35,329 nt of DNA from Zunongwangia pacifica (GTDB lineage: Bacteria > Bacteroidota > Bacteroidia > Flavobacteriales > Flavobacteriaceae): positions 1 through 35,329 of the forward strand of contig NZ_JAKHSK010000042.1 of NCBI RefSeq assembly GCF_023499215.1, written 5' to 3'. The translations under genes were made by a program, and so were the position numbers. The notes under the pieces were generated by a model. That model had not been told where the DNA came from. It saw only the letters and a list, made by a program, of their open reading frames with translations, and did not search any database. Below, piece after piece: positions 1-35,329 of the stretch (within the stretch, counting starts at the first letter, position 1; each line of letters starts with the position of its first letter).

Positions 1-99
1 TTGATAGCGGTGGTCAACAAACTTTTAAAGCAGGCCTTTGCTATTGCTACACAAAAAACCTATTACACCGAAAATAACTTAAATTTATCTTGTATATAA
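1..99 (+). CDS. C-terminal end of a probable IS110-family transposase (partial)
   Basis: An open frame enters from the left edge and stops with TAA at 97-99, leaving 32 residues. The segment AVVNKLLKQAFAIAT followed by a tyrosine-containing tail resembles the last helix of IS110/IS116-type transposases as I remember them. Nothing of the catalytic DEDD or serine motif lies in the window, so the family call rests on this short tail only. The interspersed repeats that follow fit a mobile-element-rich junction. Confidence 0.4.
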   Translation: MIAVVNKLLKQAFAIATQKTYYTENNLNLSCI

Positions 100-105
100 A
101 CACAG

Positions 106-315
106 TTCATCTCGACCGAAGCGGAGAGATCTTTTGTAGATTCTTTTTGAAAATTGAGATTTCTCCGTTTCGCTACGCTCCAGTCGAAATGACTACTATT
201 TACTTATTGCTCATCATTCAGCTTTCTAATACAAATCCCATATCTTTTTCAGCCCAATTATTCAAAAAAGTACGATTCGTCATTTCGAGCGAGGTACGAG
301 TCGAGAAATCTCCTG
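106..315. repeat. Cluster of interspersed palindromic repeats (GTCATTTCGA family)
   Basis: Three related units are visible: a forward unit at about 108-131 (ATCTCGACCGAAGCGGAGAG), an inverted unit at about 153-193, which reads on the minus strand as GTCATTTCGACTGGAGCG then GAGAAATCTC, and a forward unit at about 280-315 (GTCATTTCGAGCGAGGTACG then GAGAAATCTC). The alternating orientation resembles a BIME-type array. Repeats of this kind recur between genes in flavobacterial genomes, from memory. An 89-codon open frame across the area follows the repeats and is not a credible gene. Confidence 0.65.
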
Positions 316-395
316 AAATTTCACTTCATATCAATAAGAACGCGTCCCAAGAGCTATAAATTAGAATGGCAAACCTTATAGTGAGACGAAAAAAA

Positions 396-434
396 ATTAA
401 ACCTCACAGGTTTTAAAAACCTGTGAGGTTTAAT
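396..434. terminator. Perfect 18-bp hairpin downstream of leuS
   Basis: Positions 396-413 and 417-434 are exact reverse complements (core ACCTCACAGG / CCTGTGAGGT) with a 3-nt loop. An A-run at about 389-396 would give a U-run on the minus strand, so it can terminate the leftward leuS transcript, which ends at 487. The long A/T-capped stem also fits a dispersed hairpin repeat; both roles are possible. Confidence 0.6.
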
Positions 435-448
435 GTATTATTAAAAAT

Positions 449-486
449 CAGCTTACAGCTGAAGGCTGAGCGCTAAGAGCTAAAAA
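449..486. repeat. AGCTGAA-type degenerate tandem repeat
   Basis: This short stretch is built of variants of AGCTGAA/AGCTAA (cagctgaaggctgagcgct and so on). A second copy of the same style lies at about 31338-31376 between two other genes. It ends at the leuS stop codon and has no coding potential. Confidence 0.5.
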
Positions 487-3400
487 TTACCCAACAATAT
501 TTACAATCTTACCAGGAACGATAATAACTTTTTTAGGTGTTCTGCCGTCTAATTGTTTCTGAGTACGCTCGTCTGCCATTACCGTTTTCTCGATCTCATC
601 TTTACTCATATCCATTGGTAACTCCATCGTAAAACGCATTTTTCCATTAAATGAAATTGGATAATTTTTAGTGCTTTCTACTAAAAATTGCTCTTCAAAC
701 TCTGGATACGTAGCGGTTGAAATTGATTCTGAATGTCCCAACTTACTCCATAATTCTTCAGCTATATGCGGCGCATAAGGCGCAATAAGCACCGCTAAAG
801 GCTCTAAAACTTCACGGCTGTTACATTTTTGTGCACTTAACTCGTTCACGCAAATCATAAACGTAGATACCGATGTATTGAAGCTGAAATTCTCGATATC
901 TTCAGTGACTTTTTTGATGGTTTTATGCAATGTTTTTAAAGCATCTGCTGAAGCTTTCTCCTCAGAAACAAAAAAAGTCTGTTCCCCTCCTTCGGAGGGG
1001 TTAGGGGAGGAATAATATAATTTCCAAAGCTTTTTAAGGAAGTTATGCACTCCGGTGATCCCGGCGGTATTCCATGGTTTTGCCTGGTCGATAGGCCCAA
1101 GGAACATTTCGTACATTCTTAAAGTATCGGCACCAAAATCTTCACAAATATCATCTGGATTAACCACATTATATTTAGATTTCGACATTTTTTCCACCTC
1201 TCTACCTACAACATAAGCTCCGCTTTCTTCAGTAACAAACTCAGCATCCTTAAACTCTGGTCTCCAGTTTTTAAAAGCTTCAACATCTAACTCATCTGAA
1301 GAATTAACAAATTCTACAGGGATATGAGTATAATTTACAGGCATACCAAGAATCAATTCACCCTTATCAATTCTTTCTTTTAAGTTTATATCTACATCCC
1401 TGTCAATTATCTTTTCTAATGAATCACTTCCTTCAGCTAAAGTTTCAATGTATACTTCCTTTGGAATAAACACTAACTTCCTATCTACAATTACCTCTTT
1501 AGTAAACTTATTAATAATGGAATAATAAGTATAGTACCCAAAAGCACTGGTCCCAAGAATCATTCCCTGGTTGATCAGCTTTTTAAAAGGTTCTTCTACT
1601 TTTAAATATCCGCGATCTTTTAAGAATTTAGTCCAGAATCTCGAATATAGTAAATGCCCGGTGGCATGTTCACTTCCTCCGATATACAAGTCTACATTTT
1701 CCCAGTAATCTAATGCCGCTTCAGAAGCAAAAACCTCATCGTTCCCGGCATCCATATAACGGAATAAATACCAGCTACTACCAGCCCAACCTGGCATTGT
1801 GTTCAATTCTAAAGGAAATATATCCTCCCCTTCCCCCTCCAAAGGAGGGGCTACGACTTTATTTAATTTTCTATTCCAAAACCATTTCTTTGCGTTTCCT
1901 AATGGCGGCTCACCGGTTTCGGTTGGAAGATATTTTTCAACTTCTGGCAAATGCAATGGTAAATACTCTACATCAATCATTTGCGGCAAACCATTTACAT
2001 AATATACAGGAAATGGTTCTCCCCAATAACGCTGGCGAGAAAATACTGCATCTCGTAATCTATAATTGGTTTTTCCATAACCCGCGCCTATTTCTTCTAA
2101 TTTAAGAATCGCTTTTTGCAGTGCCTCTTTATATTCTAATCCGCTTAAAAAATCTGAATTTGCGATTACCGTTCCTTCTTTTCCGCTGTGTGCTTCTTCA
2201 GAAATATCAGCATTTTCAAAAATATCTTTAATAGGAATTTCAAAATGCTTGGCAAAATCATAATCACGCTGGTCGCCACATGGCACAGCCATTACCGCTC
2301 CGGTCCCATAGCCTGCCAACACATAATCTCCAATCCAGATCGGGATCGGTTCTTTGGTAAATGGATGCTCGGCATAAGCCCCGGTAAAAGCTCCGGATAT
2401 CGTCTTTACATCGGCCATTCGCTCACGTTCACTACGCTTTGCCGTCGCTTCGATATACGCTTCTACTTCTTCGCGCTGCGCATCCGTAGTGATTTCTTTT
2501 ACCAGATCGTGCTCTGGCGCAAGCGTCATAAACGTTACTCCAAAAATCGTATCAGGTCTAGTCGTGAACACCTTAATCCCCCTAGCCCCCGAAGGGGGAA
2601 TATTGCTTTCGTTTTCCTGATCTGAATAATCCTTTAATTGTGCTAAATTATTACTGATTTTCTCAAGAACAGTCTCAATCCCCCCTAAAACTTCCTCATT
2701 TTTAAATCTTAAAACTTCGAAACCGCTGTCTGCAAGAATTTTTGTTCGTTCTTCATCATATTCTTTAGTCTCCTTATGAATTCCGCCATCGACCTCAATC
2801 ACTAATTTCTTTGAAAGACAAACAAAATCTACAATAAAATCATCTATTAAGTGCTGTTGCCTAAATTTATAGCCGTCCAGTTGCTTATTTCTAAGTTGAG
2901 ACCATAGTGCGGCTTCTGCTTCGGTTGGATTTTTTCTATTTTCTTTTGCCTTTTCAATTAGAAGATGGGAGTTATTGCCTCCCGTCATATAACCGGGTTT
3001 TGCTTTCTCTTCCCCTTTGGGGAAGGATAGGATGGGGAATTCAACTATTGCCCCAACTGATTTTCCGATCCAGTTACGCTGACTTTCCTTTAAACTATCT
3101 GTCCAATCCAGCTTTTCCAAACCATTAAGCAAACGCTCTGCAAAAGCAGAAATCCGCATGCTCCACTGGGTCATTTTCTTACGAATTACCGGATAACCAC
3201 CACGTTCTGAAACGCCATTTATAATCTCGTCGTTTGCCAATACCGTTCCCAGTTGCGGACACCAGTTTACTTCGGTTTCAGCAAGATAAGTCAATCGATA
3301 TTTCAGTAAAATTCGTTGTTTTTCTTCGGAAGAAAATTTGTTCCAGGCTTCGGCTGAGAAATCCTCTATATCATCATCGCAAGCCGCTTTTACTCTAGTA

Positions 3401-3906
3401 TTTCCTTCCGCAGCGAAAATTGCTGAAAGTTCAGAAACAGGTCGGCTTTTATCAGCTTCCAGATCATACCAGGATTCAAAAAGCTGAATAAATATCCATT
3501 GCGTCCATTTGTAATATTCCGGATTACTAGTACGCACTTCCCTACTCCAATCGAAACTAAATCCAATTTTATCTAATTGCTCACGATATCTCGCAATATT
3601 ATCTTTGGTCGTGATGGCAGGATGCTGCCCGGTCTGGATCGCATATTGCTCTGCCGGAAGCCCAAAACTATCATAACCCTGAGGATGCAACACATTAAAA
3701 CCTTTATGGCGTTTGTAGCGCGCATAAATATCACTGGCAATATATCCCAGCGGATGCCCAACGTGCAAACCGGCTCCCGATGGATAAGGGAACATATCGA
3801 GTACGTAGTATTTTGGTTTCTCTGAGGAATTGGAGGCTTTAAAAGTTTGGTTTTCTGCCCAATACTTTTGCCATTTGGCTTCAATTTTGTTGAAGTTGTA
3901 GTTCAT
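487..3906 (-). CDS. leuS: Leucyl-tRNA synthetase with an inserted DUF559 domain
   Basis: A cytosolic class I synthetase that charges tRNA-Leu with leucine. HVGH (residues 48-51) is the HIGH signature and KMSKS (906-910) the second ATP signature. The CP1 editing domain carries TTRPDT (448-453) and GYGTGAVMAVP followed by GDQRDYDFA. The C-terminal anticodon-binding region is present. At 1139 residues it is roughly 200 longer than the usual 920-950 of Bacteroidetes LeuRS. The excess is a 154-codon block (about residues 290-443) with a complete DUF559 nuclease-like domain, between NWIGKSVGAIVEF and KVFTTRPDT at the start of CP1, plus two short repeat-encoded inserts near residues 686 and 966. No stop or frameshift breaks the frame, so the enzyme is probably functional. 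A TTG/TAnnTTTG promoter lies upstream; a hairpin follows the stop. Confidence 0.97.
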   Translation of the reverse strand: MNYNFNKIEAKWQKYWAENQTFKASNSSEKPKYYVLDMFPYPSGAGLHVGHPLGYIASDIYARYKRHKGFNVLHPQGYDSFGLPAEQYAIQTGQHPAITTKDNIARYREQLDKIGFSFDWSREVRTSNPEYYKWTQWIFIQLFESWYDLEADKSRPVSELSAIFAAEGNTRVKAACDDDIEDFSAEAWNKFSSEEKQRILLKYRLTYLAETEVNWCPQLGTVLANDEIINGVSERGGYPVIRKKMTQWSMRISAFAERLLNGLEKLDWTDSLKESQRNWIGKSVGAIVEFPILSFPKGEEKAKPGYMTGGNNSHLLIEKAKENRKNPTEAEAALWSQLRNKQLDGYKFRQQHLIDDFIVDFVCLSKKLVIEVDGGIHKETKEYDEERTKILADSGFEVLRFKNEEVLGGIETVLEKISNNLAQLKDYSDQENESNIPPSGARGIKVFTTRPDTIFGVTFMTLAPEHDLVKEITTDAQREEVEAYIEATAKRSERERMADVKTISGAFTGAYAEHPFTKEPIPIWIGDYVLAGYGTGAVMAVPCGDQRDYDFAKHFEIPIKDIFENADISEEAHSGKEGTVIANSDFLSGLEYKEALQKAILKLEEIGAGYGKTNYRLRDAVFSRQRYWGEPFPVYYVNGLPQMIDVEYLPLHLPEVEKYLPTETGEPPLGNAKKWFWNRKLNKVVAPPLEGEGEDIFPLELNTMPGWAGSSWYLFRYMDAGNDEVFASEAALDYWENVDLYIGGSEHATGHLLYSRFWTKFLKDRGYLKVEEPFKKLINQGMILGTSAFGYYTYYSIINKFTKEVIVDRKLVFIPKEVYIETLAEGSDSLEKIIDRDVDINLKERIDKGELILGMPVNYTHIPVEFVNSSDELDVEAFKNWRPEFKDAEFVTEESGAYVVGREVEKMSKSKYNVVNPDDICEDFGADTLRMYEMFLGPIDQAKPWNTAGITGVHNFLKKLWKLYYSSPNPSEGGEQTFFVSEEKASADALKTLHKTIKKVTEDIENFSFNTSVSTFMICVNELSAQKCNSREVLEPLAVLIAPYAPHIAEELWSKLGHSESISTATYPEFEEQFLVESTKNYPISFNGKMRFTMELPMDMSKDEIEKTVMADERTQKQLDGRTPKKVIIVPGKIVNIVG
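984..1010 (-). repeat. C/G palindromic repeat R1 inside leuS
   Basis: The hairpin arms are 984-990 (CCCCTCC) and 994-1000 (GGAGGGG), followed by the tail TTAGGGGAGG. Read on the minus strand this is tail CCTCCCCTAA then hairpin, the same direction as leuS. It encodes SSPNPSEGGEQT, an extra loop between KLWKLYY and the conserved TLHKTIKK region. Confidence 0.8.
1824..1850 (+). repeat. C/G palindromic repeat R2 inside leuS
   Basis: The tail CCTCCCCTTC is followed by arms 1834-1840 (CCCCTCC) and 1844-1850 (GGAGGGG) with an AAA loop. It is nearly identical to R1 but in the opposite orientation. In the leuS frame it encodes VVAPPLEGEGEDI, just before the conserved FPLELNTMPGWAG. Confidence 0.8.
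2577..2598 (+). repeat. C/G palindromic repeat R3, one boundary of the DUF559 block
   Basis: The tail TCCCCCTAG (2577-2585) precedes the hairpin CCCCC-GAA-GGGGG (2586-2598). It is translated as IPPSGARG immediately before KVFTTRPDT of the editing domain. Confidence 0.75.
3009..3038 (-). repeat. C/G palindromic repeat R4, other boundary of the DUF559 block
   Basis: The hairpin CTTCCCC-TTT-GGGGAAG (3009-3025) precedes the tail GATAGGATGGGGA (3026-3038). On the minus strand it reads as tail TCCCCATCCTATC then hairpin, the opposite orientation to R3. It is translated as PILSFPKGEE right after the LeuRS segment GAIVEF. Confidence 0.75.
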
Positions 3907-3987
3907 TTTTCGTTATTTCTAAAGTTCCTAACGGAATCTATTTCTGGGAATTCACTTGAATCCTGTATCTATCTTAAACAATTCCCG

Positions 3988-4018
3988 CAAATTTACAATT
4001 TTAAACCAGTCGCAGCAA
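3988..4018 (-). promoter_or_regulatory. leuS promoter (Bacteroidetes TTG / TAnnTTTG type)
   Basis: On the minus strand TTG (4018-4016) is followed after 20 bp by TAAATTTG (3995-3988), matching the Bacteroidetes -33/-7 consensus. This predicts transcription from about 3981 and a leader of roughly 75 nt. Confidence 0.6.
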
Positions 4019-4104
4019 TTAAGAATGGAAATAGGTTTAGCTAGATAGTTGCTGGTTTACGATTGACAGCAGTTAGTGTTTAATAATTAGAAAATATTGA
4101 TGAG

Positions 4105-4125
4105 ATGCTGAATCGAGTTCAGCAT
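4105..4125. repeat. Short palindrome in the leuS-panE gap
   Basis: ATGCTGAA (4105-4112) and TTCAGCAT (4118-4125) form an 8-bp stem with a 5-nt loop, flanked by a GAG/GAC context typical of small flavobacterial repeats. The rest of 4019-4272 is repeat-like and AT-rich, with no coding signal. Confidence 0.45.
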
Positions 4126-4272
4126 GACAAGGAGATTCAGCCTTCAATATTTATAATCATGATTCTTGATTCTTTAATCTTGTTTCCTTTTTACCACAAA
4201 AAAACTTATTTTCTCAAGTCTAAACTCTAACAGCGCAGCGATCTCAATTCTAACTTCTAAAAACAAAGCGGT

Positions 4273-5199
4273 CTACCCCCTTCTCGCTTCCTTTTCCATC
4301 GGTAATAATGCACGATAAATAAATTCATTCACCAGAGTTTCAATTCCTAATTTCTTTCCCTGTTCTACGATATAACCGTTAAAATTCCCTAATTCTGAAG
4401 GACGGCCTGCCATGATATCCCGCTGTGTAGAAGCTGTTGCCGTCATCCCCTGATTCCCGATAAACTGAAACAACTGTGCTACATCTTCATCATTAAAATC
4501 AACTCCTTTTGCCTGTGCGATTGCCTGAATTTCGAGTCCGGTTTTCTTTAAAATATCCTGTAAATAATCATCCTGCCACATTTTACCAATACCCACCCGG
4601 GTTAAACCTCCCAAACCACTTACCGTAGCAATAAAGGCAAACTTTTTCCAGATGGCTTTATAAATATCGTCTGTAACAATTCCTTTAATACCAGCATTAT
4701 TAAAAATTTCCTTTAATTTTAAAACCCGATCTGATTTTTCATTATCCATTTCTCCAAAAACAATCTCGGGTTCAAGGTAAAAATGATTAATGACTCCCGG
4801 CGCCTCTTTTTTACTGTAAATTTTACAAAGACCGGCCAAAATATTTTTTTCAGGAATTACTTCCCGAAGCTTTTCCATATTATCGGTGCCATTTTGCAAT
4901 GGTAAAACCATAGTTTCCTTGGTAATTATCGATTTTAGGTTTTTTGCGGCATCTTTTATCTGCCAGGATTTTAGTCCTAAAATCACCAGATCAGGAGAAT
5001 GAACTTTGGTAATATCATCGGTTACTTCAGCTGGATTCACCTCAAAATCACCATTTATACTTTTCACCCTAAGTCCGTTTTCTTTGATTGCCTTTAAATG
5101 TTCGTTTCTGGCTATAAAAGTTACCTCCTGCCCAGCTTTTGCCAGTCGGCCACCAAAGTAACCTCCAACTCCACCGGTTCCATAAATAAGAATTTTCAT
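4273..5199 (-). CDS. panE: 2-dehydropantoate 2-reductase
   Basis: Probable ketopantoate reductase (PanE/ApbA family), which reduces 2-dehydropantoate to pantoate with NADPH for pantothenate and CoA synthesis. The N-terminus MKILIYGTGGVGGYFGGRL is a Rossmann dinucleotide-binding loop. The catalytic-lysine region appears as YKAIWKKFAFIA, and the C-terminal domain includes MTASTQRDIMAGRPSE, which fits the family's substrate-binding segment. At 308 residues it has the usual length. It is monocistronic between leuS and the divergent ftsX. Related paralogues act on other 2-ketoacids, so the substrate is inferred from family membership. Confidence 0.88.
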   Translation of the reverse strand: MKILIYGTGGVGGYFGGRLAKAGQEVTFIARNEHLKAIKENGLRVKSINGDFEVNPAEVTDDITKVHSPDLVILGLKSWQIKDAAKNLKSIITKETMVLPLQNGTDNMEKLREVIPEKNILAGLCKIYSKKEAPGVINHFYLEPEIVFGEMDNEKSDRVLKLKEIFNNAGIKGIVTDDIYKAIWKKFAFIATVSGLGGLTRVGIGKMWQDDYLQDILKKTGLEIQAIAQAKGVDFNDEDVAQLFQFIGNQGMTATASTQRDIMAGRPSELGNFNGYIVEQGKKLGIETLVNEFIYRALLPMEKEARRG

Positions 5200-5284
5200 C
5201 GTTTCAATTTTCCGTTTTCTGAAGTAGGAGCATTTAAGCTCAAAATTTTAATAGCATTTTTACAAAAAATGAATCTTATTCCTT

Positions 5285-5292
5285 CAAATTTA
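5285..5292 (-). promoter_or_regulatory. Probable panE -7 promoter box
   Basis: TAAATTTG on the minus strand (5292-5285) matches TAnnTTTG exactly, with an imperfect TTTA in the -33 position. The predicted leader is about 80 nt. Confidence 0.45.
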
Positions 5293-5382
5293 CGCTTATC
5301 AGAATAATTAGTAAAGTTTGGGCGTTAAGAAAGTCTGGAAACCGTTTACTTTATTATTTTTACAAAAAATTGGTAGCTGTTT

Positions 5383-6261
5383 ATGAGTACATCGTTTGAA
5401 CGATATCAAAAGCGACGTTTAATTTCATCTTACTTTTCCGTAGTGCTAAGTATCGCACTGGTACTTTTTCTACTGGGAATGTTAGGTTTACTGGTATTAA
5501 ATACCAAAAAGGTAGCCGATCATTTTAAGGAACAAATTGCCATCACCGTTTATTTTAACGATGATGCAAAAGATGATGTTATGCAAAATCTTACCAAAAG
5601 TTTAGATACGGCGTCGTATACAAGATCGGTAACTTTTGTATCTAAAGAAGAAGCGGCGAAGCAAACCAAAGAAGCCATTGGTGAAGATTTTATGGAATTT
5701 CTGGATTATAATCCGCTTCAAAATTCTATCGATGTGTATATGAATGCCGACTTTGTTTCTTCTGAAAAAGTAGAGGAAATTGCTGCCAAACTTTCAGAAA
5801 ATAGTGCCGTAGATGAAGTTGCTTACGATAAACCCCTAATTTCTTTGCTGAATAACAATCTTAAGAAAATTAGTTTTTGGGTTTTAATCGTTAGTGCTTT
5901 ATTTACGTTTATAGCCGTTTTACTTATCAATAGTTCTATAAGACTATCGGTTTATTCTAAACGTTTTACGATAAAAACCATGCAAATGGTTGGCGCCACT
6001 AAAGGCTTTATTCGCCGTCCATTTATCTGGAATAGTGTAAAACTGGGAATGATTGGCGCCATGGTTGCCCTTGTAGGGATGGCAGCAGTAATTTATTATT
6101 TAAATAATAGTTTTGCCGAACTAAACCTACTGGCCGATAAAAAACTGATATTAGCTTTATTTGGAGGTGTTTTTTTAACCGGCATTGTAATTACCTGGTT
6201 AAGTACATTTTTTGCAACCACCAGATTTCTAAATTTAAAAACAGATGAGCTTTATTATTAA
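5383..6261 (+). CDS. ftsX: Cell division protein FtsX, permease-like
   Basis: An inner-membrane partner of the FtsE ATPase that activates septal peptidoglycan hydrolysis. Layout: short cytoplasmic N-terminus, TM1 about 20-42, a periplasmic extracellular domain of about 120 residues, then three further membrane segments near 166-186, 222-241 and 257-277. The cytoplasmic loop VYSKRFTIKTMQMVGATKGFI is typical of FtsX. At 292 residues it has normal length. ftsE is not adjacent, which is common in Bacteroidetes. It is the first gene of a tightly packed rightward run (17 nt to the next gene). Confidence 0.93.
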   Translation: MSTSFERYQKRRLISSYFSVVLSIALVLFLLGMLGLLVLNTKKVADHFKEQIAITVYFNDDAKDDVMQNLTKSLDTASYTRSVTFVSKEEAAKQTKEAIGEDFMEFLDYNPLQNSIDVYMNADFVSSEKVEEIAAKLSENSAVDEVAYDKPLISLLNNNLKKISFWVLIVSALFTFIAVLLINSSIRLSVYSKRFTIKTMQMVGATKGFIRRPFIWNSVKLGMIGAMVALVGMAAVIYYLNNSFAELNLLADKKLILALFGGVFLTGIVITWLSTFFATTRFLNLKTDELYY

Positions 6262-6278
6262 AGCTAAAATCATAAAAC

Positions 6279-6533
6279 ATGAGCAATAACACCAAGCCCC
6301 AACAACAGGACAAAAATTTTATTTTCGGTAAAAAGAATTACAAATTTATGTTTATCGGTCTGGCAGTCATCGCTTTGGGATTCATTTTGATGGCAGGTGG
6401 CGGTAGCGACGATCCTAACGAATTCAATGAAGCTGTTTATAATTTTCAGCGCATTCGCCTTGCCCCAACCATTGTTTTAATTGGTTTCGGAATTCAGGTT
6501 TATGCCATTTTAGTAAACCCAAACAAAAAATAA
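6279..6533 (+). CDS. DUF3098 small membrane protein
   Basis: An 84-residue protein of unknown function, recognised by its position between ftsX and uppP and by two membrane segments (about 24-41 and 61-80) joined by GGGSDDPNEFNEAVYNFQRI. This fits the DUF3098 family, which is largely restricted to Bacteroidetes. A polar, Q/N/K-rich N-terminus precedes the first helix. Constant linkage to ftsX and uppP suggests a role in cell envelope assembly or division, but no activity is known. It lies 17 nt after ftsX and 3 nt before the uppP start. Confidence 0.85.
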   Translation: MSNNTKPQQQDKNFIFGKKNYKFMFIGLAVIALGFILMAGGGSDDPNEFNEAVYNFQRIRLAPTIVLIGFGIQVYAILVNPNKK

Positions 6534-6536
6534 AAT

Positions 6537-7331
6537 TTGGATACTTTAGACGCCATCATCCTGGGGATTATTCAGGGATTAACTGAATTTTTACCCGTTT
6601 CTTCCAGCGGACATTTAGAATTAGGAAAAGCCATTTTAGGAGACAGCAGCCTTCCCGAAGAGTCTATGATGTTTACCGTTGTGCTCCATTTTGCTACAGC
6701 TTTAAGTACGATTGTCGTTTTTAGAAAAGACATTTTCAAGATTTTTAAAGGTCTTTTTCAGTTTAAATGGAATGAAGAAACACAGTTTTCAGCCAAGATT
6801 ATCATTTCAATGATTCCGGCTGCCCTTATTGGTGTTTTCTTTGAAGATTATTTAGAAGAACTTTTTGGCGGCAGCGTTATCTTTGTTGGTTTTATGCTAA
6901 TCATTACCGCACTTTTATTATGGCTGGCCGATAAAGCAAAAGACACCGGGAAGCCGGTAAGTTTTATGAACGCTTTTGTAATTGGTGTTTCACAAGCTAT
7001 TGCCATGCTACCGGGAATTTCACGTAGTGGTTCTACCATTTCGACTTCGGTTCTTTTAGGGAACGATAAAACAAAAGCAGCACGTTTTTCATTTTTAATG
7101 GTCGTACCATTAATATTTGGTAAAATTGCCAAAGATTTGATGGATGGTAATATTACCGAAGAATCGGTTGGCGGATCTCATCTTATTATTGGTTTCTTGG
7201 CGGCATTTTTATCGGGATTGATTGCCTGCACCTGGATGATCTCTTTGGTTAAAAAAAGTAAACTTTCTTATTTCTCAATCTACTGTTTTATCGTTGGGAT
7301 CATTGCAATCGCCTTTGGGTATTTTGCATAA
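6537..7331 (+). CDS. uppP: Undecaprenyl-diphosphatase
   Basis: An integral membrane phosphatase (BacA/UppP) that dephosphorylates undecaprenyl diphosphate, recycling the lipid carrier for peptidoglycan and surface polysaccharides; it is linked to bacitracin resistance. Both signature regions are present: GLTEFLPVSSSGHLEL (residues 14-29) with the catalytic glutamate, and PGISRSGSTISTSVLLG (159-175) with the conserved arginine. At 264 residues with about eight hydrophobic segments it is full length. The start is TTG at 6537, giving MDTLDAIILG as expected; no upstream ATG fits. It is 3 nt after the DUF3098 stop, so translation is probably coupled. Confidence 0.95.
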   Translation: MDTLDAIILGIIQGLTEFLPVSSSGHLELGKAILGDSSLPEESMMFTVVLHFATALSTIVVFRKDIFKIFKGLFQFKWNEETQFSAKIIISMIPAALIGVFFEDYLEELFGGSVIFVGFMLIITALLLWLADKAKDTGKPVSFMNAFVIGVSQAIAMLPGISRSGSTISTSVLLGNDKTKAARFSFLMVVPLIFGKIAKDLMDGNITEESVGGSHLIIGFLAAFLSGLIACTWMISLVKKSKLSYFSIYCFIVGIIAIAFGYFA

Positions 7332-7346
7332 AAGAGAGCATAAATT

Positions 7347-7793
7347 ATGACTAAGCTGAAAATCCGGGAAGCGAAAATCGATGATTTTGATATCATTTTT
7401 CGGTTTATTAATCAGCTTAAAGAAAGTGAGTTTGACAAAGCTACACAGCATCAAATATTTTCAGAAAACCTGAAACAGCAGAACATTCTTTATTTTGTTG
7501 CTGAGGTTGAAGATCAGGTTATAGGTTTTGTTTCCTGCCACATCCAGTCTCTTTTGCACCATGCTTCAAAAATCGCTGAAATCCAAGAGTTTTTTATTGC
7601 TGAAGACTTCCGTAGAAAAGGATATGGAAAAATTATTTTGGATCATCTAATCTCAGTAATAAAAGCGCTCAAGATTCCGCAGATCGAACTTTCAACGAAT
7701 ATAAAAAGGACAAACACCCATAAATTTTACGAAAACTACGGATTTAAAGTTACCAGTTATAAATTTGTATATAGGTTTAAAGCCGAAAACTAA
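7347..7793 (+). CDS. GNAT acetyltransferase, PhnO-like
   Basis: A 148-residue GNAT-fold N-acetyltransferase. Motif A for acetyl-CoA is RRKGYGKIILDHL. Several segments resemble aminoalkylphosphonate N-acetyltransferase PhnO as I recall it: LKESEFD near the start, HIQSLLHHASKIAEIQEFF before motif A, and the C-terminal ELSTNIKRTNTHKFYENYGF. A role in acetylating small amines or aminophosphonates follows from that resemblance and is not proven. It sits between uppP (15 nt upstream) and truB (62 nt downstream), a pair often adjacent in relatives, so it may be a later insertion. Confidence 0.8.
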   Translation: MTKLKIREAKIDDFDIIFRFINQLKESEFDKATQHQIFSENLKQQNILYFVAEVEDQVIGFVSCHIQSLLHHASKIAEIQEFFIAEDFRRKGYGKIILDHLISVIKALKIPQIELSTNIKRTNTHKFYENYGFKVTSYKFVYRFKAEN

Positions 7794-7855
7794 ATATCCT
7801 TCATTAAATGTTGTTGAAATTCTGTCTTGAAGGAATAAAAAAATTCCATTAATTA

Positions 7856-8578
7856 ATGCATAAACAAGCGCTTACAGCCGAAGAATTTAAAAACGGACAA
7901 ATTTTATTATTCGACAAGCCGTTAAACTGGACATCTTTTCAGTTGGTAAATAAAGTACGCTGGATGATTCGTAAAAGCTGTGATATTAAAAAGATCAAGG
8001 TAGGCCATGCAGGAACTTTAGATCCACTGGCAACAGGGCTTTTAATTATCTGTACCGGCAAATTCACCAAAAGAATACCCGAACTTCAGGGACAAATAAA
8101 AGAATACACAGGCACTTTTAATCTTGGTGCCACCACCCCTTCATACGACCTGGAAACCGCAATTGATCAAACTTTTCCTATAGATCATATTTCTAAAGAA
8201 CATATAGCTGAAACCACCAAAAGCTTTATTGGTGAAATTGAACAATTTCCCCCGGTCTTTTCAGCATTGAAAAAAGATGGAAAACGACTTTATGAATATG
8301 CCCGAAAAGGCGAAGAAGTTGACATAAAATCGAGAACGATTCGTATTGATGAGTTTGAAACTGATGCTTCAGCTTTTCCTGATATCAAATTCAGGGTAGT
8401 TTGCAGCAAAGGAACTTACATAAGAAGCCTTGCCCACGATTTTGGAAAAAAACTGAACAGTGGCGCGCACCTTTCCGCATTAAGAAGAACAAAAATTGGA
8501 GATTTTAATGTAGAAAACGGACTCCTTCTGGAAGAATTCGAAAAATTGCTACCTTCACGAGAGAATACCACGCCGTAA
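7856..8578 (+). CDS. truB: tRNA pseudouridine(55) synthase
   Basis: Isomerises U55 in the T-psi-C loop of tRNAs. The catalytic motif GHAGTLDPLATGLL places the nucleophile at Asp56. Other family landmarks are PLNWTSFQLVNKVRW near the N-terminus, QFPPVFSALKKDGKRLYEYAR, and CSKGTYIRSLAHDFG. At 240 residues it has the short bacteroidete form, without a long PUA tail. It follows the acetyltransferase and lies 16 nt before the TonB-like gene. Confidence 0.96.
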   Translation: MHKQALTAEEFKNGQILLFDKPLNWTSFQLVNKVRWMIRKSCDIKKIKVGHAGTLDPLATGLLIICTGKFTKRIPELQGQIKEYTGTFNLGATTPSYDLETAIDQTFPIDHISKEHIAETTKSFIGEIEQFPPVFSALKKDGKRLYEYARKGEEVDIKSRTIRIDEFETDASAFPDIKFRVVCSKGTYIRSLAHDFGKKLNSGAHLSALRRTKIGDFNVENGLLLEEFEKLLPSRENTTP

Positions 8579-8594
8579 CCATCGTTTAAAAAAT

Positions 8595-9308
8595 ATGCAG
8601 TTTATAGAAAAACATAAAGCCTTACTATTAACCATTTTGGTGTTTTTAGTATTGTTTTTAGCTCTGTATAACTGGCATTTAGGAAATAGCGCTAGAAGAA
8701 ACCAGGAGTTTTTAGTGGATTTAGATTCCTTTACCGAATCTTTAAAACAAAAAGAGGAAGAACCAGCACCCGAAAAACAACCGGAACCCACCAACTCCAA
8801 AACTCAAACCCATAGGGCTTTCGATCAAAATAATGAGGCCAGGGAAGCGAATTTCGATAAACAGTTAAATGATATTTTCCAGAAGAATTCGGCTTCACAA
8901 ACCGAGATCTCAGAAAACAGCGAAAGTAATTCTTCAGGAGATTATGCTGTTGGAAAATCGGGTAAAAAAGCACAAGAACGATCTGATGGGGATAACTCCA
9001 ATAAAACAACCTCAACCAAGCGCGGTAGTTTAAGAAATAGCTCTATTTCCTTTAATTTAAAAGGAAGATCGGCAGTAGACATCCCAAATCCTATTTATAC
9101 GTGTAGTGTTTCTGGAAAAATAGTCATTAATATTAGAGTAAATGAAAGTGGGCACGTGATAGCTGCATCGTTTAATGAGGCTAGCTCTTCTACAGATAAT
9201 AAATGTCTGGTAGAAAACGCCTTACTTTATGCTTCTGAAGCGATTTTTAGCGAACTCACTGGTAGGAATAATCAGCCGGGAACGATTACTTATCAATTTA
9301 AACCTTAA
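8595..9308 (+). CDS. TonB-like energy-transducer protein (uncertain)
   Basis: A 237-residue envelope protein. Residues about 9-27 form one N-terminal membrane anchor, followed by a charged spacer with a Glu/Pro/Lys tract (residues about 53-70) and a Ser/Asn/Lys-rich linker. The last 70 residues (SGKIVINIRVNESGHVIAA to GTITYQFKP) look like the TonB C-terminal domain. TonB links inner-membrane proton motive force to outer-membrane receptors, but no exbB or exbD is nearby, so it may be a stand-alone TonB-family or TonB-domain structural protein. It ends 3 nt before tag. Confidence 0.65.
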   Translation: MQFIEKHKALLLTILVFLVLFLALYNWHLGNSARRNQEFLVDLDSFTESLKQKEEEPAPEKQPEPTNSKTQTHRAFDQNNEAREANFDKQLNDIFQKNSASQTEISENSESNSSGDYAVGKSGKKAQERSDGDNSNKTTSTKRGSLRNSSISFNLKGRSAVDIPNPIYTCSVSGKIVINIRVNESGHVIAASFNEASSSTDNKCLVENALLYASEAIFSELTGRNNQPGTITYQFKP

Positions 9309-9311
9309 AAA

Positions 9312-9881
9312 ATGACTAAAAAACATCGATGCGGATGGTGTTTGGGCGATCCTTTATACGAAGCTTATCATGATGAAGAATGGGGCGTACCCGTTCACGA
9401 CGAACAAAAATTATTTGAGTTTCTAATTCTGGAGACCTTTCAGGCCGGTTTAAGCTGGATCACGATTTTACGAAAACGAGAAAACTTCAGAGAGGCGTTT
9501 GATCATTTCGACTATAAAAAAGTGGCGAAATATTCTGAAGAGAAAATTCAGGAATTGCTTCAAAACCCGGGAATTATTCGGAATAAATTAAAAGTAAGAA
9601 GTGCCGTTACCAATGCACAGCTTTTTATGAAAATTCAGGACGAATTTGGCAGTTTTGATCATTATATCTGGAGCTTTGTTGACCACAAACCAATACAAAA
9701 TAAAGTTGAAAACTATAAAGAAGCCCCGGCGACTACAGAAATTAGTGACCGGCTAAGTAAAGATCTTAAAAAGCGCGGATTCAAATTCGTAGGTTCTACC
9801 GTGGTTTATGCACACATGCAAGCCACAGGAATGGTAAATGATCACGAAGTTTCCTGTTTTAGATATACAGAAGTGCAATAG
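9312..9881 (+). CDS. tag: DNA-3-methyladenine glycosylase I
   Basis: A constitutive base-excision repair glycosylase that removes 3-methyladenine. The N-terminus CGWCLGDPLYEAYHDEEWGVP carries the zinc-binding Cys and His typical of Tag, and zinc ligands recur in the C-terminal segment HMQATGMVNDHEVSCFRY. The LILETFQAGLSWITILRKRENFREAF block holds the catalytic-pocket glutamate and tryptophan. At 189 residues it has the normal length. It is the last gene of the rightward run. Confidence 0.95.
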   Translation: MTKKHRCGWCLGDPLYEAYHDEEWGVPVHDEQKLFEFLILETFQAGLSWITILRKRENFREAFDHFDYKKVAKYSEEKIQELLQNPGIIRNKLKVRSAVTNAQLFMKIQDEFGSFDHYIWSFVDHKPIQNKVENYKEAPATTEISDRLSKDLKKRGFKFVGSTVVYAHMQATGMVNDHEVSCFRYTEVQ

Positions 9882-9895
9882 CCCTTCTTAGATTA

Positions 9896-10138
9896 CTAAC
9901 GGTATTCTTCTAAAATTCTATATTGAACATCCTTAATTTCCAAAATTGGTGGCAGCCCATCTGGCCATGCAGCTTCGTCACTTTCATCGTACGTGATAAG
10001 TTCTGAAAATTCCTGTGTGCAGCTACTATTCGCCTCTAAGTAATTACAGGGGTTTTCACCATTATAGCGCTGATTGGTTACACTATAATCGTCATCGCCT
10101 TCCCGGCCAATATAAATCTGCCTGACACAGTTTATTAC
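9896..10138 (-). pseudogene. Start-less open frame behind aat, probable gene remnant
   Basis: About 80 sense codons on the minus strand end at TAG 9898-9896. The translation includes VRQIYIGREGDDDYSV, PCNYLEANSSCTQEFSEL and LPPILEIKDVQYRILEEY, a plausible acidic secreted-type protein. The frame opens inside the 3' end of aat and has no ATG, GTG or TTG, so a complete gene cannot be built. It may be the 3' end of a gene whose beginning was deleted when the aat junction formed, or a chance open frame. I do not recognise it. Confidence 0.35.
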
Positions 10139-10773
10139 TTTAAAAATTCCAAAAACTCCTTTCTAGAAATTTCTTCAGCCCCAAGACTTTCTAAATGATC
10201 TGTATGCACCTGGCAATCGATAAGTTTTACTCCGTTTTCCTGAAGTTTTCTAACCATACTTATAAAACCATATTTAGAAGCGTTGCTCGCTTTTGCAAAC
10301 ATACTTTCTCCGCAAAAAACCTTTTTGTCCTTTAAATAAATGCCATATAATCCCCCTACAATTTCACCATCACTCCAAACCTCAACAGATTGCGCTATTC
10401 CTTTTTCATGTAAACCGATATAAGCGGCCTTCATCTCTGGTGTAATCCAGGTACCCAGCTGCCCTTTTCGTTCAATTTCGGCACAACTTTCAATTACTGT
10501 TTCAAAAGCGTTATTATAAGTTACTTTAAAAGCTTCTTTTTTAAAAAGTTGTTTCATACTTTTTGAAACTTTTAATTTCTGCGGAAATAAAACCATCCTG
10601 GGATCCGGGCACCACCATAAAATAGGCTGAGACGCATCATACCACGGAAAAATCCCTTTGGAATATGCTTCCATCAAGCGGCTTTCAGTAAGCGATCCTC
10701 CAACAGCAAGCAATCCTTCATCTGAAGTGTATGCGATATCCGGAAAGGGATCAAATGGCTTTAAAATTTGCAA
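10135..10773 (-). CDS. aat: Leucyl/phenylalanyl-tRNA--protein transferase
   Basis: Transfers Leu or Phe from charged tRNA to proteins with N-terminal Arg or Lys, marking them for ClpS/ClpAP degradation. Diagnostic segments are GLLAVGGSLTESRLMEAYSKGIFPW, WWCPDPRMVLFP, the GLYGIYLKDKKVFCGESMFA region, and LIDCQVHTDHLESLGAEEISR near the C-terminus. At 212 residues it is a full-length bacteroidete type. It is monocistronic, downstream of the terminator that ends the DUF3127 transcript. Confidence 0.95.
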   Translation of the reverse strand: MQILKPFDPFPDIAYTSDEGLLAVGGSLTESRLMEAYSKGIFPWYDASQPILWWCPDPRMVLFPQKLKVSKSMKQLFKKEAFKVTYNNAFETVIESCAEIERKGQLGTWITPEMKAAYIGLHEKGIAQSVEVWSDGEIVGGLYGIYLKDKKVFCGESMFAKASNASKYGFISMVRKLQENGVKLIDCQVHTDHLESLGAEEISRKEFLEFLK

Positions 10774-10811
10774 CGTACGGAGTTTTAGGGTTCAGAAATT
10801 TACAAAAAGAA

Positions 10812-10846
10812 AAAAGCTTAGCACGTTAAGTTGGTACTAAGCTTTT
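10812..10846 (-). terminator. Intrinsic terminator after the DUF3127 gene
   Basis: AAAAGCTTAG (10812-10821) and CTAAGCTTTT (10837-10846) form a perfect 10-bp stem. On the minus strand it is followed by TTTTTTCTTTTT. It lies just past the DUF3127 stop at 10869. Confidence 0.8.
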
Positions 10847-10868
10847 CCAAAAAATTATCATCTAAATT

Positions 10869-11243
10869 TTAGAACGGAAGATCGTCGTAATCTTCATCTT
10901 TAAAATCCTGTGCCGGCTCAAAATGATCGTCTGGTGGTGGTACGTTTTGACCACCAGGTTGCGATGGCTGTAAATTTTCTATTCTCCATCCCTGGATAGA
11001 GTTAAAATATTTGGTTTCTCCCTGTGGGTTTACCCATTCTCTACCACGCAGGTTAACCCCAACTTTCACCGGTTGCCCCACTTGATAATTATTTAATAAA
11101 TCTGTTTTATCCTGGACAAACTCAATCATTAAATGTTGTGGATATTGCTCTTCTGTAGTGACAACTAATTCTCTTTTTCTAAATCCGTTATTACCAAAAG
11201 TTTTGGTATCTCCAATTAATTTAATCTTTCCTTGTACTTCCAT
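10869..11243 (-). CDS. DUF3127 domain protein, OB-fold-like
   Basis: A 124-residue protein of the Bacteroidetes DUF3127 family. The core MEVQGKIKLIGDTKTFGNNGFRKRELVV starts an OB-like beta barrel and continues through GVNLRGREWVNPQGETKYFNSIQGWRI. The C-terminal tail is disordered and acidic, ending DEDYDDLPF. This is the pattern of single-stranded DNA-binding protein tails that recruit partners. That likeness suggests nucleic-acid binding, but the function is unproven. It lies 6 nt after the flavin reductase stop and is probably cotranscribed with it. Confidence 0.85.
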   Translation of the reverse strand: MEVQGKIKLIGDTKTFGNNGFRKRELVVTTEEQYPQHLMIEFVQDKTDLLNNYQVGQPVKVGVNLRGREWVNPQGETKYFNSIQGWRIENLQPSQPGGQNVPPPDDHFEPAQDFKDEDYDDLPF

Positions 11244-11249
11244 CTTCGT

Positions 11250-12125
11250 TTAATAATTTGCTAGTAATAATTTCCACGCTTCTATCACCTTTCCGTTATC
11301 CAGCAATAATTGCGCCTGTTTATGAATTGCTTCTGTTTCTTTTGCTGCAATAATCTCAGTAAATAAATCGTCTTCAGAAACGTATAATTTCGATTCTTCC
11401 AAACTAGGTAATTCTTCTACGTTCCCTAATTTACCAAGATCATTACCGGTTAAGATAACACTTTCTCTAATTTCCTGCGGAATGGCGTCTACGCCAATTC
11501 CTAAATTAGCAATAGGTTTTGGCACCTCAAACATGCCATCCTTTGCCCTGGTGTACCAGTTCCCTCCCATCCTGGCCACCTGATCGATCTTAAACTGATC
11601 TATATAGCCGTCTTCATCTAAAATCTCTTCGTTGATATGTGTTTTAAGGACTTCACATATTACAAGATTTCCGGCACCACCTTCCTGTCCCAGTTCGATA
11701 ATTTCATTTACTTTACATTCAAACTGTACGGGAGACTCTGCCACTCTAAAAGGTTTTACAAGATCCGAAGGCTGCATGCGCAGTCCAGATTTCTCAAACT
11801 CATTTACGCCTTCCGCATAATCAGTACTGCTTAAAGACATTTGCTGTACCATCTTATAATCTACGATGTTGATCACACACTCCTTAACTACTTTAAGGTT
11901 TAAGAAGGTATGTTTAAGACTCCCATCTATTCCCCGTCTTACCGGGGAAAAAACCAAAATTGGCGGTTTAGCACTAAACACATTAAAAAAACTAAAAGGT
12001 GCCAAATTTGGCCTACCTTCAGCATCTAAAGTGCTCGCAAAAGCAATAGGTCTTGGACCCACCGCTCCGCTTAAATATCTGTAAAGAGCACCAGAAGGTG
12101 CTTCCTTAGAATCTATACTTAACAT
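11250..12125 (-). CDS. Flavin reductase family protein
   Basis: A flavin reductase-like FMN-binding split-barrel protein of 291 residues. The core motif is RYLSGAVGPRPIAFASTLDAEGRPNLAPFSFFN, followed by RMGGNWYTRAKDGMFEVP. Such proteins reduce flavins or flavin-bound substrates; the partner is unknown. The open frame extends to an ATG at 12194, but the start at 12125 (MLSIDSKEAP) is preferred because a perfect TAnnTTTG box lies at 12147-12140, putting transcription start just upstream of this ATG. The extra 23 residues are a spurious hydrophobic stretch. It is divergent from the histidine kinase. Confidence 0.85.
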   Translation of the reverse strand: MLSIDSKEAPSGALYRYLSGAVGPRPIAFASTLDAEGRPNLAPFSFFNVFSAKPPILVFSPVRRGIDGSLKHTFLNLKVVKECVINIVDYKMVQQMSLSSTDYAEGVNEFEKSGLRMQPSDLVKPFRVAESPVQFECKVNEIIELGQEGGAGNLVICEVLKTHINEEILDEDGYIDQFKIDQVARMGGNWYTRAKDGMFEVPKPIANLGIGVDAIPQEIRESVILTGNDLGKLGNVEELPSLEESKLYVSEDDLFTEIIAAKETEAIHKQAQLLLDNGKVIEAWKLLLANY

Positions 12126-12139
12126 GCATCGATTTTTCG

Positions 12140-12147
12140 CAAAGGTA
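12140..12147 (-). promoter_or_regulatory. -7 promoter box of the flavin reductase gene
   Basis: TACCTTTG on the minus strand fits TAnnTTTG; TTTA about 20 bp upstream is a weak -33 element. Predicted transcription starts near 12133, only about 8 nt before the ATG at 12125, which decides the start codon. Confidence 0.55.
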
Positions 12148-12242
12148 ACAATTAGGATAAGGAATATAAAGATTGACCACACAATAATATTCACATTAAA
12201 ACGCTTATATTTAACCGCTTTTAAAATGGAGAGGAACTCTTT

Positions 12243-13394
12243 ATGAATTTTAGTGACGAACGAAAGTACAACCGTTGGTTTATCATATTTGCAGGATTGG
12301 CCGTTATCGTATTGGTTTTATGGAATACCACCATATTTTTTAACCGACTTAAAGATGAAGAACGCACCAAGATGAGTATTTGGGCTGAAGCGCTGTTAGA
12401 ATTAGATCGCGCCGACAGTAACCAGAATTTGAGTCCGCTTATTCTGAATGTTCTTAACAGTAACACCAGCATCCCTACCTTGCAAACCGATGAGGAAGGG
12501 AATATTGTGTCTTCTCACTTTATTGATCCAGAAAAAATAGATACCCCTGAGAAAGCACAAAATTACCTTAACCACCTAAAAGCTGAAAACGAGCCTATAA
12601 TCATGCACCTGGACAGGTTTAGAACGCATAAGGTGTATTATGGTAATTCTCCTGTATTAAATAGTTTAAAGTATTATCCACTGGGGCTGGTAACCATTGG
12701 TTTTTTAATTATTGGGGTTATTTATTTCTTTTATACCACCACCAAAAACAGCGAACAAAATAAATTATGGGCGGGAATGGCTAAAGAAACGGCTCATCAA
12801 ATAGGCACGCCCTTAAGCTCATTAATTGGCTGGACAGAAATTTTAAAACAGGAAAAGGTAAACGAAACGTATGTTGTTGAAATGGAAAAAGACATACAGC
12901 GTTTAGAAACTATAACAGAGCGTTTTTCTAAAATTGGATCTGCCCCGCTCTTAGAAGAAACCGATCTTGTTGAAGCCACCAGACAAAGCTACCAGTACTT
13001 ACAATCCAGAAGTTCTAAACTTATCGATTTTCACTTACAGGTTCCAAGGGAGAAAATTATTGTAAACCTGAATACCCAATTATTTAGCTGGACTATCGAA
13101 AACCTGGTAAAGAATGCGATTGATGCAATGCGTGGTAAAGGAAAAATTACCATCGAAATAAAACAAAATGAGAAACAGGTGTTTGTATATGTTCACGATA
13201 CAGGTAAAGGAATAGACAAAAGTCGATTCAAAATTATTTTTGAGCCGGGACAAACCACCAAAAAACGTGGCTGGGGACTTGGTCTATCTTTAGCGAAACG
13301 TATCGTAGAAGAATATCATAACGGCCGCATTAGGGTCGCCAAAAGTGAAATTGGCGAAGGCACTACTTTTGAAATTATGCTTAAAAAGGCCTAA
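12243..13394 (+). CDS. Two-component sensor histidine kinase
   Basis: A 383-residue inner-membrane kinase. TM1 lies near residues 13-34 and TM2 near 143-165, enclosing a small periplasmic sensor of about 105 residues with no recognisable ligand motif. HisKA follows with phospho-acceptor His185 in AKETAHQIGTPLSSLIGW. HATPase_c shows the N box NLVKNAIDAM, the G1 box DTGKGID and the G2 box GWGLGLSLAKRI. There is no HAMP domain between TM2 and HisKA. No response regulator gene is adjacent, so it is an orphan kinase. Its stop overlaps the convergent thioesterase gene by 4 nt. Confidence 0.92.
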   Translation: MNFSDERKYNRWFIIFAGLAVIVLVLWNTTIFFNRLKDEERTKMSIWAEALLELDRADSNQNLSPLILNVLNSNTSIPTLQTDEEGNIVSSHFIDPEKIDTPEKAQNYLNHLKAENEPIIMHLDRFRTHKVYYGNSPVLNSLKYYPLGLVTIGFLIIGVIYFFYTTTKNSEQNKLWAGMAKETAHQIGTPLSSLIGWTEILKQEKVNETYVVEMEKDIQRLETITERFSKIGSAPLLEETDLVEATRQSYQYLQSRSSKLIDFHLQVPREKIIVNLNTQLFSWTIENLVKNAIDAMRGKGKITIEIKQNEKQVFVYVHDTGKGIDKSRFKIIFEPGQTTKKRGWGLGLSLAKRIVEEYHNGRIRVAKSEIGEGTTFEIMLKKA

Positions 13395-13796
13395 TATTGG
13401 CCTAGTATTTCCCGAAGATCGTTAGAAATTGGCAGGGTTTTATTTGCAGTAAAATCGTAAAAAACCGAAACATCTTGCCCTACGGCACAAAGTTGATTTT
13501 GATCATCAAAAATATGATGTTCAATTTTAAAACTTTTGTTTCCAACTTCAGCGATACGGGTTTTAATAATGGCATTGCCCGGATATTGTAATGCTTTTTT
13601 AAAAATCGCAATGGGTAGAAACCAGCATCGCCCCTTTATGTTTTTCAGCATACATTTTATGCAACCCGGTGGCTTCCCAAAGATTTACTCTACCAGATTG
13701 CATAAAACGCATGAAACTAAGATTATTTACATGGCGATACATATCAAGATCGCTCCAGTCTATCCTTAATTTTAATTGAAGCTTAAAATTTTCCAA
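13391..13796 (-). pseudogene. Acyl-CoA thioesterase (4HBT family), frameshifted
   Basis: Two overlapping frames together make one hotdog-fold thioesterase of about 135 residues. The first (13796-13599) gives LKLRIDWSDLDMYRHVNNLS, with the catalytic-Asp region typical of YbgC-like enzymes, and ends STHCDF then TAA. The second frame resumes FKKALQYPGNAIIKTRI and continues to QY at 13391. The break sits in a T5A6 run on the coding strand (13595-13605): removing one T restores GAT TTT AAA AAA GCA. It may be a real mutation, an assembly error, or less likely a +1 shift at TTT-TAA. It starts 2 nt after the HIT gene stop, so the two probably share a transcript. Confidence 0.85.
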
Positions 13797-13798
13797 GC

Positions 13799-14188
13799 TT
13801 ACAAGTTTACGTGGATAGATGCTGCCAGCTCTTTAAATTCGTCATCGGTCATTTCGTAATGATTGGCAAAATTCATATCACTCATATCGTTAAGCGGAAT
13901 TAAATGTACGTGGGTATGCGGCACTTCAAGCCCTACCACAGCAACACCAATACGTTTACACGGTACGGTTTTTTCTAAGGCTTGCGCCACTTTTCTGGAA
14001 AAACGCATCAACTCCATATACATTTGCTCTTCCATATCAAAAATATAATCTACTTCTCGCTTAGGGATACAAAGCGTATGCCCTTTACAATTTGGGCGAA
14101 TATCTAAAAATGCCAGAAACTGGCTATCCTCTGCAACTTTATAGGCAGGGATCTCTCCTTGAATTATTTTTGTGAATAAACTGGCCAT
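13799..14188 (-). CDS. HIT family hydrolase
   Basis: A 129-residue histidine-triad protein of the HinT/protein kinase C inhibitor branch, which hydrolyses nucleoside phosphoramidates or similar adducts. The N-terminal MASLFTKIIQGEIPAYKVAED and LAFLDIRPNCKGHTLCIPK blocks are typical, and the triad HTHVH occupies residues 91-95 followed by LIPL. It is full length and lies between greA and the thioesterase on the same strand; the terminator downstream of greA separates it from that gene. Confidence 0.93.
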   Translation of the reverse strand: MASLFTKIIQGEIPAYKVAEDSQFLAFLDIRPNCKGHTLCIPKREVDYIFDMEEQMYMELMRFSRKVAQALEKTVPCKRIGVAVVGLEVPHTHVHLIPLNDMSDMNFANHYEMTDDEFKELAASIHVNL

Positions 14189-14224
14189 AATTGATTGTTT
14201 TGATTAGTACTATAAAATTAAAAA

Positions 14225-14263
14225 TCCTTTTCCTGAATCTCCGTTAAAGGATTAAGAAAAGGA
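14225..14263 (-). terminator. Intrinsic terminator after greA
   Basis: TCCTTTTC (14225-14232) pairs with GAAAAGGA (14256-14263). On the minus strand the stem is followed by TTTTTAATTTT. It lies just past the greA stop at 14296. Confidence 0.65.
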
Positions 14264-14295
14264 CTTTATAAACCTTAAAAAGAGATTAGCTAAAA

Positions 14296-14772
14296 CTATT
14301 CACGCCAAATCTCTAAAATTTCGAATTTCATGGTTCCACTGGGTACAGCAATATCGGCAACCTCACCAACTTTTTTGCCTAATAAACCTTTCCCAATAGG
14401 GGAATCTACCGATATTTTTCCAGTTTTCAGGTCGGCTTCACTCTGGGCCACCAGTTTATATTTAACTTCGGCTCCGTTATTTTGATTTTTAATTTTCACA
14501 TGAGAATGAATCAAAACTTTAGAGGTATCTAATTGCGACTCGTCGATAACGCGAGCATTCGCCACAACCTCTTCTAATTTTGCAATTTTCATCTCTAAAA
14601 GCCCCTGAGCCTCTTTTGCAGCATCATATTCTGCATTTTCACTTAAATCTCCTTTATCTCTGGCTTCAGCAATAGCCTCTGAAGCTCTTGGACGTTCTAC
14701 ATCTTTAAGCTGATTTAATTCATCTCTCAACTTTTTTAGTCCTTCTGCAGTGTAATAAGATACTTTACTCAT
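14296..14772 (-). CDS. greA: Transcription elongation factor GreA
   Basis: Rescues backtracked RNA polymerase by stimulating transcript cleavage. The N-terminal coiled coil contains YYTAEGLKKLRDELNQLK and AEARDKGDLSENAEYDAAKE, with the acidic tip D/E residues that coordinate magnesium. The C-terminal FKBP-like domain includes SPIGKGLLGKKVGEVADIAVP. At 158 residues it is of normal length. It is transcribed leftward toward the HIT gene and is preceded by a 293-bp intergenic region. Confidence 0.97.
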   Translation of the reverse strand: MSKVSYYTAEGLKKLRDELNQLKDVERPRASEAIAEARDKGDLSENAEYDAAKEAQGLLEMKIAKLEEVVANARVIDESQLDTSKVLIHSHVKIKNQNNGAEVKYKLVAQSEADLKTGKISVDSPIGKGLLGKKVGEVADIAVPSGTMKFEILEIWRE

Positions 14773-14995
14773 AACTTCGTCGTTTTTATAATTGGTAAAG
14801 GGCCTTTATTTAGAGGCCTTCTTCCAAAGAATAATATGTTTTTAATGATTGTTTCTAATCTAATGACCTTTTAAAAAAGGCTTAGTGAATAAAAAGAAAT
14901 TCAACTAAAGGAGATGTATAAAGTCCCGCGGTTTGACTGCGAACTTATTATTTAAAAGCTGCATGATCATTAGATTATTGTTTATTAATAAAAAA

Positions 14996-15016
14996 AATCC
15001 CACCTATAATGGGATT
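14996..15016 (-). terminator. Leftward terminator in the greA-lipoprotein gap
   Basis: AATCCCA (14996-15002) and TGGGATT (15010-15016) flank a 7-nt loop. Reading leftward the stem is followed by TTTTTTTATT, but rightward only by GTTTCT. No leftward gene lies immediately upstream; the nearest is the AraC gene ending at 15504. The rest of 14773-15065 holds a 10-bp inverted repeat, AATCTAATGA (14857-14866) with TCATTAGATT (14967-14976), and no coding signal. Confidence 0.65.
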
Positions 15017-15065
15017 GTTTCTAACAAATATAAGAAATTTACCCTTGCGATAAAAAAGAAATTAA

Positions 15066-15503
15066 ATGAAGCGTTTTTTATTTTTTAGTCTGTTAAGCAT
15101 TTTAATTTCAGGCTGTTCATCTAGTGACGACGGGCGTAACAACAATCCTAATCTGGTAGATATAAATTTTCAATACCGATTGAATATTGAATCTGCCGAG
15201 TTTAATCAACTTCAATTTCCGGGGAATCAGGTTGCTATTTACTATGAAGGTGTTGGAATTGGTGGCGTAGTAGTTTATAACGTAAATAATGATCTTTATC
15301 TGGCTTTCGAACTAAGTGACCCTAATCATGTACCAAATCCAGATTGCCCGGGCATGACGATGAACGGAATCGAAGCCACTTGTAGCTGTGAAGATAATGT
15401 TTATAATATCTTAACGGGAGAACAGGTAAAAGGTAATGGTGATTACGCTATGAAAGCCTATCGGGTTGAAAAAAATGGTAGGTTTCTTACCATTTCTAAT
15501 TAA
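15066..15503 (+). CDS. Lipoprotein, possibly Rieske-fold without cluster ligands
   Basis: A 145-residue exported protein. A type II signal ends at lipobox LISGC (Cys17), followed by SSSDDGRNNN, a typical flavobacterial lipoprotein tether. The C-terminal part (PDCPGMTMNGIEATCSCEDN, then YNILTGEQVKGNGDYAMKAYRV) follows the rhythm of Rieske ferredoxin-like domains, but the CxH and CxxH iron-sulfur ligand pairs are not both present. The domain assignment is therefore tentative and no redox role should be assumed. It abuts the convergent AraC gene with zero nucleotides between the stops. Confidence 0.7.
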   Translation: MKRFLFFSLLSILISGCSSSDDGRNNNPNLVDINFQYRLNIESAEFNQLQFPGNQVAIYYEGVGIGGVVVYNVNNDLYLAFELSDPNHVPNPDCPGMTMNGIEATCSCEDNVYNILTGEQVKGNGDYAMKAYRVEKNGRFLTISN

Positions 15504-16400
15504 TTACTTTCTAAAATTGCCCGGAGTAGCATCTGATGCTTTTTTAAAAAATTTGATAAAATAAGAAGGATCTTCGAAGCCCAGACTCCAGGAAATTTCA
15601 GCAATATTCCAGCTGGTATGTTTTAAAAGCGCCCTTGCTTCTATAGCAATACGTTGGTTAATAACTTGCGAAGTCGTTTTACCTGTAGTTTCTTTTAATA
15701 CCCGATTTAGATGATTTGCGTGGATATTTAAGTGATACGCAAATTCCCCAGCACTTTTTAATTTTATTTGCTGAAGTGGATTTTCAATAGGAAATTGCCG
15801 CTCCAGCAATTCCATAAATAAAGAGGTAATTCTATCTGAAGCTTTCGATTCGGTTTTATTCTTCTGAAGGCTTGCCGGTTGTAATTTTAAGGCTTCGTGA
15901 ATAAGTTCAAAAACCAAATTCCGCAATAGATCATACTTATAATCATAAACCGAGGCAATTTCTGAAAACATCTTTTCATAAATAGCCAATATTCGTTTAA
16001 AATCGGTCTCATTTAAAGACAAGATTGGTGTACCGCTACTTTGGAAGATGGGATAGTCCTTAAAGTTTCCAAAGCCATTCATAAAATCTTCAGTAAAAAC
16101 ACAAAAAGCGCCTGTTTTATCTTCATAAAGCGGTTCCCAATTGTACGGCACCTGTGGATTGGCCACCAAAAGCATATTCTCTTCAACCTTAAGTGTTTTA
16201 TCGGCATAATGCACCACATTTTCACCAGAGATCAGACTAATTTTATAGTAATCCTTCCGGCTATATGGCATCGCTTTGGTGGTCCCAAAATAATCCCTCA
16301 ACCTAAACACATTAAATTGCCCCGTTTTTCGTAGAATATCGCCAGGAAGTTCCCCCATCTTTTTTCGGTAAAAATCCTCTAAACCCATTGTCTTTTCCAT
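15504..16400 (-). CDS. AraC family transcriptional regulator
   Basis: A DNA-binding regulator with an N-terminal cupin-like sensor domain (YYKISLISGENVVHYADKTL, then LLVANPQVPYNWEPL) and a C-terminal double helix-turn-helix (GEFAYHLNIHANHLNRVLKE to IAEISWSLGFEDPSYFIKFF). The frame can be extended to 16523, but the added 40 residues are unlike the family; ATGs at 16403, 16400 and 16388 are candidates and I chose 16400. It lies downstream of an SDR gene on the same strand, its likely target or partner. The effector is unknown. Confidence 0.9.
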   Translation of the reverse strand: MEKTMGLEDFYRKKMGELPGDILRKTGQFNVFRLRDYFGTTKAMPYSRKDYYKISLISGENVVHYADKTLKVEENMLLVANPQVPYNWEPLYEDKTGAFCVFTEDFMNGFGNFKDYPIFQSSGTPILSLNETDFKRILAIYEKMFSEIASVYDYKYDLLRNLVFELIHEALKLQPASLQKNKTESKASDRITSLFMELLERQFPIENPLQQIKLKSAGEFAYHLNIHANHLNRVLKETTGKTTSQVINQRIAIEARALLKHTSWNIAEISWSLGFEDPSYFIKFFKKASDATPGNFRK

Positions 16401-16567
16401 CATACTAAAGATAAAGATTTGCAAAAAGAATTCCGCAGCTAAGACTACGGAATCCCCTATAAATTTTCCACCATCAACAACCCTTTGGTGAACCCATGAG
16501 TTCTTCAACCTAAACAGATTCACCGATTTCGAGGCAAACCTGGGGGAATTAATTCCTCATTGATGGA

Positions 16568-17332
16568 TTAAATATTTTGCCCGCCAGAAACCTCGATACG
16601 TTGGGCGTTTATCCACTTCGCATCTTCTGTACATAAAAAGGCCACCACACCACCTATATCACTTGCCTGTCCCACACGATCTAGCGCGATAGATTGTTTA
16701 ACATGATCGTTTACCTGTTTATTATCACGCACCAAACCACCACCAAAATCGGTTTCAATCGCCCCCGGTGCCACGGCGTTTACTCTAATCCCGCGATTAC
16801 CAAATTCTTTAGCCTCGTATCTGGTTAAAGATTCTATTCCAGCTTTTAGGGCTCCATAAACGCCGTAACCCGGCATCGTAAACCTGGCCAACCCAGAACT
16901 AATATTTACAATCCCGCCGCCATCATTTAAAACATCGAGCAATTTTTGGGTTAAAAAGAAGACCCCCTTAAAATGAATATTGGTTAAAAGATCGAAAGTT
17001 TCTTCAGAAGTTTTGGCGATTGGCTCGTTAATTCCTATCCCGGCATTATTAATCAGAAAATCGAAATTTTCAGCATCGAATTCAGATTTTAAAGTTTGCT
17101 GAAGATTCCTTTTAAATTCATCGAAACCTGAAATAGTTGCGGTATCCAACTGAAGCGCCACAGCCTTCTGCCCAGTTTTCTTAATTTCGGCAACAACTTT
17201 TTCAGCTTCTTCTTTTTTACTGTGGTACGTAATCACCACACCCAGTCCTTTTGTGGCTGTTTTTAAAGCCATATCTTTCCCAAGACCGCGGCTTCCTCCT
17301 GTAATCAAAGCAATTTTTCTCCCTGTATTCAT
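16568..17332 (-). CDS. SDR family NAD(P)-dependent oxidoreductase
   Basis: A classical short-chain dehydrogenase of 254 residues. The cofactor loop is ITGGSRGLGKDMAL, followed by NNAGIG and the active site Ser (VNISSGLARF) with YGALK as the Tyr-x3-Lys pair. The C-terminus CTEDAKWINAQRIEVSGGQNI is standard for the family. Its nearest functional class is 3-oxoacyl reductase or glucose dehydrogenase-like enzymes; the substrate cannot be read from sequence. The AraC regulator follows on the same strand, suggesting local control. Confidence 0.92.
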   Translation of the reverse strand: MNTGRKIALITGGSRGLGKDMALKTATKGLGVVITYHSKKEEAEKVVAEIKKTGQKAVALQLDTATISGFDEFKRNLQQTLKSEFDAENFDFLINNAGIGINEPIAKTSEETFDLLTNIHFKGVFFLTQKLLDVLNDGGGIVNISSGLARFTMPGYGVYGALKAGIESLTRYEAKEFGNRGIRVNAVAPGAIETDFGGGLVRDNKQVNDHVKQSIALDRVGQASDIGGVVAFLCTEDAKWINAQRIEVSGGQNI

Positions 17333-17357
17333 CGTTTTTGGTTTTTAAATTCCATGA

Positions 17358-17365
17358 CAAAATTA
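17358..17365 (-). promoter_or_regulatory. -7 promoter box of the SDR gene
   Basis: TAATTTTG on the minus strand matches TAnnTTTG; the -33 region is weak. Predicted start near 17351 gives a leader of about 20 nt before the ATG at 17332. Confidence 0.45.
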
Positions 17366-17428
17366 GATAAGGAAGTCGCTGAAATTTAGAAGGGATCAAA
17401 CCAAAAATGGTAGTATTCAAACAACAAA

Positions 17429-17464
17429 AAAATGCCTGAAGATTTTTTCAATTTCAGGCATTTT
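17429..17464 (-). terminator. Intrinsic terminator after the TonB-dependent receptor
   Basis: AAAATGCCTGAA (17429-17440) and TTCAGGCATTTT (17453-17464) form a perfect 12-bp stem with a 12-nt loop, followed on the minus strand by a U-rich run. It separates the receptor transcript from the downstream SDR gene. Confidence 0.8.
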
Positions 17465-17488
17465 AGAACTAAAATAAATCAGACAAAT

Positions 17489-19846
17489 TTAAAATCTTAA
17501 GGTAATCCCGGCTAGAAAATTTGTAGTGGCCTGCGGATAGTATCCTGCACCCCAAGCGGGATCAAAATATCCGTTAGACACGTATTTCTCATCAAAAACA
17601 TTATTTACCAAGCCTGTAAAAACCACTTCTTTGAATAGTGGAGCGGTTTTCCAGAGATATTGCACATTAAAATCGTTTACAAAATATGAATCCAGTTTAG
17701 ATTCTTCTAACTGTAGGTTACTCATATATTGCTCCCCTACATATTTACTTAAAAAGTTTAACTGCAGATTTTTAACCGGTGAAACCCTTATCATATTACC
17801 GGCCACAATATTTGGAGAAAATGAGATCTTGGTATCTCCAAAATTTTGCTGTTCGCCATCAAAAACTGCTACAAAATCTTTATTTCTATTTCGGCTTATC
17901 GCAATATTGGGTCTTAAACTTAACCAGTTATTTACCCAGATCGTAGCGTCTACCTCTACTCCTAATCGGTAACTTTCTCCGCTGTTTTTTCTAATCGCAG
18001 CTCCTTCTTCGTCAATTTCTCCCGAAAGTACCAGTTGATCTTTATAATCCATAAAATAAAGGTTGGTATTTATTTGGGTTTTCCCGGCATTAAATCGCCA
18101 TCCTAATTCGTAATCGACCAATTGCTCTTCGGTGGGAGCGACCTCATCGTTTTCAAAAGCATCTTCATAATCAGATCGTGACGGTTCACGGTGCGCCACA
18201 GCTACAGATCCATAAAGCTGATTTTGCTCATTAAACTGATAGGTAAATCCTCCTTTAGGATTAAAGAAATCGAAATTAGCATCGATAGGAAAATTATCCA
18301 CCTGCTGGGTTGGCCCATCACCTTCGTAATTAATAGTTCTTAATTGTAAATCCCCGTACACCGCAAACTTATTGGTGATAGAAACCGTAGCTTTTGTATA
18401 AATATTAAAATCTGTTTTTACCGCATTGTTTTTATAAAATGGCTCGTAAGGATCGTTATTATGCGCAAACCTGGTATAAATTACTTCTCCAAAATGATCA
18501 CCATCGTAGCGGTTCCAACCACCACCAACAATGGCATCTACAGATCTATTTTGATAGTTTAAACTAAAAGTGGTTCCATAAAAATGATTATCCAGCCAGC
18601 TGGTATTTACAAGATCAGATGTGGTAATTTCTTCCCCATTAGAGATAAAAGGCTCTAAGCCAAAGTTGGTTAAAACTTTATTCACCTCATATTCTTCATA
18701 ATAGCCTCTTCCGTAGGTATAATGCAATGCAAAATTAGACGACCAGTTTTTATCGTAAGTTTGATTCCATAACAACTGGTAGTGATCCTGTTGGTAATTA
18801 TCGGTTTGATTATCGTAATATTTTACATTGCCATCTTCATCGGTATACTCACCTGCAGGGTTGTAGGTCCTGTCACTTTCTAAAGTTGCGGCATCAATAC
18901 CATACCAGGCCTGATAGGTTTTTTCTTTTCCGCCAAACATAAGGGCCTTTACCAAAGTTCCTCCATCAACATAGCTTCCCTGTAAAAAATAGGATTTAAG
19001 CTCAGATGCCGCTCTATCGATATACCCATCACTTTTGATTAATGAAGCACGCCCGGCAAACTCCCAGTGATTATTAAATAAACCGGTACTGAATTTAGCC
19101 GTATGTTTGTGCGTATTATTAGAACCGTAAGTATTGGCAACTTCAGCTGAGGCTTCTTCATTAAATCTATCGGTTAAAATATTGATACTGGCTCCAAAAG
19201 CACCGGCACCATTGGTAGATGTCCCTACCCCGCGCTGCAACTGAATATTCTCTGTAGAGGAGGCAAAATCGCCTAAGTTTACCCAGAACGTTCCCTGACT
19301 TTCAGCATCATTATAAGGCACACCATTTATCGTCACATTTGTTCGGGTCGCGTCACTACCTCGTACCCTGATTCCGCTATAGCCAATTCCGTTTCCGGCA
19401 TCTGTGGTGGTGACTACAGAGGGCAGGTAATTCATCAATGTTGGAATATCCTGACCAAGATTTCGCTCCCCAATCTCTTCATTGGTTAAATTACTATAGG
19501 TAATTGGGGAATCTGCATCTACCCTAACCGATTGCAAGAACACTTCATCAAGAGCTTCTTCCAAACCACTGAGGTCTACGTCTAATACCTGATCTGAAGT
19601 TAGATTGATTTCAAAAGATTTTCGGTTCCCATACACAAACTGAATAATATGTTTCCCTTCCTCTAAAGTAAGTTTGTAGTTACCGGAATCATCTGTAAGT
19701 GTTCCCGAATTTTTAGTAGTGGTATAAACCGAAACTCCGCTTAAAGGCTTCCCTTCTCGGGTTACTGTTCCTGTAAGTTGATACTGCTGTGCCATCACTG
19801 CATATCCCGAGAGCACCATTAAAAAACTGAATAATATGTTTTTCAT
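17489..19846 (-). CDS. TonB-dependent outer-membrane receptor, probable thiamin/precursor uptake
   Basis: A 785-residue outer-membrane active transporter. A signal peptide (cleavage after VMAQ) leads into a carboxypeptidase-regulatory-like domain (residues about 21-95). The plug follows, with IRVRGSDATRTNVTINGVPYNDAESQ split by one stretch, and GVGTSTNGAGAFGASINILT. The beta-barrel ends with the classic C-terminal phenylalanine (FLAGITLRF). The substrate is inferred from the TPP riboswitch and attenuator directly upstream: THI-element control of TonB receptors is known in Bacteroidetes and points to thiamin, thiamin phosphate or a pyrimidine/thiazole precursor. No inner-membrane transporter is adjacent; the nearest candidate is the PnuC-family gene at 27.6 kb. 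Confidence 0.92.
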   Translation of the reverse strand: MKNILFSFLMVLSGYAVMAQQYQLTGTVTREGKPLSGVSVYTTTKNSGTLTDDSGNYKLTLEEGKHIIQFVYGNRKSFEINLTSDQVLDVDLSGLEEALDEVFLQSVRVDADSPITYSNLTNEEIGERNLGQDIPTLMNYLPSVVTTTDAGNGIGYSGIRVRGSDATRTNVTINGVPYNDAESQGTFWVNLGDFASSTENIQLQRGVGTSTNGAGAFGASINILTDRFNEEASAEVANTYGSNNTHKHTAKFSTGLFNNHWEFAGRASLIKSDGYIDRAASELKSYFLQGSYVDGGTLVKALMFGGKEKTYQAWYGIDAATLESDRTYNPAGEYTDEDGNVKYYDNQTDNYQQDHYQLLWNQTYDKNWSSNFALHYTYGRGYYEEYEVNKVLTNFGLEPFISNGEEITTSDLVNTSWLDNHFYGTTFSLNYQNRSVDAIVGGGWNRYDGDHFGEVIYTRFAHNNDPYEPFYKNNAVKTDFNIYTKATVSITNKFAVYGDLQLRTINYEGDGPTQQVDNFPIDANFDFFNPKGGFTYQFNEQNQLYGSVAVAHREPSRSDYEDAFENDEVAPTEEQLVDYELGWRFNAGKTQINTNLYFMDYKDQLVLSGEIDEEGAAIRKNSGESYRLGVEVDATIWVNNWLSLRPNIAISRNRNKDFVAVFDGEQQNFGDTKISFSPNIVAGNMIRVSPVKNLQLNFLSKYVGEQYMSNLQLEESKLDSYFVNDFNVQYLWKTAPLFKEVVFTGLVNNVFDEKYVSNGYFDPAWGAGYYPQATTNFLAGITLRF

Positions 19847-19898
19847 TCGTAAAAAAATTACGAATAAAAGGGGCCATTATTCCATTAAAAATTTGGTT

Positions 19899-19949
19899 AA
19901 AAAATAAATCCTGAATTTCTTCAATTTTTAATTTTGAAGCATATTCAGG
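19899..19949 (-). terminator. Attenuator terminator between TPP riboswitch and receptor gene
   Basis: CCTGAAT (19910-19916) pairs with ATTCAGG (19943-19949), and inside it CTTCAA (19919-19924) pairs with TTGAAG (19934-19939). On the minus strand the stem is followed by ATTTATTTTTT (19909-19899). It lies downstream of the aptamer and before the receptor ATG at 19846, so it is the likely expression platform. Confidence 0.7.
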
Positions 19950-19974
19950 AGTGCTGTAGTGCGCTTTGCACGTT

Positions 19975-20040
19975 ATCCCTTGGCAGCATTACCCGCCCAG
20001 GTTCATTGGGTATAATCTCAGCCCGAAGGGCACCCCTTAT
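19975..20040 (-). promoter_or_regulatory. TPP (THI-element) riboswitch
   Basis: The minus strand reads GGGGTGCCCTTCGGGCTGAG, then ATTATACCC, then GAACCTG and GGGTAATGCTGCCAAGGGA. This matches the conserved THI box: GGGGTGC, CTGAGAxxATACCC, GAACCTGAxCxGGxTAATxCCxGCGxAGGGA. It senses thiamin diphosphate and normally switches genes off when the cofactor is abundant. It directly precedes the TonB-dependent receptor. Confidence 0.95.
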
Positions 20041-20051
20041 GAGATTTGCTG

Positions 20052-20059
20052 CAAATGTA
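20052..20059 (-). promoter_or_regulatory. -7 promoter box of the riboswitch-receptor transcript
   Basis: TACATTTG (20059-20052 on the minus strand) matches TAnnTTTG, with TTG about 22 bp upstream. Transcription would begin near 20045, immediately before the aptamer P1 helix, as expected. Confidence 0.6.
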
Positions 20060-20087
20060 GAAAGCTTTTTTTGATTATGAACAATTA

Positions 20088-20116
20088 TTGCAATTGATTC
20101 AAATGGTTTATTTTTG
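20088..20116 (+). promoter_or_regulatory. Promoter of the hybrid histidine kinase gene
   Basis: TTG (20088-20090), an 18-bp spacer and TATTTTTG (20109-20116) match the Bacteroidetes consensus. The predicted start near 20123 leaves a leader of about 10 nt. It is divergent from the riboswitch promoter. Confidence 0.55.
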
Positions 20117-20132
20117 AAAATCACTAAAAACT

Positions 20133-22580
20133 ATGCAAAACACTAAAAGATCGATCACCCTAAAGGTTGTTGCCGGTTACCTGCTTATCGCAGCTCTGGT
20201 AGTTGTTGCCGTTTGGTTTATTTATAATCGGGTGGTGATCTTTAGCAATATGGCGCAAAGCAACAGCAGCAATAATGAACAGCTTTTTTTAGTGAGTGAA
20301 ATTACCAGCGATTTATACGAAACTGAAAATGTTAGCCGAAGATTAATCCAAACCGGCACTAAAGAAGACATTGTTTTGTACCAGGCACAACTGGATTCTA
20401 TTAAAATGAATTTAGTGGAATTGGACAAACAATATGTCGAAAATCAACTACACACCGAACTTGACAGTATTTATAAACTTTTAGACCTTAAAACCAAAAA
20501 CCTTGAAGCTTTAATCGATCTACGGGAAAAAGAACGAAACACCAATTACTATAAACAGGTAATGGAAGAACTTAACCGGGTTAACGAAAGTTTTGAATCT
20601 AACCAGGGTTACGACGACAGATTTAATGATTTAGAGCCCTATCAAAAGAGAGTGCTGGTAAAATGGTTGGAGTATGCCCGGGCAGACAATGCAAAATCCT
20701 TAACCAACCAAACGGCAGATTCTCTGGTAAACTCTGTAAAAAAGGTTTTAAACGATTTCCAAAAAGCCAATATTAAGTTTAGAAATACAATTCTTGAAAA
20801 AGAAAACGATTTGCTGGACAATGATATGGTCCTTAACCAACAGCTTCGAAAAATCCTGGCCAATATTGAAAAAGATGAGCGCGAAGCTTCTTTAGAACGG
20901 ACTGAAAAAGCCCAGAAAACTTTAGAAGATACCGTTTTAATCATTATGATATCGGGGATTGTTTGCGTTATTGTGATTTTATTGTTTTTGATGCTTATTA
21001 TTCGTGATGTGGGCCGAAGCCAGCAATATCGTATGGAATTAGAGGAAGCTAAAAATTTTGCCGAGACCCTTTTAAAGCGCAGGGAACAACTTATGGCTGC
21101 CATCACGCACGATTTAAGATCACCCTTAAATACCGTAATTGGCTATTCTGAATTGATGAACAAAACGCAGCTGGGCAGTAAACAGCGGCACTACCTTAGC
21201 CAGATTAATAAATCTTCAGATTTTATCCTTCATTTGGTAAACGACTTGTTGGATTTATCGAAACTTGAAGCTGGTAAAATGCTGGTTGAAAATTTACCCT
21301 TCAACCCTAAAAAACTTATTACCGATACCGTACAGAATAACATTCCTGCCAGTTTAAATAAAGATCTTGAGGTGATCATTAACATTTCTGAAGAAGCAGA
21401 TGCACAATACCTCAGTGACCCTTTCAGGATAAAACAGATTATCGCCAACCTGGTTACCAATGCTTTTAAATTTACCGAAAAAGGTGAAATCATAGTCTCG
21501 GCTGAAATTCAGTCGAAAACAAAAGAATTACAAGATCTCATCATTAAAGTAAAAGATACCGGGATCGGAATTTCTAAGGAAAAGCAAGATATTATTTTCG
21601 AAGAATTTAGTCAGGAAAACAGCGGCATCGAAAAAAAATACGGTGGCACGGGACTAGGTCTTACCATCACAAAAAGCCTTACTTCTTTACTAAAAGGAGA
21701 AATTAGTTTGCACAGTGAACAGGGCAAAGGAAGTGAATTTACCATAACCATCCCGGTACAGGAATCTAAAAATACAAAGAAACCGGTAACGGAAGAGGAA
21801 CTAAATCGTAATGAAAAAACGGCTAATATCGATTTTGGAAACAAAAAGGTGCTGGTTGTTGATGATGAACCTGCCCAATTGGCACTAACTTTAGAATTCC
21901 TAAAAAGCCATCATCTTAAATTCGACACAGCTGAAAATGGGAAAAAAGCCATGGCGCTTTTAGACGAAAATCGATACGATTTAATTCTTACCGATATCCA
22001 AATGCCCATTATGGACGGTTTCCAATTAATGAATACCATAAAAAAAGACGAAAACCTGAATAACACTCCGGTTATTGCTTTATCTGGCCGTACAGACATG
22101 AAAGATGAAGTATATACTCTTACCGGCTTTGCGGCAAAACTTACCAAACCTTTTAAACCCAAAGATCTATTACTTAAAATAAGCGAAGTGTTTAATATTG
22201 AAGCACCAATTGTAGAAAAACCGGATGCTCCAAAAGATGATTTTGTACCTCAGCAAAACAAATTTTATAATCTTGAGGATATTTATATGTTTTCTGGGGA
22301 AGACAAAGAAGCCATGTACATTATTATTAAAGCATTTTTAGAAAGCTCCGAAGAAAATATTGCGAAGATAAAATCCCATAAAAAAGAAAACAATTATGAC
22401 GCTATTGGGCAAATAGCGCATAAAATGTTACCCATGCTTAAACAAATGAAGATTATGCCGGTAATTCCCGTTTTAGAACGACTGGAAAAGAAAGCAGCAG
22501 TATCTAATGCCGAAATTGATCAATTAATACAGCAATTAGAAAAGGTATTACAAGAACTGGAAAACGAGGTTACAGTTTAA
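20133..22580 (+). CDS. Hybrid sensor histidine kinase with receiver and Hpt domains
   Basis: An 815-residue membrane phosphorelay kinase. TM1 is near residues 12-31, then comes a long helical periplasmic sensor (about 32-268, CHASE3-like in appearance), then TM2 near 270-292. HisKA has His326 in MAAITHDLRSPLNTVIGY. HATPase_c includes NLVTNAFKFTEKG, DTGIGIS and GGTGLGLTITKSL. A receiver domain follows with phospho-acceptor Asp621 (LTDIQMP). The C-terminal helical Hpt-like domain has His763 in IAHKMLPMLKQM. A full His-Asp-His relay in one chain implies a separate final response regulator. The obvious partner is the NtrC-type regulator convergent with it; the two genes overlap by 11 nt. Confidence 0.93.
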   Translation: MQNTKRSITLKVVAGYLLIAALVVVAVWFIYNRVVIFSNMAQSNSSNNEQLFLVSEITSDLYETENVSRRLIQTGTKEDIVLYQAQLDSIKMNLVELDKQYVENQLHTELDSIYKLLDLKTKNLEALIDLREKERNTNYYKQVMEELNRVNESFESNQGYDDRFNDLEPYQKRVLVKWLEYARADNAKSLTNQTADSLVNSVKKVLNDFQKANIKFRNTILEKENDLLDNDMVLNQQLRKILANIEKDEREASLERTEKAQKTLEDTVLIIMISGIVCVIVILLFLMLIIRDVGRSQQYRMELEEAKNFAETLLKRREQLMAAITHDLRSPLNTVIGYSELMNKTQLGSKQRHYLSQINKSSDFILHLVNDLLDLSKLEAGKMLVENLPFNPKKLITDTVQNNIPASLNKDLEVIINISEEADAQYLSDPFRIKQIIANLVTNAFKFTEKGEIIVSAEIQSKTKELQDLIIKVKDTGIGISKEKQDIIFEEFSQENSGIEKKYGGTGLGLTITKSLTSLLKGEISLHSEQGKGSEFTITIPVQESKNTKKPVTEEELNRNEKTANIDFGNKKVLVVDDEPAQLALTLEFLKSHHLKFDTAENGKKAMALLDENRYDLILTDIQMPIMDGFQLMNTIKKDENLNNTPVIALSGRTDMKDEVYTLTGFAAKLTKPFKPKDLLLKISEVFNIEAPIVEKPDAPKDDFVPQQNKFYNLEDIYMFSGEDKEAMYIIIKAFLESSEENIAKIKSHKKENNYDAIGQIAHKMLPMLKQMKIMPVIPVLERLEKKAAVSNAEIDQLIQQLEKVLQELENEVTV

Positions 22581-23916
22581 TATCGTATTGTTTAAGCTTA
22601 TTGTAAAGCGTTTTACGATCTATAGATAACATTCTGGCCGCTTTACTTTTATTCCCTCCTGTTTTCTCTAAGGCTTCCAGGATTAATTTCTCTTCGTTCT
22701 TGTTTTTAAAAAGTCCGTAATCCTCTTCCCGCTTCTCGGCAGTAGCAATCTCGTGCGGTAAAACTTTCATTGGGATTAACTTATCCTGAGTAAGTAATAC
22801 GGCTCGCTTGACCATATTTTTAAGCTCACGTAAATTTCCCGGCCAGGAGTAATTTTTAAAAGCTTCTACAGCATCGTCTGTAAACCCAACCACTTCTTTC
22901 TCTAACTCGGTATTAGCTTCTTCTAAGAAATGATCTGCAAAAAGCATAAGATCTTCTTTGCGATCTTTTAAAGACGGAACTTTTATCGAAAATTCATTTA
23001 GGCGATGATAAAGGTCTTCCCTAAACTCACCGTCTTTTACGGCCTGTGAAAGATCTTCGTTGGTTGCTGTAACCACTCGTATATCAACTTCTATTTCTTT
23101 ATTGCTCCCTACAGGTTTAATTCGGCGTTCCTGCAAGGCTCTTAATAATTGTACCTGTAGCTCATAACTAAGGTTTCCTATTTCATCAAGAAATAATGTC
23201 CCTCCATTTGCCGCTTTAAAATGACCTATTTTATCATTAATAGCTCCCGTAAATGAGCCTTTTATATGACCAAAAAATTCACTGGAAGCAATCTCTTTAG
23301 GAATTGCCCCACAATCTACCGCTATAAAAGGAGCATCTTTACGCTTGCTTTGGTGATGAATGCTTTTAGCCACATTCTCCTTTCCGGTACCGCTCTCACC
23401 GGTAATTAAAACCGACATATTGGTTGGAGCTACAAGCTCTATATAATCATTCAGTTTACGGGAAGCATCACTAACTCCTTTAATATATTGTGCACTGGGA
23501 TCGGCTTTTTCCTTACTTCTGGCAACTTTATTTTGAGGTGCTTTTTGTTCAACAACCTCAGTATTTAAAGCATTCTCTATAGTTTGTAAAATAGATTCGG
23601 GTCTAAACGGTTTACTCACATAATCAAAAGCACCATCTTTCATCGCTTGTACTGCCATACTAATTTCCGCATAGCTAGTCATCACAATAACCTGAGTCGT
23701 AGGATTATTAGATTTCACTTCTTTTAATATATCCAAACCGTCATTATCCGGAAGTCTTACATCGGTAAGAACAAGATTAAATTCTGATGTAGTTATTAAT
23801 TTTAATGCATCACCACCTGAAAAACAAAGCTCTGCGTCGTAACCTCTTTTAGAAAGAAATGTTTTAAGCATGGTACCGAAAGGAACGTCGTCTTCTACTA
23901 TGAGAATGTTTGGCAT
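22570..23916 (-). CDS. Sigma-54-dependent NtrC-family response regulator
   Basis: A 448-residue activator of sigma-54 RNA polymerase. Order: receiver domain with Asp52 (LTDVRLPDNDG); AAA+ domain with Walker A GESGTGKENVAKS, sigma-54 contact loop GSFTGA (variant of GAFTGA), Walker B GGTLFLDEIGNL and the arginine-finger region FREDLYHRLNEF; C-terminal Fis-type helix-turn-helix GGNKSKAARMLSIDRKTLYN. It is probably phosphorylated by the neighbouring hybrid kinase. Its targets are unknown, but two palindromes at 25155-25203 look like enhancer sites. A -7 box lies just upstream of the gene. Confidence 0.95.
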   Translation of the reverse strand: MPNILIVEDDVPFGTMLKTFLSKRGYDAELCFSGGDALKLITTSEFNLVLTDVRLPDNDGLDILKEVKSNNPTTQVIVMTSYAEISMAVQAMKDGAFDYVSKPFRPESILQTIENALNTEVVEQKAPQNKVARSKEKADPSAQYIKGVSDASRKLNDYIELVAPTNMSVLITGESGTGKENVAKSIHHQSKRKDAPFIAVDCGAIPKEIASSEFFGHIKGSFTGAINDKIGHFKAANGGTLFLDEIGNLSYELQVQLLRALQERRIKPVGSNKEIEVDIRVVTATNEDLSQAVKDGEFREDLYHRLNEFSIKVPSLKDRKEDLMLFADHFLEEANTELEKEVVGFTDDAVEAFKNYSWPGNLRELKNMVKRAVLLTQDKLIPMKVLPHEIATAEKREEDYGLFKNKNEEKLILEALEKTGGNKSKAARMLSIDRKTLYNKLKQYDIKL

Positions 23917-23940
23917 AATCTAATTTTAATAGAGAGGTCA

Positions 23941-23948
23941 CAAATTTA
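23941..23948 (-). promoter_or_regulatory. -7 promoter box of the response regulator gene
   Basis: TAAATTTG on the minus strand matches TAnnTTTG; the predicted start is near 23934, a leader of about 18 nt. Confidence 0.45.
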
Positions 23949-23985
23949 GGAAACAAATACCCAAATTCTTACAAATAAAATATAA

Positions 23986-24011
23986 AAAAGAGGCCGTAAA
24001 AGACCTCTTTT
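23986..24011 (-). terminator. Intrinsic terminator after the PepSY-like gene
   Basis: AAAAGAGG (23986-23993) and CCTCTTTT (24004-24011) form an 8-bp stem followed leftward by a T-rich run. It would end the leftward transcript of the gene at 24260-24607. The rest of 23917-24259 holds an imperfect inverted repeat (GTTAGTAGTATT near 24127 with AATACTTACTAAC near 24150) and no convincing gene. Confidence 0.65.
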
Positions 24012-24259
24012 AAATCTAAATTAGAATATAACCTAAAAGTTTACTCCCATTTTAAACGGTGGAACCGATTAGAAAAAAATCGCCAAATTTAATCAGTACT
24101 TTCTGGACTTTCTTATTTGTGTTAGTTAGTAGTATTAAGATTGCCCTAAAAATACTTACTAACCGGTTCTTTTTCCGTCGCCGCAAAGTTGGAATCTTTG
24201 TTTGCCGGCATCACTTTAACATTGTAAAAAAGTTACTTTCTCAATGAGTTAATTGAATG

Positions 24260-24607
24260 TTAGTTAGCATCATTAACTTCATCTTCCTTCAACCATTTCC
24301 CATCAGCTGTGGCATATACCGTTTTAGTTTCCCCATCTTTAGCAATACTTAGCTTATAGATCTTTTTTTCATCCTGAAGTTTAACCCATGCTTGAGAAGC
24401 AACCGCGTTAAATTCAGTCATTGTTGCATCCTTAACAGGCTGCGGTAAAGCCAGGACATCAATCATTTCGAAACCTGAAGTATTTGTAGCTACTTCTGCC
24501 TCTATTTCCTCTGTGGTTTCTTCAATTGGTTCTTCCTGAGCGCTCATTGTTTGCGTAGCAAAAAACAGTCCTGTAATTGCTATTGCCGAGAAAACTGACT
24601 TTTTCAT
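24260..24607 (-). CDS. Small periplasmic PepSY-like protein
   Basis: A 115-residue secreted protein. A signal peptide (KKSVFSAIAITGLFFATQ, cleavage after SAQ) precedes a strongly acidic linker (EEPIEETTEEIEAEV). The remaining 60 residues, LPQPVKDATMTEFNAVASQA and YKLSIAKDGETKTVYATADG, match the pattern of PepSY-like / BLIP-like periplasmic domains. Function unknown; this class is often stress- or envelope-related. It lies upstream of the NtrC-family regulator on the same strand but has its own terminator. A perfect palindrome at 24628-24641 lies about 20 nt upstream of the ATG. Confidence 0.75.
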   Translation of the reverse strand: MKKSVFSAIAITGLFFATQTMSAQEEPIEETTEEIEAEVATNTSGFEMIDVLALPQPVKDATMTEFNAVASQAWVKLQDEKKIYKLSIAKDGETKTVYATADGKWLKEDEVNDAN

Positions 24608-24627
24608 AATTGTGGTTTTAGTTATAT

Positions 24628-24641
24628 ATTTTGTACAAAAT
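24628..24641. promoter_or_regulatory. 14-bp palindrome upstream of the PepSY-like gene
   Basis: ATTTTGTACAAAAT is a perfect palindrome about 20 nt before the ATG at 24607, in a position suited to an operator. The cognate regulator is unknown. AT richness makes chance occurrence possible. Confidence 0.35.
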
Positions 24642-24946
24642 CTTTATTGGTTGCTATGTATAAAGGAAAAACCGTACCCAACTCACAAAACACATCACAA
24701 AAGACTAATTAACAACCGATTAAAGTAAACCAACAATTTCATAGCACTTACTCTTTTGTAGAAATTATGAGGTTTTAAGATTTTATTATGTGGAAATGAT
24801 TCGCAATACAGCCAAAAAAAAGGAACAATCAAAATCAATTAAAAACGTGGCATATTTATTCAGCATAAATAATTCAGAAAAGTTTTGTTGAAAGTTTTTT
24901 GAATTTCTTTTGGATTCAAAAAGAAGCAATGAAAGCAGTGATTAAA

Positions 24947-25050
24947 AAAAGAGGCCACCACAGCCTCTTTTAATCCGAAAATCTAAATTATACAACAGCT
25001 GTTACTGCTGTGTTAGTTATTCAAAATCCTTCAATAACCCTAACTTTTTA
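24947..25050 (-). ncRNA. Candidate small RNA with terminator (uncertain)
   Basis: The leftward strand contains, in order, an imperfect hairpin (AATAA 25033-25037 with TTATT 25017-25021, extended by TAAC/GTTA), a hairpin GCTGT (25007-25011) / ACAGC (24995-24999), and a terminator with arms 24963-24971 and 24947-24955 (GCCTCTTTT / AAAAGAGGC) followed by TTTTTTT. No coding frame fits. The 5' end is a guess based on the hairpin boundary. It could equally be the 3' untranslated region of the arfB transcript ending at 25258. The remaining sequence of the 24608-25257 gap is AT-rich and non-coding. Confidence 0.35.
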
Positions 25051-25154
25051 ATTATAAGTTAAAATCATGCCATAACTCCCAGGGAATAAAACACCATTTA
25101 AACTCCTAACAGTAAATGATTTAAAACATTCAAAATAAATAGCCATAAACACAA

Positions 25155-25203
25155 AAGTGTAGAATTCTACACTTAAAAATTCCACACCTGTAGAATTTCT
25201 ACA
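25155..25203. promoter_or_regulatory. Paired TGTAGAA/TTCTACA palindromes, candidate enhancer
   Basis: Site 1 is a perfect 20-bp palindrome at 25155-25174 with core TGTAGAATTCTACA. Site 2 at 25189-25203 is TGTAGAA-T-TTCTACA. The centres are about 31.5 bp apart, three helical turns, as in tandem NtrC-type activator sites. A related half site (TGTAGAAATT) is at 24757-24766. The assignment to the nearby sigma-54 regulator is inference. Confidence 0.5.
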
Positions 25204-25257
25204 CACATTTACTTGAAAATCAAGATTAAATGCCTATTGACCTTGTCCTGAGATAGT

Positions 25258-25662
25258 TTACTTTAATGGATTTTTTCTATTCTGCTTTTTCTCTGCCTGA
25301 ATCTTCTTCGCCCTCAATCTTTTTAATTTCGCCATTTTACTTGGCTTCGTTTTTTTACGAACTTTTGGAGCCTTAGTGCCAGCTTTAATCATTTCTAAAA
25401 ACTGATTAATTGCGGCATTTTTATTTTTATGCTGACTTCTGGAATTACCATTTTGAAGTATAAGAACATGATCCTTGGTAATTCTGGTGGAAAAAGTAGT
25501 TAGCAATCGCTCTTTTTGAATGTCGGTAAGTACCGTAGATGATGCTATATCAAAATACAACTCGACTTTAGAAGCGGTTTTATTTACGTGTTGTCCTCCC
25601 GGCCCACTACTTTTTACCGCTCTAAAGTCGAGTTCTTTTATTAATTCGTCCTGATTAATCAT
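25258..25662 (-). CDS. arfB: Alternative ribosome-rescue peptidyl-tRNA hydrolase ArfB
   Basis: Rescues ribosomes stalled without a stop codon by hydrolysing peptidyl-tRNA. The release-factor-like catalytic motif GPGGQHVNKTASKVEL places GGQ at residues 22-24, followed by the RSQHKNKNAA segment. The basic tail (KPSKMAKLKRLRAKKIQAEK) is the element that enters the mRNA channel. At 134 residues it is too short for a canonical release factor and normal for ArfB/YaeJ. It overlaps the DUF4301 stop by 8 nt, indicating translational coupling. Confidence 0.95.
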   Translation of the reverse strand: MINQDELIKELDFRAVKSSGPGGQHVNKTASKVELYFDIASSTVLTDIQKERLLTTFSTRITKDHVLILQNGNSRSQHKNKNAAINQFLEMIKAGTKAPKVRKKTKPSKMAKLKRLRAKKIQAEKKQNRKNPLK

Positions 25663-27193
25663 TAAGAGGCTGGTGACTTTCTTTTAAAAGATCGGCCACG
25701 GTTTTTACCGGATTAAAAGTTGTTACGGGAACTTCAACAAAAACAGTATTCCATTTAGCCATGGCACCATTCCACAAACCTGGGCGTTCTAATGCTTTTA
25801 AAGGTTTCCCGTCTTTTGTTTTATTTGCTATAAAACTCATATTTGGATCTACATACTTCTCTAAATCGTAAGTTTCTCCATTAGGTTTTCTAACGCTACA
25901 AACAATGTCCACAGGATTAAAATGTGTTGATTCTTTAACGATTTTCACCTGTGTAGGATTATTGTCATCTATTTGAGCTCCTTCTATAATTTGCAAGGAA
26001 ATCTCTCCTTCTTCATCTTTTACCAAAAATGGACCTCCGCCCGGTTCTCCTTCATTTTTAACCATGCCACATATTCTTAATGGACGGTCTAATTTTTCTA
26101 TTAATTCTGAAGTAGTCTCAGTTCCGGTAAGGGATTTTACGAAAAGTTGTTCCACAAGGAATTTTGATACTTCTTTACTGTCTTCTTCTGATGGATTAGA
26201 TTGAAGCTTTTCAAGCAAACTAAAAACTTTGCCCTTTAATTCTAAGAGTTTACCGGCTAACATCTTTTTATAATCAGCCACATTGCCAAGGTTAGACCAG
26301 GTAACTACATTATCGATGTTTTTAACGAAAATCAAATCGGCATCTTGTTGGTTTAAATTATCAATCAGCGCTCCGTGCCCTCCAGGACGAAAGAATAAGT
26401 TTCCTTCTTCTGTTCTAAAAGGAGCATCTTCATCATCTACCGCAATCGTATCGGTCTTTGGATCCTGATAAGAGTAAGAAACGTCAAATTTAGCTCCTGT
26501 TTTTTCTTCTACCCTCGCTTTTACTTTGTCGAATTCAGCTTCAAATTTCTCTTTATCACCCTGCCCTACCGTAAAGTGTGATTTCACCACACCTTTACTT
26601 TCAGCATATTTGGCCGCTTCATAAAGATGCTCTTCAAAAGCCGTAACCACTACATCGTCATATTTATGAAAAGGCACTAAACCTTTGGGCAGGTCACTTA
26701 ATCCAAGACCTTTGGCATACAACACATTTTCAGCAATCAGCTTTTTCTGTTCATCACCGCTAAGCTTATCAAAATCACTATTATCCTTTTTCGCAGCTTC
26801 TATAGCTTGAGTATAAAAGGGCAATTTTTCGATATGGTTAAAAAAAGTACGAAGACTAGAATCTCCATTCTCATCTAGATACTCACGTAATTCTTGTTTA
26901 TCGGGATTAAATTCATCTACAAAATTATGAAGTGCTTTAAACATTCTTGTCGCAGCTCCCGAGGCAGGAACGAATTTTAAAAGATCCAGCTCTTCTTTTT
27001 GATGTTCATAGGCTCTTATGTATTCGGTACGCTCTTCATCTGAAATCGCTGAAATTCCGTTTCCGATTGTTGCGGCTTCCTGAATATCCACTTTAATGTT
27101 CCCTCGCTTAAAAATTTCAATCTGTCGTTGTACTTCTTCTGTACTCAATCCATTATCCTGAATTTGCAGGATGTCTGATTCATTAAATTTCAC
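25655..27193 (-). CDS. DUF4301 family protein
   Basis: A 512-residue cytoplasmic protein of a Bacteroidetes-enriched family of unknown function. The segment LKFVPASGAATRMFKALHNF resembles the nucleotide-binding loop of sugar-nucleotidyltransferases (GxGTRM type). Further conserved-looking blocks are FRPGGHGALIDNLNQQDADL and PLRICGMVKNEGEPGGGPF. The similarity suggests an NDP-sugar or related transferase fold, but no reaction is established. It is first in a two-gene unit with arfB; about 410 bp of non-coding DNA lies upstream. Confidence 0.85.
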   Translation of the reverse strand: MKFNESDILQIQDNGLSTEEVQRQIEIFKRGNIKVDIQEAATIGNGISAISDEERTEYIRAYEHQKEELDLLKFVPASGAATRMFKALHNFVDEFNPDKQELREYLDENGDSSLRTFFNHIEKLPFYTQAIEAAKKDNSDFDKLSGDEQKKLIAENVLYAKGLGLSDLPKGLVPFHKYDDVVVTAFEEHLYEAAKYAESKGVVKSHFTVGQGDKEKFEAEFDKVKARVEEKTGAKFDVSYSYQDPKTDTIAVDDEDAPFRTEEGNLFFRPGGHGALIDNLNQQDADLIFVKNIDNVVTWSNLGNVADYKKMLAGKLLELKGKVFSLLEKLQSNPSEEDSKEVSKFLVEQLFVKSLTGTETTSELIEKLDRPLRICGMVKNEGEPGGGPFLVKDEEGEISLQIIEGAQIDDNNPTQVKIVKESTHFNPVDIVCSVRKPNGETYDLEKYVDPNMSFIANKTKDGKPLKALERPGLWNGAMAKWNTVFVEVPVTTFNPVKTVADLLKESHQPLND

Positions 27194-27604
27194 GGTTTTG
27201 TTAGTTTTATTGTTAGTTGATTAATTGTTGATATTATATTTTGCAGCCATTATTATTGACCACCTTCTAATTTAACATAAGGTTTGATTGATTTTTTTAA
27301 GGAACGCCTAAAATTGAAGATTATCACTCCTTTTTCCTAGATACTTTTGTTAGCTACAAAAGCGCTAAGGAACGACAATATACGCCAAAAAATATAGATT
27401 AACGGTGTTCATTAACGCATATTTAATAATTTGAAGATTAAATAAAGGTTTTTTAAACAATGAATTAACAACAGCTTAAACTTTAACTGTTTTATACAGA
27501 AAATTAGTGACCTGTCTTATTTGATTAAAATGCATTTTTAGTCTAAGAAAAACGAAAAATTGCTTCTTATTATTCCAAATTTAATCAGATGACAAACCCA
27601 ACTT
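27194..27604. other. Intergenic region between DUF4301 and pnuC
   Basis: I find no gene, tRNA or known riboswitch in these 411 bp. A 9-bp direct repeat TAAGGAACG occurs at 27298-27306 and 27366-27374, in the region expected to contain the DUF4301 promoter. The rest is AT-rich. Confidence 0.5.
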
Positions 27605-28231
27605 TTAGTTTACATGGTTGCCCAGGTTTCTTTTCCAAACTATATACCCCTGGATCGCCAAAATGGTTAGAATAAAGTATTGCAATGAAAGCATCCCTAA
27701 GCCCCTGTAAGCATAAAGTGGTACTGTAATAATATCTGCAAAAATCCAAAGTGTCCAGTTCTCTATTTTTTTAATTGCCATGTACCACATTGCGGTAAAA
27801 AATATTCCAGAAGTAAAAATATCGATATAATTAGCCGTTTTTATCTCGTAATGAAAAGCGCGATATACTAAATAAGTAACGAGCATTGTGAGTAAGAACA
27901 ATCCAAAACCTACAAGTTTTTCCTTTGTATTGGTTCGGGTTATTGGCACAACAGGCTCCCCATCCTTCATACGCGCCCAGTTAATCCAACCGTAAACACT
28001 CATCACCGAATAATAGAAATTCATCATCATATCCCCATAATATTCAGCTTTATACAATAAATAAACGGTAATTACAGTTGCAATAAGCCCAGTTGGGTAG
28101 ACAAGAATATTTTCTTGTTTAGAATAATAAACACTTAAAATCCCGAAGATAAAAACGATAGCCTCAAGAATGATATTAAAAGTAGATACCCCTTTGTAAT
28201 AATCCAGAAAAAAATCAGATAGTTGTTCCAT
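27605..28231 (-). CDS. pnuC: PnuC-family vitamin transporter
   Basis: An inner-membrane protein of 208 residues with about seven hydrophobic segments, the PnuC fold. Marker segments are NILVYPTGLIATVITVYLLY, YYGDMMMNFYYSVMSVYGWINW and the C-terminal YRGLGMLSLQYFILTILAIQGY. Family members move nicotinamide riboside (PnuC) or thiamin (PnuT) by facilitated diffusion, trapped by phosphorylation. No nadR or thiamin pyrophosphokinase gene is adjacent, so substrate is open. The THI-controlled outer-membrane receptor in the same window makes thiamin a serious option. It has its own promoter and a leader of about 107 nt, without a THI element. Confidence 0.85.
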   Translation of the reverse strand: MEQLSDFFLDYYKGVSTFNIILEAIVFIFGILSVYYSKQENILVYPTGLIATVITVYLLYKAEYYGDMMMNFYYSVMSVYGWINWARMKDGEPVVPITRTNTKEKLVGFGLFLLTMLVTYLVYRAFHYEIKTANYIDIFTSGIFFTAMWYMAIKKIENWTLWIFADIITVPLYAYRGLGMLSLQYFILTILAIQGYIVWKRNLGNHVN

Positions 28232-28344
28232 AATTTTTAAAATCTGATCTTAAACCAACCATAGCAATAGAAGGAACTGTTTTGAAGTCAGTTTTTATTG
28301 GTTCCATTAAAACCCCATTAGATAGAAATTCTTTTTTTATTACT

Positions 28345-28376
28345 CAAATCTATACTTTGCATCATTTTGAAGTCAA
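28345..28376 (-). promoter_or_regulatory. Promoter of the PnuC-family gene
   Basis: On the minus strand TTG (28376-28374), a 21-bp spacer and TAGATTTG (28352-28345) match the consensus. The predicted leader of about 107 nt contains a small AACTG/CAGTT hairpin but no riboswitch that I recognise. Confidence 0.55.
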
Positions 28377-28669
28377 TTACCCCATGGCAAGCCAATGAGG
28401 CATTTAATCGCAATTATCGAGTAAAACTAAATCTACAAAATAATCTATTCAAATTTAACATTATGAAACTATGCAACACAAATTTTAATAAGGAAAAAAT
28501 AATATTAGAAAATGAAAAAGAGAAAATATGCGGAATAAAAATTTACATTTTACTGAAAACCGTAATGAAGAAAACCACTAAAAAACATGTTAAAATTACG
28601 GTTATAAGAGAAACACTTCTTGCTCTAAACAAGAAGAAAACATACCTTTGGAATAAACACGAACAATAT

Positions 28670-28700
28670 TACAAACAATTATCTGAAAATACAAACAATT
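28670..28700. promoter_or_regulatory. Direct repeats upstream of the XRE gene, candidate operator
   Basis: TACAAACAATT occurs at 28670-28680 and 28690-28700, exactly two helical turns apart, and the second copy runs into the palindrome ACAATTGT. They lie 40-70 nt before the XRE start codon. The wider gap 28232-28740 is very AT-rich; an open frame at 28367-28714 is not convincing. Confidence 0.4.
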
Positions 28701-28740
28701 GTGAGTTTTTTTAAAAAAATCCCTACTCTTTACATTAATC

Positions 28741-29109
28741 ATGATTGAACGTTTAGAAATTGTACGCAAAAGAGAAGGCCTAAACAAAGCGGAATTTGAA
28801 CGAAAATTATCCAAGTCTAGTGGCTATCTTAATATGCTTAAACGCCGTAATAGCTATCCAAGTGCCGAAGTAATTGCTAATTTTTCGAGAGCCTTCCCTT
28901 GTTATAGCCTAGAATGGCTTTTAACCAATGAAGGCCAAATGCTTCGAAAAACACATGAATTCTCCAAAAAAAATCCCCAAAAAACAACCCGCCAATATTA
29001 TAGTAGTGAAGAAAAAATAGACAAAATCAGTAAAAATCAATCTGAACTTTTTCAGACCTTATTAAAAATAGAAAAATTGCTTATACACCTTTTACAAAAA
29101 CAATCATAA
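28741..29109 (+). CDS. XRE-type helix-turn-helix regulator
   Basis: A 122-residue protein. The N-terminal 65 residues (MIERLEIVRKREGLNKAEFE, then SSGYLNMLKRRNSYPSAEVI and YSLEWLLTNEGQML) match the short flavobacterial phage-repressor-like HTH proteins. The C-terminal half is a lysine-rich linker and a predicted helix (ISKNQSELFQTLLKIEKLL) likely to oligomerise. It lies 13 nt upstream of the gene for a secreted protein and probably shares a transcript. The A-rich base composition suggests horizontal acquisition. Confidence 0.8.
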   Translation: MIERLEIVRKREGLNKAEFERKLSKSSGYLNMLKRRNSYPSAEVIANFSRAFPCYSLEWLLTNEGQMLRKTHEFSKKNPQKTTRQYYSSEEKIDKISKNQSELFQTLLKIEKLLIHLLQKQS

Positions 29110-29122
29110 AATATCCTCCATC

Positions 29123-29842
29123 ATGTTCCGAATCCTAAACTTAACCACCATTTACCTACTAGTTATTTCTTATTCCTTTTCAGTAAATGCTCAATCGCGA
29201 ATTGAACCCGATCTTAAAATCTCTAAAGATATTGAGATCTTAAAAGATGCTACGGGTTGGGTATATGATAGCCAAGAAAACAGCTGGACAGATCATCGCA
29301 ATTATATAAGAAAAAATACAATTGAAAATGAAGAATTGAATCTTAACAAAAGTATCATTAAATCTACATCCTATCAAAATTTCGATTCAATTAGCCTACA
29401 GAAGATCAATTATAAAAATCACTTTTATTACCTGTTCATTATAAAATGCCTGGAAGGTGAATACACATATCCTACCCTCAAAAAAGATTGGAATTATCAA
29501 TCTGAAACCAAAATTTTTATTTTTGATGAAACTGACATAAACAACCTAAAAGGCCTAAACGATTATTTATGTATAACTACAAGCCGAAAAATAGTAATGA
29601 CAAAAAACGATAAGGATTATGCCTCTAATATTAAACGAGAATTAATGCGGCTGCCTAATAAATCTTCGAAACAATATACGTTTGTAATCCGCAAATTAGA
29701 TGATGAATCTGTACATTTTTTACTCCCCCAATTTTACACAACAGATCCTATAGAAACAATTCAAAATAAATATTTCGAAATATCATTAAAAGCGTATTAC
29801 CGATTCTTAGGGGTCACTTCAGAAAATAAAAATTTATACTAA
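29123..29842 (+). CDS. Secreted protein of unknown function
   Basis: A 239-residue protein I do not recognise. A signal peptide (LTTIYLLVISYSFSVNAQ, cleavage after NAQ) leads into a mixed alpha/beta body rich in Lys, Asn, Tyr and Ile, with no lipobox, repeat or catalytic motif. Features: WVYDSQENSWTDHRNYIRKN near the mature N-terminus, a FYYLFIIKCLEGEYTYPTL beta-like strand, and IKRELMRLPNKSSKQYTFVI. It follows the XRE regulator by 13 nt and is likely controlled by it. AT content is higher than that of neighbouring housekeeping genes. Confidence 0.65.
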   Translation: MFRILNLTTIYLLVISYSFSVNAQSRIEPDLKISKDIEILKDATGWVYDSQENSWTDHRNYIRKNTIENEELNLNKSIIKSTSYQNFDSISLQKINYKNHFYYLFIIKCLEGEYTYPTLKKDWNYQSETKIFIFDETDINNLKGLNDYLCITTSRKIVMTKNDKDYASNIKRELMRLPNKSSKQYTFVIRKLDDESVHFLLPQFYTTDPIETIQNKYFEISLKAYYRFLGVTSENKNLY

Positions 29843-29865
29843 CCCAAATTCACTCAATCCTATTT

Positions 29866-30228
29866 TCATCCTTTTAAGGATCGATTTTCGGTAATTATGG
29901 TCCTATTTTCGTTTGCCCATTGCACCAGGCTTTCCAGCTTTGGCAATAAACTTAAACCAAGGGCTGTAAGAGAATATTCCACTTTAGGAGGAACCTGTGG
30001 ATACACTTTTCTGGAAACCAAACCATCGGTTTCCAGCTTTTTTAAAGTTACCGCCAACATTTTCTGGGATACCGTACCTATCATTTTCTGCAATTCATTA
30101 AATCGAAGGGTATCATAACTGCCTAAAATTAAAATAACCAATGTAGACCACTTATCCCCAAAACGATCCAGAATATTTCTAACTGGACAATTATCGACTT
30201 CAGAAAAATTTATTTGATTTTCTTTCAT
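29866..30228 (-). CDS. HxlR family transcriptional regulator
   Basis: A 120-residue winged-helix regulator. DNCPVRNILDRFGDKWSTLV carries the conserved near-N-terminal cysteine, followed by LRFNELQKMIGTVSQKMLAV and GLVSRKVYPQVPPKVEYSLT, the recognition helix and wing. Members often sense reactive electrophiles or quinones. An open frame extends to 30330, but MKENQINF at 30228 matches family starts. It is divergent from the NmrA-type reductase it probably controls. Confidence 0.9.
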   Translation of the reverse strand: MKENQINFSEVDNCPVRNILDRFGDKWSTLVILILGSYDTLRFNELQKMIGTVSQKMLAVTLKKLETDGLVSRKVYPQVPPKVEYSLTALGLSLLPKLESLVQWANENRTIITENRSLKG

Positions 30229-30261
30229 TATAAAGCACTGATTTTCAATATTAATAACCTT

Positions 30262-30352
30262 AAAGTAACTTATTTCCCTTAGCGAAACTTCTTGATTAAA
30301 AGAGGAACTTACCCTACCTTTACTTACCAAAAGTAACTAAATCTCTTTTAGT
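30262..30352. promoter_or_regulatory. HxlR/reductase divergent control region
   Basis: Rightward TTG (30292-30294), a 20-bp spacer and TACCTTTA (30315-30322) form a promoter for the reductase; leftward TACTTTTG (30335-30328) overlaps it. ACTAAA (30336-30341) and TTTAGT (30347-30352) are an inverted repeat at the rightward start site, and AAAGTAACT occurs twice (30262-30270, 30330-30338). These are good operator candidates for the HxlR protein. Confidence 0.45.
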
Positions 30353-30368
30353 AATTAAATAAATTAAA

Positions 30369-31256
30369 ATGAAAAAGACATTAATCACCGGTGCAACCGG
30401 CAGCTTAGGGCAACTACTGGTAAGCGCACTTAAAAACAAAACAGCAGCTAGTAACATTGCTGTTTTAGTTAGAGATACAGAAAAAGATATCGTAAAAGAT
30501 TACGAATCACAAGGCTTAGACATTCGAGTATCAGATTATGAAAACTTAGAAAAACTAAAAACCGCTTTTGAAGGAATCGAGCAGGTATTTTTAATCTCTG
30601 GTAACGATCTTGGTGCTCGCTTACAACAGCATAAAAACGTAATTGAAGCCGCTAAAGCAGCAAACGTAAAGCATATTTTCTACACTAGTTCTGTAAGAAA
30701 AACCGAAAGTAAAGATGCACCATTGGATCCTGTAATTAGCGGACATGCACTTACCGAAGAAGCAATTATAAATTCTGGCTTAGATTATACCATTTTGAGA
30801 CATAATCTTTATAGCGAGGTCGTACCAATGTTTATTGGAGATAAAGAGCAACTATTAAAAACAAAAACTATTTACTTACCCACAGAAAACGGAAAAGTAG
30901 CATTTGTACCAAGAAAAGATTTTGCTGAAGCTGAAGCAAATATTCTTGTTTCTCCTGAAGAATACACCAATAAAATCTACGAATTTAACGGAAGTGAACA
31001 GGTTTCTTTTGAAGAGATTAGTGAAATCCTGACTGAAATTTTAGGGGAAAAAGTTGTGTATGTTTCCCCTAAAGTAGACGAATTTGAATCACAAATGAAA
31101 GCTGCCGGCCTGCCTGATGAGATTGTGGGAATGCTAAGCATGTTTAGCCAGGGTATTGCCAATGGCGAATTTAATTTTGAAAAAACCGATATTGAAAAAG
31201 CGGTGGGCAGAAAAACACAAACTGTAAAAGAATTTTTGGGCGAAGTTTACGCATAG
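30369..31256 (+). CDS. NmrA-type NAD(P)H-binding reductase
   Basis: A 295-residue atypical short-chain dehydrogenase. The N-terminal cofactor motif TLITGATGSLGQLLVSAL is followed by VFLISGNDLGARLQQHKNVI, HIFYTSSVRKTES and the substrate-domain block FVPRKDFAEAEANIL. It resembles QOR2-like quinone oxidoreductases (YtfG) and NmrA family members, which fits control by an HxlR regulator in divergent orientation. Likely role: NADPH-dependent reduction of quinones or electrophiles; the substrate is not determined. Confidence 0.88.
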   Translation: MKKTLITGATGSLGQLLVSALKNKTAASNIAVLVRDTEKDIVKDYESQGLDIRVSDYENLEKLKTAFEGIEQVFLISGNDLGARLQQHKNVIEAAKAANVKHIFYTSSVRKTESKDAPLDPVISGHALTEEAIINSGLDYTILRHNLYSEVVPMFIGDKEQLLKTKTIYLPTENGKVAFVPRKDFAEAEANILVSPEEYTNKIYEFNGSEQVSFEEISEILTEILGEKVVYVSPKVDEFESQMKAAGLPDEIVGMLSMFSQGIANGEFNFEKTDIEKAVGRKTQTVKEFLGEVYA

Positions 31257-31433
31257 TTAGTATTGAGTATTTAGTAGTGAGATATTAGATTTGAGACAAT
31301 TTGCTAATGAGTTAATTTGTTGATGTGTTGATAGAAAAGCTGAAAGCTTATTACTGAAAGCTGTTAGCTGAAGACTTATCAACAATATATCATTTAAATT
31401 CTCACTACTCTGTACTCACTACTTAATACTAAC
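31256..31433. repeat. Inverted-repeat block between reductase and synthase genes
   Basis: The left arm GTTAGTATTGAGTATTTAG (31256 onward, to about 31281) is mirrored by CTCACTACT to ACTTAATACTAAC (31401-31433), whose reverse complement begins GTTAGTATTAAGTAG. The right arm reaches into the last codons of the synthase gene. Between them lie AGCTGAAAGCT-type tandem repeats (about 31338-31376) like those at 449-486. It looks like a small non-coding repeat element. Confidence 0.6.
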
Positions 31434-32136
31434 CCTCAAATTCCCCATTTTCAAAAGCGGTTCCAATAACCACTAAATCGGCGCCTGCTTTATACGCTTT
31501 TTCAAGCTGTTTTGAATTTTTGATTCCGCCACCAACGATAAGCGGAATGTTTAAGTACTTTTTAACCTCAGTAATTATTTCTTCAGAAACCGGAATAAGA
31601 GCACCACTCCCCGCTTCAAGGTAAATAAGCTGTTTTCCCATCATCTGGCCGGCTAAAGCAGTATTTTTAATCAATGTGATTTCACTTTGTCTCATAGGTT
31701 TCGTTTTACTCACTCTGGCTACTGCGCTTTGATTTCCGCCGTCTAATAAAAGATACCCCGTAGGAATAATTTCTAAGCGCGAATTCAACAATTTGGGCAC
31801 TGCTTTTATATGCTGCTCAATAAGATATTCAGGATTTCTGCCAGAAAGTAAACTTAGCAATAAAATTCCGTCTGCTTTCTCGGTAACCTGCTCTTTATCC
31901 CCCGGAAATAATATGACCGGTAAATTGGTTTTCGCTTTTATAAAACCCACACAAACTTCAGATTCTTTAGCCGTAGCTGTACTTCCGCCAACAAAAATAT
32001 GGGTCACCGATTCAGTTAGATTTTCAATAAAATAAGCATATTTTTCCGCAGAAAACTTTTCAGGATCAATTAAAACAGCAAGCAACTTTTTATCGATTTT
32101 TGATGCTTGGATAATGGCATCTAAAAGTTTAGGCAT
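31429..32136 (-). CDS. Geranylgeranyl/heptaprenylglyceryl phosphate synthase
   Basis: A TIM-barrel prenyltransferase (PcrB/GGGPS family, group II of Bacteroidetes) that joins a long prenyl diphosphate to sn-glycerol-1-phosphate, an archaeal-type ether-lipid step. Landmarks: LLAVLIDPEKFSAEKY, THIFVGGSTATAKE, PVILFPGDKEQV, IIPTGYLLLDGGN, YLEAGSGA and the phosphate-binding IVGGGIKNSKQL. The true start is the ATG at 32136 (a TTG precedes it in frame). It follows the phosphopantetheinyl transferase gene by 6 nt, so the two are cotranscribed. The product's role in these bacteria is unclear. Confidence 0.9.
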   Translation of the reverse strand: MPKLLDAIIQASKIDKKLLAVLIDPEKFSAEKYAYFIENLTESVTHIFVGGSTATAKESEVCVGFIKAKTNLPVILFPGDKEQVTEKADGILLLSLLSGRNPEYLIEQHIKAVPKLLNSRLEIIPTGYLLLDGGNQSAVARVSKTKPMRQSEITLIKNTALAGQMMGKQLIYLEAGSGALIPVSEEIITEVKKYLNIPLIVGGGIKNSKQLEKAYKAGADLVVIGTAFENGEFEG

Positions 32137-32142
32137 CAAATT

Positions 32143-32775
32143 TTAATTTAGCAGGAAAGTATAAACACAGGTAAATCCTTCAAATTCCAGGAACTCCAGT
32201 TCATACTCCGTTTTTTCAGCTTCAAAAGTAACGGTTCCGTAGATAACGGCATCTTCAAAATCAAAATCTTTAATATAAATATGCTCTAAAAAGCCCAATC
32301 CCGGCTGGGCGTGTACTTTATAAATAGATTCTTTAGCACCCCAAACGATGGTGAGTTTTCTAATTATCGCCTCTTCGTTTGCCAGGGTATGATATTCTCT
32401 TAAAGGCGTAAATTTATTGGCGATTTTCAATATTTTATCCCGTTGTTTTTCAATATCAATCCCTACGGGCTGGTCACTAACGATAATCGCTGTAAAATTA
32501 AAAGAATGAGTGATCGATATGTATTTATCATCTTGCAGGTGTGGCTTCCCTAAATCGTCGTACCATAAATCGTGATCTACATAACCGGTCTCTGCCATTA
32601 AATGCCGAATGCTCATAAAGCCCCTGCGATGAATTTCAGATTTCATACCAGAGACTCTGGCCCGACAATGTTCTGTAAGCGATATGCCCTCACAAAGCCA
32701 CTCAAAAGACTCTTCAACCTTCCAAATGAAGACTTTAGTTCCTTCCCGCGGTGTTATTGTTTTAAAAAGAGGCAT
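32143..32775 (-). CDS. 4'-phosphopantetheinyl transferase superfamily protein
   Basis: A 210-residue Sfp-like enzyme that would transfer phosphopantetheine from CoA to a carrier-protein serine. The signature pair is present: VGIDIEKQRDKILKIANKF (magnesium-binding Asp/Glu) and VWGAKESIYKVHAQ (W-x2-KES-x3-K). The HSFNFTAIIVSDQPV region precedes the first. At 210 residues it is the Sfp rather than the short AcpS type. No NRPS or PKS genes are in the window, so the target may be a fatty-acid or resorcinol-type carrier elsewhere. It is divergent from ahcY. Confidence 0.92.
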   Translation of the reverse strand: MPLFKTITPREGTKVFIWKVEESFEWLCEGISLTEHCRARVSGMKSEIHRRGFMSIRHLMAETGYVDHDLWYDDLGKPHLQDDKYISITHSFNFTAIIVSDQPVGIDIEKQRDKILKIANKFTPLREYHTLANEEAIIRKLTIVWGAKESIYKVHAQPGLGFLEHIYIKDFDFEDAVIYGTVTFEAEKTEYELEFLEFEGFTCVYTFLLN

Positions 32776-32796
32776 GCCCGTTTATTAAATATTAAT

Positions 32797-32804
32797 TACT
32801 TTTG
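32797..32804 (+). promoter_or_regulatory. -7 promoter box of ahcY
   Basis: TACTTTTG fits TAnnTTTG exactly; transcription would begin near 32811, about 26 nt before the ATG at 32837. No SAH riboswitch fits in the short leader. Confidence 0.5.
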
Positions 32805-32836
32805 CGCTGTAATTACAGATAATCAAATATAATAAT

Positions 32837-34153
32837 ATGTCTACGAATACAGTGCCTTATACGGCGTATAAAGTAAAAGATATTTCCCTGGCTGCTTGGG
32901 GACGTAAGGAGATTGAACTGGCAGAAGCTGAAATGCCGGGGCTAATGGCGCTTCGTGAAGAATATAAAGAGGAACAGCCATTAAAAGGTGCGCGCATCGC
33001 TGGTTGTCTACACATGACGATACAGACTGCTGTTCTTATTGAAACATTAGTTGCCCTTGGTGCTGAAGTTACCTGGAGTTCTTGTAACATTTTCTCTACT
33101 CAAGACCAGGCTGCTGCTGCAATTGCCGAAGCCGGAATCCCTGTTTACGCATGGAAAGGAATGACTGAAGAGGAATTTGACTGGTGTATCGAGCAAACAC
33201 TTTTCTTTGGTGAAGATCGCAAGCCGCTAAATATGATTTTAGATGATGGTGGAGATTTAACCAATATGGTATTAGATAAGTATCCAGAACTTGCTAAAGA
33301 TATTAAAGGACTTTCTGAAGAAACCACCACAGGAGTTCACCGTCTTTACGAGCGTATGAAAAACGGAACACTCCCTATGCCGGCGATTAACGTAAACGAT
33401 TCGGTTACCAAATCTAAATTCGATAATAAATTTGGATGTCGCGAGAGTGCCGTAGATGCGATTCGTCGTGCTACAGATGTGATGCTTGCCGGTAAACGTG
33501 TAGTTGTTTGTGGTTATGGTGATGTTGGGAAAGGTACTGCCGCTTCTTTTAAAGGAACCGGTGCAATTATCACGATTACTGAAATTGACCCTATTTGTGC
33601 TTTACAGGCTGCAATGGATGGATTTGAAGTAAAACGTCTTGAAACCGTAATCGAAAAAGCTGATATCGTAATCACTACTACCGGAAATAAAGATATCGTT
33701 CGTGGTGAACACTTTAAAGCAATGAAAGATAAAACCATCGTATGTAATATTGGGCATTTTGATAACGAAATTGATGTTGCCTGGTTAAACAATAACTATG
33801 GGGAAACTAAAGATGAAATCAAGCCACAGGTAGATAAATATACTATCGACGGAAAAGATATTATTCTTCTTGCTGAAGGGCGTTTGGTAAACCTTGGTTG
33901 CGCCACAGGCCACCCAAGTTTTGTAATGAGTAACTCGTTTACCAACCAGACTTTAGCACAAATTGAACTTTGGAACAATACTGATAAGTATGAAAACAAA
34001 GTATATATGCTACCTAAGCATTTAGATGAAAAAGTGGCTGCGCTACACTTAGAAAAAATTGGTGTAGAATTAACCAAACTTAATGAAGACCAGGCGAAAT
34101 ATATTGGTGTTGAGGTTGAAGGCCCATTTAAACCGGAATATTACAGATACTAG
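32837..34153 (+). CDS. ahcY: Adenosylhomocysteinase
   Basis: Reversibly splits S-adenosylhomocysteine into adenosine and homocysteine, clearing the inhibitor of methyltransferases. Conserved parts: [53 protein letters not shown], the NAD-binding [28 protein letters not shown], and the C-terminal [10 protein letters not shown], whose lysine and tyrosine reach into the neighbour's cofactor site. At 438 residues it is the typical length. A strong terminator follows. Confidence 0.98.
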
Positions 34154-34175
34154 ACTAGAGACTAGAGTTATAAAA

Positions 34176-34204
34176 AAATCCCGTTCAGTATTTGAACGGG
34201 ATTT
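34176..34204. terminator. Bidirectional terminator after ahcY
   Basis: AAATCCCGTTCA (34176-34187) and TGAACGGGATTT (34193-34204) form a perfect 12-bp stem with a 5-nt loop. A T-rich run follows on the right and an A-run precedes on the left, so it serves both ahcY and the convergent lipoprotein gene. Confidence 0.85.
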
Positions 34205-34225
34205 CTTTCTTTTTCATAACGATAT

Positions 34226-34678
34226 TTAATCTACTCTTTCGTAATAAAAGTAAGGCCAGTCACAAGCCACTGCAGTACTATTTATTAATTGACCTTCCGA
34301 AAAATAAAGAAATTCCTTTTTAGATTGACTATTACATTTTTTGACAATACTAGACTCTTCCAGATATTCCAGAATTATAAATTCACGCTCATCAATTGAA
34401 AAAGTCCCTTCTGCTATAATCGTTTCTCCATCGATTTTAGATTTTTTCTGAAAAGTATAGTCTTCATTAAAAATATAACGCTCTGCATCACCTTCAATTT
34501 TTGTAATTTCAGCATTAGGGATCATTGCAGATCGAGTTGCAACCAACTTCCATTGCTGGGGAAAATTGGTAGCAGAGAAATCCTGTACTGTAAACCGCTC
34601 CGGTTCAGCCTCGTCTTTATCACAAGAGATAACAACAAATGAAAGCATACAAAGAATAAAAACTACCCTATTTCTCAT
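34226..34678 (-). CDS. Lipocalin-like lipoprotein of unknown function
   Basis: A 150-residue lipoprotein. The type II signal peptide ends at VVISC (Cys19), followed by DKDEAEPERF. The body has alternating strands with WKLVATRSAMIPN, YIFNEDYTFQKKSKIDGETI and EGTFSIDEREFIILEYLEE, the style of lipocalin-like / DUF5004-type bacteroidete lipoproteins, with three further cysteines that may form disulfides. I do not recognise a specific family, and no neighbour explains its role. It is monocistronic. Confidence 0.7.
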   Translation of the reverse strand: MRNRVVFILCMLSFVVISCDKDEAEPERFTVQDFSATNFPQQWKLVATRSAMIPNAEITKIEGDAERYIFNEDYTFQKKSKIDGETIIAEGTFSIDEREFIILEYLEESSIVKKCNSQSKKEFLYFSEGQLINSTAVACDWPYFYYERVD

Positions 34679-34775
34679 AATTTAATTGGTTTCTAAGTAG
34701 ATCACAAAAAGAGTAAAAGGTTGCGTTTAATATCCCAGAAGTATAAAAATTATAGAATATGTACTTGTAGTTTTG

Positions 34776-35177
34776 TTATTTCAATCCAACCGAATCATAA
34801 ACCTGCACTCGCTTCCATAAATGCTCGGATTCTTCGATAAATTTTAAATGTGCTTTCTCTTTTTGGTATTTATCCTGAATTTCTTTTGAGGGAAAACTTA
34901 GTATCAGAGAATAGGTAAACGATCCATCGACCACTTCTCTCGGTGTGCCTGCCGGTTCTCCAATAAATTTGGTCTTTGCATAAAGACTATTTTCCATGAA
35001 TTTGTTTAACGATTTTAGAAAATCGGCACGATCTTGTACATTATCTGGATTGTTAAGCCAAAAATAGACCACGTGGGTAAAGTTCTTATCGAATTCGGGT
35101 TCCTTATCTTGCGCTTTCATATTAGTGAAAGTTAAGAAGAAAAAAAGTCCAAGGCCTATTTTAAAAAATGTTTTCAT
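34776..35177 (-). CDS. Dabb (stress-responsive alpha/beta barrel) protein, exported
   Basis: A 133-residue protein. A signal peptide (KTFFKIGLGLFFFLTFTN, cleavage after MKA or nearby) precedes a Dabb domain: FTHVVYFWLNNPDNVQDRAD, FIGEPAGTPREVVDGSFTYS and LILSFPSKEIQDKYQKEKAH. Dabb domains form dimeric ferredoxin-like barrels of varied function. The start at 35177 (MKTFFK) is preferred over 35186, which would add MII. Export of a Dabb domain is common in Bacteroidetes but unexplained. It is the last gene in the window. Confidence 0.85.
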   Translation of the reverse strand: MKTFFKIGLGLFFFLTFTNMKAQDKEPEFDKNFTHVVYFWLNNPDNVQDRADFLKSLNKFMENSLYAKTKFIGEPAGTPREVVDGSFTYSLILSFPSKEIQDKYQKEKAHLKFIEESEHLWKRVQVYDSVGLK

Positions 35178-35329
35178 AATGATCATATTTCAGTTTGTCT
35201 AAAAATACAATTGATTATCCGCAATTAGTCATAACCTGTAATTCCTGCTATAACGAGCCTATCGAAGAGTTTTTCTCCGAAATATCTTCTGTTGAGTTTG
35301 TAGATAAATTCATTCAGGTATAACTGTAG

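Follow-up and report, generated by a model that had tools for sequence, protein, structure and literature searches.

An in-frame, palindrome-bounded DUF559 nuclease unit in leuS of Zunongwangia pacifica: a candidate homing-like element in conserved genes of Bacteroidota

What is a nuclease domain doing inside the leucyl-tRNA synthetase gene (leuS) of Zunongwangia pacifica, and how did it come to be there? Where a homing element occupies an essential gene, the usual explanation is an intron or intein that splices it out, and in phages Vsr-like nucleases are described in association with inteins. We analysed a window of 35,329 nucleotides (contig NZ_JAKHSK010000042.1, the whole stretch under study), in which these features of the gene and its insertions bear on the question:

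487-3906, minus strand: leuS, leucyl-tRNA synthetase, host of all inserts in frame (open frame of 1139 aa and family matches)
2577-3038, minus strand: whole inserted unit of 462 bp, palindrome, DUF559, palindrome (alignment with congeners and sequence)
2644-2955, minus strand: DUF559 nuclease domain, aa 318-421 (Pfam, with profile and fold matches to I-Bth0305I)
3009-3038, minus strand: upstream palindromic unit, a C-rich outer tail followed by the inward hairpin CTTCCCC-AAA-GGGGAAG (sequence; pattern match 3012-3037)
2577-2600, minus strand: downstream palindromic unit, the inward hairpin CCCCC-TTC-GGGGG followed by a G-rich outer tail (sequence; pattern match 2578-2597)
1827-1847, plus strand: solo palindrome in frame in leuS, peptide KVVAPPLEGEGEDIF (pattern match and congener alignment)
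987-1007, minus strand: solo palindrome in frame in leuS, peptide YYSSPNPSEGGEQTF (pattern match and congener alignment)

The original prediction described a DUF559 domain inserted in leuS without loss of frame, an insert of exactly 154 codons at the start of the editing domain, and ends formed by inverted palindromes with hairpins facing in; each element is borne out, and the positions are correct to the base. The window leuS is a single open frame of 1139 aa with no stop, and its product, insert included, still passes the NCBI bacterial LeuRS model TIGR00396 (905 bits, cut-off 548). Pfam places DUF559 at aa 318-421 (E 3.5e-37), directly ahead of the editing domain at aa 442-602. The unit opens with TCCCC and closes with GGGGGA, and its 462 bp make 154 codons. 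One palindrome pattern fits both ends, with opposite orientations at 2578-2597 (+) and 3012-3037 (-), and with the upstream palindrome translated as PILSFPKGEE and the downstream one as PPSGARG. We read the palindromes as the ends of the unit, translated through as linkers.

The two solo palindromes, which the original prediction does not mention, are likewise in frame and absent from the orthologues: where the window leuS carries them, five congeners have (K/Q)VVSNDKID.. (1827-1847) and Y..NDQF (987-1007). The position of the 1827-1847 copy is also the site of a DUF559 unit in the LeuRS of another family (L312). Elsewhere in the gene, at about 1267-1560 (LeuRS aa ~783-880), the window has a longer, divergent loop, YYTYYSIINKFTKE...GMPVNYTHIPVEF, where four congeners have VYRLEGENKFVSK... 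and one (G002) a third version. Just downstream of leuS, at 391-439, lies a hairpin with 24-base arms that are 92% complementary, perhaps a terminator or another repeat.

Six genomes of the genus, the window genome (G000) and congeners G001-G005, all have LeuRS and supply both filled and empty alleles. By alignment, a 160-residue version occupies the LeuRS hairpin in G000 and G004, and a 15-residue hairpin (for example HVDFKIQGTDHKVGV) stands there in G001, G002, G003 and G005; because 160 residues replace 15, the net gain is 145 codons. If the flanks of the 462-bp unit were joined, the hairpin would stay in frame but be shorter than in the empty alleles; some codons therefore seem to have been replaced and not purely added. 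At fourfold sites, G000 and G004 are identical at 48/52 positions in the insert, 64/96 in the left flank and 51/103 in the right flank (Fisher test, insert versus left flank p 5e-4, versus right flank p 5e-8), and dS (Nei-Gojobori) rises from 0.10 for the insert to 0.98 for the 200 leuS codons after it. The element therefore arrived at the leuS site well after the host genes had diverged. The right side of the insert has about 40 bases common to both filled congeners, by eye, with no clear co-conversion tract in windows further out, and no target-site duplication was established.

Such a gap is clear in two of eight chosen pairs, G000-G004 and G185-L099 (dS 0.53 in the insert, 1.17 in the host); in the remaining six, insert and host dS lie within about a factor of two of each other, in either direction. 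The reverse situation also occurs: the LeuRS of G148 and Leeuwenhoekiella marinoflava are 91% identical and their DUF559 domains 58%, and G207 and G373 share 88% of LeuRS and 55% of DUF559. The LeuRS site is refilled by differing nuclease lineages.

What moves is most clearly evident from a single metH frame in genome G219, which carries two DUF559 units at two sites, identical at 95/107 aa. The copies align over 418 bp, starting with AGCCCCCC, where the left palindrome has its outer edge, and ending with GGGGGGCT at the corresponding edge of the right one; the flanking DNA outside those 418 bp is unrelated. This pair points to palindrome, nuclease and palindrome together as the moving piece. 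In G382 only the second metH site is filled; in G399 the first is filled and a degenerate palindrome pair without a nuclease stands at the second. The mobile-unit reading of the original prediction holds, given the dS gap in the leuS pair and metH copies that are homologous out to the outer palindrome edges. Nor do the genomes match a domain carried by all close relatives with repeats absent or unrelated to DUF559: two of the six genus genomes are filled, the unit does have repeats at its flanks, and palindrome counts track DUF559 in the genomes compared.

Related units are widespread. The LeuRS row of one genome in the window's family, G036, equals that of Salegentibacter sediminis, and named hits were mostly Bacteroidota, in keeping with Flavobacteriaceae. 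DUF559 is present in 188 of 397 genomes of the family, and among the best 150 matches in these genomes 59 lie in frames of at least 250 aa and 50 in frames of at least 500 aa; for GIY-YIG, another small nuclease family used as a yardstick, 2 of the best 150 matches (149 genomes) lie in frames of at least 250 aa. GIY-YIG had been considered as a rival in-frame nuclease on the strength of one HsdR frame (L268 175-3315, genome G648, contig C27) that carries both GIY-YIG (aa 251-317) and a DUF559 unit (aa 443-547) in frame, and was set aside on that count. A phylum-wide draw, some family genomes included, gave DUF559 in 170 of 296 genomes, again with long frames. We examined the long frames and 40 short frames from the best 150 DUF559 matches, plus automatically given loci, and found 169 DUF559 domains, of which 139 were left after removal of identical ones (80 in-frame, 59 standalone or HemD-fused).

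Across the phylum, related units stand in frame at two sites in LeuRS, at two sites in MetH and in further hosts. Pfam named, from one example each, MetH, IleRS, RecG, a UvrD-like helicase, HemD, histidinol dehydrogenase, an Eco57I-type methylase, HsdM, Type ISP, HsdR, the second LeuRS site and another UvrD-like helicase; the remaining members were assigned to hosts by shared motifs. The first LeuRS site is filled in Gelidibacter algens, Leeuwenhoekiella marinoflava, Flavobacterium rivuli and Dysgonomonas, among others, and at least 11 of 147 LeuRS genes in 149 genomes, paired by coordinates among the matches listed, adjoin a DUF559 match. RecG offers a parallel, with ten distinct filled genes that carry 163-166 residues at one turn. 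Among 30 loci found with a RecG query in 60 genomes, 26 have 18 conserved residues at that turn, one (G011) is filled, and three have 24-30 residues resembling remnants of the filled left edge. LeuRS and RecG thus both show one site occupied across different lineages and empty in relatives.

Several loci show smaller or terminal additions. The LeuRS hairpin of L198, L203, L134, L150 and others holds short in-frame peptides without a nuclease, such as MLKQVQHDKSERHSELDSESHH and VIASEAKQSH, some of which look repeat-derived, so the hairpin may be a general insertion hotspot. A palindrome-like peptide, SPPSEGLGE or APPSGESEG, lies just before the LHKTI motif in the LeuRS of L040, L045, L047, L063, L071, L072, L098 and L151, which makes a third recurrent LeuRS site. 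DUF559 is fused to the N end of HemD in L039, L050, L053, L059, L067, L068, L070, L076 and L091, and to the C end of histidinol dehydrogenase in L049 and L078; these fusions were identified by Pfam in L059 and L049 and by shared motifs in the others.

The inserted domain has the marks of a maintained nuclease. The likely catalytic residues named beforehand, D360, E371, D373 and H377, are present in the window and kept in 100, 100, 97 and 95%, respectively, of 80 in-frame DUF559 domains. Codon comparisons indicate purifying selection on the nuclease, with dN/dS of 0.08-0.30 in 8/8 chosen pairs. A profile built on 40 LeuRS inserts finds the DUF559 structure 3hrl (3.1e-29) and I-Bth0305I, 3r3p (E 9.9e-7), and a predicted structure of the insert (pLDDT 73.6, core blocks 72-92) has the same two entries as its best folds in Foldseek (I-Bth0305I E 2.2e-4, TM 0.72 on target). 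The insert model was used alone, and a full-length LeuRS model (pLDDT 65.7, pTM 0.47) was set aside as too poor. For the window protein, the sister Pfam family MTES_1575 scored below its cut-off. Separate translation from an internal start is not favoured, the methionine at the domain start being unconserved and replaced by R, L or Y in some cases.

Nuclease lineages appear largely grouped by insertion site. In a tree of the 139 domains, the insertion-site label requires 11 changes, against a minimum of 9 and a shuffled mean of 71.5, and 0/200 shuffles were as low; in this tree, built by a quick method, 68/136 inner branches are open, the LeuRS label alone takes 5 changes, and units from both MetH sites group together. 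Within the LeuRS site, nuclease and host are partly decoupled. For 47 LeuRS inserts, the nuclease data (alignments of 106-109 columns only) reject the LeuRS tree and 20/20 sampled LeuRS bootstrap trees, with log-likelihoods 473 to 560 worse and p-AU at most 0.012, yet ten tip-shuffled trees on the same data are far worse still (1147 to 1278), which argues for a shared history together with much movement. Nuclease and LeuRS identities are correlated (Mantel r 0.43, permutation maximum 0.26), and with the tip-shuffle gap this suggests that much vertical descent remains. Bacteroidales LeuRS inserts, for example, partly group together in the nuclease tree. Horizontal spread independent of the host gene is therefore found alongside a persisting, partial vertical signal. 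A LeuRS tree was also built from 126 rows, of which 47 are filled, 49 are empty and 30 have small inserts, with L169 as a far outlier; on it the filled state changes 23 times, with 12 changes forced by well-supported branches; this figure is no rate, because the sample was partly chosen for being filled.

The palindromes also occur as dispersed repeats. The pattern CCCCN{3,13}CYCCNAAGGRG has five overlapping matches in the window, which make four distinct places. All lie within leuS and two of the places are solo copies; 100 shuffles had 0 matches. Raw matches in the genus were 19 in G000, 13 in G004, 3 in G002, 1 in G003 and 0 in G001 and G005 (reversed control 0 in all six), and distinct places number 15 in G000 and 8 in G004. 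The 26 bases of the window's left palindrome (3012-3037) are letter-identical to one in leuS of G041, which belongs to another genus. Among 50 hand-picked genomes, counted with relatedness uncontrolled, overlapping matches counted repeatedly and the units' own ends included, the median raw count was 9.5 in 20 genomes with in-frame DUF559, 2.5 in 10 with known standalone DUF559 genes only and 0 in 20 without DUF559 matches (first against last group, Mann-Whitney p 2e-7); 19/20 of the first group and 4/20 of the last had any palindrome. The reversed control gave 2 matches in G178, 1 each in G399, G030 and G342, and the remaining 46 genomes had none. Most solo palindromes are found between genes or at the edges of genes, and some are in frame, as in PurL.

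The expectation that inverted palindromes flank DUF559 genes stood for 42/80 in-frame units by the strict two-ended inward pattern (LeuRS 22/50, MetH 11/11, RecG 9/10) but fell for standalone genes (1/50; control windows 0/1719). No unit fitted it in IleRS (0/2), UvrD-like (0/5), HisD (0/2) or HemD-fused (0/9) contexts. The strict CCC/GGG ends suit the MetH and RecG units and miss nearly all standalone genes, which have, by eye, another palindrome class, and flanks were for that reason also compared by alignment. At or above the 99th percentile of controls, 63/139 units (35/80 in-frame) had matching flanks in the inverted sense and 37/139 (10/80 in-frame) in the direct sense, with no inverted preference among standalone genes (25/49 each). 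Inverted pairs too close together for a nuclease lie in G399 (C1:507362/507637 and 3800871/3801011), G000 (C21:50789/50858 and C25:2093/2166) and G004 (C1:2646006/2646093); these narrow pairs, some at gene starts, look like non-autonomous derivatives.

Splicing modules were sought in the host frames. Pfam scans of 13 DUF559-bearing frames contained no Hint or intein family, and NCBIfam scans of three such frames (one of them among the 25 matches listed) no intein family. With Rfam, no intron family was found near the insert in the window region, where one lncRNA match was sub-threshold (E 0.89), or in five to six further host sources, whose sole match was a SAM riboswitch (L036 8645-8764, minus strand) in the locus of the double-unit metH of G219. 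With no intein or intron in the scanned frames, the unit seems to persist as a tolerated domain.

We consider it probable that the leuS insert is a homing-like, palindrome-bounded DUF559 (EDxHD-type, Vsr-like) nuclease element of ~0.42-0.46 kb that is tolerated in frame as a protein domain. From comparison of sequences, the unit boundaries, the in-frame placement, the later arrival at the same site, the two near-identical copies at two metH sites and the purifying selection that acts on the nuclease can be taken as established. Such a unit would insert in frame into conserved protein genes, at turns or domain edges, and its nuclease would be made within the host protein or by standalone kin. 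After DNA uptake or mating, the nuclease may cut an empty allele (or a palindrome), and repair by recombination may copy the unit into the cut allele, as in homing. Selection would retain in-frame copies only, at domain-tolerant places, and we propose that sites keep their own nuclease lineages for that reason. Rare off-target repair elsewhere could open new host genes, and loss of the unit could leave scars, the palindromes being either the recognised feature or what survives loss. By a slimmer margin of belief, we would extend this to a new class of mobile element, in which a palindrome-bounded EDxHD-type nuclease homes into and jumps between conserved genes in frame, persists unspliced as a tolerated domain at the protein surface, forms largely site-specific lineages across Bacteroidota (leuS, metH, recG, ileS, hsdR and others) and seeds solo-palindrome linkers.

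RAYT is thought to mobilise REPs, and a DUF559 protein might mobilise palindromes in the same manner, leaving solo copies trans-mobilised or left behind. We hold this REP-like transposition possible, with less confidence than homing. It would suit unit ends that are palindromes in the metH copies, the dispersal of the palindrome to 15 distinct places in the window genome (reversed control 0), the higher counts in genomes with in-frame DUF559 (medians 9.5 and 0, p 2e-7) and the narrow inverted pairs, and likewise the degenerate pair at the second metH site in G399. However, transposition alone does not predict that the same gene site is filled repeatedly and mostly by its own nuclease lineage, and the counts come from hand-picked genomes with relatedness uncontrolled, overlaps recounted and unit ends included. 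The likeness to REP-RAYT-REP drawn in the original prediction is apt as anatomy, the nuclease itself being no more than a possible mover of the repeats. That a RAYT (Y1 transposase) moves the palindromes and DUF559 is a passive passenger strikes us as unlikely. A Y1_Tnp match (E 0.001 or better) is present in 19/27 tested genomes, the window genome included, but there is none in G004, which shares the leuS unit and has palindromes at eight distinct places, or in G180, G156 and G360, with in-frame units; a RAYT is therefore unnecessary to explain the units, and the purifying selection on the nuclease, with its catalytic residues kept, also counts against a passenger.

Vertical inheritance of an ancient insertion, with many losses and no recent mobility, would account for the partial agreement of the trees, the partial grouping of Bacteroidales LeuRS inserts and the short stretches at 3/30 RecG loci, possible remnants of a lost unit. 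It is nonetheless very improbable, given that dS differs ten-fold between the insert and its host gene in the window genus, that near-identical hosts have divergent inserts (LeuRS 91%, DUF559 58%) and that one metH holds a second copy. Least probable of all, in our judgement, is that the domain has been domesticated and lends LeuRS a new function directed at nucleic acids. The kept active-site residues and purifying selection would agree with it, but a selfish nuclease accounts for that selection equally well, and the domain is patchy within one genus (2/6). A new LeuRS function is further disfavoured because related units occur in many unrelated proteins, which tolerance fits better than a shared function; the suggestion that the synthetase has gained a nuclease function finds no support here.

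The homing-like element resembles several known systems and differs from each. With I-Bth0305I, whose PDB entry 3r3p is labelled as a mobile intron protein, it shares a related catalytic domain, by profile and fold, and conserved acidic and histidine residues; with EDxHD homing endonucleases generally, recurrence at the same site of conserved genes and a spread that is partly horizontal. I-Bth0305I itself, a homing endonuclease of phage origin, has long regions that bind DNA and a target just short of 60 bp (PMC3943268). Whereas EDxHD homing endonucleases sit in self-splicing introns or inteins or are free-standing, the unit here is an in-frame fusion, translated through and bounded by palindromes. 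Inteins are similar in that they too interrupt a conserved gene in frame, at a recurrent site, and carry a nuclease, but no Hint or intein family was found in the scanned DUF559-bearing frames (Pfam 13; NCBIfam 3, among the matches listed). REP-RAYT systems likewise place a small enzyme gene between palindromes, with more palindromes elsewhere in the genome, and RAYT genes are flanked by GTAG repeats (PMC3733652); here, in contrast, the enzyme is Vsr-like, Pfam matches of the window unit were DUF559 and kin only, with no Y1/HUH domain found, and many units lie inside frames at recurrent sites. Rickettsia palindromic elements and other intragenic REPs place palindromes within protein genes in several species and, in the sections of PMC3733652 that treat them, come without a nuclease gene, whereas the palindromes here bracket one. 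Caulobacter VsrA has the same Pfam domain and is linked to cytosine methylation, but is encoded, as described in PMC12907096, by a gene of its own, whereas the window nuclease is an insert in another gene. In the open-licence full-text literature, a scope that leaves most subscription papers outside, no account of such units appeared in titles or abstract starts, and the titles and abstract starts of DUF559 papers there did not mention insertion in other genes.

A nuclease that apparently lives in aminoacyl-tRNA synthetases, RecG and methionine synthase as a tolerated domain would have found a further way to persist. Such units would supply protein evolution with newly inserted domains and would mark, as a natural catalogue, the places where essential enzymes tolerate insertion. 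They also suggest a function that can be tested for many DUF559 proteins of unknown annotation, and give palindromic repeats a nuclease-based alternative to RAYT.
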